Origin: Flavobacteriales bacterium
Lineage (GTDB): Bacteria > Bacteroidota > Bacteroidia > Flavobacteriales > Flavobacteriaceae
Direction of reading: 5' to 3'
NCBI GenBank assembly: GCA_027061855.1
Contig: JAMOVT010000014.1
Span: forward strand, 1-64,000
Length of the DNA stretch: 64,000 bases
Shown: in pieces, positions 1-64,000 of the stretch
How the letters are laid out: every line of letters begins with the position of its first letter
Position numbering within the stretch: the first letter of the stretch is position 1
The notes under the pieces: generated by a model
What the model was told of the DNA's origin: nothing
Database searches by the model: none
Seen by the model: the letters and a program-made list of their open reading frames with translations, nothing else
Translations under genes and position numbers: made by a program

Positions 1-671
1 AAGTTGTTTACTTGCGGAATGATTTTGGTATCCACCGGTTGTGTTTGATACCTGTCAAAATAAATGACTTGCATTCCTGCATTTCTAGCTCCCAGAATAT
101 CACTTTTGAAATTATCTCCGATCATCATACTTTTATGAGGAAAGGTAGCCGCTTTTTGTAAAGCATAAGAAAACACTTCGGGATGTGGTTTTTGTTTCCC
201 GATTTCTTCCGAGGAAATAATTTGATCAAAATAATCTGTTAAACCGGCATTGCGTATTTTTCCTTCTTGAATTTCCATAAATCCGTTAGTCAAAATATGT
301 AAGCGGTATTTGTCTTTGAGATATTCGAGGATTTCTATACTTCCCTCTATCAGACTGCTTTCTTCTTTTAAAAATTGAAGGTAATCACTGGCAAAATTTT
401 CGATAAAATTATCATTGGTTTCAATATGTAATGCGTCAAAAGTGTCTTTTAATCTGCCGTATTTCACTTCTGTTTTTGTTTTTAATCCCCGGGAATAGTC
501 ATCCCAATAAGCATGATTTATAGGCTTATATACGTCACAGAAATCATTGATATTTAAAGGAATTTGATTTTTTTTCAACAATTTTTCAAAAGCCGATTTC
601 GAATTGGCATCAAAATCCCAAAGTGTATGATCCAAATCAAAAAATATATCTGTTATTTTATTATATATCAT
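1..671 (-). CDS. HAD-superfamily phosphatase, YjjG-like (partial at window edge)
   Basis: A soluble HAD hydrolase that probably dephosphorylates nucleotides or other small phosphate esters. About 223 residues are present and only the last few are cut off by the window edge. The N-terminus carries HAD motif I (FDLDHTL, nucleophile D12 and acid D14). Further on are GKQKPHPEVF (motif III lysine) and MIGDNFKSDILGA (motif IV metal-binding acids). The length and the DHTLWDF start resemble the YjjG noncanonical nucleotidase group; the exact substrate is not shown by sequence. Its ATG overlaps the last 11 bases of the upstream deacetylase gene, so the two are probably cotranscribed. Confidence 0.85.
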   Translation of the reverse strand, partial: MIYNKITDIFFDLDHTLWDFDANSKSAFEKLLKKNQIPLNINDFCDVYKPINHAYWDDYSRGLKTKTEVKYGRLKDTFDALHIETNDNFIENFASDYLQFLKEESSLIEGSIEILEYLKDKYRLHILTNGFMEIQEGKIRNAGLTDYFDQIISSEEIGKQKPHPEVFSYALQKAATFPHKSMMIGDNFKSDILGARNAGMQVIYFDRYQTQPVDTKIIPQVNN

Positions 672-1986
672 TTTTTACAGTGTTTAAAGGACTAAAATGT
701 TTAATGGTTTCGATATAGATTTTATTCCATTCTTTCCAGTAAGGAAGATCGGTCAATATAAAATTATGAAAAACCGGGTGGAAATTCCCTCCGTATTTTC
801 TGATTTGTTCCCCTTGATCGATTAATATTTCCAAGGCTTTTTCAGGTTTTAATTTATAAAGATAGCGTAGCATTATATCCGAAATAACCGTTGGATGAAC
901 TAATAACGAAGTTTGGGTTTCATTTTCGATATCATAAAAATAAAAAGGAATGGATGTTCCCGCTCTATATCCGATTTTAGCATTATATCCCATGGAATAA
1001 TCTTTTGTCAAACCGGCTTCTATATAATGCTGATAAGTATCGGGAATTTTTATTCTGTTAAAATGTGCACGGACTTTGACAATGGGTTTATGAATAATTT
1101 TTTCAAGGAAATTTACCTCTTCCAATATGTTTTCTTCATTTTCCATCGCATAATAGGAGGTTAAAATTCCCACATCGGCATAATCGGCCAGATATTTCAA
1201 TTGGGTTTGATATACCTTATTATTTCTGGATATGTTGTGATCAAAAAGAGAATAGGGGGCCAGAAGATGAAAAAAAGTCAAAGGATGATTGTATTTTTTT
1301 TTCAATTGAAGGATAAAATCAAAAGTATCATACGGATCCTTTTTATTTCCCCAAAACACTTGTTGACGCAACCAAAAAAGACGCAGTTTCAGGCTGAATA
1401 AATCACGTAATCCTCCAAATAAATGACGTAGAAAGGCTTTATGTTTATATAATCTCGCCATACTAACATTAATCAGCGGTTCAAAATAAAAACGGCGTTT
1501 TTCAAAAATTAAATCGGGAAAACGTTCTTGTAAACTCTTTTTGAAAGCTTCCGTCCATATTTCTATAATAGGTTGATTAAGAATGCCTTGCAGACTTAAT
1601 ATGCTATCCTTATGAAAATACCTGTCGTGTTTGTCTTTTCTATGCGGGATGTATTCTTCATAACGGGATAACAAATAAAAAGAAGCGGAAAATATATCAA
1701 AAGGCAAATCCGAATCGGAAGTTTGAAAAAAAATTGGAATATCATTCCAAAAACTAAATTGGATAAATTGATGTTTAATGCCTTGCTGGAAGAGAATGGG
1801 GTGGGGAGTAATATGGAATTCATTCCCCAAGGCTTTGGGAGAATAAGAAAATTTAGGCCCGTTATAAGCGATGAACTCTTCAATCTTAGTGGTAAATTTT
1901 ACTTCTTTTTGAAGAATGTTGTTAAAGAGATGCCTAAATATATAATTGACACGTCCCGAAATTTTATGTGTATAGACCAATATCAT
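661..1986 (-). CDS. Polysaccharide deacetylase family protein (DUF7033 type)
   Basis: A 441-residue protein of the Bacteroidota polysaccharide deacetylase group with an N-terminal DUF7033-like half and a C-terminal NodB-like half. Recognisable parts are SRYEEYIPHRKDKHDRY (about 110-126), VRAHFNRIKIPDTYQHYIEAG, and GYRAGTSIPFYFYD. No signal peptide is seen. In relatives I remember a GIHPSY-type segment where this protein has GILTSYY, so a usual active-site histidine may be missing; deacetylase activity is therefore uncertain. I start at the ATG at 1986, because the longer frame opens with a TTG at 1995 that lies inside the -7 promoter element. Confidence 0.75.
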   Translation of the reverse strand: MILVYTHKISGRVNYIFRHLFNNILQKEVKFTTKIEEFIAYNGPKFSYSPKALGNEFHITPHPILFQQGIKHQFIQFSFWNDIPIFFQTSDSDLPFDIFSASFYLLSRYEEYIPHRKDKHDRYFHKDSILSLQGILNQPIIEIWTEAFKKSLQERFPDLIFEKRRFYFEPLINVSMARLYKHKAFLRHLFGGLRDLFSLKLRLFWLRQQVFWGNKKDPYDTFDFILQLKKKYNHPLTFFHLLAPYSLFDHNISRNNKVYQTQLKYLADYADVGILTSYYAMENEENILEEVNFLEKIIHKPIVKVRAHFNRIKIPDTYQHYIEAGLTKDYSMGYNAKIGYRAGTSIPFYFYDIENETQTSLLVHPTVISDIMLRYLYKLKPEKALEILIDQGEQIRKYGGNFHPVFHNFILTDLPYWKEWNKIYIETIKHFSPLNTVKNDI

Positions 1987-1992
1987 AGAGAG

Positions 1993-2000
1993 CAAAAATA
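1993..2000 (-). promoter_or_regulatory. -7 promoter element of the deacetylase gene
   Basis: On the minus strand it reads TATTTTTG, matching the Bacteroidota -7 consensus TAnnTTTG. It sits directly before the ATG at 1986, so the message would have almost no leader. No TTG -33 element lies at the usual spacing. Confidence 0.45.
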
Positions 2001-2055
2001 AGAAAAAACCATATAGTTTAACGATTTGTTAAGGAAGAATAAACCGAATATTTTG

Positions 2056-2063
2056 TAATTTTG
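2056..2063 (+). promoter_or_regulatory. -7 promoter element of the SDR gene
   Basis: TAATTTTG matches TAnnTTTG, 21 bases before the ATG at 2085. The TTG at 2061 that would give a longer reading frame is the end of this element. No TTG -33 element at the usual spacing. Confidence 0.5.
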
Positions 2064-2084
2064 AATACCTTAAATAAAACTCAT

Positions 2085-2840
2085 ATGAATAAAATTGCTC
2101 TCATTACCGGTGCAACCAGTGGAATAGGTAAATCCACTGCCTATAAATTTGCAGAAAACAACTATAACCTTATCTTAACAGGAAGGAGAAAAGAACGTTT
2201 GGAACAAATTGCTCAAGATCTTCAAAATTCTTACGGTATCCAAGTATTTCCTTTGGTTTTTGATATTCGTAATTTTGAAGAAGTTAAAAATGCCGTAGAA
2301 TCTCTTCCCCAGGAATGGAAACAAATAGATGTATTAGTCAATAATGCCGGTTTAGCTGCGGGATTGGAAACCATTCAAGAAGGAAGTTTGGACAATTGGG
2401 AGCGTATGATTGATACCAATGTCAAAGGATTACTATATATTTCCAAAATGATTATGCCATTGATGATTAATCGCAATAAGGGACACATTATTAATATAGG
2501 TTCTATCGCCGGGAAAGAGGTATATCCGAAAGGGAATGTTTATTGTGCAACCAAACACGCGGTTGATGCGTTGACAAAAGCCATGCGTATCGATTTATTG
2601 CCTCATAATATAAAGGTAACACAAATAGCGCCCGGTGCTGTGGAAACAGAATTTTCAATTGTTCGCTTGGGAGATGAGGAAGCTGCCAAAAAAGTATATG
2701 AAGGATATGAACCTTTGCATCCCGAAGATATTGCTGAGGTCTGTTATTATGTGACTACCTTGCCTAAACATGTCAATATCAATGATTTACTAATTATGCC
2801 TACCGCGCAAGCCAATGCTACACAATTTCATAAAGTATAA
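2085..2840 (+). CDS. SDR family NAD(P)-dependent oxidoreductase (YdfG-like)
   Basis: A classical short-chain dehydrogenase of 251 residues. It has the nucleotide-binding motif TGATSGIG (8-15), the NNAG motif (86-89), catalytic S140, and Y153/K157 in YCATK. GRRKERL after the second strand, with two arginines, suggests NADP(H). The overall pattern, including the C-terminal LPKHVNIND segment, resembles YdfG-type 3-hydroxy acid dehydrogenases such as serine or malonic semialdehyde oxidoreductases; the substrate is inferred only. It stands alone between two promoter elements. Confidence 0.88.
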   Translation: MNKIALITGATSGIGKSTAYKFAENNYNLILTGRRKERLEQIAQDLQNSYGIQVFPLVFDIRNFEEVKNAVESLPQEWKQIDVLVNNAGLAAGLETIQEGSLDNWERMIDTNVKGLLYISKMIMPLMINRNKGHIINIGSIAGKEVYPKGNVYCATKHAVDALTKAMRIDLLPHNIKVTQIAPGAVETEFSIVRLGDEEAAKKVYEGYEPLHPEDIAEVCYYVTTLPKHVNINDLLIMPTAQANATQFHKV

Positions 2841-2886
2841 AAAAGAAGAAAAAGAAATTTTAGTTACAAAAGAATAATTTTTTACT

Positions 2887-2894
2887 TATTTTTG
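2887..2894 (+). promoter_or_regulatory. -7 promoter element of the 481-residue protein gene
   Basis: TATTTTTG matches TAnnTTTG and lies 23 bases before the ATG at 2918. No convincing -33 element. Confidence 0.5.
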
Positions 2895-2917
2895 CGCAAC
2901 TCATAAAACAAAATCAC

Positions 2918-4363
2918 ATGGCGGTAAAGCTAAAAGGAGATATCGATTTGAAAACGGCTCCTTCAATCATGCAAAAAGCTTTGAAGATTAATCTTAATCA
3001 AAATATATACGGAACTTTTTCTGAAATCGGGGCAGGGCAGGAAACGGCAAGAAATTTTTTTAGAGCGGGAGCCTCTTCCGGAACCATTGCCAAAGCCATG
3101 TCGGCCTACTCCAAAGAATTTAGTGACTCCATTTACGGAAGAGAAAATGACGGTCGTTATGTGACCAAACCCCGTTTGCTCAAAATGCTCAAACATGAAA
3201 CGGATTTGATGGAAGAGCGTTTGGATCGCAGCCAAACCCCCGATCGTATTTATTTTTCTTATGCCAATACGGTTTCGACTATTGATTTCTCAAAGAAAAA
3301 TAAAGGTCACGGATGGGTGGGAATTCGTTTTCAAATGAGCCCGCTCGAAGAATACAATCAAATAATTTTACACATTCGTTTTCACGAAAACGATTCAAAA
3401 CACCAGCAAATCACCTTGGGAAAACTTGGGGTGAATTTGATTTACGGAGCCTTTTATCATCATGATGATCCCAGGGAATTATTGATTTCTCTTTATGATC
3501 ATATCGACAAAGACAAAATTGAAATCGATATGATTAATTTCTCGGGACCACGTTTTGCTTTTGTCGATAACCGGTTAATGAGTTTATTGTTGGTAAAAAA
3601 CGGATTTACGGATGCCGTGATGTTTGGACCTGACGGTTTTAATATTTTGCCGGCCGATGAATTATACAAAAAAAATATATTGGCTTTACGGGGGAGTTTC
3701 AGACCTGTGACTAGATTAGCCATGGATATGCTCACCAAAGGAAAAGAAAAGTTCTTGGAAAACAATGATGTCGATCCTGACAAAGAAGAAATAATTTTTG
3801 AAATGACTCTTGATAACCTTACTCAGGAAGGAGATATCAACGAGAAAGACTTTTTGGATAGGGTGAATTTGTTGAGCTCTCTGGGGCAATATGTAATGGT
3901 GAGTAATTTCCGTGAATATTATCGATTGGTAGAATATTTTGCACGTTTTACCAAAGAAAAAATGGGATTGATAATCGGAGCCAACCATTTGATGAAGCTG
4001 TTTGATGCCAATTATTATAAACATTTGTCCGGGGGAATTATGGAAGCTATGGGTAAGATGTTTGAAAAGAATCTTAAACTATATATCTATCCTTATGTAG
4101 AGAAAGGTTCGGAAAAAATTATGTGCAGCAAAAATATCGAAATCCCGGAAGACCAAAATTTACTTTTTGAATATCTCGATAAAAAAAATAAATTTATCGA
4201 TATTGAAAATTACGAGAAAAAATTATTACGCACTTATACAAGAGATTTAATCAAACAAATTCAAAGAGGAGATGCCGGATGGGAAAAATTAGTGCCGGAG
4301 GGAATAGATGATTTGATTAAAAAACAAAATTTATTCGGATATAAAAAATTAAGGGACCAATAA
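2918..4363 (+). CDS. Conserved Bacteroidota protein of unknown function (481 residues)
   Basis: I recognise this as a protein widely kept in flavobacteria but cannot assign a function; names sometimes attached to it, such as TonB receptor or nicotinate-nucleotide enzyme, are not supported by what I see. It has no signal peptide and no membrane segment. Distinctive stretches are GTFSEIGAGQETARNFFRAG (about 32-51) and MFGPDGFNILPADELYKKNILALRGSFRPVT in the middle. FSGPRFAFVDNRL precedes the second, giving an enzyme-like look with repeated glycines and aspartates. The stop codon overlaps the ATG of the YjbQ gene by one base, so the two are almost certainly translated together. Confidence 0.8.
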   Translation: MAVKLKGDIDLKTAPSIMQKALKINLNQNIYGTFSEIGAGQETARNFFRAGASSGTIAKAMSAYSKEFSDSIYGRENDGRYVTKPRLLKMLKHETDLMEERLDRSQTPDRIYFSYANTVSTIDFSKKNKGHGWVGIRFQMSPLEEYNQIILHIRFHENDSKHQQITLGKLGVNLIYGAFYHHDDPRELLISLYDHIDKDKIEIDMINFSGPRFAFVDNRLMSLLLVKNGFTDAVMFGPDGFNILPADELYKKNILALRGSFRPVTRLAMDMLTKGKEKFLENNDVDPDKEEIIFEMTLDNLTQEGDINEKDFLDRVNLLSSLGQYVMVSNFREYYRLVEYFARFTKEKMGLIIGANHLMKLFDANYYKHLSGGIMEAMGKMFEKNLKLYIYPYVEKGSEKIMCSKNIEIPEDQNLLFEYLDKKNKFIDIENYEKKLLRTYTRDLIKQIQRGDAGWEKLVPEGIDDLIKKQNLFGYKKLRDQ

Positions 4364-4773
4364 TGAAACAATTTAAATTAATATTACCGGAGTATTCGCG
4401 AGGTTTTCATCTTATCACGGATCTCATCGATAAAGAATTAGGAAAACATTATCCTAAAACAGGGCTGCTCCATTTATTTATTCAACACACCTCTGCCAGT
4501 ATCATGATCAATGAAAATTTTGATCCCAGTGTTCGTGTGGATTTAGAGAGTTCTTTTAATGACATTGTGAAAGAAAACCAGGAATATTATACTCATACCA
4601 CCGAGGGTAGTGATGATATGCCGGCACATATAAAAGCGGCTATGATTGGTACGGAATTAACCATTCCCATCACCGAAGGAAAACTTAATCTAGGACAATG
4701 GCAAGGAATCTTTCTCTGTGAATTTCGTAACAGGGGAGGAAACCGTAAAATTATTGCCACTATAATGGAGTAA
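4363..4773 (+). CDS. YjbQ family protein (secondary thiamine-phosphate synthase type)
   Basis: A 136-residue YjbQ/UPF0047 protein of normal length. It shows QHTSASIMINE (41-51), THTTEGSDDMPAH (77-89) and LGQWQGIFLCEFR (110-122), the three conserved blocks whose histidines and acids form the metal-bound pocket. Family members can complement thiamine phosphate synthase loss, but their main role is unclear. Start overlaps the previous stop in TAATG. Its stop is only two bases from the stop of the convergent regulator gene, leaving no room for a separate terminator. Confidence 0.88.
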   Translation: MKQFKLILPEYSRGFHLITDLIDKELGKHYPKTGLLHLFIQHTSASIMINENFDPSVRVDLESSFNDIVKENQEYYTHTTEGSDDMPAHIKAAMIGTELTIPITEGKLNLGQWQGIFLCEFRNRGGNRKIIATIME

Positions 4774-4775
4774 TA

Positions 4776-5204
4776 TTATTTTGTTCTCGGTTTCAAAATT
4801 TTATAAGTATCATCATCATAAACAAAAACGATTGAATTTAAATCATCCTGTTTACTTTTGTAAACAGGATGATTAATTCTATTTGGGGTCGAGGTTTCAT
4901 TTTCGGAAGAATAAGTATTGTTTTGAGTGGTAGCTTTATTCATCTTATTTGGAACAGGTTCCATTGTCTCGATTTGATCCGTATTTTCAAAGGGGTTTCC
5001 CTCCCCGGTAACAAACCAGTCCAGATTTAGTTCGGGAAAAGCATTTTTTAATTTTAAAAGAAAGTCAAAAGAGGGTTTATTCCTCCCTGACATAATGTGA
5101 GATATACTACTTTTTTGAATTTGGATTAAATTAGCCAATTGAGAAGCAGTAAGGTTTTTAGTTTCCAAAAGCCAACTCAACCTGGCAGCAATATCTTTTG
5201 ACAT
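4776..5204 (-). CDS. XRE-type helix-turn-helix regulator
   Basis: A 142-residue DNA-binding protein. Residues 1-65 form a Cro/CI-type helix-turn-helix (QLANLIQIQKSSISHIMSG followed by RNKPSFDFLLKLKNAFPE), then a WFVTGEGNPF segment typical of flavobacterial phage-like repressors. The rest is a low-complexity linker and a short C-terminal tail, FVYDDDTYKILKPRTK. The gene has a good promoter on its own strand (-33 TTG, -7 TACATTTG). Two GTTTACA repeats lie between that promoter and the start codon, as expected for self-repression. A perfect inverted repeat sits inside the linker-coding part. Confidence 0.85.
   Translation of the reverse strand: MSKDIAARLSWLLETKNLTASQLANLIQIQKSSISHIMSGRNKPSFDFLLKLKNAFPELNLDWFVTGEGNPFENTDQIETMEPVPNKMNKATTQNNTYSSENETSTPNRINHPVYKSKQDDLNSIVFVYDDDTYKILKPRTK
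4841..4874. repeat. Perfect 15-bp inverted repeat inside the XRE regulator gene
   Basis: The left arm (4841-4855, AATCATCCTGTTTAC) and right arm (4860-4874) are exact reverse complements around a TTTT loop. It lies in codons for the NHPVYKSKQDDL stretch. There is no following T run on the + strand, so it is not a classical intrinsic terminator. It could still stop + strand transcription from the yjbQ operon, or be a repressor site, because GTTTAC also occurs in the upstream repeats. Confidence 0.7.
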
Positions 5205-5205
5205 A

Positions 5206-5256
5206 GTTTACAGGTTTACATAATACAAATGTAGAATTATTACTCATTTTTTACAA
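5206..5256 (-). promoter_or_regulatory. Promoter and probable operator of the XRE regulator
   Basis: Reading the minus strand: TTG (5254-5256), a 20-base spacer, then TACATTTG (5226-5233), a good match to the Bacteroidota -33/-7 promoter. Between the -7 and the ATG at 5204 are two direct copies of GTTTACA (+ strand 5206-5212 and 5214-5220), eight bases apart. Their position over the transcription start fits a binding site for the regulator itself; that is inference. Confidence 0.6.
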
Positions 5257-5565
5257 ATATCCACCCATAATTTTTTTATTTTTTTTCAATTGGGAAAAAT
5301 ATATGAATGATAATTTTCTAGTTGTAATGAAATATTGCATTTTTCTCAATTACCGTTACTTCAATAAAAAGCTATAAAGTCCTGATTTGAAGTATTTTAG
5401 TTGCAATCAATAAATAAATTTTATAATGACAATTTCAATAAAAACACAGGTTAATTTTTTTTTGAATATGATAAAATTTCATTTATAAAAAAATATTAAA
5501 GGCACTAAATTGGATATTTGATAAATTAAATAGAACAAAATTAAGGATAATTAAAATTGTTTTTT
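5257..5565. other. Non-coding AT-rich gap between the divergent XRE and Lrp genes
   Basis: No gene is seen. The only structure noted is a nearly perfect 13-base inverted repeat: AATTGGGAAAAAT at 5288-5300 pairs with ATTTTTCTCAATT at 5339-5351, with one mismatch and a 38-base loop. It may be a regulator site or chance in AT-rich sequence. Confidence 0.5.
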
Positions 5566-5573
5566 TATATTTG
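5566..5573 (+). promoter_or_regulatory. -7 promoter element of the Lrp-family gene
   Basis: TATATTTG matches TAnnTTTG, 28 bases before the ATG at 5602. No TTG at the usual -33 spacing. Confidence 0.5.
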
Positions 5574-5601
5574 CATCAGAATCACATAAAACTATAATAA
5601 G

Positions 5602-6084
5602 ATGGCAAAATTTAATTTAGATGAAGTAGATTTGCAGATTCTTGACATGTTAATTGAAAATGCAAGAACTCCATTCACAGAAATTGCAAAGAAATTACTC
5701 ATTTCCGCGGGTACAGTACACGTGAGAGTAAGAAAAATGGAAGAAGCCGGAATCATTAACGGTTCTACCTTAATCCTTGATTATGATAAATTAGGTTATT
5801 CCTTTATCGCGTATATAGGAATCTATTTATCAAAAACTTCTCAAACCCGTTTTGTTTTAAACAGGTTAGAGGATATTCCTTATGTAACTGAAGCTCATAT
5901 TACTACCGGAAAATTCAATATTTTCTGCAAAATTAGAGCAAAGGATACACAACATGCCAAAGAAATTATCTTTAAAATAGATGATATCGACGGTATTATC
6001 AGAACGGAAACGATGATTTCTTTAGAAGAAAGCATCAACGATAAGAAAAGATTAATGCATACAATTCTTAAAGAATTAGTATAA
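5602..6084 (+). CDS. Lrp/AsnC family transcriptional regulator
   Basis: A 160-residue regulator of normal family size. Residues 7-55 form the AsnC-type winged helix (LDEVDLQILDMLIENARTPF, then IAKKLLISAGTVHVRVRKME). Residues about 65-145 form the RAM ligand-binding domain (GYSFIAYIGIYLSK, then ITTGKFNIFCKIRAKD). Proteins of this type form octamers and respond to amino acids. It has its own promoter and terminator, so it is monocistronic; targets are unknown. Confidence 0.92.
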   Translation: MAKFNLDEVDLQILDMLIENARTPFTEIAKKLLISAGTVHVRVRKMEEAGIINGSTLILDYDKLGYSFIAYIGIYLSKTSQTRFVLNRLEDIPYVTEAHITTGKFNIFCKIRAKDTQHAKEIIFKIDDIDGIIRTETMISLEESINDKKRLMHTILKELV

Positions 6085-6107
6085 TACAGTTATTTTCTAA
6101 CATCGAT

Positions 6108-6142
6108 TAAAAAAAGACAGATCAAGAAAATCTGTCTTTTTT
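6108..6142. terminator. Bidirectional intrinsic terminator between the Lrp gene and aroB
   Basis: Stem GACAGAT (6116-6122) and ATCTGTC (6130-6136) with an A run before and a T run after, so it can serve both converging genes. Confidence 0.8.
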
Positions 6143-6180
6143 ATATCTTTTTTTAATAATTGGCGGTAGGAGTATAGCTT

Positions 6181-7206
6181 TTAAGAAAGTAAAAAATGAA
6201 AAGCTTCATCTATTTGCCGTGTGGTCAGTCTTTGATCCCAAACAGGTTTACCGGGTTTTTCCAGCAAAACAAATAAAACTTCACCGGAAACATTCTTTTT
6301 ATCATGTTTTAAATATGAAAGAATTTGTTTTACATCCTGCTTGTCCCATTTAGGCACCGGATAAGTTTGTAAAAGTTCATTTTTTAAGCCGTTTACAAAA
6401 GTAAACTCTAAATTGAATTTAAGATGAGATAAATAGGAGGCTAAAATCATTCCCAAAGCTACGGAATGTCCATGACTAAGAGGAAGGTCTTTTTCATAAG
6501 AATAACTTTCTATGGCATGTCCCAAAGTATGTCCGAAATTCAATATCTTTCTTAATCCCTTTTCCTTGGGGTCTTTCGTAACAATATTATGTTTGATTTT
6601 GACAGATTTTTTGATTAAGTCAATTATAGAATCGGAATGAGGAGTAGAATGGATTAACTCATTATAATAATTCATATCGGCAATCAAACCGTGCTTGAGC
6701 ATTTCAGCATATCCCGATAAATACTCATCTTCCGGCAAAGTTGCCAAATATCTATTATCAATTAAGATTTTTTCCGGTGGAACAATTACCCCGATTTGGT
6801 TTTTTGCTCCTGCCAAATTAACGCCGTTTTTACCTCCTATGGAAGCATCTACCATCCCCAATAAAGTAGTAGGAATATGAATAAAAGGAATGCCTCTTTT
6901 AAAAATTGAGGCGACGAAGCCTCCTGTATCCGTGACAATTCCTCCGCCCAAATTAAGCACTAAACTTTTCCGGTCCAATCCGGCATCCATCATATCAATT
7001 AAAAGTTTTTGAACGCTTTCTAAGGTTTTATTCTCTTCTCCCGGTGGAATTGTCAAGGATATAGGCTCTGTTTTTAATTCGTTTTTTAAAATAGTATAAC
7101 AATATTTATGGGTATTTTCATCATCAATGATTAAAATCCGGGAAGGAGAATAATCTTCAATCCATTGATTTAATTCAATATACGCATTCTTTCCGAAATG
7201 ATACAT
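6181..7206 (-). CDS. aroB: 3-dehydroquinate synthase
   Basis: Second step of the shikimate pathway: converts DAHP to 3-dehydroquinate using NAD+ and a divalent metal. The 341-residue protein has PPGE (54-57), the glycine-rich NAD site LGGGIVTDTGG (86-96), TTLLGMVDASIGGKNGVN (113-130) and the metal-binding GHTLGHAIE and SHGHSVALG segments. Length is normal for the family. It stands alone on the minus strand, with a convergent terminator downstream and the divergent proline dehydrogenase upstream. Confidence 0.96.
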   Translation of the reverse strand: MYHFGKNAYIELNQWIEDYSPSRILIIDDENTHKYCYTILKNELKTEPISLTIPPGEENKTLESVQKLLIDMMDAGLDRKSLVLNLGGGIVTDTGGFVASIFKRGIPFIHIPTTLLGMVDASIGGKNGVNLAGAKNQIGVIVPPEKILIDNRYLATLPEDEYLSGYAEMLKHGLIADMNYYNELIHSTPHSDSIIDLIKKSVKIKHNIVTKDPKEKGLRKILNFGHTLGHAIESYSYEKDLPLSHGHSVALGMILASYLSHLKFNLEFTFVNGLKNELLQTYPVPKWDKQDVKQILSYLKHDKKNVSGEVLFVLLEKPGKPVWDQRLTTRQIDEAFHFLLS

Positions 7207-7267
7207 AAAGCTTATTTTAGGGCTTAAAAATACTAATAAAAGTCATATTTTAATCATCTAAACTTTA

Positions 7268-7275
7268 TATTTTTG
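7268..7275 (+). promoter_or_regulatory. -7 promoter element of the proline dehydrogenase gene
   Basis: TATTTTTG matches TAnnTTTG, 14 bases before the ATG at 7290; the leader would be very short. Confidence 0.5.
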
Positions 7276-7289
7276 AAAAAAAAAGAATA

Positions 7290-8459
7290 ATGGACAAAAC
7301 AATCTTTGACAATACCGAAGTCGCATTTTCATTGAAAAGTGATGCGGAACTCGAAAAAGCCTATTGGCTGTTTAAAATGATTCAAAACGAATCATTGGTA
7401 AAACTTGGAACCGGGGTGACAAAATTTGCATTGAAACATCATTTTCCCATCGAAGGATTAATCAGGACCACCGTATTTGATCATTTTTGTGGAGGAGTGA
7501 CAGAAGAGGACACCTTGGATTTGGTTGATAAATTATATAGTAAAGGAGTTTATTCGATTTTGGATTATTCCGTAGAAGGGGCTGAAAATGAAGAGAGTTT
7601 TAATCGTGCATATGAAAAAACATCGGAATTAATTGATTTTGCCAAAAACCGGAAAGAAATGCCTTTTGCCGTTTTCAAGCCTACGGGTTTGGGAAGATTT
7701 GAAATTTATGAAAAGGTTTCCTCTGGTGCCGACTTAACTCCCGAAGAAGAACAAGAATGGCAAAGAGTGGTGGAACGCTATGATCGATTGGCTAAAAAAG
7801 CAAAAGAAAACGATGTGCCTTTAATGATCGATGCCGAAGAAACCTGGATGCAAAAAGCGGCCGATGATCTCGTTGAAAAAATGATGGAAAAATACAATAC
7901 GGAAAAACCTATTGTTTTTAATACATTACAATTGTATCGTAAAGACCGATTGCCTTATTTAAAAGAATTGTATAAAAGAGCCAAAGAAAAAGGATTCAAA
8001 ATCGGAATGAAATTGGTACGCGGTGCTTATATGGAGAAAGAACGGGAACGGGCAGAAAAAATGGGTTATGAAGATCCTATTTGGGAAACCAAAGAACTTA
8101 CCGACAAAAATTTTAACGACACATTAACTTATATGATGGAGCATTTGGACGATATGAGTATTTATTCGGGATCACATAATGAAGAATCGGCTTATCATTT
8201 AATGAAATTGATTGAGCAAAAAGGGATTGAGCGAAATGACCCGAGAGTATGGTTCGGACAATTATTGGGAATGAGTGATCATATCACCTTTAATTTAGCC
8301 AAAGAAGGTTATAATACGAGTAAATATATTCCTTTCGGACCGGTAAAAGATGTGATGCCTTATCTGATTCGCAGGGCAGAAGAAAACACTTCCGTAGCCG
8401 GACAAACCAGTCGTGAATTGGAATTATTGAGCAAAGAAAAGAAAAGAAGGAAATTATAA
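7290..8459 (+). CDS. Proline dehydrogenase (monofunctional, PutA N-terminal type)
   Basis: An FAD enzyme oxidising L-proline to pyrroline-5-carboxylate, the first step of proline use as carbon and nitrogen source. The 389-residue protein is a TIM-barrel flavoenzyme: MIDAEETWMQ mid-protein, GMKLVRGAYMEKERERA (FAD-contacting strand), SGSHNEES, and the C-terminal arginine pair in YLIRRAEENTSVAGQ that binds the proline carboxylate. Bacterial PutA fuses this to the second enzyme, but here the dehydrogenase is separate, as is usual in Bacteroidota. The partner P5C dehydrogenase is not in the window. Confidence 0.9.
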   Translation: MDKTIFDNTEVAFSLKSDAELEKAYWLFKMIQNESLVKLGTGVTKFALKHHFPIEGLIRTTVFDHFCGGVTEEDTLDLVDKLYSKGVYSILDYSVEGAENEESFNRAYEKTSELIDFAKNRKEMPFAVFKPTGLGRFEIYEKVSSGADLTPEEEQEWQRVVERYDRLAKKAKENDVPLMIDAEETWMQKAADDLVEKMMEKYNTEKPIVFNTLQLYRKDRLPYLKELYKRAKEKGFKIGMKLVRGAYMEKERERAEKMGYEDPIWETKELTDKNFNDTLTYMMEHLDDMSIYSGSHNEESAYHLMKLIEQKGIERNDPRVWFGQLLGMSDHITFNLAKEGYNTSKYIPFGPVKDVMPYLIRRAEENTSVAGQTSRELELLSKEKKRRKL

Positions 8460-8488
8460 TTCCTTCATTTATTATATATCAATCCATG

Positions 8489-8526
8489 CGGTTTACATTT
8501 GTGAATACAAATGTAAACCGTTTCTT
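8489..8526 (+). terminator. Strong hairpin terminator after proline dehydrogenase
   Basis: A perfect 13-bp stem (8489-8501 with 8508-8520) around a 6-base loop is followed by TTTCTTTT. It sits in the gap between convergent genes. The left arm begins CGGTTTACATTTGT, a 14-base string that recurs at 8930-8943 inside the next gene. Confidence 0.8.
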
Positions 8527-9294
8527 TTATACTTCAATTTCCAAACCGTCATATCCTAATTCTACATTATCGGGTAATTGCGGATTAATTTCTGAATGCA
8601 ATCCCATATAATGACTGATATGAATTAAAATGGCACGCTTAGGTTTTAATTCATCTATAAGAGCCAGACTTTCCTCTAAATTCAAGTGCATTTTATGTTT
8701 TTTGCGATGTAATGAATTGATAATGAGTAAATCCAAATTATTTATTAATTCTTTAGTTTTAGGAGGTAAACTTTTAGCATCTGTTATGTAGGCCATTTTA
8801 TCTATTTTGTATCCATAAATATCCAAGGGCCCATGTTTTACTAATAAAGGGATAATTTCTTTTCCTCCTATAAAATAACTCCTATATGCTTTCGGTGAAA
8901 AAGGAAGGACTTGAGGGGCTCCGGGGTATCGGTTTACATTTGTAAATATATATTCGTAGCGTTTTTTTAAGTCTTCAATTACTCTGGGGTGTGCATAAAT
9001 GGGAATCGGTCTTTTCATTTTAAAATACAAAGGGCGTATATCATCAATTCCGGCTGTATGATCAGCATGCTCATGAGTATAAAAAATCCCATCCAGAGAA
9101 TGTATATCGGCTTGTAGCATTTGCTGTCTAAAATCAGGACCGGTATCAATCACATATTTTAGATTATCCCATTCTATTATGGCTGATGTACGTAAACGTT
9201 TATCTTTTGGATCTTTGGATTTGCATACTTTACAGTCACAAGCTATTACTGGAACTCCTTGGGAAGTTCCGGTTCCGGTCAGTCTTATTTTCAT
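8527..9294 (-). CDS. MBL-fold metal hydrolase, PhnP-like
   Basis: A 255-residue metallo-beta-lactamase-fold phosphodiesterase-like enzyme. The metal site motif THEHADH is at 73-79, followed by aspartate in GIDDIRPL, a late HISHYMG histidine, and an N-terminal CDCKVC (19-24) that in PhnP-type proteins binds a structural zinc. PhnP cleaves cyclic phosphoribosyl phosphates, but no phosphonate (C-P lyase) genes are nearby, so a different cyclic phosphate or nucleotide is as likely. Promoter element TATATTTG precedes it on the minus strand. Confidence 0.85.
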   Translation of the reverse strand: MKIRLTGTGTSQGVPVIACDCKVCKSKDPKDKRLRTSAIIEWDNLKYVIDTGPDFRQQMLQADIHSLDGIFYTHEHADHTAGIDDIRPLYFKMKRPIPIYAHPRVIEDLKKRYEYIFTNVNRYPGAPQVLPFSPKAYRSYFIGGKEIIPLLVKHGPLDIYGYKIDKMAYITDAKSLPPKTKELINNLDLLIINSLHRKKHKMHLNLEESLALIDELKPKRAILIHISHYMGLHSEINPQLPDNVELGYDGLEIEV

Positions 9295-9311
9295 TCTCTT
9301 TTTTTGAAAAA

Positions 9312-9319
9312 CAAATATA
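9312..9319 (-). promoter_or_regulatory. -7 promoter element of the MBL hydrolase gene
   Basis: Minus strand TATATTTG, 17 bases before the ATG at 9294. Confidence 0.5.
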
Positions 9320-9373
9320 TTTATTTTTTATTTCTTCTTTTTTAAAAGAAGCAGGTAATGAATAAAATTTATG

Positions 9374-9381
9374 TAAATTTG
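9374..9381 (+). promoter_or_regulatory. -7 promoter element of the DUF4350-MoxR-DUF58 operon
   Basis: TAAATTTG matches TAnnTTTG, 24 bases before the first ATG of the operon at 9406. Confidence 0.5.
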
Positions 9382-9405
9382 TCATAATAAACAAGGATAG
9401 CAAGA

Positions 9406-10590
9406 ATGTCAAAAAAAAATAGTATTATTATTTTTATAGGTTTTATAACCATTCTCTTGCTATTTACCTCCGAAAAAAAAAAGGAAATCAATTGGTTTCC
9501 ATCCTATTCAATCAAACATAAAATACCTTTTGGCACCTATGTTTTATTTGATTTGGCAAAAAATAAGTTGAATTTACCTGTAAAAGAAGTCAAAGAAACC
9601 CCTTTTATTTTTCTTAAAAAAGATACACTTATCCATGGTAATTATCTTATTTATAACGATGTTGTCCAATTGGGAAAAACAAATACCGATGCTTTGTTGA
9701 ATTGGGTAAAAAAAGGAAATAACTTATTTCTTTTTACAAAGAAAATTAATCGCCCCCTTGAAGACACCTTGGGAGTCAGAATTTATAGTCATATTAATTT
9801 ACAGATGGATAGCATTTTGGATATTGATTTTACTGAAAAACCTTATCAATTGAAAAATCCGGTGGTCTTCAAACGTCCTTATATTGCCCAATCTGTTATG
9901 GAATTTAGCAATGATTCTATACCCGAAAATAAATATACCACGCTGGCGGTTTTGCAAGACAGTTTACCTCATTTTGTGGTTTTTCCTTATGGGGAAGGCC
10001 GGATTTATCTACATACCATTCCCGAAGTGATGACCAATTATTTTGTTTTACAAGATAAAAACTATCAATATATAGAAGGGATTTTAAATTATTTAAATAA
10101 CGGTGAAACGATCTATTGGGATACGCGTTATCAATACGGCTCCGGAGCAAACGGGATTTTTAAAGTGCTAATGAGCACTCCGGCTTTTTTATGGGCTTAC
10201 CGCTTGCTTTTTGCCGGAGTCATTTTATTTATTTTTTTTGAAGGAAAGCGGAAACAACGCCCAGTACCTGTAATTAAACCTCCTGTTAATGAATCTCTAC
10301 ACTTTACGGAAACAATTGCACACATGTATTTGAATAAGAAGGAACATAAAGAAATAGCAATGATCAGCATTCAACATTTTATGGACTGGCTGAAAAATAG
10401 TTTATATTTAGATATTTTAAAACCCGAAGAACAAATCAAGAAAGACTTACTTAAAAAAACAAAACTAAAAGAAGAGGATATAAAAAAACTATTTCAATTA
10501 ATCAATGAGATAAAAAGAAAAGAGAAGGTGAAAGCACAGGAAGGAATAGAACTGGATAAACTTATAAATACTATTAAAAATGGAATATAA
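9406..10590 (+). CDS. DUF4350 domain membrane protein
   Basis: A 394-residue protein with a membrane helix at about 7-22, a periplasmic DUF4350 domain, a second membrane helix near 262-278 (FLWAYRLLFAGVILFIFF) and a charged cytoplasmic tail. DUF4350 proteins regularly precede MoxR and DUF58 genes in Bacteroidota, as here, and the domain resembles glutamine-amidotransferase-like folds without obvious catalysis. Function unknown; probably part of a MoxR-dependent envelope assembly. Its last 11 bases overlap the moxR start. Confidence 0.85.
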   Translation: MSKKNSIIIFIGFITILLLFTSEKKKEINWFPSYSIKHKIPFGTYVLFDLAKNKLNLPVKEVKETPFIFLKKDTLIHGNYLIYNDVVQLGKTNTDALLNWVKKGNNLFLFTKKINRPLEDTLGVRIYSHINLQMDSILDIDFTEKPYQLKNPVVFKRPYIAQSVMEFSNDSIPENKYTTLAVLQDSLPHFVVFPYGEGRIYLHTIPEVMTNYFVLQDKNYQYIEGILNYLNNGETIYWDTRYQYGSGANGIFKVLMSTPAFLWAYRLLFAGVILFIFFEGKRKQRPVPVIKPPVNESLHFTETIAHMYLNKKEHKEIAMISIQHFMDWLKNSLYLDILKPEEQIKKDLLKKTKLKEEDIKKLFQLINEIKRKEKVKAQEGIELDKLINTIKNGI

Positions 10591-11548
10591 CCAACGTATT
10601 GAAATTGAAGAAATTCAAAAAGGAATCGCACAAATAAAAAACGAATTGGCCAAAGTAATTATCGGGCAGGAAGATTTTGTAAATCTCTTGCTTACCGCTT
10701 TATTGGCTGATGGCCATGTCCTCATAGAGGGAGTTCCTGGAATTGCCAAAACACTGACAGCTAAGTTATTGGCAAAGACTGTTCAAACCGGTTTTAGCAG
10801 AATACAATTTACCCCAGATCTAATGCCTTCGGATATTTTAGGTACAACTATTTTTAATGTAAAAAATCAAGAGTTTGAATTTCATAAAGGACCTGTTTTC
10901 AGTCAGTTTGTTTTGATAGATGAAATCAACCGTTCTCCGGCCAAAACACAAGCTGCTTTATTTGAAGTAATGGAAGAAAAGCAAATTACCATAGATGGGA
11001 ATACTTATCAAATGGAAGAACCTTTCTTTGTGTTGGCTACTCAAAATCCTGTCGATCAGGAAGGTACTTATACCTTACCGGAAGCTCAGCAAGATCGTTT
11101 TTTATTTAAAATCATCGTTGGGTATCCTTCATTTGAGGAAGAGATAAAAATTATTGATACTCATCATAAATCAAAAACAGATAAACCCGAAAAGTTGGTG
11201 CAACCGGTTTTGTCAGAAGGAGATTTGAACAAATACAGGGAGATTGTAAAAAATGTGATTGTCGATGATCCGGTCATTCGGTATATTGCAGAATTAATCT
11301 ATAAAACCCGTAATCATACTCATATTTATCTAGGAGCATCTCCCCGTGCGTCTTTAGCTACTCTAAATGCAGCAAAAGCATATGCCGTGATACAAGGCAG
11401 GGATTTTGTTATTCCCGAAGATATTAAAGAAATATTGCCTTCGGTATTGAGACACAGGATTATATTAAATCCGGAACATGAGATGGAAGGTTTTACCGAA
11501 GATGCCGTTATTAAATTGATTTTGGAAAGTGTAGAAATTCCTCGCTAG
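10580..11548 (+). CDS. MoxR-family AAA+ ATPase
   Basis: A 322-residue cytoplasmic AAA+ chaperone-type ATPase. Walker A GVPGIAKT (51-58), Walker B VLIDE (111-115) with INRSP, sensor 1 LATQNP (152-157) and sensor 2 LGASPRASL are all intact, so it should hydrolyse ATP. MoxR proteins act on partner vWA or DUF58 proteins to mature protein complexes. It overlaps the genes on both sides, and the DUF58 partner follows directly. Confidence 0.93.
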   Translation: MEYNQRIEIEEIQKGIAQIKNELAKVIIGQEDFVNLLLTALLADGHVLIEGVPGIAKTLTAKLLAKTVQTGFSRIQFTPDLMPSDILGTTIFNVKNQEFEFHKGPVFSQFVLIDEINRSPAKTQAALFEVMEEKQITIDGNTYQMEEPFFVLATQNPVDQEGTYTLPEAQQDRFLFKIIVGYPSFEEEIKIIDTHHKSKTDKPEKLVQPVLSEGDLNKYREIVKNVIVDDPVIRYIAELIYKTRNHTHIYLGASPRASLATLNAAKAYAVIQGRDFVIPEDIKEILPSVLRHRIILNPEHEMEGFTEDAVIKLILESVEIPR

Positions 11549-12885
11549 TGAAAAAGATTTTTCATTTTTATCAGTCTCTATTTTTTTCAAATCGATTCTT
11601 TTTGATTTGGGCGGTTTTGCTATTACTTTTGTTTTTGGGATATTGGTTTCCATTTTCTTTTTTACTCGGGAAATTTTTGTTTATCGCTTTTCTTATTTTG
11701 ACCCTTGGAGATTTAATTTATATAACCACTTCCGGCAAATTAATTGCAAGCAGACCTTTGCCTGATAAATTTTCGAATGGAGATCCCAATCCGGTGAATT
11801 TTCATATTCATAATCATTATCCTTTGACAACTTATGTTCAAATAATAGATGAAATTCCGCCACAATTTCAAAAACGTGATTTTCATTTAAGGATGAAACT
11901 AGCTCGGGGAGAGCACCGTGCGCATACGTATTATTTAAAGCCTGTTAAACGGGGGATTTATAATTTCGGAAAACTTCATCTGTTTGCTTCAAGCCCATTA
12001 GGATTGATTAAATGGAAAAGCAGTTTTGAAAAAGAAAAGGAGGTGAAAGTCTATCCCGCATTTATTCAAATGAAAAAATACGAATTGATTGCCTTGACAA
12101 AACAAAGGGGAGGAGGATTGAAAAAAATACGGCGTTTGGGACATAGCATGGAATTTGAACAAATAAAAATTTATACCAAAGGAGATGATTACCGTACAAT
12201 CAATTGGAAAGCAACGGCAAAACATAACCGGTTGATGGTTAATCAGTATCAAGATCAAACTTCCCAGAATGTCTATTCAATCATCGATATGGGGAGAACA
12301 ATGAAAATGCCCTTTCATCAAATGACTTTATTGGATTATGCAATTAATTCCACGTTGAGTTTCTCCAATATTGTACTGAAAAAACACGATAAAGCAGGAC
12401 TTTTGGCTTTCGAACAAAATATAAATGCTTTTATCAAACCCGATCAGAAAAAAGCCCATTTACATAAGATTTTTGAAAGTTTATATCATCTGAAAACCGG
12501 ATTTAAAGAAACAGATTACGAAAAATTATTTAATTTTATCAATTATAACATTACCAACCGGAGTTTATTGATGCTTTATACAAATTTTGAACATTTTTCA
12601 TCTTTCCGAAGACAATTACCTTTTCTGAAAAAATTAGCCAAAAAACATTTGCTGGTAGTGATTATTTTTGAAAATACCGAATTGAACGAATTGTTGGAAG
12701 CGCCCATTACAGGGACCTCAGCCTTATATTCCAAAATAATAGCCGAAGATTTTTTAAGGCAAAAAAAACGAATGATAAAGGAAATGAAACTATATAATAT
12801 TCATGCAGTTTTAACTCCCCCCGAAGATTTAACAATCCAAACCATCAATAAATATCTTGAACTGAAAAAAAGAGGTTTGATCTAG
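11548..12885 (+). CDS. DUF58 domain protein
   Basis: A 445-residue protein with two N-terminal membrane helices (about 17-57), a long extracytoplasmic or linker part, and the DUF58 signature GDDYRTINWKATAKHNRLMV near 211-230. A vWA-like region (YSIIDMGRTMKMPF) follows. DUF58 proteins are the usual partners of MoxR ATPases. The start is GTG sharing one base with the TAG stop of moxR (TAGTG). The same junction recurs at its 3' end with the dipeptidase gene. Confidence 0.9.
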   Translation: MKKIFHFYQSLFFSNRFFLIWAVLLLLLFLGYWFPFSFLLGKFLFIAFLILTLGDLIYITTSGKLIASRPLPDKFSNGDPNPVNFHIHNHYPLTTYVQIIDEIPPQFQKRDFHLRMKLARGEHRAHTYYLKPVKRGIYNFGKLHLFASSPLGLIKWKSSFEKEKEVKVYPAFIQMKKYELIALTKQRGGGLKKIRRLGHSMEFEQIKIYTKGDDYRTINWKATAKHNRLMVNQYQDQTSQNVYSIIDMGRTMKMPFHQMTLLDYAINSTLSFSNIVLKKHDKAGLLAFEQNINAFIKPDQKKAHLHKIFESLYHLKTGFKETDYEKLFNFINYNITNRSLLMLYTNFEHFSSFRRQLPFLKKLAKKHLLVVIIFENTELNELLEAPITGTSALYSKIIAEDFLRQKKRMIKEMKLYNIHAVLTPPEDLTIQTINKYLELKKRGLI

Positions 12886-13604
12886 TGAAAAAATTTAATT
12901 TTACATATTATTTCTTTTTTTTCTATCTGTTTATTATTAATCTTTCTTGTTCATCGCAAAATAGTTTAGGTACTGCAAATAAACCCTACTTCAGGTTACC
13001 CGTGTATGCTTCTCATTATCAAATACAAAAAGCGATACTTCCTAAATATCAATGGGAGAAAAATCTAAATTGGATTGAAATAATTCCCGCTAAAACCGGA
13101 ATTTTATTAGACATCAAATATGCCACCAAAGAAAATTTTTTAAATCGGGCAGTTTATCCTTGTGGAAAATGTTTTGTAAGGCCCGAAGTGGCGGAGGCTT
13201 TATTAAAAGCCCAAAAAGAATTGCAAAAAAAAGGCTATGGTCTAAAACTTTTTGATTGTTATCGCCCTTTACGGATGCAGAAAAAAATGTGGAAAATAAA
13301 ACCGGACCCCATGTATGTAGCCAATCCTTCGCAAGGGTCTATGCATAATCGGGGATTGGCAGTGGATGTTACTTTGGTCGATAAAACCGGAAAAGAAATA
13401 CCTATGGGAACCGCTTATGATTCATTTGAGAAAAAATCTCATTCCGATTATAAAAATTTACCGGCAAAGATCCTCAAAAACCGTAAAATTTTATCTGAGG
13501 TAATGCATAAATACGGATTAGAGCCCATACGTACCGAATGGTGGCATTATTCTTATCGAAAAAAGAAATATCCTATAGGTCGTTGGGTTTGGGATTGCGA
13601 TTAA
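12885..13604 (+). CDS. D-Ala-D-Ala dipeptidase-like lipoprotein (VanX/DdpX, M15D)
   Basis: A 239-residue zinc peptidase predicted to sit on the envelope. The N-terminus has a lipobox ending at C22 (INLSC). The M15D active-site set is complete: R127 in DCYRPLR, zinc ligands H154 and D161 in HNRGLAVDVTL, and catalytic E218 plus zinc ligand H221 in EWWHYSY. Such enzymes cleave D-Ala-D-Ala, for peptidoglycan dipeptide recycling or, in VanX, vancomycin resistance; no vanHA genes are present, so recycling is more likely. The GTG start overlaps the DUF58 stop by one base, tying it to the MoxR operon. Confidence 0.88.
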   Translation: MKKFNFTYYFFFFYLFIINLSCSSQNSLGTANKPYFRLPVYASHYQIQKAILPKYQWEKNLNWIEIIPAKTGILLDIKYATKENFLNRAVYPCGKCFVRPEVAEALLKAQKELQKKGYGLKLFDCYRPLRMQKKMWKIKPDPMYVANPSQGSMHNRGLAVDVTLVDKTGKEIPMGTAYDSFEKKSHSDYKNLPAKILKNRKILSEVMHKYGLEPIRTEWWHYSYRKKKYPIGRWVWDCD

Positions 13605-13678
13605 GTTTTTATTTCAACAAGAATTATAATAGTTGAAAGGTATTTTAATCGGAATATTTTAAAGATAAATATAATGAG

Positions 13679-13705
13679 AACCACTTCTTTCCCTGTGGTT
13701 TTTTA
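13679..13705 (+). terminator. Intrinsic terminator of the MoxR operon
   Basis: Stem AACCAC (13679-13684) and GTGGTT (13695-13700) followed by a short T run; lies between convergent genes. Confidence 0.7.
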
Positions 13706-13727
13706 TACTAATAAACCCCTTTGCCGA

Positions 13728-14678
13728 TTATAAAACTTTTAGATTTTTCTTCTTTTTTAAACCGTTTAAAAACGAACGGATATCCATCATTTTCTTTCCT
13801 TGTAATTTTAACATTTCAGGAAGTATAAAACCATCGGGGACAGCAATTTTCATTTCTTTCTTGGAGGCAATAATTTCTCCGGGTTGCAAAGAATGTTTTT
13901 CAGGAATAAAAGAGGCTTTATAAATAATCAGTTTTTTGGGTTCATCCTCTGTAATCCATTCGGTCCAAGCTCCGGGATACATAGATAAACCACGAATAAA
14001 ATTGTATATTTCTTTTCCGTTTTTATTCCAGTTAATTCGGGTGTTTTCTTTATTGAGTTTGGGTGCTTTTTTCGGTTGTTTGCTGTCTGGCTGAGGGATA
14101 GGATTTACTTTATTATTACTAATTAGTTCCAGTGTTTCGATCACAAGATCACTTCCTGTTTCCTTTAATTTATCATGCACTTGCGTTGCATTTTCATGCA
14201 TATGTAGAGGTATTTTTTTCTGTAAAATAATTTTTCCGGTATCGATTTTATCATCAATAAAAAAAGTAGTTACTCCGGTTTCTGTTTCACCGTTTATTAT
14301 CGCCCAATTTATAGGGGCAGCGCCACGATAATCGGGAAGGAGGGAAGCATGTAAATTAAAGGTTCCTTTTCGGGGCAATTTCCATACTTTTTCCGGTAGC
14401 ATTCTGAATGCCACTACCACTTGAATATCGGGATTTAATTCTTGTAATTCTTTATTAAATTCTTCCGATTTTAAATTTGCCGGTTGTAAGATTTTCAATC
14501 CTTGTTTTTCAGCAAATTCTTTTACAGCACTTTTCTTTATTTTTTTTCCTCTTCCGGCAGGTTTGTCGGGAGCTGTCACAACTCCTACAACATTATAGCC
14601 TTTTTCCATTATTTTTTTTAGGCTTTCCACGGCAAATTCAGGAGTGCCCATAAAAACAATTCTTGGTCTTTCATTCAT
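13728..14678 (-). CDS. fmt: Methionyl-tRNA formyltransferase
   Basis: Formylates the initiator Met-tRNA with 10-formyl-tetrahydrofolate. The 316-residue protein has the N-terminal Rossmann start FMGTPEFA and the folate/active-site block NLHASLLPDYRG containing N108 and H110. D146 in DDKIDTGK completes the triad. A C-terminal OB-like domain follows, and length is normal. It is divergent from the NAD(P)HX repair gene, with only 40 bases between their starts. Confidence 0.95.
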   Translation of the reverse strand: MNERPRIVFMGTPEFAVESLKKIMEKGYNVVGVVTAPDKPAGRGKKIKKSAVKEFAEKQGLKILQPANLKSEEFNKELQELNPDIQVVVAFRMLPEKVWKLPRKGTFNLHASLLPDYRGAAPINWAIINGETETGVTTFFIDDKIDTGKIILQKKIPLHMHENATQVHDKLKETGSDLVIETLELISNNKVNPIPQPDSKQPKKAPKLNKENTRINWNKNGKEIYNFIRGLSMYPGAWTEWITEDEPKKLIIYKASFIPEKHSLQPGEIIASKKEMKIAVPDGFILPEMLKLQGKKMMDIRSFLNGLKKKKNLKVL

Positions 14679-14693
14679 AAATTCGTATTTTTA

Positions 14694-14701
14694 CAAAGAT
14701 A
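14694..14701 (-). promoter_or_regulatory. -7 promoter element of fmt
   Basis: Minus strand TATCTTTG, 15 bases before the fmt ATG at 14678, in the gap shared with the divergent nnr gene. Confidence 0.4.
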
Positions 14702-14718
14702 AGAATAAAGCTTTTTAT

Positions 14719-16221
14719 ATGCGTACCTTTAAATTACTTTCCGCAAAACAGATAAAAGAATGGGATCGCAAAACCATGGAAATCCAACAAATTTCATCAG
14801 AGGAATTAATGGAAAGAGCAGGTATTAAACTCTTTTATACTCTTTTGAAAAATGAAAAGAAAGCTTTGAAAAAGCGTCCTGTGATTCTTTTTTGCGGAGT
14901 GGGTAACAATGGAGGTGACGGATTGGTAATGGCACGGCTTCTTCATCGTAGTGGATATAAAATAAAAGTGGTTATAGTTCCTTTTACCAAACATTTTTCC
15001 CATGACTTTAATGTGAATTTAAAAAAAGTGGAGGACTTGAATATAGCACTCGAATTTTTTGACCATAAAACGAAAATAAACAAAAAAAGTTTGGTAATTG
15101 ATGCCATTTTCGGAACGGGATTGAATCGGGCTGCTGAAGGAATTGCCGAAAAAGCTATCCGTTTTATCAATGAAGCAAAGAAATATAAAGTCATCAGTAT
15201 TGATATTCCCTCCGGAATGTATGTGGATCGCCTCAATAACCCGGAAGATGTTATTGTTAAAACAGATGATGTATATAGTATTGAATTACCTAAACGTAGT
15301 TTTTTCTTTCCGGAAAATCTTTCTTATGTAAAAAAATATTCTTTGGTGTCAATCGGTTTGGAAAAATCTATTTTAAAAGAGTTTAAAACCGACTATTATA
15401 CATACCTATTGGATTTGGAAGCAGATTTACAACGTGCAGACACTACTTATAAATACACTTTTGGTCATGCAGTAATCATCGGAGGGAGTTATGGAATGTT
15501 GGGAGCGGCGCTATTGGCTGCCAAAGCAGCTTTGCGAGCAGGAGCGGGCTTGGTAACCGGTGTATTCCCGAAATCAAGTTTTATACCTTCACAAACTTCT
15601 ATTCCCGAAGTAATGGTTAAAACAGCAAATAAGAAAAAATACATTGATACTATTCCGCCTTTGGCATCTACGGTGAATGCAATTGGTATTGGCCCCGGAA
15701 TGGGAAGAAGAAAAAAAACGCAAAAAGCCTTATTGGATTTTATTGCGGCTAATTCAACCAAACTGGTGTTGGATGCCGATGCCTTGACTATTCTTTCAAA
15801 GAACAAAAAATACTTGAATTTTCTTTCTAAAAAATCTATTTTGACTCCGCACGATGGAGAATTATCACGATTAACCGGAAAGAAGTGGTCAAATTCGCTT
15901 GAAAAAATAGAAATAGCCCGAAAATTTGCTCATAAACATAAAATAATTTTGGTTGCAAAAGGCCCTTTTACTGTTATTACCAACGGCAAAAAAGTGTTTT
16001 TTAACCCTTTTGCCAATGGAGCATTGGCAAAAGCAGGAACAGGAGATGTGTTAACCGGAATTATTACAGGAGTTTTGGCACAAAAGCAGAAACTCTTCTT
16101 TTCGGCCTTAATCGGCGTGCAATTGCATAGCAAAGCGGCAAGTTTTTTTGACAATAAAAAAAATAATAAGTTTAGCCTTTTGGCTTCCGATCTGATTGAA
16201 AATTTGAAGAAAATCCGGTAG
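14719..16221 (+). CDS. nnr: Bifunctional NAD(P)HX epimerase / dehydratase
   Basis: Repairs hydrated NAD(P)H. The N-terminal epimerase half (about 1-215) has GNNGGDG (62-68) and DAIFGTGLNR. The C-terminal ADP-dependent dehydratase half has HAVIIGGSYGMLGAA, IGPGMG, LDADALT, HDGELSRL and NGALAKAGTGDVLTGI (about 431-446). At 500 residues it is the usual two-domain length. I use the ATG at 14719; the longer frame would run 25 codons back into the opposite-strand fmt start. It converges with the lipoprotein gene at 16224, leaving two bases. Confidence 0.94.
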   Translation: MRTFKLLSAKQIKEWDRKTMEIQQISSEELMERAGIKLFYTLLKNEKKALKKRPVILFCGVGNNGGDGLVMARLLHRSGYKIKVVIVPFTKHFSHDFNVNLKKVEDLNIALEFFDHKTKINKKSLVIDAIFGTGLNRAAEGIAEKAIRFINEAKKYKVISIDIPSGMYVDRLNNPEDVIVKTDDVYSIELPKRSFFFPENLSYVKKYSLVSIGLEKSILKEFKTDYYTYLLDLEADLQRADTTYKYTFGHAVIIGGSYGMLGAALLAAKAALRAGAGLVTGVFPKSSFIPSQTSIPEVMVKTANKKKYIDTIPPLASTVNAIGIGPGMGRRKKTQKALLDFIAANSTKLVLDADALTILSKNKKYLNFLSKKSILTPHDGELSRLTGKKWSNSLEKIEIARKFAHKHKIILVAKGPFTVITNGKKVFFNPFANGALAKAGTGDVLTGIITGVLAQKQKLFFSALIGVQLHSKAASFFDNKKNNKFSLLASDLIENLKKIR

Positions 16222-16223
16222 TA

Positions 16224-17102
16224 CTAATGAGTATCTTCATCTAGATAATTGGGTATCCCATCTCCGTCTGAATCATCATTTGTAGGATCTCCGTCCCCGT
16301 TGGTATCTTCATCGATGGTTTTTACTCCGTCATTGTCATCATCATCATCAAAGAAATTGGGGATGTTATCTTCGTCGGTATCATCATTGGTAGGGTCACC
16401 GTCTTGATCTATATCTTCAGCCATATTCGGCACATTATCATTATCATTGTCTTTATCGTCCAAAAAGGTTTTGAAAGTAAAAATCAAAGGGGAGTAGGCG
16501 GGAATTCCGGATTTGGGAATATTATAGTAAGCTAAGCCCGAAGGAGTAATCATAAAACCTGCTCCATAACCACTAAAAGTTACCGTGCCATCATCATTAG
16601 GAGTATAGGTGCCGTCTTTAAAAAAAGGAAGAACTTCTTTCCAAGCATCTATGGTGCCATCAAGATAAAACCATGCAGGCAAATCATCTATAGCTGCATC
16701 AAAGATATTCAAATCCAAAGTGTAACCTTTGTAAGAAGTCAATATTCTGTCATATTTATTGATTTGGTTTTGAGTTCCGGTTGTAAAAGGAATATAGTAA
16801 AGTTCATAGACCAAATCTTCTACTTCCTGGTCGGTTACTTGGATGGTTTGTAAATTTGGATCATCCCAAATCGAAGTTTGAGTAGTGGGATCATCCAAGG
16901 TATCGATTTCCACATTGTATTGAGCATCTAATGTATATCGGTGGGTTTGTAAAAATTCTTGAATAGAATCTTTTTCCACTTGAAGATATTGCTCTGTCCG
17001 GTCTTTAATTTCGGGTTCGGTATAAGTAGGAGTATCATCCTCACATTTGGTTGCTGTCAATAAGATAAATAAAGAAAATATAGTGAAAAATCGTAATTTC
17101 AT
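16224..17102 (-). CDS. FKBP-like lipoprotein with acidic calcium-type repeats
   Basis: A 292-residue exported protein. The N-terminal hydrophobic segment ends in TATKC, a weak lipobox with C20 as probable lipid site. The middle has a degenerate FKBP-type prolyl isomerase pattern: TIDAWKEVLPFFKDG, then MITPSGLAYYNIPKSGIPAY and SPLIFTF. The last 75 residues are thrombospondin-3-like repeats (DKDNDNDNVPN, DQDGDPTNDDTDED, NGDGDPTNDDSDGDG), which bind calcium in known families. Probably a periplasmic or surface folding helper; isomerase activity is not certain because several FKBP pocket positions look altered. Confidence 0.75.
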   Translation of the reverse strand: MKLRFFTIFSLFILLTATKCEDDTPTYTEPEIKDRTEQYLQVEKDSIQEFLQTHRYTLDAQYNVEIDTLDDPTTQTSIWDDPNLQTIQVTDQEVEDLVYELYYIPFTTGTQNQINKYDRILTSYKGYTLDLNIFDAAIDDLPAWFYLDGTIDAWKEVLPFFKDGTYTPNDDGTVTFSGYGAGFMITPSGLAYYNIPKSGIPAYSPLIFTFKTFLDDKDNDNDNVPNMAEDIDQDGDPTNDDTDEDNIPNFFDDDDDNDGVKTIDEDTNGDGDPTNDDSDGDGIPNYLDEDTH

Positions 17103-17148
17103 AAGATAATAAGTTGTTAAATTTAGCCCGCAAGATACAATTTTTATT

Positions 17149-17156
17149 TATTTTTG
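17149..17156 (+). promoter_or_regulatory. -7 promoter element of the hsp15-ptrB-ppc run
   Basis: TATTTTTG matches TAnnTTTG, 27 bases before the ATG at 17184. Its final TTG would otherwise be taken as the start of a longer frame. Confidence 0.5.
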
Positions 17157-17183
17157 TCAATCATCCTTAACAAAGATTTAATA

Positions 17184-17558
17184 ATGCGAATAGATAAATT
17201 TTTATGGGCCATACGTTTTTACAAAACCCGGAATATGGCATCTGAGGCAATCAAAAAAAATCATGTGAAAATCAATGGGATGACGGCCAAACCTTCCAAA
17301 GAAGTTTTCGGGGGAGATATTTTGGAAATCAAAAAAAATCAAATCGAATATAAAATATTGGTCTTGGATATACCAAAAAGCAGAGTGGGAGCCAAGCTTG
17401 TACCCCAATACATAAAAGATCAAACACCTAAAGAAGCCTTTGAGCGACAAGAAACATTTCGTCAGGCTCAAAGTTATTACCGCCAAAAAGGAACCGGAAG
17501 GCCTACGAAAAAAGACCGGAGAGAATTGGACAACTTTTTAAGTGAAGACGATGAATAA
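17184..17558 (+). CDS. S4-domain RNA-binding protein, Hsp15-like
   Basis: A 124-residue protein with an S4 RNA-binding domain at about 1-60 (MRIDKFLWAIRFYKTRNMAS, KNHVKINGMTAKPS) and a basic tail (GTGRPTKKDRRELDNF). Hsp15 binds free 50S subunits carrying stalled nascent chains and helps recycle them. I start at ATG 17184, since the upstream TTG is in the promoter. The final eight bases overlap the oligopeptidase start. Confidence 0.88.
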   Translation: MRIDKFLWAIRFYKTRNMASEAIKKNHVKINGMTAKPSKEVFGGDILEIKKNQIEYKILVLDIPKSRVGAKLVPQYIKDQTPKEAFERQETFRQAQSYYRQKGTGRPTKKDRRELDNFLSEDDE

Positions 17559-19695
17559 AATTTACTATTTCTTAAGTATTCTTTTTATAATGAGTGCTTG
17601 CAAGAACGAAAAACAAATGAAAAAAAACGAACAAACAATGATTAAAACGGAAGTGAAACCACCGGTAGCAAAGAAAAAGCCTGTGGAACTTGTCAAACAC
17701 GGTGATGTACGGATTGATAATTACTATTGGTTAAAAGAGAGGGGAAACCCTGAAGTAATTGACTATTTGAATAAAGAAAATGAGTATTATCAATCAATAG
17801 CTTCAAATTATAACAAACTGGAAGATAAACTGTTTGATGAATTAAAATCACGAATCAAAGAAGAAGACGAGTCAGTGCCTTATTATGAAAACGGTTATTA
17901 TTACCAAACCAAATATTTTAAAGGAAAAGAATATCCAGTTTATTTTCGTCGTAAAGGAAGCCTTGATGCACCCGAAGAAATTTTATTTGATGAAAATAAA
18001 ATGGCCGAAGGGCATGCCTTTTATCAATTAAGGGGAATAGAAATCAGTCCCGATAACAAATTGGCAGCCTACGGAGAAGATAATATAGGAAGAAGAAAAT
18101 ATACTTTGAGAATCAAAAATCTGGAAACAGGAGAATTATTACCGGATAAAATAGAGAATACTACCGGAAGCGCCGTATGGGCCAACGACAACAAAACTTT
18201 GTTTTATACTCGAAAAGATCCGGAAACCTTACGTGCTTTTCAAATATACAAGCATAAATTAGGAGAAGATCCCGCAAAGGATGAATTGGTTTATGAAGAA
18301 AAAGATGACACATTCGACACCTTCGTTACTAAAAGTAAATCAGGAAAATATATTTATATCGGTTCTTTCAGTACTTTAACTTCGGAATACAGATATCTTC
18401 CTGCCGATCAACCCGAGGGAGATTTTAAAGTTTTTGCGAAAAGAAAACGGGGGGTAGAATATAATTTATTTCATAGAGGAAATGAATTTTATATTTTGAC
18501 AAATAAAGACAAGGCTACCAATTTTAAATTAATGAAAACGCCCGAATCAAAAACCGAAATGGAAAACTGGCAAGAATTTATCCCTCACAGAAAGGATGTA
18601 TTGCTTGATGATGTGGAAGTTTTTAATGATTTTATGGTCTTGCAAGAAAAAGAAAACGGATTGAACCGTTTACGTATTCTTACTGATAAAGAAGATTATC
18701 CGATAGATATGGATGAGGAAACTTATACCTTACATATTTCTTATAATCCTGAAATGGATACCCGTAAATTTCGATATGTTTACACTTCTATGACTACCCC
18801 TGCCTCCGTATTGGAATATGATATCGATACAAAAAAATCCACTTTGTTAAAGGAGCAAGAAATTCCCGGAGGGAAATTTGACAAGAACAATTATGAATCG
18901 GTACGGCTTTGGGCTACCGTCCGTGACGGAGTGAAAGTCCCGGTCTCATTGGTTTATAAAAAAGGCTTGAAATTAGACGGAAAAAATCCGTTATTATTAT
19001 ATGGCTACGGCTCCTATGGTATAACAGTTGATCCCGGTTTTAGTTCTTCTCGTTTGTCCTTACTTGACCGGGGTTTTGTATTTGCCATTGCTCATATTCG
19101 CGGAGGGGAATATTTGGGTCGGCCTTGGTATGAAAACGGGAAATTATTGAAAAAGAAAAACACATTTTATGATTTTATTGATGTAAGCAAATACTTGATA
19201 GATCAAAAATACACTTCTCCCGAGCATTTATACGCGATGGGCGGTTCGGCAGGTGGCTTGTTAATGGGAGCGGTTATCAATTATAATCCCGAGTTATATA
19301 AAGCCGTTGTTGCACAGGTGCCTTTTGTAGATGTAGTAACCACAATGCTCGATGAAAGCATTCCGCTTACCACAGGAGAATATGACGAATGGGGAAATCC
19401 TAATGAAGAAAAATATTATTATTATATGAAATCCTATTCTCCTTATGATAATGTTGAAGCCAAGGAATACCCGAATTTATTGGTAACCACCGGATTGCAT
19501 GACTCGCAAGTCCAATATTGGGAGCCTGCAAAATGGGTAGCAAAACTTAGAGATTTAAAAACCGATGATAATATTTTATTGCTCCATACAGATATGGATA
19601 CAGGTCATGGAGGTGCTTCCGGAAGGTTTAAATCATTGAGAGACCGTGCCCGTGAATATGCCTTCTTGATTCAATTTGAACAAGAGAAACAATAA
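17551..19695 (+). CDS. Oligopeptidase B-like serine peptidase (S9A), lipoprotein
   Basis: A 714-residue prolyl-oligopeptidase-fold enzyme: N-terminal beta-propeller and C-terminal alpha/beta hydrolase. The catalytic triad is visible as S566 (GGSAGG), D651 (GLHDSQV) and H686 (DTGHGG). Oligopeptidase B cuts short peptides after Arg or Lys. Unlike the cytoplasmic enterobacterial enzyme, this one has a signal peptide with lipobox IMSAC, so it is probably anchored in the envelope, fitting peptide feeding. Start at ATG 17551 rather than the GTG three codons earlier. It abuts ppc with no gap. Confidence 0.92.
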   Translation: MNKIYYFLSILFIMSACKNEKQMKKNEQTMIKTEVKPPVAKKKPVELVKHGDVRIDNYYWLKERGNPEVIDYLNKENEYYQSIASNYNKLEDKLFDELKSRIKEEDESVPYYENGYYYQTKYFKGKEYPVYFRRKGSLDAPEEILFDENKMAEGHAFYQLRGIEISPDNKLAAYGEDNIGRRKYTLRIKNLETGELLPDKIENTTGSAVWANDNKTLFYTRKDPETLRAFQIYKHKLGEDPAKDELVYEEKDDTFDTFVTKSKSGKYIYIGSFSTLTSEYRYLPADQPEGDFKVFAKRKRGVEYNLFHRGNEFYILTNKDKATNFKLMKTPESKTEMENWQEFIPHRKDVLLDDVEVFNDFMVLQEKENGLNRLRILTDKEDYPIDMDEETYTLHISYNPEMDTRKFRYVYTSMTTPASVLEYDIDTKKSTLLKEQEIPGGKFDKNNYESVRLWATVRDGVKVPVSLVYKKGLKLDGKNPLLLYGYGSYGITVDPGFSSSRLSLLDRGFVFAIAHIRGGEYLGRPWYENGKLLKKKNTFYDFIDVSKYLIDQKYTSPEHLYAMGGSAGGLLMGAVINYNPELYKAVVAQVPFVDVVTTMLDESIPLTTGEYDEWGNPNEEKYYYYMKSYSPYDNVEAKEYPNLLVTTGLHDSQVQYWEPAKWVAKLRDLKTDDNILLLHTDMDTGHGGASGRFKSLRDRAREYAFLIQFEQEKQ

Positions 19696-22419
19696 ATGAA
19701 AAAGGAACTGAAAACATATAAACGGGATTTTAGTAAATTACTTTCCGATTTGGATTATATTCTTTCGTGTTTTAAAGAAACATTAGAAAATATACACGAA
19801 AAGAATGCTGTTGTATTGTTAGACCTCAATACGAAAAAGGAGATTGAGAATAAGGCTCTCAAAGAAATTGAAGATGAAAAAATCATCCAGGTATATGGAA
19901 TCTATTTTCAATTGATGAACCTTATTGAAGAAAATGCCGCTACGCAGTTCAGAAGAAAAAAAGAAGATAAAGACGGAGTGGAGTCGATTAGAGGCTCGTG
20001 GGGAGAAACCATAAAACTATGGAAGGAGAAAAGAGTGTCAACAGATAAAATGCTTGAAATTTTATCTCAAACCGAAGTGATTCCTGTCTTGACAGCTCAT
20101 CCGACAGAAGCTAAAAGAGTGACGGTAATCGAGTTGCAACGCGAGTTTTATCTGCTTTTGGTACTAAACGAAATTTCTTTTTATTCCAAAACGGAAAAAG
20201 CCGCTATCCGGCGAAAAATTGTTCATATGTTGGAGCGCTGGTGGAGAACGGGTGAAATATATTTGGAAAAACCCAGTGTACGTGAAGAAAGAGACAATAT
20301 GTTGTATTACCTTGAAAACATGTTCCCGCTGGTTGTTCAAAAAAGTGATGAACGATTAAAAAATACTTGGATTGCTTTGGGATTGAATCCCAATGATTTA
20401 TTAACATCTGATAAATTTCCCAAATGGCGATTCGGTAGTTGGGTAGGGGGAGACCGGGACGGACATCCTTTTGTAACGGCAACCATTACCCAAGAAACAT
20501 TGGAAATACACAGAAAAATTGCCCTTAAACTCATGCAAAAGGAATTGAATGAATTGGGGGCGAAAATCAGTCTTTCCGCATTAAAAAATAAAGTTCCGAT
20601 TTCATTACAAGAAAAAATATATCGATTAACCGAGGATATCGGTATAGATGGAGAAAAAGCCATAAAAAGAAATCCATATGAACCTTGGCGACAATTGGTC
20701 GGACTTTTTCAAGTGAAATTGGAAAATACCATTACCAAGAAGTACAGTGATTCACACCGGTTTTACCGCTCCGCTAATGCATTATTGGATGATTTGAAAT
20801 TTTTAAGAGAAACTTTGTTTGAGATCGATGCACATGGAATTTATGAAGATTTGGTTTTTCCGGTAGAAAGAAAGCTTCAATCCTTTGGTTTTCATTTGGC
20901 TAAGCTCGATATCCGTCAAAACAGTGCTTATTATGAAAAAGCGATTAGTCAAATTTTAAAGAAATTAGGCTATGAAGATAATGACTATGCCGGGTGGTCG
21001 GAAGAAAAACGCCTCAAGTTTCTCAACCGGGAATTATCCTCTTTATTACCCTTTACCGATGTCACAGTTTCCTATGGCAAAGAAGCAGATAACGTGCTTG
21101 ATTACTTTCGCGTGATCAGAGATTATGCCAATCAATATGGTACTGCCGGTATAGGTTCTGTCATAGTGAGTATGACACGCAGTTTAAGTGACCTTTTATT
21201 GGTGTATTTCTTTATGAAAGAAACATTATTGCTCAACACCGATATTCAAGTGGTTCCCTTGTTTGAAACCATCGAAGATTTACAGACCGGACATAAGACT
21301 CTTGATGAATTCCTGAAACATCCCGTTACCCGAAACCGTCAAAAATTTACGGGTAATACACAAGAAGTGATGTTGGGTTATAGTGACAGTAATAAAGACG
21401 GTGGTGTGATTGCCAGTAAATGGAATTTATATTTGGCCGAACGAAAAATGGAAAAAACGGGAGAGGAAAACGGAAGAAAAATATTGTTTTTTCACGGCAG
21501 GGGAGGAACCATTAGTCGTGGAGGTGGAAAATATCATCGTTTTGTAGAAAGTATGCCTACCGGATCGGTGGATGGTGGCATAAAATTGACCGTTCAAGGA
21601 GAATCCATTGCCAAACAATTTGGTAATCCGATGACGGCTACCTATAATTTGGAAATGCTGGGAAGTGGAGTAGCCAGACAAACAATGGATAAATATTTAG
21701 GAAAAGAAAGAAAAAAACGACCTGTAAATATTGTAGAAAGATTGGCTTCCAAATCAAAAGAGATTTATCAAAATCTTATAAAACATCCTCATTTTATCGA
21801 ATTTTATACACAGGCGACTCCGATTGATGTGATCGAGCAAAGTAAAATAGGTTCTCGTCCTTCGCGAAGAACAGGTACACAATCCCTGGATGATTTGCGT
21901 TCCATTCCGTGGGTATTCAGTTGGAATATCAGCCGTTTTGCATTAACCGGTTGGTATGGTACCGGGCAAGCTCTTTTAGAATTAAAAGAAAAAAATCCGT
22001 TGGAATTTGAGGAACTTAAAAAACATATCAATGAATGGCCGTTTCTTAAATTTCTTTTTATCCAAATCGAAACAAATCTTATCATTGCCGATGAAGAAAT
22101 CATGAAGAAATATGCCGGATTAGTTCAAAATGAAAGATTAAGAAAAGAAATGCTCGACTTAATTTTGAATGATTATCATTTGGCCAAAGATTTAATCGAA
22201 GAACTATTCGGTTCTCCGGCTGAACAACGTAGAAAAGGGCAATACATCAATATGAAACTGAGAGAGAATGAATTATATATTTTGCATGAATTACATATAA
22301 AATATTTAAAAAAATGGCGTGAAATAAAAGGCAGTGATACGCCGGAGGAACAACTTATTTTAAAAAAATTATTAAAAATTGTACATGCTTTGTCCGGGGG
22401 ATTAAAGAGTACGGGATAA
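19696..22419 (+). CDS. ppc: Phosphoenolpyruvate carboxylase
   Basis: Adds bicarbonate to PEP to make oxaloacetate, refilling the TCA cycle. At 907 residues it is full length. Catalytic H135 is in LTAHPTEAKR. GGDRDGHPF lies near 252, GYSDSNKDGG near 561 and the FHGRGGTISRGGG loop near 599. The C-terminus ends SGGLKSTG where the family usually has a QNTG-type allosteric-site tail. The ATG follows the oligopeptidase stop directly, so it is in the same operon. Confidence 0.97.
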   Translation: MKKELKTYKRDFSKLLSDLDYILSCFKETLENIHEKNAVVLLDLNTKKEIENKALKEIEDEKIIQVYGIYFQLMNLIEENAATQFRRKKEDKDGVESIRGSWGETIKLWKEKRVSTDKMLEILSQTEVIPVLTAHPTEAKRVTVIELQREFYLLLVLNEISFYSKTEKAAIRRKIVHMLERWWRTGEIYLEKPSVREERDNMLYYLENMFPLVVQKSDERLKNTWIALGLNPNDLLTSDKFPKWRFGSWVGGDRDGHPFVTATITQETLEIHRKIALKLMQKELNELGAKISLSALKNKVPISLQEKIYRLTEDIGIDGEKAIKRNPYEPWRQLVGLFQVKLENTITKKYSDSHRFYRSANALLDDLKFLRETLFEIDAHGIYEDLVFPVERKLQSFGFHLAKLDIRQNSAYYEKAISQILKKLGYEDNDYAGWSEEKRLKFLNRELSSLLPFTDVTVSYGKEADNVLDYFRVIRDYANQYGTAGIGSVIVSMTRSLSDLLLVYFFMKETLLLNTDIQVVPLFETIEDLQTGHKTLDEFLKHPVTRNRQKFTGNTQEVMLGYSDSNKDGGVIASKWNLYLAERKMEKTGEENGRKILFFHGRGGTISRGGGKYHRFVESMPTGSVDGGIKLTVQGESIAKQFGNPMTATYNLEMLGSGVARQTMDKYLGKERKKRPVNIVERLASKSKEIYQNLIKHPHFIEFYTQATPIDVIEQSKIGSRPSRRTGTQSLDDLRSIPWVFSWNISRFALTGWYGTGQALLELKEKNPLEFEELKKHINEWPFLKFLFIQIETNLIIADEEIMKKYAGLVQNERLRKEMLDLILNDYHLAKDLIEELFGSPAEQRRKGQYINMKLRENELYILHELHIKYLKKWREIKGSDTPEEQLILKKLLKIVHALSGGLKSTG

Positions 22420-22431
22420 AATATAAAAATT

Positions 22432-23046
22432 ATGAAAATTATTTGTGTAGGTAGAAATTATGCCCAACATATAGAAGAATTAAACAACGAAAAACCTTCT
22501 GAACCGGTATTATTTATGAAACCCGATTCGGCTGTCTTGCCGGATAAAAATCCTTTATATTTACCTCCGATTGCCAAAGATTTTCATTATGAGGTCGAGT
22601 TGGTGGTAAAAATAAATAAGTTGGGAAAATTTATTCAAAAAGAATTTGCTCATAAATATTATGATGAAATCGGATTAGGAATCGATGTGACTGCCAGAGA
22701 TTTACAGAGCGAACTGAAAGCCAAAGGTTTACCATGGGAAAAAGCCAAAGCCTTTCATAATTCGGCTGTTGTAAGTAAAGAATTTATTCCGAAATCGGAA
22801 TTTAACGATCTTGACAATCTCAATTTTTCCTTAAAGAAAAACGGAGAACTTGTTCAGAAAGGAAACACTTCGCATATGTTATGGAAAATTGATGAGTTGA
22901 TTGAATATATTTCGCGTTTTTTTATGTTGAAAAAAGGGGATTTGATTTTTACGGGAACTCCGGCAGGAGTAGGGCCTATGAGTATAAATGATGAATTTAC
23001 CGGTTATATAGAAGACCGTGAAATGTTTAAAGTACGAGTGAAATGA
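22432..23046 (+). CDS. Fumarylacetoacetate hydrolase family protein
   Basis: A 204-residue single-domain FAH protein, like FAHD1 or YcgM acylpyruvate hydrolases and oxaloacetate decarboxylases. Metal ligands are in DFHYEVELVVKI (acidic E-x-E), IGLGIDVTARDLQ follows, and the C-terminal GDLIFTGTPAGVGP loop is typical. Being beside PEP carboxylase, an oxaloacetate decarboxylase or keto-enol proofreading role is attractive but inferred. It overlaps the next gene by four bases. Confidence 0.88.
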   Translation: MKIICVGRNYAQHIEELNNEKPSEPVLFMKPDSAVLPDKNPLYLPPIAKDFHYEVELVVKINKLGKFIQKEFAHKYYDEIGLGIDVTARDLQSELKAKGLPWEKAKAFHNSAVVSKEFIPKSEFNDLDNLNFSLKKNGELVQKGNTSHMLWKIDELIEYISRFFMLKKGDLIFTGTPAGVGPMSINDEFTGYIEDREMFKVRVK

Positions 23047-23654
23047 AAAAAATTGTCATCACAGGCGTAGATGGAGCCGGGAAAACGACACAGGTAAATT
23101 TGCTGAAAAAAGTTTTGCCAAATGTCAATACAATGAGTGTTTGGGATATTGTAGCTAATCCGGAATACAAAGCATGGAGTATTTATAATGGTTTTCCTCC
23201 CGAAGTAGAAAAATATGTCATGCAACTACCTCCGGTATCCCGTACTTTTTTTATTTTTCACGCATTTGACTTTGCTTATGCCAAAGCGATGCAAAAAAAA
23301 GCCGATTTTTTGATTTTGGACGGTTATTGGTATAAATATCTTTCGGTGGAAATGGCAATGGGAACCGATGAAGATTTTGTGGATTTTATTTTTAACCGTT
23401 ATGAAGAACCGGATATATGTTTTTATCTCGATTTACCTATAAATAAGATCCATGAAAGAAAGCCAGTAATTTCTCAATACGAAAGTGGAACGAAGGAAGG
23501 AATAGACTATGCGAATTTTCTTAAAATACAAGTGGAAGCCAAAGATTTGATAGAAAATATGATTCCCGAGGATTCCTATTGTATAAATGCCTTAAAAAGT
23601 GTGGAGGAAATACATGAAGAAATAATGGATAAAATCGCCCGCAATTTACTGTGA
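23043..23654 (+). CDS. Thymidylate kinase-like P-loop kinase
   Basis: A 203-residue nucleoside monophosphate kinase-like protein with P-loop GVDGAGKTTQ (8-17), a mid-protein DGYWYKYLSVEMAMG resembling the dTMP kinase DR(Y/W) region, and a C-terminal DLPINKIHERK lid. The usual thymidylate kinase DRF/DRY motif is changed to DGY, so it may use another substrate. It could be a second, diverged copy rather than the housekeeping tmk. Start and stop overlap both neighbours by four bases. Confidence 0.75.
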   Translation: MKKIVITGVDGAGKTTQVNLLKKVLPNVNTMSVWDIVANPEYKAWSIYNGFPPEVEKYVMQLPPVSRTFFIFHAFDFAYAKAMQKKADFLILDGYWYKYLSVEMAMGTDEDFVDFIFNRYEEPDICFYLDLPINKIHERKPVISQYESGTKEGIDYANFLKIQVEAKDLIENMIPEDSYCINALKSVEEIHEEIMDKIARNLL

Positions 23655-24493
23655 AAAAAATAAAGGAAATAAAAGAGAAATACTTTAATAAATTGCGTCA
23701 ATCCATTGACAATCAGAATGAAATAGACGCTGTATTCCACCGTTTGCTTTTCCATTTTTATAATATTTCGCGATTGGATTTTTTTTTAAATCCTGAAAAA
23801 GAGATCGATGAAAAAGCCATAGTTGATGCATTAGATAGTTTAAAAAAAGGAATTCCTTGGCAATACATTGCCGGTGAAATAGATTTTTGTGATCTCCGTT
23901 TGAAAGTCAATAAGAATGTATTGATTCCACGTCCTGAAACCGAAGAATTAATCCGATGGATTATTGATGATTACCGAGAGTTGCCTCCCAAAAAAATCTT
24001 GGATATCGGGACGGGGAGTGGCGTTATAGCTATTGCTTTGGCAAAGCATTTTAAACAATCGGAAGTTACTGCGATAGATAACTCCAAAGAAGCCTTGGAT
24101 ATGGCAAAAGAAAATGCACAAATCAATCAGGTGGAAATTGATTTTGTATTAAAAGATATACTTCAAACGAAAGAAATGACAACCGGATATGATATTATTG
24201 TAAGTAATCCGCCCTATGTACGCGAAAGCGAAAAAAAATATATGAAAAAAAATGTATTGGATTATGAACCCGTGCAAGCCTTGTTTGTACCCGATGGAGA
24301 TCCGCTGATTTACTACAAAAAAATAATCGATTTGTTTACTCAAAATATAAAAGCGGGAGGAAAATTATATTTTGAAATCAATGAATTTATGAAAGAAGAA
24401 TTGACCGGATTTCTACTTTCCAAAGGATTTAAGAATTTTGAATTTAGGAAAGATATTTTTGATAAATGGAGAATGTTACGCATAGCAAAATAA
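23651..24493 (+). CDS. prmC: Release factor N5-glutamine methyltransferase
   Basis: Methylates the GGQ glutamine of peptide release factors. The 280-residue protein has the helical N-terminal domain (LKKGIPWQYIAGEIDFCDL, IPRPETEEL), the SAM-binding motif DIGTGSGVIAIALA near 118, and the catalytic NPPY at 186-189. The start is GTG inside the preceding stop (GTGA), with no ATG nearby that keeps the N-terminus. It ends the run that began at hsp15. Confidence 0.94.
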   Translation: MKKIKEIKEKYFNKLRQSIDNQNEIDAVFHRLLFHFYNISRLDFFLNPEKEIDEKAIVDALDSLKKGIPWQYIAGEIDFCDLRLKVNKNVLIPRPETEELIRWIIDDYRELPPKKILDIGTGSGVIAIALAKHFKQSEVTAIDNSKEALDMAKENAQINQVEIDFVLKDILQTKEMTTGYDIIVSNPPYVRESEKKYMKKNVLDYEPVQALFVPDGDPLIYYKKIIDLFTQNIKAGGKLYFEINEFMKEELTGFLLSKGFKNFEFRKDIFDKWRMLRIAK

Positions 24494-24545
24494 AATATTT
24501 TCCTAAAATATCGTTAATCTCATCCTCGTTCATCTATTAAATGTT

Positions 24546-24553
24546 TATTTTTG
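24546..24553 (+). promoter_or_regulatory. -7 promoter element of the S46 peptidase gene
   Basis: TATTTTTG matches TAnnTTTG, 29 bases before the ATG at 24583. Confidence 0.5.
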
Positions 24554-24582
24554 AATATAAAATTCATTAAAACAAAATAAAC

Positions 24583-26811
24583 ATGAAAAAAATAAGTGTA
24601 ATTCTTTTACTTTTCTTTTTTATCGGGCTAAATGCTCAGAAAGGAGAAGGAGGCATGTGGATGCCAAACACCATAAAACAGGTGGAAGCCGATATGCAAG
24701 GCATGGGAATGTCTGTAACGGCCGAAAATATTTGGAGTAATGACAAACCCAGTATCAAAGATGCAGTAGTGCAATTCGGCGGAGGTTGTACTGCCGAAAT
24801 TATGTCGGATAAAGGTTTGGTATTTACCAATCACCACTGTGGTTATGATGCCATCCAAAAATTATCTACTTTGGAACATAATTATCTTCAAGACGGTTTT
24901 TGGGCAAACTCATTTGAAGAAGAACTTCCGGCCGAAGGATTGACCGTTACTTTTATCGATGATATTATAGATGTTACCGATCAGGTATTAAACGGAGTTA
25001 CCGATTCCATGAGTGCAAAGGAGAGGCAATCCGCTATTGATAAAAATATTAATGCAATTAAAAAATCCACACCGCAAGATCGTTTTCATACATTTTCCAT
25101 TAAACCTTTCTTTAAAGGAAATAAATATTTCATGATTAAGAAAACGACTTTTTATGATGTGCGTTTGGTAGGTACACCTCCGGCTAGTCTAGGAAAATTC
25201 GGTGGAGATACCGATAACTGGGAATGGCCCCGTCATACAGCAGATTTTTCAGTATTTCGTGTCTATGCCGATCAAAACAATCAACCGGCTGTATATTCTC
25301 CTAATAATAAGCCGTATAAACCAAAATATTTCTTCAAAGTCAATATTGAAGATTTACAACCCGAAGATTTTACAATGGTAATCGGTTTTCCAGGAAGAAC
25401 CAACGAATATTTGACTTCTTATGCCGTTAAACAAATTCAGGATATACGTGATCCTGCACGGGTTTCGGTGAGAGAAATTACTTTGGGAATTATGGATGAA
25501 AGAATGGCAAAAGATAAAGCTTTGAAATTAAAACTGGCTTCAAAGCATGCCGGTTTGGCCAATTATTGGAAATTCTGGATAGGAGAGAGCCAAGGTTTGA
25601 AAAAATTTAAAGCTGTTGAAGCCAAACAGAAATTTGAACAAGATTTTACCGATAAAGTTAATTCCAATCCCGAGTGGAAACAAAAATACGGTGATATTTT
25701 ACCTCGATTGGAACAACTTTACGGGGAATTGGAACCTTATTTGACCGTGCAAGATTATACTTCCGAAATTTTCGGGAGAAATGTGGAATTACCTTCTATT
25801 GCTATGGTAGCGGGAATGCTGGAAAAACAAAGTCAAGAAAGGGGAGAGGCATTTTATAAAATGGTAAAAGATAGATATAAAGAATATATCGTCAATAATA
25901 TGATGAAAAATTTTGATAAAGAGACGGATAAAGAAATCTTTGCCAATCTCTTGGATTTTTATGTAAAAAATGTTGATCCTCAATATATTAGTCCCGAACT
26001 AAAAAAAGCTTTGGAAAACAAAACTCCACAAGAATTGGTCAATGAACTTTATGAAAAAACCAATTTAGATACCAAAGAAGGTATTGAAAAATTATTTTCG
26101 AAAGAAACTTCCAAAGAATTTGCCGAAGCATTAAATCAAGATCCCGCATACAAATTACTTACTGCTCAACAAAAATGGATTGATGAAAAAGTATCCGCTC
26201 CAGTGAATAAAATCAATACGGAGATTAACGCATTGATGTCAAAATATCTAAAAGCCCAAATGGAAGTTTATAGTGACAAAGCCTTTTATCCAGATGCAAA
26301 CTTCACAATGAGAGTTTCTTACGGGCGAGTGAAAGGTTTCCACCCGAGAGATGCCGTTTTTTATGAACCTTTTACACACGGGTACGGGATTTTGGAAAAA
26401 TATAAACCCGGCGATCCTGAATTTGATTTACCTGCCGATGTTGTGGAATTACTTTTAAAGAAAGATTATGGAAGATATGCCTCCAAAGACGGTACTTTAA
26501 TTACAGATTTCTTGGCAACTAACCATATAACGGGTGGAAATTCCGGAAGTCCTATATTAAATGGCAGAGGCGAACATATCGGATTAGCCTTTGACGGAGT
26601 ATGGCAAGGAATTATGGAAGATATTTATTATCGTCCCGAAGTGGCGCGAAGTATTCATGTAAAAGATAATTATGTGCTTTGGGTAATTGACAAAGTGGGA
26701 CATTGTAATCATATTATAGACGAATTGACCATCGTAGATCATTCAAATGAACCCAAACCCGTAAAAGAAGAAAAGAAGAAGAAAAGAAAAAAATTCTTAG
26801 GAATTTTTTAA
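24583..26811 (+). CDS. S46 family dipeptidyl peptidase, DPP7-like
   Basis: A secreted serine dipeptidyl peptidase releasing N-terminal dipeptides, used by Bacteroidota to feed on peptides. It has a signal peptide (cleavage after LNAQ, about residue 19), catalytic H85 (TNHHCGYD), D221 (HTADFSVFR) and S654 (GGNSGSP). The residue 18 after the serine, G672, corresponds to the glycine of DPP7 rather than the arginine of DPP11, so it should prefer hydrophobic rather than acidic residues at P1. The tail is strongly basic (EEKKKKRKKFLGIF). At 742 residues its length is a little above the usual 700-720. Confidence 0.93.
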   Translation: MKKISVILLLFFFIGLNAQKGEGGMWMPNTIKQVEADMQGMGMSVTAENIWSNDKPSIKDAVVQFGGGCTAEIMSDKGLVFTNHHCGYDAIQKLSTLEHNYLQDGFWANSFEEELPAEGLTVTFIDDIIDVTDQVLNGVTDSMSAKERQSAIDKNINAIKKSTPQDRFHTFSIKPFFKGNKYFMIKKTTFYDVRLVGTPPASLGKFGGDTDNWEWPRHTADFSVFRVYADQNNQPAVYSPNNKPYKPKYFFKVNIEDLQPEDFTMVIGFPGRTNEYLTSYAVKQIQDIRDPARVSVREITLGIMDERMAKDKALKLKLASKHAGLANYWKFWIGESQGLKKFKAVEAKQKFEQDFTDKVNSNPEWKQKYGDILPRLEQLYGELEPYLTVQDYTSEIFGRNVELPSIAMVAGMLEKQSQERGEAFYKMVKDRYKEYIVNNMMKNFDKETDKEIFANLLDFYVKNVDPQYISPELKKALENKTPQELVNELYEKTNLDTKEGIEKLFSKETSKEFAEALNQDPAYKLLTAQQKWIDEKVSAPVNKINTEINALMSKYLKAQMEVYSDKAFYPDANFTMRVSYGRVKGFHPRDAVFYEPFTHGYGILEKYKPGDPEFDLPADVVELLLKKDYGRYASKDGTLITDFLATNHITGGNSGSPILNGRGEHIGLAFDGVWQGIMEDIYYRPEVARSIHVKDNYVLWVIDKVGHCNHIIDELTIVDHSNEPKPVKEEKKKKRKKFLGIF

Positions 26812-26834
26812 AATAATGATAAATAATGTGTAAG

Positions 26835-26866
26835 AAGCCCTTGGAGTAATTTTCAAGGGCTTTTTT
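26835..26866 (+). terminator. Intrinsic terminator of the S46 peptidase gene
   Basis: Nine-base perfect stem AAGCCCTTG (26835-26843) with CAAGGGCTT (26854-26862), followed by a T run. Confidence 0.85.
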
Positions 26867-26985
26867 ATTTAAGAGGCGAGAATTAAAATATCCTATTTAA
26901 CATAATATAAATTATGATACAACTGGAAATAGCAAAAATTATTTAAACTTATACTAACTGACAAGATTATGTTTTTAAAAGAAAA

Positions 26986-26993
26986 TATTTTTG
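26986..26993 (+). promoter_or_regulatory. -7 promoter element of the nucleoside phosphorylase gene
   Basis: TATTTTTG, 35 bases before ATG 27029. An in-frame ATG at 26969 lies upstream of it and so cannot be in this transcript. Confidence 0.5.
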
Positions 26994-27028
26994 TAAATTT
27001 ATTTTTTCAATTTTTAAAAGAAAGATTT

Positions 27029-27907
27029 ATGAAACGAAGAATTGCCGAATCAGAATTGGTTTTAAATCCCGATGGAAGTGTTTACCATCTTAATTTGAAA
27101 CCCGAAAATATTTCAGACACGATCATTTTTGTAGGTGATCAAAAACGTGTAGATCGTATTGCCAAGCACTTTGACACTATCGAATTTGAAACTCAAAAAC
27201 GCGAGTTCCATACTATCACGGGCACTTACAAAGGCAAACGTTTAACCGCTATGTCCACCGGGATTGGTCCGGACAATATTGATATTGTAATGAATGAATT
27301 GGATGCATTGGTAAATATCGATTTAAAAACACGAGAAATTAAGGACGAATTAACTTCTTTGAATATTGTGCGTATTGGCACCTCCGGTTCATTACAAGCA
27401 GATATTCCTGTGGATAGTTTTGTTTTAGGTAAATACGGCTTGGGAATGGATGGATTATTGCATTTTTATGATTCTAAATCCGTTCGCGAATTAGATATGG
27501 AAGATGCATTTATCAAGCACACCGGTTGGTCTCCCGATAAAGCACGCCCTTATATTGTAAAAAACAGCCGAAAATTGGAAAATCTTTTGCTTACAGACAA
27601 GGTATACAGCGGAATCACAGGTACAGCTGTTGGATTTTTTGGTCCGCAAGGCCGTGTTTTACGTATTCCCCTTGCCGATCCGGATATGAATAAGAAAATG
27701 GATAGTTTTGAATATAATGGCGTGAGAATGAGTAATTTGGAAATGGAAACATCTGCCATTTACGGTTTATCCAAATTATTAGGGCATCATGCCTGCTCTA
27801 TGAATGCTATTATTGCCAATCGTGCTAATATGACTTTCAGTAAAGATCCTTACAAACCTATTGAAGCTCTAATACAATATACATTGGATAAGCTGGCAGA
27901 GCTTTAA
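27029..27907 (+). CDS. Nucleoside phosphorylase, uridine phosphorylase-like
   Basis: A 292-residue PNP/UDP-family enzyme that splits a nucleoside with phosphate in salvage. Visible parts are IIFVGDQKRVDRIAKHF (phosphate end of the fold), STGIGPDNIDIVMNE, VRIGTSGSLQADIPV (phosphate loop) and NLEMETSAIYGLSKLLGH (ribose-binding MET segment). NANRANM-like IIANRANMTF lies near the end. It is longer than E. coli Udp (253). I use ATG 27029 because the longer frame has an untypical hydrophobic N-terminus and starts upstream of the promoter element. Confidence 0.88.
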   Translation: MKRRIAESELVLNPDGSVYHLNLKPENISDTIIFVGDQKRVDRIAKHFDTIEFETQKREFHTITGTYKGKRLTAMSTGIGPDNIDIVMNELDALVNIDLKTREIKDELTSLNIVRIGTSGSLQADIPVDSFVLGKYGLGMDGLLHFYDSKSVRELDMEDAFIKHTGWSPDKARPYIVKNSRKLENLLLTDKVYSGITGTAVGFFGPQGRVLRIPLADPDMNKKMDSFEYNGVRMSNLEMETSAIYGLSKLLGHHACSMNAIIANRANMTFSKDPYKPIEALIQYTLDKLAEL

Positions 27908-27930
27908 CAATTATATTTTTGTGAACAAAA

Positions 27931-27961
27931 AAACACTTCATTTTTTGAGGTGTTTTTTTTT
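27931..27961 (+). terminator. Intrinsic terminator of the nucleoside phosphorylase gene
   Basis: Ten-base stem AAACACTTCA (27931-27940) with TGAGGTGTTT (27946-27955, one G-T pair) and a long T run. Confidence 0.85.
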
Positions 27962-28202
27962 ATTTTTTAACAAGTATTATTAATATTATGTTATAATTAG
28001 AATTTAATAGATAAACATAATTTAACATTATTTGACTTATCTTGCAAAAACGTTCTATTTTAAGTTAATACAGATTAATATTTTTCATTCTTATATTAAA
28101 TTATTATAATAATTTAATAAAATTCTTTCAATAGAAAAAAAATAATTGAATTTGTTGAAAAACTTTAACGTTATCTCTTTTTATAGTGATTAAATTTTGT
28201 CA
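27962..28202. other. Non-coding AT-rich gap before the first twin surface protein
   Basis: Together with its flanks, more than 300 bases carry no gene. The sequence is extremely AT-rich with runs of A, T and TTAATA-like words; I see no RNA gene or strong hairpin. A weak upstream promoter region is the simplest reading. Confidence 0.5.
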
Positions 28203-28210
28203 TAATTTTG
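28203..28210 (+). promoter_or_regulatory. -7 promoter element of the first twin surface protein gene
   Basis: TAATTTTG matches TAnnTTTG, 17 bases before ATG 28228. No TTG at the usual -33 spacing. Confidence 0.5.
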
Positions 28211-28227
28211 GATAAAATATAATTATT

Positions 28228-29826
28228 ATGAAAAAATTAATCTTTACTATTTTGATTGCATTATTAATAATACAGATCGGTTATACGCAAGTAGGGATAA
28301 ATAATGATGGAAGTGCTCCCGACCCTTCTTCATTATTAGATGTAAAATCAACCACAAAAGGAGTGCTTATTCCACGGATGGCAGCCACAGACAGGGATAA
28401 TATTTCTTCACCTGCCAAAGGCTTAGTGGTTTTTGTTACAGATGACAATAATTTTTATTATTACAATGGAACGGAATGGGTGAATACGGCTACACAACCC
28501 GACTTGGATTGGCAAATTAACGGAAATGATATGTATGCATTACCTTCCGGTAATGTAGGGATTGGTACCATTACCCCTATTCATAAATTTGATGTGGAAT
28601 CAAATTCATCGACTATTGTTGGTCATTTTAAAAGTACAAGAGCAAGTAAAAATGATATAGCTGTTCTGGGTCAAGTATACAATACGGATGGATATGGAAT
28701 CGGTGGGTATTTTATGGGTGGTTCCATAGGTGTCTCAACTTTTTTAAGTCCATTAGGTAATAACACATATTATGGATTAAGAAGTGAAGTTTCCGGAGGG
28801 TCTGGTATTAATTTGGGAATATATTCCACTACTTCCGGCACAGGTAGTAATTATAGTGTGTATGGATATACCACTACTTCATATAATAAAGGAAGTGCCG
28901 GTTTTTTTACAAATAAAGATTCCACCGGAATAGGAATTTTAGCCAGAGGAAGTAATGTGGACACATATTATGTTGCGGAGGATGGAGCAGCCATTGTAGG
29001 TACAGGAAGATTAAGAGGGATTATAGGAGTTACTGCCGAGGAAGATAATGCTGCGGTCGCTGTGGAAGGAGTATATTATGCTACTACCAATTATAATGGA
29101 ACAGGGATTAGAGGCTATTCTATCCCGGCTGATAATTATGGGGTTGGAGTAAAAGGTTTGGGAGGTCACATTGGAGTTTATGGTTATGGATATAATGGCT
29201 TTGCCGGAGTTGTAGGAGTGGCTGATGGAACCACTACTTATGCCATTTATGCTGTGGGAGATATTGAAGCCACCGGCACTATAACTTCAACTGCCAATAA
29301 AGCTACAATTATTGACCATCCCTTAGATCCTGCTAATAAAATTTTAAAGCATTTCAGCATTGAGTCCAATGAAGTCTTAAATGTATATAGAGGAAATATC
29401 AAACTTGACGGAAACGGAAAAGCAGTAGTACAACTCCCCTCCTATTTTAATGCCATAAATGCTAATTTCAGTTATAATTTGACTCCCATTGGTGCACCTG
29501 CTCCGGGATTATATATCGAAAAAGAAATAGACCAAAAAGGAAACTTTGTAATTGCCGGTGGAAAACCCGGCCAAAAAATTTCGTGGTACGTCTATGCCGA
29601 AAGAAATGATTCCTATTATAAAAAACATGCGGAAAAGAAAAAAGCCGAAGTATATAAAACCGGAAAAATGAAAGGAAAATATTTTCATCCGGAATTATAT
29701 GGGCAATCCGCTTCAAAAAAAATAGGTTATATAGCAGTGGAAAAAATTGATAATCAAAAAGAAAGCCTAATAAAAATAAATGATGAAAAAATAGATCTCA
29801 AAAATCCCTTGAAAATTAAAGAGTAA
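28228..29826 (+). CDS. Secreted tail-fibre-like surface protein, twin copy A
   Basis: A 532-residue exported protein with a signal peptide (about 1-20, ending GYTQ). An N-terminal module (21-117) holds SSLLDVKSTTKGVLIPRM and PSGNVGIGTITP, a pattern common in Bacteroidota surface proteins. The middle (about 118-360) is glycine-, serine- and threonine-rich with repeated short GVKG/GVYG-type beta strands. The C-terminal module begins IDHPLDPANKILKHF at 362, reaches VYAERND, and ends in a lysine-rich tail. Functions of such modules are unknown; a fibre or adhesin-like surface structure is inferred. The next gene is a paralog sharing both ends but not the middle. Confidence 0.8.
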   Translation: MKKLIFTILIALLIIQIGYTQVGINNDGSAPDPSSLLDVKSTTKGVLIPRMAATDRDNISSPAKGLVVFVTDDNNFYYYNGTEWVNTATQPDLDWQINGNDMYALPSGNVGIGTITPIHKFDVESNSSTIVGHFKSTRASKNDIAVLGQVYNTDGYGIGGYFMGGSIGVSTFLSPLGNNTYYGLRSEVSGGSGINLGIYSTTSGTGSNYSVYGYTTTSYNKGSAGFFTNKDSTGIGILARGSNVDTYYVAEDGAAIVGTGRLRGIIGVTAEEDNAAVAVEGVYYATTNYNGTGIRGYSIPADNYGVGVKGLGGHIGVYGYGYNGFAGVVGVADGTTTYAIYAVGDIEATGTITSTANKATIIDHPLDPANKILKHFSIESNEVLNVYRGNIKLDGNGKAVVQLPSYFNAINANFSYNLTPIGAPAPGLYIEKEIDQKGNFVIAGGKPGQKISWYVYAERNDSYYKKHAEKKKAEVYKTGKMKGKYFHPELYGQSASKKIGYIAVEKIDNQKESLIKINDEKIDLKNPLKIKE

Positions 29827-29848
29827 TATAAAAAATATTTCATCATTT

Positions 29849-29893
29849 AAAATTTCGCCAAAAAAAATTTTTTTTTAATTTTGGCGAAATTTT
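29849..29893. repeat. Perfect 15-bp inverted repeat between the twin genes
   Basis: Arm 29849-29863 (AAAATTTCGCCAAAA) is the exact reverse complement of 29879-29893 across a 15-base A/T loop. The right arm overlaps the -7 element and reaches to within six bases of the second gene's ATG. It could terminate the first transcript, act as an operator for the second, or form a 5' hairpin in its leader. Confidence 0.8.
29876..29883 (+). promoter_or_regulatory. -7 promoter element of the second twin gene
   Basis: TAATTTTG, lying inside the inverted repeat and 15 bases before ATG 29899. The longer frame's TTG at 29881 is part of this element. Confidence 0.45.
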
Positions 29894-29898
29894 TGCCT

Positions 29899-31197
29899 AT
29901 GAAAAAAAGAATACTTATTAATTTATTGTTATTTATTTTCTTATTTACACATTTGAATACTACTGCACAAGTCGCTATTAATTCGGATGGGAGCACTCCG
30001 GCTCCTTCTTCCATTTTAGATGTTCATTCTACCGAGAAAGGGATTTTAATTCCGAGATTAACAGCTACTCAAAGGGATAATATTGCCTCTCCGGCTCAAG
30101 GACTCTTAGTCTATGTAACCGATGATAATAATTTCTATTATTATAATGGATCGCAATGGGTCAATACGGCTACACAACCGGATTTGGATTGGCAAATCAA
30201 CGGGAATAATATGTATGCAATACCCTCCGGAAATGTGGGGATTGGTACTACAAATCCGAGGACCAAATTAACTGTTATAGATAATACGATATCTTCCGGA
30301 GATCCTTCTTCTTTTATTTCTAACTATGGAACAGATGGAGTAGGTTTGCTTGTTGCAGGTGATAATCCTTCTTCTATTTATACTTATAACGTAGGAGCTG
30401 GACTTGTTAGCACAGGAGTAGACCGGGCAATAGTAGGAATTACCGAGAAAGATGACTCTGATGCTATCGCTATTGAAGGTAGGTACATTGGTTCAGGCAG
30501 ATATGATGCTACGGGTGTAGAAGGATATTCTAATCCGCAAAGTTATTGGGGATATGGCGTAAAAGGTACAGGAGGGTATGTAGGGGTTTACGGAGAAGCC
30601 CAGTATGGGTTTGCCGGGCTTTATGGAAGTGATAACAACACTTCAGATTATGCTATATTTGGTGACGGCGATTTATATGTGACCGGTAATTTGGGGTCCG
30701 GTGGAGGAAAAACTTTTATGATAGATCATCCATTGGATCCGAAAAATAAAATATTAAAACATTTCGCTTTGGAGTCTGATGAAGTTTTAAATGTATATCG
30801 GGGAAATGTTATTTTGAATAAAAAAGGGAAAGCTAAAATAAAACTTCCCTCCTATTTTAAAGCGATAAATATTAACTATTCTTATACCCTTACTCCCATT
30901 GGTGTGCCTGCACCGGGATTATATATCGAAAAAGAAATAGATCAAAAAGGGAATTTCGTAATAGCAGGAGGTAAACCGGGGCAAAAAATTTCGTGGTATG
31001 TTTATGCAGAAAGAGATGACATGTATATGAGAAAATATCCTGAAAAGAAAAAAGCTGAGTTAAATAAAAAAGGACAGATGAAAGGAAAATACCTGCAACC
31101 CGAAGTATATGGGAAAACAAAAAAAGAAGGAGTTGATTATAAACCTGCCAATAAAACTAAAAATAAAAAATCATATATAAGAGTGGTTACAAAATAA
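29899..31197 (+). CDS. Secreted tail-fibre-like surface protein, twin copy B
   Basis: A 432-residue paralog of the gene before it. It has a signal peptide (ending TTAQ, about 1-23) and the same N-terminal module with SSILDVHSTEKGILIPRL and PSGNVGIGTTNP. The middle is shorter and different (about 120-270). The C-terminal module starts IDHPLDPKNKILKHF near 275. The segment from APGLYIEKEIDQK to SWYVYAER is identical at the protein level to copy A although many third codon positions differ, so the conservation is selective rather than a recent copy. The tail is lysine-rich. Role inferred as a surface fibre or adhesin-like protein. Confidence 0.8.
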   Translation: MKKRILINLLLFIFLFTHLNTTAQVAINSDGSTPAPSSILDVHSTEKGILIPRLTATQRDNIASPAQGLLVYVTDDNNFYYYNGSQWVNTATQPDLDWQINGNNMYAIPSGNVGIGTTNPRTKLTVIDNTISSGDPSSFISNYGTDGVGLLVAGDNPSSIYTYNVGAGLVSTGVDRAIVGITEKDDSDAIAIEGRYIGSGRYDATGVEGYSNPQSYWGYGVKGTGGYVGVYGEAQYGFAGLYGSDNNTSDYAIFGDGDLYVTGNLGSGGGKTFMIDHPLDPKNKILKHFALESDEVLNVYRGNVILNKKGKAKIKLPSYFKAININYSYTLTPIGVPAPGLYIEKEIDQKGNFVIAGGKPGQKISWYVYAERDDMYMRKYPEKKKAELNKKGQMKGKYLQPEVYGKTKKEGVDYKPANKTKNKKSYIRVVTK

Positions 31198-31220
31198 CCC
31201 TTTGAAAAATTAAGAAATAA

Positions 31221-31250
31221 TTAAACGCCTCAATTTTTTGAGGCGTTTAA
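31221..31250. terminator. Bidirectional terminator after the twin genes
   Basis: Perfect 13-base stem TTAAACGCCTCAA (31221-31233) with 31238-31250, loop TTTT, flanked by A/T runs; shared with the convergent charged-helix gene. Confidence 0.8.
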
Positions 31251-31262
31251 TATTTATGTGAA

Positions 31263-31952
31263 TTAGATTTTATTTTTAAGTTTTTCGATTTTTAACTGAT
31301 AATCTTTGATTTTATAATTCATTTCGCTGATTTCTTTTTCCATTTTTAATCTTTTTTCATCAGAAAGATTTCCTTTTTGCTTTGCCTTTTGAAGTTTCCT
31401 TTCTGCTTTTTCTTTTTTCTTTTCCAATTTGGTAATTTTTTCTTGTGTTCTATGAATTTTGTCTTTGATGGCTTGAACTCTCTTTTTTTCTTTTTCGGCT
31501 TTTTTCTGTTCCTTCTCCTTTCTTTTGCGTTCTTTTTCCAATTTTTTCCATTCTTCTTTTTTTCTTTTCTCCTCCTTTTTTCTCGCTTTTTCGGCCTTTT
31601 TGCGTTCTTTCTCTGCTCTTTTTCGTTCTTTTTCTAGTTTTTTTCGTTCTTTTTCAGCTCTTTCTCTTTCTCTTTCTTTTTCTTTTTGTATTTTTTCTCT
31701 TTCCTTTTGAATTTTCTTCCTTTCTTTCATGGCTTTTTTTCGCTCTTTTTCAGCTGCTTTTTTATTGAGCTTGGCTTCTTCTTGCTCCTTTTTCATTTTT
31801 TTCCATTTCTTTTCCGGTACAATTACCTCCACTGCATTTTTCTCCTTTTTAATAGAAGTTGAATCATGAGGATTTTCTTTCGGACTTTTGACTTGTGCGT
31901 TTATTTGGCTTAAACCGAATAAAGCAATTAATAATATTGCAAATTTTTTCAT
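31263..31952 (-). CDS. Secreted lysine/glutamate-rich helical protein
   Basis: A 229-residue exported protein: signal peptide about 1-19 (GLSQINAQ), then a short linker, then from about 45 to the end almost only K, E, R, A and Q in repeats such as KERKKAMKERKKIQKE and EKERERERAEKERKK. The spacing of opposite charges at i/i+4 is that of a single alpha-helix or long coiled coil rather than a globular domain. No cysteine in the mature part. Function unknown; a periplasmic spacer or tether is a guess. The low-complexity composition makes family matching unreliable. Confidence 0.75.
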   Translation of the reverse strand: MKKFAILLIALFGLSQINAQVKSPKENPHDSTSIKKEKNAVEVIVPEKKWKKMKKEQEEAKLNKKAAEKERKKAMKERKKIQKEREKIQKEKERERERAEKERKKLEKERKRAEKERKKAEKARKKEEKRKKEEWKKLEKERKRKEKEQKKAEKEKKRVQAIKDKIHRTQEKITKLEKKKEKAERKLQKAKQKGNLSDEKRLKMEKEISEMNYKIKDYQLKIEKLKNKI

Positions 31953-32061
31953 TTTTTTACTTTTAAATTCCTAAGTAAAATTACAATTTTATTTTTTATT
32001 AACAAATTTTATATATAAAGAATTATTGTATTTTTATAAAAATTTTAATCCGGAATCAGAT

Positions 32062-33867
32062 ATGTGGACACCTACGGAAGATTTTATTGCAACAACCAAT
32101 TTATATAAAACCATGTCCCGTTTGGGATTTGAAAAATATGAAGATTTTTATCAATGGTCGATAGATGAGCGTCCTGCTTTTTGGGAAGAAACACTCAAAG
32201 CTTTAAATATAAAGACCTCAAAGCCTTATTCACATGCTTTGAATGACACCGATCCGAAAAATCCTCTTTGGTTGGATGGTGCAAAAATGAATATTATAGA
32301 CTCCTGCTTCCAAGCTCCGGAAAATCAACCTGCTATTCTTTACGGAAAGGAAGGTAATGAGGAAATTAAAATCTTGACATATGGAGAAATGCAAAACTTA
32401 GTCAATCGTATTTCTAACTCTCTTCTTGCCCAAGGCTTGTCCAAAGGAGATATAATAGGGATAGACATGCCGATGAATATAGAAGCTGTGGCGATTTATA
32501 TGGGGGCTATTCAAGCCGGTTTACAAGTGGTAACGGTTGCAGATAGTTTTAGTCCTTCCGAAATTAAAGTGCGTTTTGATATTGCCAATCCCAAAATCGT
32601 TTTTACTGTTGATGTTCTCAAACGTGGTGGAAAAAAACTCCCGATGTATGAAAAACTATTGGATGCCGGTGTGGAAAAAATGGTTGTCTTATCTGATGAC
32701 CCCGATAATTTGAGGTTGCGAAAAAAAGATATGGATTGGAATGATTTCCTGGTTTCGGATTTGGATTTTGAGTCTGTTCAGTCTGCTCCCATGGATACCA
32801 CTACGATTTTATTTTCTTCGGGAACTACCGGAGCACCTAAGGCTATTCCTTGGAATCATACAACAGCAATAAAATCAGCTGCTGATGCTTTCTATCATCA
32901 TGATATACGTCCCGAAGATACTGTGGCATGGCCAACAAATCTCGGTTGGATGATGGGCCCCTGGTTAATTTATGCTACTTTTATTAATAAAGGTACGATG
33001 GCCCTTTTTGAAGGAAGTCCCATAAGTCCTGACTTTGGAAAATTTATTCAAAATGCCAAGGTCAATATGTTGGGGGTTGTGCCCAGTATGGTGCGAGCTT
33101 GGGAGGAAAATAAAATGATGGAAAATTTTGATTGGTCGGCTATAAAATGTTTTAGTTCCACCGGTGAAAGTTCCAATCCGTATGATATGGATTATTTGAT
33201 GAATTTAGGAGGAAATAAGCCAGTAATTGAATATTGCGGTGGCACGGAAATCGGAGGTGGATATGTCACCTCTACATTGATACAAACCAATATTCCGTCT
33301 ACTTTTTCCACACCTGCTTTGGGTAGCGAATTTGTTATCCTCGATGAAAACGGAAATTTATCAAATAAAGGTGAGGTGTTTTTAGTGCCTCCTTCCATGG
33401 GATTGTCAGTAAAATTACTGAACAAGGACCATGAAAAAGTGTATTATGAAGGGACACCAAAAATAGACGGAAAAATCTTGCGTCGTCACGGTGATTTTTT
33501 AGTTAAACTTAAAAACGGCTATTATCGTGTAATGGGAAGAACCGATGACAGTATGAATTTGGGAGGAATAAAAGTAAGTGCCGCTCAAATTGAAGAGTTG
33601 ATTAATACACATATCGGAGTGAAAGAGTCGGCGGCTATCGGAGTGATTCCGGAAGACGGTGGACCTACTATGCTGGTTTTATATATCGTCCCCAAAGGTA
33701 TCCCGGATAAAGAATTATTACAATATGAATTACAAAAGCTGATTAAATTTGATTTAAATCCTCTATTTAAAATTCATGATGTCGTGATTAAAAAAGAATT
33801 GCCGAGAACCGCCTCGGGAAAAGTAATGAGAAGGTTGCTAAGAGAAGAATATGAATCAGAACGGTAA
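32062..33867 (+). CDS. AMP-forming acyl-CoA synthetase family protein
   Basis: A 601-residue adenylate-forming enzyme that would activate a carboxylic acid to its AMP ester and then CoA thioester. The ATP loop SSGTTGAPKA is at 252-261, with TGESSNP and YCGGTEIGGG further on. The hinge region is GRTDDSMNLGGIKVS, and the acetylation-type catalytic K587 is in PRTASGKVMRR. The N-terminal MWTPTEDFIATTNLYKTM resembles acetoacetyl-CoA or short-chain acyl-CoA synthetases; the acid is not determined. The ATG at 32062 is chosen because the upstream TTG extension lacks family sequence. It precedes the glycan genes but need not belong to them. Confidence 0.88.
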   Translation: MWTPTEDFIATTNLYKTMSRLGFEKYEDFYQWSIDERPAFWEETLKALNIKTSKPYSHALNDTDPKNPLWLDGAKMNIIDSCFQAPENQPAILYGKEGNEEIKILTYGEMQNLVNRISNSLLAQGLSKGDIIGIDMPMNIEAVAIYMGAIQAGLQVVTVADSFSPSEIKVRFDIANPKIVFTVDVLKRGGKKLPMYEKLLDAGVEKMVVLSDDPDNLRLRKKDMDWNDFLVSDLDFESVQSAPMDTTTILFSSGTTGAPKAIPWNHTTAIKSAADAFYHHDIRPEDTVAWPTNLGWMMGPWLIYATFINKGTMALFEGSPISPDFGKFIQNAKVNMLGVVPSMVRAWEENKMMENFDWSAIKCFSSTGESSNPYDMDYLMNLGGNKPVIEYCGGTEIGGGYVTSTLIQTNIPSTFSTPALGSEFVILDENGNLSNKGEVFLVPPSMGLSVKLLNKDHEKVYYEGTPKIDGKILRRHGDFLVKLKNGYYRVMGRTDDSMNLGGIKVSAAQIEELINTHIGVKESAAIGVIPEDGGPTMLVLYIVPKGIPDKELLQYELQKLIKFDLNPLFKIHDVVIKKELPRTASGKVMRRLLREEYESER

Positions 33868-33911
33868 AAAATGGTTATACTCCTTTTATAAATCCAACGA
33901 AATTATTTGCT

Positions 33912-34859
33912 ATGAAATTCCGAACTGAAATAGAAATTTCGCCGGTCCCCTACCCGATTGATTACCGGTCAAAAATATTTGGCTTGGGTTCTTGTTTTGT
34001 CGATCATATTCAAAAAAAACTAGACCTCTATTTATTTCCCAATAAAATAAATTCTTTCGGAGTGATTTTTAATCCCTACTCCATTCAAAATATTTTAGAG
34101 CGAATCGTTTATAAAAAATATTTTAAAGAAGAGGAGCTGTTCTTTCATGAAAAGCGTTGGAAATCATTTGAGCTGCATTCTTCTTTTAATCAGCTAAACA
34201 AAGAAATTTTAATTGAAAAGGTCAATCAAGAAATAGAGGATAGTCACCGTTTTTTGAAAGAGGCCGATTGGGTATTTTTTACTTTTGGTACGGCTTGGGT
34301 TTATCGTTTAAAAAAGACAGGGAAAATTGTGAGCAATTGCCATAAAATGCCTCAAAAAGAATTTGAAAAATATTTGCTTTCTCCAATAGAAATAAAAAAT
34401 ATTTTCCAGCAGATAATTGATTTAGTCCAACAAATTGCTCCGCCGGCCAAAATACTTTTTACCATTAGTCCGGTGCGTCATTTAAAAGATGGTTTTATGG
34501 AAAATCAACGTAGTAAAGCCCGTTTAATAGATGCAGTTCAAGACCGGATTAATGATAAAGATATTTTTTATTTTCCTTCCTATGAAATTTTGATGGACGA
34601 TTTGCGGGATTACCGTTTTTATAAAAAGGATTTGGTTCATCCCAATGAGATGGCAGTCGACTATATATGGGAGAAATTTTCTGATGCTTTGATTGATCAC
34701 TCTATTAAAAAAGACATGAAAATTATACAAAGTATAAATAAATATATGGGACATAAAGCCTTTATAGGAAAAAAAGAATATTCTGAAAAAATACAGGAAA
34801 AAATTAATTACATTCGTCAAAAATATCCTGATATTTACACAAAGATAAAGAAGATATGA
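33912..34859 (+). CDS. GSCFA domain protein
   Basis: A 315-residue protein of the Bacteroidota GSCFA family, named for the motif seen here as GSCF (26-29). Other family marks are FTFGTAWVYRL, the CHKMPQKEFEKYLLS block, TISPVRHLKDGFMENQRSKA and the HPNEMAVDYIW histidine. The GSCF serine and the late histidine resemble SGNH/GDSL hydrolases, so an acyl esterase or acyltransferase activity is plausible. No signal peptide. Its ATGA junction with the next glycosyltransferase suggests it modifies or trims the same product. Confidence 0.88.
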   Translation: MKFRTEIEISPVPYPIDYRSKIFGLGSCFVDHIQKKLDLYLFPNKINSFGVIFNPYSIQNILERIVYKKYFKEEELFFHEKRWKSFELHSSFNQLNKEILIEKVNQEIEDSHRFLKEADWVFFTFGTAWVYRLKKTGKIVSNCHKMPQKEFEKYLLSPIEIKNIFQQIIDLVQQIAPPAKILFTISPVRHLKDGFMENQRSKARLIDAVQDRINDKDIFYFPSYEILMDDLRDYRFYKKDLVHPNEMAVDYIWEKFSDALIDHSIKKDMKIIQSINKYMGHKAFIGKKEYSEKIQEKINYIRQKYPDIYTKIKKI

Positions 34860-35962
34860 GAATAGGATACGATGCCAAAAGGGTTTTTCATAATGCCACG
34901 GGCTTAGGAAATTACAGCAGGGATTTAATTCGTATTATGTCCGCTTATTATCCTGATAATCAGTATTTTTTATTCAATCCGAAACCTCCCGTAATCGACC
35001 GGTTGGAGTGGAGTGGAAATATGCAAATGCTAATGCCCCGTTCATTTATGGATAAAAAATTGCCGTCATTATGGAGGGCAAAAGGAGTAATGAAAGATAT
35101 CAACAACTTGCAGCTGGATATTTATCACGGTTTAAGTGGTGAATTACCCTTAGGCATAGAAAATTCAAAAGTAAAATCGATTGTAACAATTCATGATTTG
35201 ATATTTTTACGCTACCCGCATTTATATTCTTATATCGACCGGAAAATTTACACTCGAAAGTTTAAAAAAGCTTGTGTTGTATCAGATAAAATTATTGCCA
35301 TTAGTCAACAAACCAAAAAAGATATCATACATTTTTTTGGTATTGAAGAATCCAAGATCGAAGTGGTTTATCAAGGCTGTCATCAGGTATTTAAAACCTT
35401 ATACCTAGATAACCAAATAGAATCGGTAAGAAAAAAATATAATTTACCGGCGGAATTTGTATTGAATGTGGGAACCATAGAAGAAAGAAAAAATGCCTTT
35501 ACGATTGTAAAAGCATTAAAGGGAACTGAAATACCATTGGTTCTGGTAGGGAGAAAAACATCTTATGCTCAACAAATTGTCCATTTTATCGAAAACAATC
35601 ATATGGAATCGCAAGTACATTTCTTGGAAGGTTTGGATTTAAAAGAACTGGCTATTCTTTATCAAGCGGCCAAAGTATTTATCTATCCGAGTATTTTTGA
35701 AGGCTTTGGCATTCCTATTATTGAAGCTTTATTCAGCAGGACACCGGTCATTACCAATTCAAAAGGAGTTTTTCCCGAAGCAGCCGGCCCCTACTCTACT
35801 TACCTTGATGATGTAATGGATGAAAATGAAATGAGAGAGAAAATACTGGATGTATGGAGTCGTGATATGAGTGAAGAAATTGAAAAAAGTTTTTCGTTTG
35901 CTCGTCAATTTTCAGACATAGAAATAGCACAAAAATTGCATCAATTATATGAAAATGTATGA
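34856..35962 (+). CDS. Family 4 glycosyltransferase (GT-B)
   Basis: A 368-residue cytoplasmic glycosyltransferase. The acceptor-side start is YDAKRVFHNATGLGNYSRDL; VTIHDLIFLRYP and IAISQQTKKDI follow. The donor domain has LNVGTIEERKNAFT (nucleotide-sugar lysine/arginine) and YPSIFEGFGIPIIEAL (E-x7-E motif). It retains anomeric configuration in this family; the sugar is unknown. It overlaps both neighbours by four bases, so it is translated with GSCFA and the first glycerophosphotransferase-like gene. Confidence 0.92.
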   Translation: MRIGYDAKRVFHNATGLGNYSRDLIRIMSAYYPDNQYFLFNPKPPVIDRLEWSGNMQMLMPRSFMDKKLPSLWRAKGVMKDINNLQLDIYHGLSGELPLGIENSKVKSIVTIHDLIFLRYPHLYSYIDRKIYTRKFKKACVVSDKIIAISQQTKKDIIHFFGIEESKIEVVYQGCHQVFKTLYLDNQIESVRKKYNLPAEFVLNVGTIEERKNAFTIVKALKGTEIPLVLVGRKTSYAQQIVHFIENNHMESQVHFLEGLDLKELAILYQAAKVFIYPSIFEGFGIPIIEALFSRTPVITNSKGVFPEAAGPYSTYLDDVMDENEMREKILDVWSRDMSEEIEKSFSFARQFSDIEIAQKLHQLYENV

Positions 35963-37110
35963 AAACAACTAAGCCAGCAGGAAAAAAAATAGGTTTTTTA
36001 TATTTTGATGACATTCATATAATACCCCATTTTATAGGTCCTTTAAAAGAACTTTATGAGGCCGGAGAGAATGTGCAACTGCTTACTTATGAAGGTGAAC
36101 ACACCTATCTTTTTCAGCTTTTAGATCAGTTGAAAATTCCACAGGAAATTGTTAAGTTTCTTCCTACCTATTGGTATAGAAAAATAGGAAATAAATTAAA
36201 AAAACGTAAATATCCCAGCCATTACTACATTTTCAGAAAAAATATCGATTTCCTGCTTTCTTATGATGCCTTGATATTCAATGATTTAATTCAGCCTTAT
36301 CTCTTTCGAATGAAACAGAAAAATGGACTGAAAACGCCCAGGTTTATTATGTTGATGCATGGAGCAGGTGATCATGAATATATGATAGGAGAAAAATATG
36401 CCGGACAAATGGCAGAATTTGACTTGATTACAGCTCCGGGAAATAAAATATATGAAGCTTACAAGAAGATGGATCTTCCTGCAACTAAAATTGCCTTAAC
36501 CGGTTATCAAAAATTCGATTTATTAAAATGGACTACTCCCCCCGTTTTTTTTTCTAATAAAAATAAAACTATCTTATACAATCCACATTTCAAAAGAGAA
36601 TTATCCTCATGGTATAAAGACGGTTTAAGGGTATTGGAGTTTTTTTACACACACCCCGAATATAATTTGATTTTTGCTCCTCATATAAATTTATTCAACA
36701 AAAAAGGCTTTTTAAATAAAAAAGATATTCCCGACAAATATTATAATGCGCCCAATATTCTGATTGACACCGGAAGTTATCATTTGGTTAATATGGATTA
36801 TACTCGTAGTGCAGATATTTATTTAGGGGATGTTTCCAGTCAAATTTATGAATTTATCCTCACTCCTCGTCCGGCTATTTTTATTAACAGTCACAATATA
36901 GATTGGAAAAAAAACAAATTTTATAAATCATGGAAGTTAGGCCCGGTAATCAATGAGATCTCTCAATTGGAAAACCTCCTGCCTGCGGATAAAAAATGGT
37001 TTCCCGAGTATCATATTATACAAAAAAAGGCTTTGAATGAAACTTTTTTTCAACCCAAAACTGATAATATATCGAAAATTATTGCCAAAGAAATCTTAAC
37101 TTCGATATAA
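35959..37110 (+). CDS. CDP-glycerol glycerophosphotransferase-like protein, paralog 1
   Basis: A 383-residue protein of the TagF/TagB-like GT-B fold family, which transfers glycerol- or ribitol-phosphate from CDP donors. Recognisable sites are LMHGAGDHEY, TGYQKFDLLK, ILYNPHFKRELSSWY, NLIFAPHINLF and ADIYLGDVSSQIYEF, the last with the serine-aspartate pair of the family. It starts KKIGFLYFDDIHIIPHF, a start shared by all three paralogs. No membrane segment, so it is a soluble or peripheral enzyme. Substrate and product not proven. Confidence 0.8.
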   Translation: MKTTKPAGKKIGFLYFDDIHIIPHFIGPLKELYEAGENVQLLTYEGEHTYLFQLLDQLKIPQEIVKFLPTYWYRKIGNKLKKRKYPSHYYIFRKNIDFLLSYDALIFNDLIQPYLFRMKQKNGLKTPRFIMLMHGAGDHEYMIGEKYAGQMAEFDLITAPGNKIYEAYKKMDLPATKIALTGYQKFDLLKWTTPPVFFSNKNKTILYNPHFKRELSSWYKDGLRVLEFFYTHPEYNLIFAPHINLFNKKGFLNKKDIPDKYYNAPNILIDTGSYHLVNMDYTRSADIYLGDVSSQIYEFILTPRPAIFINSHNIDWKKNKFYKSWKLGPVINEISQLENLLPADKKWFPEYHIIQKKALNETFFQPKTDNISKIIAKEILTSI

Positions 37111-37123
37111 ATAAAATTAAATT

Positions 37124-38260
37124 TTGAAAAAAATAGGTTTTGTCTATTTTGATATAGAATATTTGATTCCTCATTTTCTGGGTATTGTAAATGAATTATA
37201 CAAACATATTGAAGATGTGGAAGTGCAGATATTAGTGCCCGAAATGGAGCATCATTATCTTTATAAACAAATGAAAAACTTGAGGTTACCCAAAGAGATT
37301 GTAATTGAATTACCTACTTATTTTTACAAAAAAATTGCCTATAAAATACAAGGGAGAAAACGCCCGAATGAGCGATTTATTTTTCAAAAAAATAAAGAAT
37401 TTTTCAAACAGTTTGATGTATTGGCTTTTGTGGTTTTCGACCACCATTATCTATTGGATATAAAAAAGAATGGAGTGAAATTTGTCTATCTAAAACATGG
37501 AGCCGGAGATAATTCACATCCATTTCTTCCGAAACATAAAAAATTTATTGAACAATTTGATTTGGTAATTGCTTCGGGACAAAAAATAAAAGACCGTTTT
37601 CTGCAAATGGGACATTTCCCCTCTACCGAATTTAAAATTTGCGGTTACCCCAAATTTGATTTATTAAAACACATGACTAAAAAGAATTTCTTCCCTAATT
37701 CATCAAATCCGGTTATTCTGTATAATCCTCATTTCAGACGTGAATTCAGTTCATATTTTGAATGGGGAGAAAAGATCTTGGATTTTTTTTATCACCATAA
37801 GGAATACAACCTTATTTTTGCCCCTCATATGCGTTTGTTTGATAAAAGATACCGTGACAGAATATCTGAAAAGCATATTTCCAAAAAATATTTTAAAGCA
37901 AATAATATACGGATCGATTTAGGAAGTATTCAATCGGTAGATATGTCCTATACAAGTTCAGCAGAGATATATATGGGTGATATTTCCAGTCAGGTTTACG
38001 AATTTCTTTTGACAGGCTTAAAACCTGTAATTTATTTAAATGCTCATCATGTTAATTGGAAAAATAATCCCTTTTATTCCAATTGGAAATTCGGGAAAGT
38101 AATAAATCAAATAAAAGATTTAGGCCAAGTTTTGGAGAATTCCGATAAATGGAAAAATGAATATATAAATATACAACAAAATGCCTTAGAATATACTTTT
38201 GATATATCTCCCAATAAATCTTCCTCTTATCGTGTGGCAGAGGCAATATATAATTTATAA
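37124..38260 (+). CDS. CDP-glycerol glycerophosphotransferase-like protein, paralog 2
   Basis: A 378-residue paralog with the same blocks: FVYLKHGAGDN, GYPKFDLLKHM, LYNPHFRREFSSYF, NLIFAPHMRLF and AEIYMGDISSQVYEF. The start is read as TTG at 37124: a TAA lies in frame at 37118-37120 and no ATG keeps the conserved first strand KKIGFVYFD. The 13-base gap after paralog 1 has no promoter-like element, so it should be on the same message. Confidence 0.78.
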   Translation: MKKIGFVYFDIEYLIPHFLGIVNELYKHIEDVEVQILVPEMEHHYLYKQMKNLRLPKEIVIELPTYFYKKIAYKIQGRKRPNERFIFQKNKEFFKQFDVLAFVVFDHHYLLDIKKNGVKFVYLKHGAGDNSHPFLPKHKKFIEQFDLVIASGQKIKDRFLQMGHFPSTEFKICGYPKFDLLKHMTKKNFFPNSSNPVILYNPHFRREFSSYFEWGEKILDFFYHHKEYNLIFAPHMRLFDKRYRDRISEKHISKKYFKANNIRIDLGSIQSVDMSYTSSAEIYMGDISSQVYEFLLTGLKPVIYLNAHHVNWKNNPFYSNWKFGKVINQIKDLGQVLENSDKWKNEYINIQQNALEYTFDISPNKSSSYRVAEAIYNL

Positions 38261-38555
38261 TCATAAAATTTTTTTAAAGTAACCTACAAGTTAAAATAAG
38301 ATAGTCAAAACTTGATATCCGAAAGAATTTTCACTCATAAAACAAATATAGGCAGGAAAAAACTAAACTTACTGATTAGATATACTGTTTTGGAGTCAGA
38401 GACAGTATATGCTTCTATGGCAATATTAAGGTTGAAACCTTCTTATTTAATTATATTTCAAATCTATAAAGCAAGTCTTGATTAAATCATAAGAATATTC
38501 GGCTAATTAAAAACAAAATCTTATTTTTGGATTTTGAAGAAAAGATGTTTTTTGC
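38261..38555. other. Non-coding gap between paralogs 2 and 3
   Basis: About 295 bases without a gene inside an otherwise packed operon. It holds a perfect 8-base inverted repeat, TATACTGT (38381-38388) with ACAGTATA (38402-38409), a small AAGGTT/AACCTT hairpin at 38428-38441, and near its end a -7 element. Paralog 3 therefore probably has its own promoter. Confidence 0.55.
38522..38529 (+). promoter_or_regulatory. -7 promoter element of paralog 3
   Basis: TATTTTTG matches TAnnTTTG, 26 bases before ATG 38556. No -33 TTG at the usual distance. Confidence 0.45.
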
Positions 38556-39710
38556 ATGATAAAAATTGGTTTTGTTTATTTTGATGATATCCATATTATT
38601 CCTCATTTTGTGGGTTTGGTAGCCGAATTATATAATGATCCTGAATGCGAAGTTGACATATTAACACCTGATATTGAACAAGCTTATTTATATATGATGC
38701 TCAATCGGCTTAATGTGCCAAATTCAGTAGTAAAGAAACTGCCAACTTATTGGTATAAACGTATTGCATATAAATTTCAAAAACGTAAAAAACCTAGTAA
38801 TCAGTATATTTTTAAAAAACATCGTAAAAAGTTTTTAGATTATGACATACTGGTTTTCAATGTTTTTAATCATACTCACCTCCGGCGAAAAGATAGAAAC
38901 AAACCTAAATTTGTTTTTCTTATGCATGGAGCTGGCGATAGAGATTATCCTTTTACACCAGAATACCGACCATTTATCGAGAAATTTGATTTAATTACAA
39001 CCGCAGGTCCTAAAATCAATGATTTATTTGCCAGAATGGGAAAATTTGAACATACAAAATTTGAAACTTGTGGCTATCAAAAATTTGATATTATAAAAAA
39101 AATTCAAAAAAATAAAAAAAAATTATTCAATAATAATAAACCCATAGTCTTATACAATCCACATTTCAAACCTCATTTATCTTCTTACTTTAAATTTGGT
39201 GATCAAATTTTAGAATATTTTTATCAGAACCCGGAATATAATTTAATTTTTGCTCCTCATATGAATTTATTTAGTCCTAATATTAAAGGTTCACAAAATC
39301 CGGAATCCATAAAACAAAAATATTTTGAAGCCCCGAATATTATCATTGATTTTGGTAGCGAAAAATCTGTTGATATGACCTATACACTGAATGCAGATGT
39401 GTATTTAGGGGATGTTTCAAGTCAAGTATATGAGTTTTTACTGCAAAAACCCAAGCCGGTAATATTTATTAATGCACATGACTTTAATTGGCATAATGAC
39501 ATTCATTTTCAAAATTGGCATTTAGGTAAAGTAATTAAAAATTTAGAGGATTTACCTGAATTACTTTTAAAGAGAAATATTTGGCAAAAAGAATTTGAAG
39601 AAAAACAAAAGAAAGCTATTGCCTATACTTTCGATATACAAAAAGAGAAAAATGCTGCCAAAAGAGCGGCAGAGGCAATTAAAAAACTTGCAAAAAATAA
39701 CGATAAGTAA
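38556..39710 (+). CDS. CDP-glycerol glycerophosphotransferase-like protein, paralog 3
   Basis: A 384-residue paralog: KIGFVYFDDIHIIPHFVGL start, FLMHGAGDRDYPF, CGYQKFDIIKK, LYNPHFKPHLSSYF, NLIFAPHMNLF and ADVYLGDVSSQVYEF. It resembles paralogs 1 and 2 about equally in the motif blocks. Codons look more AT-rich than in the neighbours, by eye. It is followed two bases later by the two-domain glycosyltransferase gene. Confidence 0.8.
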   Translation: MIKIGFVYFDDIHIIPHFVGLVAELYNDPECEVDILTPDIEQAYLYMMLNRLNVPNSVVKKLPTYWYKRIAYKFQKRKKPSNQYIFKKHRKKFLDYDILVFNVFNHTHLRRKDRNKPKFVFLMHGAGDRDYPFTPEYRPFIEKFDLITTAGPKINDLFARMGKFEHTKFETCGYQKFDIIKKIQKNKKKLFNNNKPIVLYNPHFKPHLSSYFKFGDQILEYFYQNPEYNLIFAPHMNLFSPNIKGSQNPESIKQKYFEAPNIIIDFGSEKSVDMTYTLNADVYLGDVSSQVYEFLLQKPKPVIFINAHDFNWHNDIHFQNWHLGKVIKNLEDLPELLLKRNIWQKEFEEKQKKAIAYTFDIQKEKNAAKRAAEAIKKLAKNNDK

Positions 39711-39712
39711 TT

Positions 39713-41287
39713 ATGAGCACTATTAAACCTTCACTTATCATTGCCACATATAATTGGCCGGAAGCATTGGATCTGGTTTTACAATCCGTAGAACAACAAA
39801 GCCTCTTGCCTTATGAAGTTTTGATTGCCGATGACGGTTCCACTTCAGAAACAAAACAAGTGATTGATAAATATAAAGAACACGGAATACTGAATATTCA
39901 TCATATTTGGCATGAAGATAAAGGCTTTAGGTTATCAGAAATCAGAAATAAAGCAATTGATAAAGCTAATGGAAATTATATCATACAAATTGACGGAGAT
40001 ACTTTTTTACATAAAGATTTTGTGAAAGATCATGTATTACATGCACGTTCCGGACAATTTATCTCGGGATCCAGAGTATTATTAGCACAAAAATTATCCA
40101 AGCACTTACTTGATACGCAAAGCCTTGTTTTTAATAGATTCGATAATGATATTAAAAACAAACATTACCAATTTCATTTACCTTTCATCACCCGATTACT
40201 AAAAAAGCCAACAAAAAATGTGGAAAAAGTAATCCGTTCGGTGCGTGGTTGCAATATGAGTTTTTGGAAGAAAGATTTACTGAAAGTCAATGGATATAAT
40301 GAAAAATTAGTGGGTTGGGGACGTGAGGATTCCGAAATCAGTGCAAGGCTGGTACATCTGGGTTTAAAGAAAATCAATTTAAAATTTTCCGCCATCCAAT
40401 ACCATCTTTATCATAAAGAAGCTTCCAAAGATCAGCTGATAAAAAACCATACTTCTTTGATGGAAACAATTAAGAAAAAAAAGACAATTACGGAATATGG
40501 CATAAAAAAGATAAATTCACAACAAGAAGGCTTACCGATATCAGCTATTATTTTAACTTTAAACGAGGAAGAAAATATCTCTGCGGCTATTGAAAACTTG
40601 GATTTTGTCAATGAAATTATTGTTGTTGATTCATTTAGTTCGGATAAGACTCCTGAACTGGCAAAATCCAAAAATGTACGTTTTTATCCCCATAAATTTA
40701 TTGATTTTTCCTCACAAAAAGCTTTTGCCATATCAAAAACAAAGAACAAATGGATTTTATTTCTGGATGCAGATGAGAGATTGAGTGACGAATTGATCGA
40801 AGAAATCAAATCTAATATTCTTTATCCTGATCAGGACATAAAAGGATACTGGATAAAAAGGCAGAATTTTTTCAAAAAGAAAAGAATTCGTTTCAGCGGA
40901 TGGCAAAATGATAAGGTTTTACGGTTATTTCATAAAGATTTTTGTAAACCGAATGGAAAATGGGTACATGAAGGAATACAATGTGAAGGAAAGACAAAAA
41001 TATTAAAATCACCTCTTTACCATTATACTTTTAAAGATAAAACGGAGTATAAGCTAAAAATACTTTTTTATGCAAAATTAAAAGCGTTTGAATATTATAA
41101 AAACGGTATGAAACCCGGTTATTATCATTTATATTTAAAGCCGCTTTACCGTTTCTTTTTTCACTATTTTTACAGGCTTGGTTTTCTGGACGGAAAAGCC
41201 GGTTTTATTATTTCAAGCATCAATGCAAAAGGAATGTATTGGCGATATAAATTTTTAAAAAAACTGTATAAAAAAGAAAAAAAATGA
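39713..41287 (+). CDS. Two-domain family 2 glycosyltransferase
   Basis: A 524-residue fusion of two GT-A (GT2) glycosyltransferase domains. Domain 1 (about 1-265) has LIIATYNWPEALDLVLQSVE, IADDGST, QIDGDTFLH and GWGREDSE, like galactosyl- or hexosyltransferases with a C-terminal GxGxED motif. Domain 2 (about 272-524) has ISAIILTLNEEENI, VVDSFSSDKT and FLDADERL, close to WaaE/KdtX-type lipopolysaccharide core glucosyltransferases. Two sugars could be added by one polypeptide. No membrane helix. Overlaps the threonylcarbamoyl synthase gene by four bases. Confidence 0.87.
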   Translation: MSTIKPSLIIATYNWPEALDLVLQSVEQQSLLPYEVLIADDGSTSETKQVIDKYKEHGILNIHHIWHEDKGFRLSEIRNKAIDKANGNYIIQIDGDTFLHKDFVKDHVLHARSGQFISGSRVLLAQKLSKHLLDTQSLVFNRFDNDIKNKHYQFHLPFITRLLKKPTKNVEKVIRSVRGCNMSFWKKDLLKVNGYNEKLVGWGREDSEISARLVHLGLKKINLKFSAIQYHLYHKEASKDQLIKNHTSLMETIKKKKTITEYGIKKINSQQEGLPISAIILTLNEEENISAAIENLDFVNEIIVVDSFSSDKTPELAKSKNVRFYPHKFIDFSSQKAFAISKTKNKWILFLDADERLSDELIEEIKSNILYPDQDIKGYWIKRQNFFKKKRIRFSGWQNDKVLRLFHKDFCKPNGKWVHEGIQCEGKTKILKSPLYHYTFKDKTEYKLKILFYAKLKAFEYYKNGMKPGYYHLYLKPLYRFFFHYFYRLGFLDGKAGFIISSINAKGMYWRYKFLKKLYKKEKK

Positions 41288-41832
41288 ATATACTGGAAAC
41301 AATTCAGGCCGGAGGAACTGTCCTCTACCCGACCGATACTGTATGGGGTATTGGTGGAGATGCGACCAATCCCGAGGTAATTAAAAAAATAGATACAATA
41401 AAAAAACGGGAATCCGGAAAAAGCTATTTGATTCTTGTAAAAGATTATAAAATGCTTCAAGATTATGTAGAAAATATTCCTATCGAGGTTTGGGAATTGT
41501 TAGAGAAAGCCATTCGCCCTACAACAATCATCTTTCCCAATCCCAAAAATCTTCCCAAAGAAATTTTAGCGGATGATGGTAGCATAGCCATTCGCGTGGT
41601 TAAAAAAGGATTTGCTCATGATTTAATTAAGAATGCCGGAAAGCCTATTATTTCCACGTCTGCAAATTTCTCAGGGCAACCTACTCCCCTCAAGTTTGAT
41701 GATATTCCTCAAAGCATTTTGGAAAATGTTGACTATGTTGTAAATTTGCACCGGAATTCATCATCCACCGGAAAACCTTCTAGAATTATTAAATGGAGTG
41801 AGGACAACGGGGTGGAAATAATCAGAAATTAA
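41284..41832 (+). CDS. L-threonylcarbamoyladenylate synthase (YrdC/Sua5 family)
   Basis: Makes threonylcarbamoyl-AMP for the universal t6A37 modification of ANN-decoding tRNAs. The 182-residue single-domain protein has YPTDTVWGIGGDATN, KRESGKSYLILVKD (the KRxxxK site), IAIRVVKK and STSANFSGQPTP. It is the short YrdC type without the Sua5 extension. It overlaps the glycosyltransferase at its start and cca at its end, so tRNA genes are cotranscribed with glycan genes here. Confidence 0.92.
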   Translation: MNILETIQAGGTVLYPTDTVWGIGGDATNPEVIKKIDTIKKRESGKSYLILVKDYKMLQDYVENIPIEVWELLEKAIRPTTIIFPNPKNLPKEILADDGSIAIRVVKKGFAHDLIKNAGKPIISTSANFSGQPTPLKFDDIPQSILENVDYVVNLHRNSSSTGKPSRIIKWSEDNGVEIIRN

Positions 41833-43259
41833 TGACCAAAGAATTATATTATCCAGAAGCAATAGACCTGCCTGTTTTTAAAATCATAGCCCAAGCCGCC
41901 CAAGAGCAAAATAAAAAAGCATATGTAATCGGTGGGTATGTAAGAGATTTTTTACTGAAAAATCAAAAGGCAAAAGATATTGATGTGGTTGTATTGGGAA
42001 GCGGAATCGAACTGGCAAAAAAAGTGAAAGACTTATTACCTCCCAAAACCAAATCGGCTTATTATAAAAATTTTGGCACGGCAATGTTACAATCCGGAGA
42101 TCTTGAGTTGGAATTTGTCGGTGCCAGAAAAGAATCTTATCGTAAAGACAGTCGCAAGCCTATTGTTGAGGAAGGAAGTATGGAAGATGATCAAAAACGC
42201 AGGGATTTTACCGTAAATGCTTTGGCAATCAGTTTGAATAAAGAAGATTGGGGGAAACTTATTGACCCTTTTAACGGATTGGAAGATTTAAAAAATAAAA
42301 TCCTTCGCACACCTCTCGACCCCGACATTACTTTTTCGGATGATCCTTTGCGAATGATTAGAGCCATCCGTTTTGCTTCGCAACTGCGCTTTGTTATTCA
42401 TCCCGAAACTTTTGAAGCCATTAAAAAAAACAAAAAAAGAATACGCATTTTATCACGAGAAAGAATTGCAGACGAACTCAACAAAATTATGTCGCATCCA
42501 CAACCTTCTATCGGATTGAAGTTGCTTTATGAAACCGGTTTAATGGACGAAATTCTTCCTGAAATCAGCAGATTACAAGGAGTGGATGAAAATGAAGGGA
42601 AAACCCATAAAGATAATTTTTATCATACCTTGGAAGTGGTGGATAATATTGCTGTAAATTCAAATAATTTATGGTTGCGATGGGCAGCATTATTGCATGA
42701 TATAGGTAAACCCGACACAAAACGCTTCCATAAGAAAAACGGTTGGTCTTTCCATGGGCATGAATTTTTGGGAGCTAAAATGGTACCGCGTATTTTTAAA
42801 CGCTTAAAACTTCCTTTGAATCAACAAATGGAATACGTCAAAAAATTGGTACGTTTGAGTTCTCGCCCTCTTTCTTTGATCGAAGAGGAAGTGACCGATT
42901 CTGCTGTCAGACGCTTGCTTTTTGATGCAGGAGATGATATTGAAGATTTGATGATGCTTTGCGAAGCCGATATCACCACTAAAAACAAACAGAAACAACG
43001 GCAATACAAGGATAACCTGAAAAAAGTACGGCAAAAACTGATTGAAGTGGAAGAAAGGGATAAAATTCGTAACTTTCAACCACCGGTATCCGGTAAAGAG
43101 ATTATGCAAACTTTTAATTTAAAACCTTCGAAACCCGTGGGATTAATTAAAGAAGCGATTAAAGAAGCCATTTTAGAAGGCAAAATAAAAAATAACAAAG
43201 AGGAAGCTATGGAATTCATGAAGACCATCGGACCCGAAATAATAAAAACAAATTCATAA
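41832..43259 (+). CDS. cca: CCA tRNA nucleotidyltransferase with HD domain
   Basis: Adds or repairs the 3' CCA end of tRNA. The 475-residue class II nucleotidyltransferase has GGYVRDFLL, the catalytic DIDVVV carboxylates, RRDFTVNALA, DPLRMIRAIRFA and a mid-protein HD phosphohydrolase domain with LLHDIGKP and HGHEFLGAKM. The HD half is normal in this subtype. The start overlaps the previous stop by one base. Confidence 0.94.
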   Translation: MTKELYYPEAIDLPVFKIIAQAAQEQNKKAYVIGGYVRDFLLKNQKAKDIDVVVLGSGIELAKKVKDLLPPKTKSAYYKNFGTAMLQSGDLELEFVGARKESYRKDSRKPIVEEGSMEDDQKRRDFTVNALAISLNKEDWGKLIDPFNGLEDLKNKILRTPLDPDITFSDDPLRMIRAIRFASQLRFVIHPETFEAIKKNKKRIRILSRERIADELNKIMSHPQPSIGLKLLYETGLMDEILPEISRLQGVDENEGKTHKDNFYHTLEVVDNIAVNSNNLWLRWAALLHDIGKPDTKRFHKKNGWSFHGHEFLGAKMVPRIFKRLKLPLNQQMEYVKKLVRLSSRPLSLIEEEVTDSAVRRLLFDAGDDIEDLMMLCEADITTKNKQKQRQYKDNLKKVRQKLIEVEERDKIRNFQPPVSGKEIMQTFNLKPSKPVGLIKEAIKEAILEGKIKNNKEEAMEFMKTIGPEIIKTNS

Positions 43260-43271
43260 AAACTCCGGATT

Positions 43272-43790
43272 ATGATCAATCAATTGCGTATTATACTTGA
43301 AACTGACAAAGACGATGTTTATCGAGACATAGAAATAGAAGACGATGCAACTTTAGAAGATTTGCATAATGTTATTGTACAAAGCTTTGATTTTGAAGGC
43401 TATGAACCTGCGGCCTTTTATCTTACCGATGATGAATTAAATCAAGGTTTGGAAATTCCTTTGTTTAATTTTGACGAATCCCAACCGGTAAATAATCTCA
43501 TGGGAAATACATTAATTAAAGATGTTTTAAGCCCGGAGAGTCCCAATTTACTTTATGTATATGATTTTTTAAATATGTGGCGCTTTTTAGTCAACCTGAT
43601 GGATCAGAAAGAAGAAAAAGAACCGGGAATAGAATATCCGATTGTGGTAAAAGCTCACGGTTTACGTCCCGAAGAGGCACCCGAAGTACAATTTGAAGAC
43701 GATTCGGCAGAATCGGAAGATCCCTTTAAAAATGACTTGGATAATCCTTTTGGCGAATTTTATGATTATGACGATGAAGAATGGAATTAA
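43272..43790 (+). CDS. pRiA4b ORF-3-like / 'IS1096 passenger TnpR' domain protein
   Basis: A 172-residue protein whose first 130 residues match the pattern of the pRiA4b ORF-3-like family (often mislabelled as an IS1096 TnpR): LRIILETDKDDVYRDIEIED, LEDLHNVIVQSFDFEGYEPA, FYLTDDE. The tail is very acidic (FEDDSAESEDPFKNDLDNPF, then YDYDDEEWN). Function unknown. No transposase or inverted repeats are near, so the mobile-element name should not be taken literally. Twelve bases after cca. Confidence 0.82.
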   Translation: MINQLRIILETDKDDVYRDIEIEDDATLEDLHNVIVQSFDFEGYEPAAFYLTDDELNQGLEIPLFNFDESQPVNNLMGNTLIKDVLSPESPNLLYVYDFLNMWRFLVNLMDQKEEKEPGIEYPIVVKAHGLRPEEAPEVQFEDDSAESEDPFKNDLDNPFGEFYDYDDEEWN

Positions 43791-43949
43791 TTATTAAGCA
43801 ACTTTTGTTTCATTTTTTCTACTATTTGCCGATTTTTACTAAATAATACATACAATTTAGCTCTACATGTAACAATTACTTCAAATAAAACCTCTTTTTG
43901 GCATAAGCTTTGTTGTTATAATCTAGTATAAACATAAAAACAATTTACT

Positions 43950-44783
43950 ATGAAGACAACAACAAAAATCATGATGCTATTTTTAGCAATGACTTTAACT
44001 TTAGCAGCCTGTTCAAAAGATGATGATACGGGAACCGTACAGGTAAAAGTAACAGATGCTCCTTTTCCTTTCAAATTTGTAAGTGAAGCAAATGTAAATA
44101 TCACAAAAGTTGAATTAAAAAATGAAGACAAGGAGTATGTAACAGTATTTGAAGGGAATGCTGCTATGAATATGGTGCAATACCGAAATGGGGTTACTGC
44201 TAATTTGGCTGTAAAAAGTATACCTCCCGGAAAGTATTCAGGTATTAGAGTAACTATTGAAGGAGCCGAAGTGAAACTGACAAATGGTGAAACATTTACA
44301 GTGCAGGCTGGTTTAAACGGGACTGTGAATACTATTATCACCCCCGAATTAGTGGTTAAGGAAGGAGAAAGTCAAGAAATCCTTATGGATATAGATATGT
44401 CAGACAGTTTTTCTTTTTCCGGAAATTTCTTTGGCGGATGGATCACTGCAGTCACACAAATTACAGGTATATCCAGTTTTAATCCTGATGTGAGAGTGGC
44501 AAATCTGGAAATGACCGGTTCTGTATCGGGAACAGTAAAAGATACTGACGGAACGGTTATAGAAGGAGCTGAAGTATATGTAAAATATGATTATGACGGC
44601 GATGGAACTCTTGAGGAAATTTCTACTGTAACTGAAGCTGACGGTAGTTTTAAAATCATAGGTCTTCCTGCAGGTCAATATACTCTTTATGTCGATGCAA
44701 AAGATGCCAATGAAGTAACAACAACGGTTACTGTAAATGTAGATGCTGAAGTAACGGTAACAGTAGAAGTAGTTCAAGAATAA
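43950..44783 (+). CDS. DUF4382 lipoprotein with C-terminal carboxypeptidase-regulatory-like domain
   Basis: A 277-residue lipoprotein with lipobox LAAC (C21). Residues about 27-175 are a DUF4382 domain (VQVKVTDAPFPFKFVSEANV, NLAVKSIPPGKYSGIRVTIEG). After a short linker, residues about 190-277 form a beta-sandwich like CarboxypepD_reg domains (GSVSGTVKDTDGTVIEGAEV, GLPAGQYTLYVDA). Both domains are envelope-facing in Bacteroidota; function is unknown. Single gene with its own terminator. Confidence 0.85.
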   Translation: MKTTTKIMMLFLAMTLTLAACSKDDDTGTVQVKVTDAPFPFKFVSEANVNITKVELKNEDKEYVTVFEGNAAMNMVQYRNGVTANLAVKSIPPGKYSGIRVTIEGAEVKLTNGETFTVQAGLNGTVNTIITPELVVKEGESQEILMDIDMSDSFSFSGNFFGGWITAVTQITGISSFNPDVRVANLEMTGSVSGTVKDTDGTVIEGAEVYVKYDYDGDGTLEEISTVTEADGSFKIIGLPAGQYTLYVDAKDANEVTTTVTVNVDAEVTVTVEVVQE

Positions 44784-44805
44784 AAAATTTATAAAATATT
44801 CTTAT

Positions 44806-44836
44806 AAAAAACGATCCGGTTTGGGTCGTTTTTTTT
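44806..44836 (+). terminator. Intrinsic terminator of the DUF4382 lipoprotein gene
   Basis: Stem AAAAACGATCC (44807-44817) with GGGTCGTTTTT (44823-44833), one G-T pair, then a T run. Confidence 0.8.
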
Positions 44837-44857
44837 ATTTTTATTTAAAAAAAATTA

Positions 44858-45588
44858 ATGAAGAAAATTGAAAAATACCTGCTGGAAAAATACCGGTCAA
44901 AAGTTGTTAAGGCTATTGAAGATTTTCAATTGATTGAAAATAATGACCGAGTATTGGTGGCTATTTCTGGCGGCAAGGATTCTATGGCATTGCTAGATAT
45001 TTTAAACAATAGAAAAAAAGCCCTAAAAATAGACTATCAGATCAAAGCCATACATATAAAACTTACAGACATCCCCTATTACACTGATCATCGAGCCTTA
45101 TTGGAATTTTGTAAGAAAAGAGGAATACAGTTTGAAATTATCTCTAGTAATAAAAAAATTTCAAGGGAAGGAAACAGCCTTGTTTCTATTGTGCTTGGAA
45201 CCGTCGTAAATTAATTTTTAAATATGCACAGGAACATAATTATAATAAAATTGCATTTGGCCATCATAAAGACGATGCAGTGGAAACTTTATTAATGAAT
45301 ATGATTTATCATGCCGAAATAAGTAGTTTTCCAGCCAAAATCCAAATGTTTGAGAATGCTTTTGAAATAATTAGACCACTTATCTATTTGACAGACAAAG
45401 AATTGAAAAAATATGTTCAATTGATAGATTACACTCCCCTTCCCTATGATTGTCCTTTTGCCAAAGAAAACAAAAGAGAACATTTTAAACAATTATTGTC
45501 AAACATTACTAAATTAAATAAAAACGGAGTCGCAAATATTTTTAAGTCTATGGGGCATATATATAAAGAACATTTACCTGTTAAATAA
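44858..45588 (+). pseudogene. TtcA-like tRNA thiolation protein, split by a frameshift
   Basis: A PP-loop ATPase of the TtcA/TilS family spread over two frames. Frame one (44858-45214) gives the start, including the ATP motif SGGKDS, then runs into nonsense after NKKIS. The other frame continues with PCFYCAWNRRK, the CxxC expected for the iron-sulfur or sulfur-transfer site, then FGHHKDDAVET and RPLIYLTDKE to 45588. Adding one A to the run of seven A at 45152-45158 joins both into a protein of about 243 residues. It could be a real broken gene, a phase-variable or slippage site, or an assembly error. Confidence 0.8.
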
Positions 45589-45590
45589 AA

Positions 45591-45612
45591 TAAGCTACCC
45601 TTGGGCAGCTTA
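45591..45612. terminator. Bidirectional hairpin between the ttcA-like gene and dodecin
   Basis: TAAGCT (45591-45596) pairs with AGCTTA (45607-45612), with inner CCC/GGG pairing; lies between convergent genes and is flanked by A/T-rich sequence. Confidence 0.6.
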
Positions 45613-45638
45613 TACTTACTTGTCATTCATTTGAATGA

Positions 45639-45839
45639 TTATTTTACAACAAAAGTAACTTTAAGGTTTACTCTATACTCTTTTACTTCACCGTTTTCTA
45701 CTACAATACTTTGATCTTGCACATAGGCTGATTTAATGTTATTAATGGATTTTGATGCTTTTTTAATGGCTTTGGCCGTGGCATCTTCCCAACTTTTTTT
45801 CGAACTTGACATAAGTTCTACAACTTTTAATACTGACAT
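45639..45839 (-). CDS. Dodecin family flavin-binding protein
   Basis: A 66-residue dodecin. Typical pattern: VLKVVELMSSSKKSWEDAT, AIKKASKSINNIKSAYVQDQ and the beta-strand end EYRVNLKVTFVV. Dodecins form hollow 12-mers that store flavin and protect it from light. Length is normal. Own -7 element upstream. Confidence 0.93.
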   Translation of the reverse strand: MSVLKVVELMSSSKKSWEDATAKAIKKASKSINNIKSAYVQDQSIVVENGEVKEYRVNLKVTFVVK

Positions 45840-45864
45840 AATTGATTTTTTTTAATGTTCTCAT

Positions 45865-45872
45865 CAAATATA
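45865..45872 (-). promoter_or_regulatory. -7 promoter element of the dodecin gene
   Basis: Minus strand TATATTTG, 25 bases before the ATG at 45839. Confidence 0.5.
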
Positions 45873-45918
45873 TTAAAATTAAACTTAATAATCAAAAAAA
45901 ATGATAAAAATTTCTAAT

Positions 45919-47133
45919 TTAAATAATTTCCGCTACTGTAAAAGTACTCCCTCCCACAAAGATAAGGTCATTTTTTTCGGCCTTTGTTAAAGCTTCTTTA
46001 TAAGCCTCTGCAATGCTTTGAAAATGTTTTCCGTTTAAGTGATGGCTTAGGGCTTTATTCATAAGAATTTTGCTGTCTAATCCTCTTGGGATATTTGCTT
46101 TTGAAAAATAGTAGAATGCATTCCGGGGAAACAAACTCAATATTTTGTCTATTTCTTTGTCATTTACAAGAGATAATACAATATGAAGTTTTTCATAAGA
46201 AATCGAGTTTATTTGTTCCATCACTTCCTTTAATCCCGCTTCATTATGAGCGGTATCTGCTATAACAAGCGGATTTGTTTTCAAAATATCCCAGCGTCCT
46301 CTTAAATCCGTATTATTTTTTACATTTTTCAATCCTTCAAAAACAGCTTTATCGGGAATGGAATATCCCTTTTGACGTAAAACTTCCACGGCTTTCAAAA
46401 CCGTTTGTATGTTTTTTTTCTGATACTTCCCTTTTAAATCGGATTCCGGAAGTTCAACAAATTTTTCAGCGAGATACAATGGAGAATTCTTTTTTTCAGC
46501 TTCCTCTCTAAATACTTTTAAGGTTTCCGGTTTCCATTCACCTATAACAACAGGAGTATGCTCTTTTATTATTCCGGCTTTTTCGCGGGCTATTTCTTCA
46601 AGGCTATTTCCCAGCATTTGGGTATGGTCCAAACTGATATTGGTAATAACAGATAAATCCGGAGTAATAATATTTGTACTGTCTAAGCGACCGCCAAGCC
46701 CTGTTTCAATTATCGCGACATCGACTTGTTTTTTGGCAAATTGCTCAAATGCCATACCTACACTCAACTCAAAGAATGAGAGCCTGTTGTCTTCAATAAA
46801 TTTTTTATTTCGCTTAATAAAATTGATCACACAATTTTTCCGCATCATTTTTCCGTCAATCCGTATTCTCTCTCTAAAATCTTTTAAATGAGGAGAGGTA
46901 TATAGACCTGTGTGATAACCCGCAGTTTGCAATATAGAGGCTAGCATATGAGAAACGGAACCTTTGCCGTTTGTGCCGGCTATATGTATGCTTTTAAAGT
47001 GTTGATGCGGATTACCGAGATGCCGGGAAAGTTTTATTATATTATTTAAATCTTTTTTAAATGCCGTTTTTCCTTGTCGCTGATACATCGGAAGCCGGCT
47101 AAACATCCATTGCAAGGTTTCTTCGTAATTCAC
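45919..47133 (-). CDS. folC: Folylpolyglutamate synthase / dihydrofolate synthase
   Basis: Joins glutamate to dihydropteroate and folates. The 404-residue Mur-ligase-fold protein has SIHIAGTNGKGSVSHML (P-loop), SPHLKDFRERIRI, ETGLGGRLDSTN and DTAHNEAG. The start is GTG at 47133 just two bases after the tonB stop; the resulting NYEETLQWMFSRLPMYQ matches the family's usual N-terminus, and the next ATG would remove it. It is cotranscribed with tonB, exbD and exbB by position. Confidence 0.94.
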   Translation of the reverse strand: MNYEETLQWMFSRLPMYQRQGKTAFKKDLNNIIKLSRHLGNPHQHFKSIHIAGTNGKGSVSHMLASILQTAGYHTGLYTSPHLKDFRERIRIDGKMMRKNCVINFIKRNKKFIEDNRLSFFELSVGMAFEQFAKKQVDVAIIETGLGGRLDSTNIITPDLSVITNISLDHTQMLGNSLEEIAREKAGIIKEHTPVVIGEWKPETLKVFREEAEKKNSPLYLAEKFVELPESDLKGKYQKKNIQTVLKAVEVLRQKGYSIPDKAVFEGLKNVKNNTDLRGRWDILKTNPLVIADTAHNEAGLKEVMEQINSISYEKLHIVLSLVNDKEIDKILSLFPRNAFYYFSKANIPRGLDSKILMNKALSHHLNGKHFQSIAEAYKEALTKAEKNDLIFVGGSTFTVAEII

Positions 47134-47135
47134 TC

Positions 47136-47942
47136 CTATTCACGTATTTTAAAACTGTAGATAATTTTTCCTATTTGCAATGAAGGAGCTTTAGGGTCCG
47201 GAGACCATTTGGTTTTTAAAGCGGCTTTTTTTGCTGCCTCCATTAAACACGGTGCCGGATTAGTGGTTCCCTTCATTCCGGGAATGGCTTTTTGTACTTT
47301 TCCTTGTGCATCCACATAAACTTTTACTACAACTATACCTTGTTCATTGCAATTAAAATCAGGTTTGGGTTTGCTCAAAGCTTTTCTGTTTCCTAACCGG
47401 TAATTTCCGGTTCCTCCTCCTCCGGAACCTCCATCACCATAATAACCTGAAGCATTGGGATCTCCTGAAGCATTCCCTTTGTCTCCATTCGTTTGATCAT
47501 TTCCTTCTCCGGAGGAATTATTCGTATCTTCACCCGGAGCATTTTTTACATTATTCAATATATCGGTAATATTTTTATCGGGTTGAGGTTTTTTTTCTTT
47601 GGGAGTGACTTTCTTTTTATTATTTTTTTTAGATTTTCTTTTTTTTGTTTCTTTGATTACAGGAGCATCTTCATTGTCTTGTGTCAATATTTTTTCTTTT
47701 ATCTCAGGCTCTGTTCTAGCAGGTCTTTGTTTGGTTTGAACAGGTTTTGGAGGGGTATTGTGTTGAGGCTGAACAGTTCCTTTGCCTAAGTCCGAAGTGC
47801 CGAAATTTACTGCAATGCCTGTTTCAGGGGGAGGGTCTAAATAGGTCAATCCGCTGATAAACATAAGCAAGATAAGCAAGATCATTACGATACTCGCTTC
47901 TATGACGGCTTTGCGTTTATGTTTATCATTAAGATATTTCAT
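47136..47942 (-). CDS. TonB family energy transducer
   Basis: A 268-residue periplasm-spanning protein. One membrane helix near 14-34 (IVMILLILLMFISGLTY), then a long proline- and lysine-rich linker with a KKRKSKKNNKKK patch and a glycine-serine-asparagine section. The C-terminal TonB-like domain contains VVVKVYVDAQGKVQKAIPGM and KWSPDPKAP. It transmits energy from ExbB/ExbD to outer-membrane receptors. Lies directly after exbD in a complete set. Confidence 0.9.
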   Translation of the reverse strand: MKYLNDKHKRKAVIEASIVMILLILLMFISGLTYLDPPPETGIAVNFGTSDLGKGTVQPQHNTPPKPVQTKQRPARTEPEIKEKILTQDNEDAPVIKETKKRKSKKNNKKKVTPKEKKPQPDKNITDILNNVKNAPGEDTNNSSGEGNDQTNGDKGNASGDPNASGYYGDGGSGGGGTGNYRLGNRKALSKPKPDFNCNEQGIVVVKVYVDAQGKVQKAIPGMKGTTNPAPCLMEAAKKAALKTKWSPDPKAPSLQIGKIIYSFKIRE

Positions 47943-47978
47943 TGTTTTTTAGAATAAAAGAAACAAAATTAATGCCAT

Positions 47979-48371
47979 TTATTTGGGACGTACGGCCAAA
48001 ATGACTTTGTAATTGTTCCTGTTAGCAATATCCATTACATATACTGCATTTTCAATAGGTACACCTTCTTCTACCCGAAGAATGATGACAGGCTTTTTTT
48101 CTTTGTCCAATTTGGCTTTGAGGCGGGTTTCCAGATTCTCTTTTCGTATCTGTTTCTTATCGATAAAATATTGTAATTTTTTATTGATGCTTACCGATAA
48201 ATTTTGACTGTGTTCCGTCTTTCCGGAGGCTTTTGGCAATACCAGATCTAAAGCATCCGCCGTAACCAAAGTCGAAGTCAGCATAAAAAAGATCAATAAC
48301 AGAAAAACAATATCCGTCATAGATGACATACTGAATTCGGGGCTTACTTTATTTCTTCCTTTAATATCCAT
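47979..48371 (-). CDS. ExbD/TolR biopolymer transporter
   Basis: A 130-residue inner-membrane protein with one N-terminal helix containing the conserved aspartate (SMTDIVFLLLIFFML) and a short periplasmic domain. Together with ExbB it forms a proton channel that energises TonB. Gap to exbB is 20 bases. Confidence 0.92.
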   Translation of the reverse strand: MDIKGRNKVSPEFSMSSMTDIVFLLLIFFMLTSTLVTADALDLVLPKASGKTEHSQNLSVSINKKLQYFIDKKQIRKENLETRLKAKLDKEKKPVIILRVEEGVPIENAVYVMDIANRNNYKVILAVRPK

Positions 48372-48391
48372 GGAATTTGTTTTTATTTGTA

Positions 48392-49114
48392 TTAAGCGGG
48401 TTCATTCAGCATATCTAAAAAATCCACTGCATTGGCCTCCATCTTATGAACTACTTTGTCTATTTTCACAACAAGGTGATTATATGCAATATAAGCAGCA
48501 ATACCGACAATCAAACCGGCTACGGTGGTAGTCATTGCCGTATATATTCCTTGTGCCAAAGAACCGACTTCGATTTTTCCCCCGCCACTGGCCATATTAT
48601 GGAAAGCCAAAATCATACCGATTACCGTTCCCAAAAAACCTATCATCGGCGCAGCACCGGCAATAGTAGCCAGAGTACTCACATTTTTTTCTAATTTATA
48701 CACTTCGAGTTTCCCCGCATTTTCTATGGCTTTATTTATATCTTCCAAAGGTTTGCCGATACGTGATACGCCTTTTTCGATTAAGTTGGCAACGGGGGTG
48801 TGGTATTGTTGGCAGAGCATTTTGGCACCGTCAATATTTCCGCTTTTCACATAGGTGCGAATCTGATTCATAAAATTCGGATCTACTTTTGAGGCTGCTT
48901 TAATGGCGGATATCCTTTCAAAATAAATTACCAACGCCACAAAAAGCATCACAAGTAACAATCCGATGATTATCATTCCACCGGTTCCCGAATTGAGAAT
49001 AAGATCGATAACTCGTAAGGTTTTTTCTTGTGAAACAACTTCACCGGTTTGTTCTCCGGCATTTTTCAAGGCTTCTTGTGCTCCTTGAGCTTGCAAAAAG
49101 GTGATAAAGTTCAT
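48392..49114 (-). CDS. ExbB/TolQ/MotA proton channel protein
   Basis: A 240-residue membrane protein with three helices: about 50-70 (GMIIIGLLLVMLFVALVIYF), about 147-170 (TIAGAAPMIGFLGTVIGMI) and about 185-208 (IYTAMTTTVAGLIVGIAAYI). The latter two form the MotA_ExbB pore. It begins the exbB-exbD-tonB-folC run, in the order usual for Bacteroidota TonB complexes. Confidence 0.92.
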   Translation of the reverse strand: MNFITFLQAQGAQEALKNAGEQTGEVVSQEKTLRVIDLILNSGTGGMIIIGLLLVMLFVALVIYFERISAIKAASKVDPNFMNQIRTYVKSGNIDGAKMLCQQYHTPVANLIEKGVSRIGKPLEDINKAIENAGKLEVYKLEKNVSTLATIAGAAPMIGFLGTVIGMILAFHNMASGGGKIEVGSLAQGIYTAMTTTVAGLIVGIAAYIAYNHLVVKIDKVVHKMEANAVDFLDMLNEPA

Positions 49115-49234
49115 ATAGACTGGTGTTTTTCTTATTTAAAATTATAAAAACGAAAATAGAAAATTTTTATTATATACAAATGGCTTTTCCGTAAAACTTG
49201 TTATATAAAAAATACTTAGTAACCCGGCTAAATT

Positions 49235-49648
49235 CTAGAAAATATTTTTGAATTGTTGAAAATGAGAATAATCACGAATATAATCCTCCTCGGAGAACTC
49301 TCCGGAGTTGAGCACCAAACAAACACTACCTTGGGAGAAATCTTTTAGTTCGCGCCATATACCGGGAGGCAATAACAAGGCTTGATCGGGACGGTTTAAA
49401 AGAATGGATTTTTTTGATACCCCATCTTGAATAATCACTTCAAAACTTCCGCTGACAGCAATTAGTACTTCGGATTGTTTTTTATGGGCATGTCCCCCGC
49501 GGTAAGCTCCTGCAGGTACATTATATAAATAATAAACCCGTTTGATGGGAAATCCCAAATTTTCTTTTTCTATTACGGCAAGATTGCCCCTTGGATCCAC
49601 AATTTTTGGAATGGAAAAAACAATGCAATCAGTAATATTATTATTCAT
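49235..49648 (-). CDS. FdtA/QdtA-like sugar cupin (WxcM-like)
   Basis: A 137-residue cupin of the FdtA family: IVDPRGNLAVIE, IKRVYYLYNVPAG, metal/active-site RGGHAHKKQSEVLIAVSGSF and LLLPPGIWRELKDFS. FdtA enzymes isomerise dTDP-4-keto-6-deoxyglucose to the 3-keto sugar on the way to amino sugars of surface glycans. Aminotransferase and acetyltransferase partners are not adjacent. The first bases overlap the end of an ABC permease gene by eight bases, an unexpected pairing. Confidence 0.88.
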   Translation of the reverse strand: MNNNITDCIVFSIPKIVDPRGNLAVIEKENLGFPIKRVYYLYNVPAGAYRGGHAHKKQSEVLIAVSGSFEVIIQDGVSKKSILLNRPDQALLLPPGIWRELKDFSQGSVCLVLNSGEFSEEDYIRDYSHFQQFKNIF

Positions 49649-50888
49649 ATCGTAAGGCTTGTATGGGATCTAATTTGGAGGCTTTATAAGCCGGATAGAG
49701 TCCTGAAATAAACGCAACGATAAAGATAATAAAAATCGAAATGCCAATGGCATTCCAAGGCATACTAAAGGGCATTTTGAATAATGATGATACTCCATAA
49801 CCCATTAATAAACCTAAAATAATTCCTGTAATACCTCCCAACATGGTAATGACCAGCGTTTCTATAAAAAATTGAATTAAAATCAAAAAGCTACTGGCAC
49901 CCAACGCTTTCCTGACTCCTATTTCACGTGTTCTTTCGGTGACTGAAACCAACATGATATTCATCAAGGCTATCGATGATCCCAAAATGGTAATTAATCC
50001 GACTATAAATGCAAAATAGGTCAAAAAACGGCTAACATCCTTCAATTCTTTTTCAAGCGCATCGCTTCGATCTATACCGAAATTGTTTTTTTCGGAAGGG
50101 CTCAATTTCCTGACACTACGCATTAAACTGACAGCTTTTGAAATGGCAGATTCATATTTGGTTTTATCGGGTACCGATATATCTATATTATAATTAATAT
50201 TCGGACGTCCGAAAAGACTTCGAGCTACATTTACCGGGATATAAATATCGCTGTTACGGCTTCCGGAAAAAGTAGATGATTTCGGTTTCAGAACGCCGAT
50301 AACCTTAAAACGGTTTCCTTTGACAATAATTTGTTTTCCTACCGGAGAAGAATGAGGAAACAATTCGTTTTTTAAATCTACTCCGATAATCGCATAATAT
50401 TTATTGTTAAGAATATCTTGCCGGCTGAAAGCTTTTCCCTCCTGAATCTTGTCTTCTTTTACATTTAAATAATTTTCATCTACACCTATAATATTGTATT
50501 TAGGATCCGATTTGTCTTTGTCATTTTTAACAGCCAAATTGGAAGCGGCAAAAAAAGAAAGAGAAACCAAAGCATCTTTATTGACAAATTTATCTTTGAA
50601 TTCCTTTGCTTGCCGGTAAGTTATAGGCGGATTAACTTTGCTTCTCCTGGAACGGCTATGCCTTTTTTGGAAAAGTTCATTGTCATAGCGTTTGAAAGAA
50701 AAAGTATTTGCCCCCAAACTTTTCAAACTGGAAGAAAAATTATTATCAATTCCTTTTACAACAGTCAAAGTTCCCACCAATGCCATAATCCCGAAAGCAA
50801 TAATCATCAAGGTAATGGCGGCTCTTAATTTCTGACTTTTAATGGATTCGAAAGCCAATAAAATATTCTCGTGTAAAATCTTAATCAT
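49641..50888 (-). CDS. MacB-like ABC transporter permease
   Basis: A 415-residue permease. One helix near 20-44 is followed by a large periplasmic MacB core domain (about 50-270), then three C-terminal helices (YFAFIVGLITILGSSIALMN, LIQFFIETLVITMLGGITGI, IGISIFIIFIVAFISGLYPA) with the ERTREIGVRKALGA coupling segment. There is no ATPase domain in this protein or beside it, so the ATP-binding partner is elsewhere. Type VII ABC systems work mechanically on periplasmic substrates such as lipoproteins. Confidence 0.92.
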   Translation of the reverse strand: MIKILHENILLAFESIKSQKLRAAITLMIIAFGIMALVGTLTVVKGIDNNFSSSLKSLGANTFSFKRYDNELFQKRHSRSRRSKVNPPITYRQAKEFKDKFVNKDALVSLSFFAASNLAVKNDKDKSDPKYNIIGVDENYLNVKEDKIQEGKAFSRQDILNNKYYAIIGVDLKNELFPHSSPVGKQIIVKGNRFKVIGVLKPKSSTFSGSRNSDIYIPVNVARSLFGRPNINYNIDISVPDKTKYESAISKAVSLMRSVRKLSPSEKNNFGIDRSDALEKELKDVSRFLTYFAFIVGLITILGSSIALMNIMLVSVTERTREIGVRKALGASSFLILIQFFIETLVITMLGGITGIILGLLMGYGVSSLFKMPFSMPWNAIGISIFIIFIVAFISGLYPAYKASKLDPIQALRYE

Positions 50889-51003
50889 CTGTTGTAATTT
50901 GTATAAAAATAATAAAACATAAACTTATACTAAAATACGACTAAAAACGTTTTTTATTACAAAAACATTTAATATTTTTACAAAAAAATAAATCACCAGC
51001 CTT

Positions 51004-51834
51004 ATGAAGAAAATCGTACTATTAACACTGAGCTTAACTTTATTGATGAGTTCCTGTGTCAGCAAGAAAAAGTATAATCAGTTAAAAGAAGGGAAAGCAG
51101 AGGTAGAACAATACTTACGAGAGTATAAAGATAAGCTCTACCAATGCGAAAACGAGAAAGACAAATACCAAACTCGTTTGGAGGCTCTTCAACAAAACAA
51201 CAAAACTTTACAAGATGCCTTGGATAAGTGTGTCAACTTAAACCAACAAGGAAATATAAACATCAGCAAATTATTAGATGAAATCAATACATCTAATAAA
51301 TATATACGTATGTTGATACTAGAAAACAAAAAGAAAGATTCTCTAAACAAAGTATTGTCTTCACGTATTACACGTTCGCTTAAAGATGTAGACACCAAAG
51401 ACCTTGACGTAAAAGTAAAAAAAGGAGTGGTCTTTATCTCGTTATCCGATAAAATGATGTTTAAATCTGGAAAAACGGAAATTTCAAAACAAGCCGACAG
51501 CGTACTGTTTAAATTGGCAAAAATCATTAATGATTATAAAGATTATGAAGTTTTGATTGAAGGACATACCGATAATGTTCCTATTCATACCAAATGTATC
51601 AAAGACAATTGGGATCTCAGTGCTTTGAGAGCAACCGCAATTGCACGTAAATTACAAAAAGATTTTGGTGTGGATCCTGCCAGATTAACTGCCGGTGGAC
51701 GCGGAGAATGGGTGCCCAAAGTACCGAATACTACGCCTAAAAACAGAGAGATTAACCGTAGAACCGAAATCATTTTATTACCGAAATTGGATCAATTTAA
51801 TAAATTGATGAAAGAAGGCGATCAGCAGAACTAA
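51004..51834 (+). CDS. OmpA family lipoprotein
   Basis: A 276-residue lipoprotein with lipobox MSSC (C17), a coiled-coil stretch about 20-125 rich in K, E, N and Q, and a C-terminal OmpA domain (about 140-265). The OmpA domain shows EGHTDNVPIHTKC, NWDLSALRATAIARKLQ and LTAGGRGEWVPK, which binds peptidoglycan diaminopimelate. Resembles Pal or MotB-like anchors that link outer membrane to cell wall. Confidence 0.9.
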   Translation: MKKIVLLTLSLTLLMSSCVSKKKYNQLKEGKAEVEQYLREYKDKLYQCENEKDKYQTRLEALQQNNKTLQDALDKCVNLNQQGNINISKLLDEINTSNKYIRMLILENKKKDSLNKVLSSRITRSLKDVDTKDLDVKVKKGVVFISLSDKMMFKSGKTEISKQADSVLFKLAKIINDYKDYEVLIEGHTDNVPIHTKCIKDNWDLSALRATAIARKLQKDFGVDPARLTAGGRGEWVPKVPNTTPKNREINRRTEIILLPKLDQFNKLMKEGDQQN

Positions 51835-51854
51835 CAGCTGAAACTTCTCTTTCG

Positions 51855-51891
51855 ATAAGCTGTTTAGATTTTTCTAAGCAGCTTATTTTTT
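51855..51891 (+). terminator. Intrinsic terminator of the OmpA lipoprotein gene
   Basis: A 14-base stem (51855-51868 with 51873-51886, one T-G pair), loop TTTT, then T run. Confidence 0.85.
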
Positions 51892-51904
51892 TCGTAAAAA
51901 AATG

Positions 51905-51912
51905 TATATTTG
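51905..51912 (+). promoter_or_regulatory. -7 promoter element of fabG
   Basis: TATATTTG matches TAnnTTTG, 23 bases before ATG 51936. Confidence 0.5.
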
Positions 51913-51935
51913 TTTAGAAATTAAAAAAAGAAATT

Positions 51936-52682
51936 ATGGAGTCTCTCAAAGATAAAACAATATTGGTAACCGGTGCTGCCCGTGGAATCGGCAGAACGAT
52001 TGCTCTTACATTTGCCCGCTATGGATCTAATGTGGCTTTTACCGGAAGAAAACGGGATGAAAACTTCGAATCATTAGAGAAAGAACTGCAAGAATACGGA
52101 ATTAAAGCCAAAGGATATGTATCTGATGCCTCTGATTATGAAGCCTCTCAAAACACAGTGAATGAAATAATAAAAGATTTCGGGAAATTAGATGTATTGA
52201 TAAATAATGCGGGAATTACAAAAGACAATCTGCTGTTACGTATGTCTGAAAAAGACTGGGATGATATTATGAATGTAAATTTGAAGTCCGTTTTTAATCT
52301 TACCAAAGCCGTTACCAAACCTATGATGAAAGCCCGTAAAGGATCGATTATCAATATGAGTTCGGTAGTAGGTATCGGAGGAAATGCAGGGCAGTCCAAT
52401 TATGCCGCTTCCAAAGCGGGGATTATCGGTTTTACAAAATCCATAGCCAAAGAATTGGGAAGTAGAAATATTCGTTGTAATGCCATAGCTCCCGGCTTTA
52501 TTGCTACCGAAATGACCAAAGATCTTCCTGATAACGTAATTGAAAATTGGATCAAAGAAATTCCTTTGAAACGTGTGGGTACTCCGGAAGATGTTGCCAA
52601 TGCTTGCTTGTTTCTCGCTTCTGACTTTTCCGACTATATCACCGGACAGGTATTGACGGTAGACGGTGGAATGACAGTGTAA
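51936..52682 (+). CDS. fabG: 3-oxoacyl-ACP reductase
   Basis: The ketoreduction step of fatty-acid elongation. The 248-residue SDR has TGAARGIG (12-19), NNAGITKDNLLLRM, the serine in INMSSVVGIGGNAGQ and the catalytic YAASK. IAPGFIATEMT and the C-terminal ITGQVLTVDGGM are the FabG hallmark. It is far from a fatty-acid cluster; the vWA gene begins one base after its stop. Confidence 0.92.
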   Translation: MESLKDKTILVTGAARGIGRTIALTFARYGSNVAFTGRKRDENFESLEKELQEYGIKAKGYVSDASDYEASQNTVNEIIKDFGKLDVLINNAGITKDNLLLRMSEKDWDDIMNVNLKSVFNLTKAVTKPMMKARKGSIINMSSVVGIGGNAGQSNYAASKAGIIGFTKSIAKELGSRNIRCNAIAPGFIATEMTKDLPDNVIENWIKEIPLKRVGTPEDVANACLFLASDFSDYITGQVLTVDGGMTV

Positions 52683-52683
52683 A

Positions 52684-54672
52684 ATGATGATCGTAAAAAT
52701 TCTTTTCGCGATTTCAATCGCTTTATTATTAAGCGCTTTTCAATATTTACATAAACAAAAATCTCACGGACTTTTTGTCCTGAGATTTTTTGTTTATTTC
52801 ACTCTTTTTCTTTTGCTTGCCAATCTTTTTGTTACAAAGGAACAAGAAGAAATTGTCAAACCTGATTTATTTGTTTTGGTAGACCAATCGGAATCTATTA
52901 AACTTCACCATTCCGGTGAAACAGCACAAAATATTTTGGATAGTCTTTCTATTCTTTCTTTACAAGAAAAATTTAATATACATAAATACGGTTTCGGTAA
53001 GAATTTATTTTCATTGGACACTTTGTCTTTTAATGAAAAAGAAACCAAGCTATATGAAGCAATAAACCAACTCAATGCTATTTATGATAAAAAAAGAAAA
53101 GCTCCGGTAATCCTTGTGACAGATGGTATTTCCACCTCAGAAACGAGATATTTACCCCGGAATAATCCGTTTGAGATTTATCCTGTTGTCGTTGGCGATA
53201 CCACTCATTATCCAAATACTTGGATAGAAGAAATTAATGCAAACCGCATCGCTTTTAAAGGAAATAAGTTCCCTATGGAAGTTTGGGTAGGTTATGAAGG
53301 AAATGATAAAATACAAAGCCGGGTAGCAGTATGGCATAACAAGAATATCATTGCTTCAAAAAACATAAAATTTAAAAAACCCGGATTAAAAAAAATCCGG
53401 TTTCTTCTTCCAGCAGATTCAAAAGGAAAACAAATTTATCAAGTAAGCATACAGGCTTTCCCCGGCGAAAAAAATAGAAGAGACAATTCAAAAAAAGTTA
53501 TAATAGAAATCATTGATCAACAAAAAAGAATTCTGATTTTATCTTCTATTGTACATCCCGATATTGGACTGATAAAAAGACAATTGGCTTTGGATAAACA
53601 TATCAAAACCGATTTTTCATTGATTGACAATCCTCCTGTTTCCCTCCGCCCCTACTCGGCAGTAATTTTGTATCAACCTCAATCCTCTTTTGAGAAACTT
53701 TTTTCCCGCGAAAAACTAAGGAAATCTTCTTGGTTAATTATAACCGGAACTAAAACCGACTGGCAATGGCTAAATAGTAAAAACCTGTTTTTTAAAAAGG
53801 AAGTAACCCCGACTTTTGAAGAATATTTTCCGTTGCAAAACAAAGAATTTGAGCTTTTCGAATTACCTTCTCTTTCTTTTGAAAAATACCCGCCTTTAAA
53901 AGATTATTACGGAAAAGTAAAATTTACGAATGCCGATGCAGCACTGTTCTCAAAAATTAGAAATATTGAAACCGAAGATCCTTTACTTCTGTTTAATAAA
54001 ACCAATAGACAAGCGGTTCTTTTAGGAGAAAATTATTGGAAATGGGGGGTATTTTCCCATAAATATGAAGAAAAAGAAAAACTGGATCGTTTTTTTCAAC
54101 AAATCATTCAATATATTTCCACGCATTTGAAGGTAAATCAAATTCAGTTGGATTATAAAAGACTGTATGAGAACGGTGAAAATATAGAAATAAAAGCCCG
54201 TATTCTCAATAAAAATTTTCAACCCGATTTAAAAGATCAACCTGTTTTACAATTATATAATGTGGAAAATAAAAAAATTGGCGAAAAATTAATGTATTTG
54301 GACAATGATACCTATATAGTTCATTTGGATAATTTGCCTCCCGGTAAATACTATTTTCTTTTGTATTCTAAAAAATTAAATAAAAAAATAAGAGGCGATT
54401 TTGAAGTGAATAAACAAAGTCGCGAAGAAAGAAGCCTAAGAGCGGATTATAATCAATTAAAAAACTTAGCGGGAGAATCTTCGGGCAAACTTTATTGGCC
54501 GCAGCAAACAGATCAATTAATTAAAGAGCTGAGCAATACAAAAAAATATCCTGCACAAATCATCACACATTCTTTAAAAACTCCTTTAATTGACTATAAA
54601 ATTTTACTTTTTCTTTTGGTTTTATTATTGGGAATAGAATGGTTTATTAAAAAAAGGAAAGGAAAATTATAG
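52684..54672 (+). CDS. vWA-like membrane protein
   Basis: A 662-residue protein with N-terminal helices (about 1-15 and 29-50), a vWA-like domain near 60-170 that includes the MIDAS-type DQSES and VTDGIS, a long periplasmic part without recognised domains, and a final helix (about 635-655) before a basic tail. It resembles Bacteroidota proteins whose vWA partners MoxR, but no AAA+ gene is beside it. Function unknown. It follows fabG at once and so is probably cotranscribed. Confidence 0.78.
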   Translation: MMIVKILFAISIALLLSAFQYLHKQKSHGLFVLRFFVYFTLFLLLANLFVTKEQEEIVKPDLFVLVDQSESIKLHHSGETAQNILDSLSILSLQEKFNIHKYGFGKNLFSLDTLSFNEKETKLYEAINQLNAIYDKKRKAPVILVTDGISTSETRYLPRNNPFEIYPVVVGDTTHYPNTWIEEINANRIAFKGNKFPMEVWVGYEGNDKIQSRVAVWHNKNIIASKNIKFKKPGLKKIRFLLPADSKGKQIYQVSIQAFPGEKNRRDNSKKVIIEIIDQQKRILILSSIVHPDIGLIKRQLALDKHIKTDFSLIDNPPVSLRPYSAVILYQPQSSFEKLFSREKLRKSSWLIITGTKTDWQWLNSKNLFFKKEVTPTFEEYFPLQNKEFELFELPSLSFEKYPPLKDYYGKVKFTNADAALFSKIRNIETEDPLLLFNKTNRQAVLLGENYWKWGVFSHKYEEKEKLDRFFQQIIQYISTHLKVNQIQLDYKRLYENGENIEIKARILNKNFQPDLKDQPVLQLYNVENKKIGEKLMYLDNDTYIVHLDNLPPGKYYFLLYSKKLNKKIRGDFEVNKQSREERSLRADYNQLKNLAGESSGKLYWPQQTDQLIKELSNTKKYPAQIITHSLKTPLIDYKILLFLLVLLLGIEWFIKKRKGKL

Positions 54673-54677
54673 AAAGA

Positions 54678-54709
54678 AAAAGGCCGAAGCAAAAACTCCG
54701 GCCTTTTTT
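54678..54709 (+). terminator. Intrinsic terminator of the fabG-vWA unit
   Basis: Nine-base GC-rich stem (54678-54686, AAAAGGCCG, with 54699-54707) then a T run. Confidence 0.8.
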
Positions 54710-54843
54710 ACAACAGTTTAACTATGAATAAAACTACTACTTGTTGTGTTGTATAAATATCGGAATGGCTATCCGGTTTATTTACAGCACAAAGATAGAG
54801 GCTCGATTTGTGATTCTATTTGATCTATATCAAAAAAATAAAA

Positions 54844-55404
54844 TTATTTTGCACGCACCCGGCTTAAAGTTTCCTGAGTAATGCCCAGGTAGGAAGCAAT
54901 ATGTTGTAAAGGAGCTCTGAAAGCTATATCCGGATGCTTTTGGTTCAGGTAAGCATAGCGTTCCTTGGCAGATTGAAATTGGATGGCATTCAACCTTTGA
55001 GCCATATCCGATAACATATGAATGGAAAGCAATCGCCCGAAACGTTCAAAAGAATGAAAACGATCAAATAACTTTTGTAGATCATTATAGCTGATTACAA
55101 ACGCAATTGTTTCTTCCAGGGCTTCTATATCATATTTGCTGGGAAGCCGGTTAAAAAAACTTTCAACAGATGTAATGGCTTTTCCCTCCGAAAAAAACCA
55201 TACACTTATATCTTTCCCCTTTTCATTGATAAAATAACTTCGTCCCAGGCCCTTTTCTATCAGAAATAAATGATTGCAAACATTTCCGTTTTCAAGGAGC
55301 TTTTCTCCTTTTGAAAAGGATTTTTTTTGAAAATATTTTTGGATAACAGACAATTCTGTATCTGTCAGAGAAACATAAGAATCAAAAAAATTTTTTAAAA
55401 ACAT
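54844..55404 (-). CDS. Crp/Fnr family transcriptional regulator
   Basis: A 186-residue regulator with a cyclic-nucleotide-binding-like domain at about 12-125 (GEKLLENGNVCNHLFLIEKG, FSEGKAITSVESFF) and a C-terminal winged helix ending HIASYLGITQETLSRVRAK. There is no cysteine cluster, so it is not an iron-sulfur Fnr. The C-terminus stops right after the recognition helix, which is common in Bacteroidota members. It is divergent from the hpt-adk promoter and may act there; inferred only. Confidence 0.88.
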   Translation of the reverse strand: MFLKNFFDSYVSLTDTELSVIQKYFQKKSFSKGEKLLENGNVCNHLFLIEKGLGRSYFINEKGKDISVWFFSEGKAITSVESFFNRLPSKYDIEALEETIAFVISYNDLQKLFDRFHSFERFGRLLSIHMLSDMAQRLNAIQFQSAKERYAYLNQKHPDIAFRAPLQHIASYLGITQETLSRVRAK

Positions 55405-55490
55405 ATAGCTTTATTATAGCGGCGGTAAAAATATTAAATATTCGGCATATAAATCCCTTTTAAAGCTATTTAATATTTTATTATTAATTT

Positions 55491-55520
55491 TTGTTCTTTA
55501 TAAATAAAACCATATTTTTG
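55491..55520 (+). promoter_or_regulatory. Full -33/-7 promoter of hpt-adk
   Basis: TTG at 55491-55493, a 19-base spacer, TATTTTTG at 55513-55520. This is the best + strand match in the window to the Bacteroidota housekeeping promoter. ATG at 55537 is 16 bases downstream. Confidence 0.7.
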
Positions 55521-55536
55521 CATTTTGATAAAAGAA

Positions 55537-56679
55537 ATGAAAGAAATCCAATTACACGACAAAATTTTCGAGCCTTATATCGATGCCGAAAAAATAGATG
55601 CAGCCATAGAGCATTTGGCGAAAGACTTGGAAAAATATGCAGAAAACGAAACTCTGGTTTTTGTTTCTGTTTTAAAAGGCTCTTTTATGTTCACTTCCGA
55701 TTTGGCCAAAAAATATAAAAAACCGGTGGTATTTGAATTTTTCAGGCTAAAATCCTATGAAGGAACGAATTCAACCGGAGAAGTGAATGTATTGATGGAC
55801 ATTGATGAAGAATTGGTTAAAGGAAAAAAGATAATCGTATTGGAAGATATCGTGGATACGGGAAACACATTGGAAAAAATTTATGAAGTTTTGGAGTCCA
55901 AGCAGCCCGCATCCATCAAAATAGCCACCTTATTTTTTAAACCGAAAGCATACAATAAAAGTTTACCTATCGATTTTGTAGGAATGGAAATTCCTAATGA
56001 TTTTATTGTAGGATTCGGATTGGATTATGATGAACTGGGAAGAAATTTACCTGAAATATATAAATTAAAAGAAGTGAAAAAGAGACGAACCGTTGACATT
56101 GTATTATTTGGCCCTCCGGGAGCAGGAAAAGGAACACAGGCAAATATTTTAAAAGATAAATTGGGCTTGCAATATATCGCTACCGGCGATTTATTCCGCC
56201 ATCATATCAAAAATAAAACTCCGCTTGGACAAAAGGCACAACAATATATCGATAATGGTGAATTGGTTCCCGATGAAATTACTATCGGAATGATCAAGGA
56301 ATTATTAAAAGATCCCGATAGTAAAGGCTTTATTTTTGACGGATTTCCACGTACGGTAGAACAAGCTCAGGCACTGGATGAAATTATGGCTGAAAAAGGT
56401 TTGATTATAGATGCATTGCTTTCGCTAAACGTACCTGAGGAAAGATTGGTGAAACGTTTGCTAAATCGAGGAAAAACCAGTGGTAGAAGTGATGATAATG
56501 AAGAAACCATAAAGAAAAGATTACAACAATATCATGAAAAAACCACTCCGGTAAAAGATTATTATGCCAATCAAGGCAAACTCTATGAAATCAACGGTGT
56601 AGGTGATATAGACGAGATACATAACCGGTTAATGGATATCATTAACAATTTGAAATTAAACGAAAATAAGCCAAAATAA
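55537..56679 (+). CDS. Fused hypoxanthine phosphoribosyltransferase–adenylate kinase
   Basis: A 380-residue fusion joining purine salvage to adenylate balance. Residues about 1-180 are an [21 protein letters not shown], the PRPP loop [12 protein letters not shown], and a C-terminal VGFGLDYDE. After a short basic linker, residues about 187-380 are adenylate kinase: P-loop [36 protein letters not shown] and [11 protein letters not shown]. The kinase has the short LID without zinc cysteines. I recall this fusion from other flavobacteria, so it is probably lineage-wide. ATG 55537 is used because the TTG at 55525 lies too near the promoter. Confidence 0.92.
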
Positions 56680-56681
56680 AC

Positions 56682-57674
56682 ATGACCGAAGGGAATTTTG
56701 TAGATTATATAAAAATATACGTAAAATCGGGTAACGGAGGGAAAGGCTCCGCCCATTTACGTAAGGAAAAATACATTCCCAAAGGAGGTCCTGACGGAGG
56801 TGACGGCGGACGTGGCGGACATATTATCGTCAGAGGAAACAAAGATTACTGGACATTATATCACCTTAAATTCAAAAAACATTTCCGTGCCGAAAAAGGA
56901 GGTGACGGAAGCCGTAACCGCTCTACGGGAAAAGACGGCCAAGATATTTATATCGATGTACCGCTCGGTACGATTATCAAAGACACCGACACCAGAGAAA
57001 CAATAGGTGAAGTGACCGAGGACGGCCAAGAAATCATTGTTGTAAAAGGCGGAAAAGGCGGAAAAGGAAATTGGCATTTTAAATCGCCCACCAATCAAAC
57101 TCCCCGGTATGCCCAGCCCGGAATTCCCGGTGAGGAAAAAAATATTACGCTCGAATTAAAATTACTGGCCGATGTAGGCTTGGTTGGTTTTCCCAATGCA
57201 GGAAAATCCACTCTCTTATCCAAATTAACCGCCGCCAAACCAAAAATAGCCGATTATCCTTTTACCACTTTAAAACCGAATTTGGGAATTGTTTCCTACC
57301 GCGACGGCCGTTCCTTTGTGATGGCGGACATTCCGGGAATTATTGAAGGAGCTGCCGAGGGAAAAGGCTTGGGACATTACTTCTTACGTCATATAGAAAG
57401 AAATTCTATCTTGCTTTTTTTGGTTCCTGCCGATGCAGAAGATATTCGGAAAGAATATGAAACACTTCTTAATGAATTAAAAAAATACAATCCGGAATTA
57501 TTAGATAAGAAACGTATTTTGGCAATATCCAAAGCTGATATGTTGGATGATGAATTGAAAAGGGAAATTGAAAAAGAACTCCCCAAAGACATCCCTCATA
57601 TATTTATTTCGTCATTTACGGGAGAAAATTTGGATAAACTGAAAGATATTCTTTGGAAAGAACTGAATTCCTGA
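56682..57674 (+). CDS. obgE: Obg family GTPase
   Basis: An essential ribosome-assembly and stress GTPase. The 330-residue protein has the glycine-rich Obg fold (about 1-160, [14 protein letters not shown]) and a G domain with GFPNAGKST, switch DYPFTTL, DIPGI and SKAD. No long C-terminal extension. Two bases after the hpt-adk stop, so it shares its promoter. Confidence 0.95.
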
Positions 57675-57697
57675 TTAAGACCCAAAAATCTTTTTTC

Positions 57698-58651
57698 ATG
57701 AAAATTCTTTTAGTAGATCGTAACCATCCCTTGCTTAAAGAAGGTCTGGAATCTGCCGGTTTTGAGGTAAACGAGAACTATTCCGCGAGTAAAGAGGATA
57801 TTGAAAAGAATATTTCTGACTATGACGGATTGATTATCCGAAGCCGTTTTCCCATTGACAAATCTTTTCTTGATAAGGCTGTAAACCTTAAATTTATTGG
57901 CCGTGTAGGAGCCGGATTAGAGAATATAGATACGGATTATGCACAAAAAAAAGGAATAAAATTATACAACGCCCCCGAAGGAAATAGAAATGCCGTAGGG
58001 GAACACACCTTGGCTTTGATTCTCAATTTGTTAAACCGCATAAATATTTCTGATAAAGAAGTACGAAAGGGGATTTGGAAAAGAGAAGAAAACCGTGGAA
58101 TCGAACTGGACGGAAAAACAGTGGGAATTATCGGATATGGGAATATGGGGAAGGCATTTGCAAAAAAATTACGCGGTTTTGATGTTGAAGTTTTGGCTTA
58201 TGATATAAAAGAAAATATGGCGGATGAAAATGCCCGGCAAGTAAGCCTTTCTGAATTATTTGAAAAAACCGATATCCTTAGTTTACATGTGCCCCATACC
58301 GAACAGACTTATAAAATGATTAATAAGGACTTTATAAATCGTTTTAAAAAAGATTTTTGGTTGATTAATACCGCCAGAGGGACCGTTGTGGATACTCAAT
58401 CATTGGTAGAAGCCTTGAAATCCGGAAAAATAAAAGGAGCCGGTTTGGATGTATTGGAATATGAAAAAAGCAGTTTTGAAAATATGTTTGAAAATCAAGA
58501 GTTTCCCGATGCTTTCAAGGAGTTGATAGAAATGGATCAAGTGATCCTTACTCCTCATATTGCCGGATGGACACATGAAAGTAAAATCAAATTGGCCGAA
58601 ACTATTTTAAATAAAATATTAAATGATTTTAATCCGTTAAACAATGAATAA
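57698..58651 (+). CDS. D-2-hydroxyacid dehydrogenase (SerA-like)
   Basis: A 317-residue NAD-dependent dehydrogenase that reduces 2-keto acids or oxidises 2-hydroxyacids. It has the Rossmann loop GIIGYGNMGKAFAKKL and the catalytic arginine in NTARG. ILSLHVP and the H-x3-W HIAGWT complete it. It is shorter than E. coli SerA and lacks the ACT domain. The ATG at 57698 lies just after the obg stop; the longer frame overlaps obg without family sequence. The stop overlaps the phnA-like gene. Confidence 0.87.
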   Translation: MKILLVDRNHPLLKEGLESAGFEVNENYSASKEDIEKNISDYDGLIIRSRFPIDKSFLDKAVNLKFIGRVGAGLENIDTDYAQKKGIKLYNAPEGNRNAVGEHTLALILNLLNRINISDKEVRKGIWKREENRGIELDGKTVGIIGYGNMGKAFAKKLRGFDVEVLAYDIKENMADENARQVSLSELFEKTDILSLHVPHTEQTYKMINKDFINRFKKDFWLINTARGTVVDTQSLVEALKSGKIKGAGLDVLEYEKSSFENMFENQEFPDAFKELIEMDQVILTPHIAGWTHESKIKLAETILNKILNDFNPLNNE

Positions 58652-59210
58652 AAAAGAACTTTTAGAAAGAAGTGGACATAGCTGTGAATTATGTGGCAAT
58701 ACCGAAAATCTTGATATTTATACAGTAGAACCCGCAGACTATTCCGATAATGAGATTATTATATGTTCTACTTGCCGAAACCAGATAGAAAACCCGGATC
58801 AAATGGATCCCAATCATTGGCGTTGTTTGAATGAAAGTATTTGGAGTGAAGTACCTGCGGTACAAGTCATTTCTTGGCGTTTATTACATCGCTTAAAAAA
58901 TGAAGCATGGCCACAAGATTTGCTCGATATGATGTATATGGACGAAGAAACCGCCGATTGGGCAAAAGCAACCGGTGAAGGAAACGATGAAGAAAAAATA
59001 ATTCATAAAGACAGTAATGGAGCCATTTTGGAAAACGGAGATTCCGTAGTGTTAATAAAAGATTTAAAAGTTGCGGGAGCAGGATTTACAGCCAAAAGAG
59101 GGACTGCCGTCCGACGAATATCATTGGTAGCTGACAATCCGGAACATATAGAAGGAAAAGTCGAGGGACAACATATTGTTATACTAACAAAATTTGTTAA
59201 AAAGATTTAA
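58644..59210 (+). CDS. PhnA family zinc protein
   Basis: A 188-residue PhnA-like protein. The N-terminal zinc ribbon has CELCG and CSTC, and the C-terminal half (KDSNGAILENGDSVVLIKDL, AGFTAKRGTAVRRISLV, KVEGQHIVILTKFVKK) is the PhnA beta-barrel. Despite its name it is not a phosphonate degradation enzyme in general; function unknown. Eight-base overlap with the gene upstream. Confidence 0.9.
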   Translation: MNKKELLERSGHSCELCGNTENLDIYTVEPADYSDNEIIICSTCRNQIENPDQMDPNHWRCLNESIWSEVPAVQVISWRLLHRLKNEAWPQDLLDMMYMDEETADWAKATGEGNDEEKIIHKDSNGAILENGDSVVLIKDLKVAGAGFTAKRGTAVRRISLVADNPEHIEGKVEGQHIVILTKFVKKI

Positions 59211-59228
59211 TTTTATTACTTTTATATC

Positions 59229-59735
59229 ATGAAAAACTTATATTTATCCTTATTATTTATCCTCATTAATGTCAATTATACTATCCAGGCTCAAAATTCA
59301 AAAGTTTATCGAAACAGCGAGAAAGCTCCAATAAAAGGAGTTTTTAAAACCGATATAACTGCATTTTTTGACGGAATTCTTGCTTTTGAATATGAAATCC
59401 CTTTTCAAAAATCCTCTTTTGGTTTTGGAGCAGGAGTAGATTACCAATTTAATGCCATTGGTTTAGGAATAAATTATAAATATTATATTTTGGAAGAGGC
59501 TCCACGAGGGTTATATTTTTCTTTGGGTACGGCTATGGCTTTTTCTACTTATGAAAATGGTGGGAGTGTAGCGAGTATATCCTTGGGAGGAGGTTATCAA
59601 TGGGTAATTAAAAATCAATTAACCATTGATATAAATACCGGATATGGGAAATATAGTTCATCCTCAATGGAACTGGATAATTCAAGTAATTGGTATATTG
59701 GTGTTTCTATCGGATCACCATTATTAAAAAAATAA
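59229..59735 (+). CDS. Small exported beta-barrel-like protein
   Basis: A 168-residue exported protein with signal peptide (ending IQAQ, about residue 22). The rest alternates hydrophobic and polar residues in short strands (SSFGFGAGVDYQFNAIGLGI, GLYFSLGTAMAFS, SISLGGGYQWVIK), like a small outer-membrane barrel of the DUF3575 type. It ends GSPLLKK without an aromatic final residue. Function unknown. Confidence 0.75.
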   Translation: MKNLYLSLLFILINVNYTIQAQNSKVYRNSEKAPIKGVFKTDITAFFDGILAFEYEIPFQKSSFGFGAGVDYQFNAIGLGINYKYYILEEAPRGLYFSLGTAMAFSTYENGGSVASISLGGGYQWVIKNQLTIDINTGYGKYSSSSMELDNSSNWYIGVSIGSPLLKK

Positions 59736-59780
59736 ACCATAATTTATTTTCTGATTTCAGAAAATAAATTATGGTTTTAT
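59734..59780. terminator. Perfect 20-bp hairpin terminator at the end of the barrel-like gene
   Basis: Arms 59734-59753 and 59758-59777 are exact complements around an ATTT loop. It begins inside the stop codon of the gene and lies between convergent genes; T run follows. Confidence 0.85.
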
Positions 59781-59806
59781 GCATTTATAATTTTTTGAAT
59801 TTTTTA

Positions 59807-60880
59807 TTAATACCTCATTACTACGGCATTAATATTCATTCCGGCTCCTACGGAAGCAAGCATAATCAAATCGCCTTTATGCAATTCGTGAGGTGGTAAT
59901 TCTCCTTTCCGTACCATATCCATTAAAGTAGGTATAGTTGCCACAGAACTATTTCCTAATTTATTAATATTCATCGGCATAATATTTTCCGGAGTCTGCA
60001 TTTTATATAAACGATAAAAACGTTTTACAATTTGATCATCCATTTTTTCATTGGCTTGATGAATAAAAATCTTTTTCAAATCCTTAATATCATAACCGCT
60101 TTCATCCATAGCTGCTTTCATTGCCGCAGGAACTTCCGTAAGCGCATATTCATATATTTTATGTCCTAACATACGAATATACCGGGCTTTTGGGTCATGA
60201 TCCTTCTTAAAAGATTTATCATTATATAATAAACCTACTTGCGGGTGTGCATGTGATACGGCTTTATAAGATAAAATTCCGCTTCCCTCCTCTTCATCAT
60301 TTAATTTGACAATGGCTACGCCCGCTCCATCAGCAAAAATCATTGCATCTCTATCATATGGGTCGATTACTCTTGATAGAGCTTCTACACCGATAACCAT
60401 AGCATATTTAGCATCTCCTGCTTTCATAAATTGATTGGACATAATCAAAGCTTGCAACCAGCCCGGACAACCGAAAATAACGTCAAAAGCAATTGCTTTC
60501 GGATTGGATAATTTTAAACGGTCCTTGATACGCGAAGCCACAGCAGGCATAAAATCAGAGAAATAGGTATCCTTTGCAACATCGCCAAAATTGGTTGCCG
60601 CTATAATATAATCCAAATCTTCCGGATTGATCCCCGAATCATCCAAGGCTCTTTGTGCGGCAATTACCGCCATATCCGAAGCAACCATATCATCATCAAT
60701 CCATCTTCGTTCTTCAATTCCGGTAATGGCTTTGAATTTTTCAATGATTTCTTCATTACTTTTCCCTTCAATTTTCCCTTTTGCATCATAAAATTCCCAA
60801 TCAAGAAAATGAGAGTTCGGAATAATATTGTCGGGAATATAACTCCCTAAACCGATGATTTCAGCTTTAATTTTTGACAT
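59807..60880 (-). CDS. 3-oxoacyl-ACP synthase III family protein
   Basis: A 357-residue thiolase-fold condensing enzyme. Catalytic C138 is in FGCPGW, H274 in IHQAN and N310 in NKLGNSS. The stretch CPGWLQALIMSNQ and the length (FabH is about 320) fit the KAS III group that includes FabH-like enzymes making branched, dialkylresorcinol-type or other special lipids. Whether it primes fatty acid synthesis is not shown. It stands alone and is not beside an acyl carrier protein. Confidence 0.9.
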   Translation of the reverse strand: MSKIKAEIIGLGSYIPDNIIPNSHFLDWEFYDAKGKIEGKSNEEIIEKFKAITGIEERRWIDDDMVASDMAVIAAQRALDDSGINPEDLDYIIAATNFGDVAKDTYFSDFMPAVASRIKDRLKLSNPKAIAFDVIFGCPGWLQALIMSNQFMKAGDAKYAMVIGVEALSRVIDPYDRDAMIFADGAGVAIVKLNDEEEGSGILSYKAVSHAHPQVGLLYNDKSFKKDHDPKARYIRMLGHKIYEYALTEVPAAMKAAMDESGYDIKDLKKIFIHQANEKMDDQIVKRFYRLYKMQTPENIMPMNINKLGNSSVATIPTLMDMVRKGELPPHELHKGDLIMLASVGAGMNINAVVMRY

Positions 60881-60931
60881 AAATGATGATTTAAATTGCG
60901 AAATTAAATAAAAAACTCATACCTCCAAATT

Positions 60932-63766
60932 TTATTCTTCCATATAGGCTTCTATTGGGTCACAAGTGCAATGCAAATTTCTGTCACCATAAGCATCATC
61001 TACTCGGCTTACAGCAGGCCATATTTTGTTTTCCAAAATATATTTTAACGGGAAAGCGGCTTTTTTCCTCGTATATTTATGGAACCATATATCCGCAGTG
61101 ACCACCTCTTGTGTATGAGGAGCATTTTTTAATAAATTATCTTCATTTACATCTTTAATTTCATTTATTTCATTCCAAATGCTAATCATTGCTTCGGCAA
61201 AACGATCCAGTTCTTCTTTCCCTTCACTTTCTGTGGGCTCAATCATTAATGTATCATGCACAGGAAATGAAACTGTGGGGGCATGATATCCATAATCCAT
61301 CAATCGTTTGGCAATGTCGATTACCGTAATTCCTTTTTCTTTAAAAGGACGGCAATCGGCGATAAATTCATGCGCTACTCTACCCGCTTCCCCTTTATAA
61401 AGGGTTGGATAGTAGGAGTTGAGTCTTTCTTCCAAATAATTGGCATTTAAAATGGCATATTCCGTAGATTTTTTTAATCCGTCGGGTCCTGACATTCTAA
61501 TATAGCCGTATGAAATTATACTCACAAGAATAGAACCGTAGGGCGCGGCTGCCACAGCTTTCCCTTTTTCACCTCCTGTTTTGATTATAGGGTGTGAAGG
61601 CAAAAAGTCTTTTAAATGTTCTTTTACGGCAATGGGGCCTACTCCGGGTCCTCCTCCTCCGTGAGGAATAGCAAATGTTTTGTGTAAATTAAGATGACAG
61701 ACATCTGCACCGATCATTCCCGGACTGGTTAATCCCACTTGCGCATTCATATTGGCTCCGTCCATATAAACTTGGCCGCCATATTGATGAACGATATCGT
61801 TCATTTCTTTAATGGCTGCCTCAAAAACACCATGGGTAGAAGGGTAAGTTACCATAAATACGGATAAAGTATCTTTATATTTCTCTGCTTTTTCCCGTAA
61901 ATCCTCCACATCAATATTTCCTTTGTCCGTAGTTTTTATAACCACTACTTTATGCCCCGCCATTACAGCAGATGCAGGGTTGGTTCCATGTGCGGAAGCA
62001 GGTATCAAAGCAATATTTCGTTGTCCCTCTCCCCTGCTTATATGATAATTTCTGATCGCCATCAATCCGGCATATTCTCCTGCGGCACCTGAATTGGGTT
62101 GTAAACTCACTGCATCCAAACCGGTAATCTCCACTAAATAATCACTGAGATTTTTAATCACTTCCTGATAACCTTGTGCTTGTTCAATGGGAACAAAAGG
62201 GTGAATATTTGTCCAAAACGGTGAAGTGATAGGAAATAACTCCGTAGCCGCATTGAGTTTCATTGTACATGAGCCGAGCGGAATCATGGAATGAGTAAGT
62301 GAAATATCCTTTCTCTCCAATTTTTTAATGTATCGCATCATTTCTGTTTCAGAACGGTATTTATGAAACACTTCCTGCTCCATAAATGTGCCGGTTCGCA
62401 ATAATTCGTCCGGAATAACATCAAAATCCGATTTGATTTTTTCTTTTTCAATTTTACCAAAAAGTTCCAAAATGTTTTCCAGATCTTGGTCGGTAGTATT
62501 TTCATCTAAACTGATACCTACCAGATTTTCGCCGTGGTAATAATTGAGGTTTATTTTCTTCTCTTCCGCTTTCTTCCGAATGGTTTTTACATCCGCGGGA
62601 ATCAAAAGTGTGTCGAAGAAAACATCATGTACAGGCTTATAATTTAATTCCACCAAAGCATAGAATAACTTTTTGGTTTGAGTATGAATATGTTCTGCAA
62701 TTTCTTTTAGTCCGTCGGGACCGTGATAAACGGCATACATTCCGGACATAACGGCCAATAAAACTTGCGCCGTACAAATATTTGAGGTGGCTTTTTCACG
62801 CTTAATATGCTGTTCCCGGGTTTGCAGAGCCATTCGTAAGGCAGGTTTACCTTGTGCATCAATGGTAACTCCGATTATTCTTCCTGGAACTTGACGTAAA
62901 TATTCTTCTTTGGTGGCAAAATACCCGGCATGCGGTCCGCCGTAACCCAAGGGTAAACCAAATCGTTGGGTACTTCCCACTACCACATCGGCGCCCCATT
63001 CTCCCGGAGGAGTAAGAATACTTAAAGACAACAGATCGGCAGCAACTGCCAATTTCACCTCATTTTGTTTTAAATTGTTTGCAAATTCCCGGTAATTATT
63101 GATTTTTCCGCTGGCAGCAGGGTATTGTACCAAAGCGCCAAAATATTTTTCATCAATCAATGCGGTTTGATAAAAACCTTTAACTAAATCTATACCCAAA
63201 GCTTCTGCACGGGTCTCCAAAACTGCCATTGTTTGAGGAAAAATATCTTCATCAACAAAAAAGCGGTTTACACCTGCCTTTTTTTGTTTCCTGCTTCTTA
63301 AATTATATAACATCAACATTGCTTCGGCGGCCGCAGTAGCTTCATCAAGTAAAGAAGCATTGGCGATTTTTAAACCGGTCAGTTCCGTAATCATGGTTTG
63401 ATAATTCAATAATGCTTCCAATCGCCCTTGTGAAATTTCCGCTTGATAAGGAGTATAAGAAGTATACCAAGAAGGATTTTCCAAAATATTTCGCTGAATC
63501 ACCCCGGGAACCGTTGTATTATAATAACCGAAACCGATAAATGATTTATACAATTTGTTTTTTTCTCCTAATGCCGTTATATGCTCATCATATTCTTGTT
63601 CGGTCATTGCCGGAGGTAAATTCAGCTCCTTTTTGAGCCGGATATTATCGGGGATTGTTTGATAAATCAATTCATCAATAGAAGAAACGCCAAGGGTTTT
63701 AAGCATTTCTTTCACTTCATACTCCCGGGGACCTAAATGACGATATATAAAAGAATTTGTTTTCAT
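60932..63766 (-). CDS. gcvP: Glycine dehydrogenase (decarboxylating), P-protein
   Basis: The PLP enzyme of the glycine cleavage system, decarboxylating glycine and passing the aminomethyl group to GcvH. At 944 residues it is the full single-chain form with two aminotransferase-like halves. The PLP lysine is in [20 protein letters not shown] and [33 protein letters not shown] and [10 protein letters not shown] are also present. I use the ATG at 63766; the extended frame adds nine residues reading into the upstream terminator. GcvT and GcvH are not in the window. Confidence 0.95.
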
Positions 63767-63781
63767 AGTTTGTATTTTTAT

Positions 63782-63810
63782 AAAAAACGGCAAGTAAAAT
63801 TTACCTGCCG
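63782..63810 (-). terminator. Terminator of pepT, before gcvP
   Basis: Inverted repeat CGGCAAGTAA (63788-63797) with TTACCTGCCG (63801-63810), one mismatch, followed on the minus strand by a T run at 63787-63782. Confidence 0.7.
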
Positions 63811-63820
63811 GAATAATTAT

Positions 63821-64000
63821 TTACCAAATTTATCAGCTGTTTTTTCTGCAATTTTCACAATTAAATCACGCGCTTTTTCCATGGATTCAACAGGAACGTA
63901 TTCATAAGGACCATGAAAATTTAATCCGCCTGCAAAAATATTGGGACAAGGTAATCCTTTGAAGGACAATTGCGCACCATCTGTCCCGCCACGTATGGCT
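63821..64000 (-). CDS. pepT: Peptidase T (C-terminal part only)
   Basis: Only the last 59 residues are inside the window. They contain the M20 zinc-peptidase segment [20 protein letters not shown] and [18 protein letters not shown], which include the metal-binding histidine near the end of tripeptidase T. Ends KTADKFGK. PepT releases the N-terminal residue of tripeptides in the cytoplasm, matching the peptide-feeding enzymes elsewhere in the window. Confidence 0.85.

Follow-up and report, generated by a model that had tools for sequence, protein, structure and literature searches.

Here, we describe a TtcA-like gene that is split by a change of reading frame in the assembly of a Flavobacteriales bacterium, within the 64,000-nucleotide stretch of DNA that we analysed as a whole (the window). 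On balance, we favour the reading that a dispensable, vertically inherited, single-copy gene was recently inactivated by a change of one base. One base missing in the zone 45152–45178 would put the gene out of frame, and translation would run on for no more than about 20 codons, to the stop at 45212. The CFYC cluster-binding motif would then not be made, and no active enzyme would be produced. Such a loss would be recent on the evolutionary scale and would affect a dispensable modification gene. We infer that the cell itself truly lacks the base and that this leaves the gene inactive: a real recent loss is the most likely explanation, ahead of an error in the assembly, and slippage is unlikely.

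The gene consists of two parts on the forward strand. The 5′ part (44858–45214) lies in frame 0, which is open for 118 amino acids from an ATG at 44858 to a TAA at 45212–45214 and carries the PP-loop SGGKDS; its sequence can be trusted to about 45150, and what follows is an out-of-frame tail. The 3′ part (45154–45588) lies one base off on the same strand, in a −1-related frame open for 144 amino acids from 45154 to a TAA at 45586–45588, and holds CFYC, GHH.DD and a third cysteine in YDCPFA. In profile searches the halves match positions 2–68 and 86–157 of the 182 in PF01171, and positions 18–108 and 121–256 of the 295 in the NCBIfam TtcA model, in order and without overlap. Because these are consecutive, non-overlapping parts of both models, the halves belong to one gene and are not a chance pairing. 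Joined with an X at the junction, they give 243 residues that are collinear with intact relatives of 241–248 residues, and the alignment to the two congeners (241 and 248 amino acids) has no internal gaps. Beyond the one frame break, no second stop or indel was seen in the two halves, and the catalytic and cysteine motifs are retained, with the frame change falling between the PP-loop and the central C-x-x-C. A preliminary description of this DNA had placed the SGGKDS and CFYC halves in different frames and had noted that both keep conserved residues; the coordinates and the consecutive profile matches bear out the first point, and the PP-loop, CFYC, GHH.DD and YDCPFA the second.

The site of the frame change is less sharply defined. 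Both frames are open across about 45152–45214, so one extra base anywhere in that interval would join the halves, and a run of seven A at 45152–45158 (forward strand; A7), which had been named earlier as the place of the shift, is not required as the site. The switch point was moved codon by codon through all possible positions, and each resulting joined sequence was scored against profiles of the intact relatives, which delimits a possible zone at 45152–45178 (forward strand) with its best part at 45160–45174. Switch points in that best part reach up to 393.6 bits (close set), mostly 2–5 bits above those in the A7 run (387.5–390.1), because frame 0 after the run keeps the I..EG of the relatives’ II.EGKQPC. 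On the 3′ side the scores drop past 45178, the start of the conserved QPCFYC, and on the 5′ side the zone is limited by a stop just before 45154. The run thus lies inside the zone, at its 5′ edge, and not in its best-scoring part; as the difference in score is small, the run is a possible site and not a favoured one. The earlier placement in or near A7 therefore holds for ‘near’, but not for the run as the site itself, since slightly higher scores are obtained 3′ of it. The comparison of run length among relatives that had been proposed as a check gives a similar picture: at the matching place the longest A run is 3–6 in 13 of 14 aligned relatives, so that A7 is not common to them, and the one exception (L050) has A9 and is still in frame. 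Runs of this length are frequent in the AT-rich genome: within the window, the 56 intact genes contain 59 A7 and 29 T7 runs, and 127 A/T runs of at least seven in total.

The relatives comprised two congeners (L005 and L006) and 27 loci of the genome_contigs collection, 29 loci in all. The 27, nearly all labelled Bacteroidota, were found with a search pattern from the alignment of the C-terminal half; two of them repeat the congeners (L036 is one congener’s gene and L037 encodes the same protein as the other’s), which leaves 27 independent loci. The preliminary description had raised the prospect of further inactivating changes in related strains; instead, the gene is in frame across the break site in all 29 loci. 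No same-species copy was found by exact scan of viral_contigs, and no second TtcA-like gene was found in this genome (2.04 Mb, 117 contigs, 95% complete), where the search returned only TilS. About six family-level matches at 23–25% identity were excluded as another gene (L009 is a canonical TtcA by profile score), as were weaker family-level matches that appear from their length to be TilS.

A frame intact in every relative, together with a single lesion that leaves every motif in place and an assembly that is a draft of 117 contigs, would also be expected if the organism’s own gene were whole and the base were missing only in the draft consensus. A survey of 1106 prokaryote genomes, in which BLASTp-validated singleton frameshifts were expected to be mostly sequencing errors (PMC3711429), counts in the same direction. 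Against this, and as evidence for a real loss, the window’s 56 other genes have full-length open frames, none of them noticed to be broken, despite the 127 A/T runs of at least seven. Likewise, when 310 kb of the genome was scanned crudely for coding potential, only this place and one chance hit, on the strand opposite intact genes, were flagged, although the sensitivity was low: a stricter version missed even this gene, and the loosened one caught it through a neighbouring open stretch. With the other window genes intact and the scan nearly clean, homopolymer error seems unlikely as a general feature of the assembly. A single local error at the break, with the gene whole in the organism, is a serious but lesser possibility.

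A further reading, anticipated in the preliminary description, is that transcriptional slippage at A7, or −1 slippage of the ribosome there, keeps the gene expressed. The run does lie in the possible zone, at its 5′ edge, the motifs are conserved, and there is precedent in Buchnera and Blochmannia, in which single poly(A) frameshifts are reported to be rescued by slippage (PMC3017870). However, switch points 3′ of the run score slightly higher, the frame change occurs in none of the 29 relative loci and the run is not conserved in the 14 that were aligned. Published runs for bacterial transcriptional slippage are A8 or longer, commonly A9 (PMC1088944, PMC3711429), and A7 is shorter than these. 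The in-frame codons read T AAA AAA, which is not the canonical X XXY YYZ tandem slippery heptamer, the downstream RNA folds no better than shuffled sequences (z 0.31), and 59 other A7 runs stand in intact genes of the window. The mark of a programmed frameshift or slippage site, conservation of both the frame change and a slippery motif among relatives, was not found here. Dependence on slippage is thus unsupported: relatives share neither the run nor the frame change, the downstream RNA is not unusually structured and the run is short. We regard continued expression by this route as improbable. That polymerase or ribosome slippage at A7 yields low levels of the enzyme in this apparently free-living Flavobacteriales bacterium is very improbable; rescue of this kind is known mainly from insect endosymbionts. 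We give almost no credence to phase variation, in which changes in run length would switch expression of the gene within a population: a homopolymer does lie near the frame change, but it is only seven long and is absent in relatives and, to our knowledge, housekeeping genes for tRNA modification are not usual phase-variable loci.

The gene whose recent loss we favour lies in a conserved neighbourhood. Upstream of it, cca and PRiA4_ORF3 (41832–43790, forward strand) are conserved neighbours, and downstream folC (45919–47133, reverse strand) is a conserved convergent neighbour in related Flavobacteriales. Among the relatives, L050 has the order tsaC-cca-PRiA4_ORF3-ttcA, and in L044–L049 the ttcA-like gene is convergent with folC-tonB-exbD-exbB. 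The window locus combines both flanks (tsaC-cca-PRiA4_ORF3 and folC-tonB-exbD-exbB) with added genes for a dodecin and a DUF4382/CarboxypepD_reg lipoprotein; the latter (43950–44783, forward strand) lies between PRiA4_ORF3 and the TtcA-like gene and was not found at the matching place in relatives. The TtcA-like gene is a vertically inherited copy at its ancestral place. As it also groups with its congeners (weakly in the wider tree), we rejected a horizontal-transfer or paralogue origin for its long branch.

In the congeners, EptA-type, LysR and YeiH-like genes lie between PRiA4_ORF3 and ttcA, the full set on contig C183 of G002, and LysR and YeiH on the G001 contig. In these stretches (L100:554-4847 and L101) the TtcA-like gene stands directly 3′ of LysR and the YeiH-like gene (PF03601), and L100 also has the EptA-type gene, farther upstream. 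The window locus lacks this cassette and has the DUF4382 lipoprotein gene, and elsewhere in the window’s genome the sole match to PF03601 is weak, in a 521-residue frame. In another part of the window, one 384-amino-acid frame (55525–56679) has hypoxanthine phosphoribosyltransferase-like and adenylate kinase-like parts, by eye an apparent fusion.

The protein branch leading to the window copy is long, at 0.46 against about 0.26 for the congeners (1.8×). For comparison, this ratio comes to 0.44 (gcvP), 0.92 (obg), 1.14 (cca) and 0.51 (folC) in four other genes; all ratios were computed from printed branch lengths, and the obg sequences were chosen by best hit. A 907-amino-acid phosphoenolpyruvate carboxylase-like gene (19696–22419, named by eye) gave no branch control, since searches of the two congeners and of six further related genomes returned no match or a remote one. 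The gcvP match in one related genome (L069, G202:C30:11154-13994) is interrupted by one internal TAA, which shows that broken genes also occur in other drafts of the group. At close-clade columns that are otherwise invariant (eight relatives), the window copy is changed in 10 of 100, against 0–3 of about 92 per relative, a figure inflated by there being no close sister of the window in the set. Changes where all outgroups agree number 11 against 8, which is not significant (Fisher p = 0.22 against controls), and dN/dS against the relatives is saturated. Upstream of the gene, a terminator-like hairpin with a T run (44806–44834, forward strand) lies 24 bases from the ATG, and transcription coming from upstream may therefore express the gene poorly. 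The long branch and this hairpin are a hint of relaxed constraint, which fits less well with a gene broken only in the consensus. About 5.8% of random substitutions in the halves would create a stop, so that after some 50 neutral substitutions at least one would be expected with 95% probability; as no further stop is present, any decay is young. Provided that the break is real, the recency suggested in the preliminary description is supported, as there is no second lesion and the relatives are intact.

The gene belongs to the TtcA family in the wide sense, that of PP-loop tRNA thiolases with SGGKDS and a central C-x-x-C (PMC6082896), both of which are present. It shares these motifs, its overall length and its collinearity with canonical TtcA, yet it has CFYCAWNRRK in place of CSLCSRLRRG and, in the window and the congeners alike, a single cysteine (YDCPFA) at the second site in place of C-N-L-C. 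It therefore falls outside TtcA group I, which has two C-x-x-C motifs (C115–C118 and C203–C206 in P. aeruginosa TtcA). Against the TtcA equivalog model NF007972, with its curated whole-protein cut-off of 272 bits, the halves score 68.7 and 108.3 and five intact relatives 184.9–205, whereas 432.9 is reached by L009, a canonical TtcA encoded in a different genome of this bacterial family. The earlier name ‘TtcA-like’ thus stands, but the name TtcA proper is not established. The group II enzymes TtuA/NcsA, which are tRNA 2-thiouridine synthetases, likewise have the PP-loop and C-x-x-C, but the terminal zinc-finger CXXC(H) motifs that define the group are lacking at both the N and C termini of the 241–248-amino-acid relatives, and the scores (45–84) are far below the curated cut-offs (450–500). 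In an alignment with P. horikoshii TtuA (PH0300, 3vrh), the three cysteines fall on cysteines of that enzyme, which suggests that the subfamily is probably, judging from sequence, a three-cysteine Fe–S tRNA thiolase of the ATP-pyrophosphatase type. The Bacteroidota subfamily of L005, L006 and L036–L062, marked by CFYC/CFxC-[AS]-W-x-RR, is separate from the canonical TtcA (CSLCSRLRRG) of other Flavobacteriaceae. This CFYCAWNRRK type (27 Bacteroidota-type loci, the five tested below the TtcA cut-off) may merit a separate substrate assay.

The annotation is accordingly corrected to a TtcA-like gene that is not canonical TtcA, with a break in the assembly that does not clearly fall in the A run; a real break would add another example of a dispensable tRNA thiolation gene. 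Compared with the canonical enzyme, the gene both scores below the curated cut-off and is frameshifted in this genome. The poly(A) frameshifts of Buchnera and Blochmannia resemble it in their AT-rich genomes, in a single indel near an A run and in a remainder that stays in frame; in contrast to those cases, the genome here is 2 Mb and not that of a strongly reduced endosymbiont, the run is shorter and not clearly the site of the indel, and rescue is reported for those genes. From ordinary recent bacterial pseudogenes nothing clearly distinguishes the gene, whose disruption is known from one draft assembly: they too have one inactivating indel in a gene that is otherwise conserved, and leave no trace in relatives.
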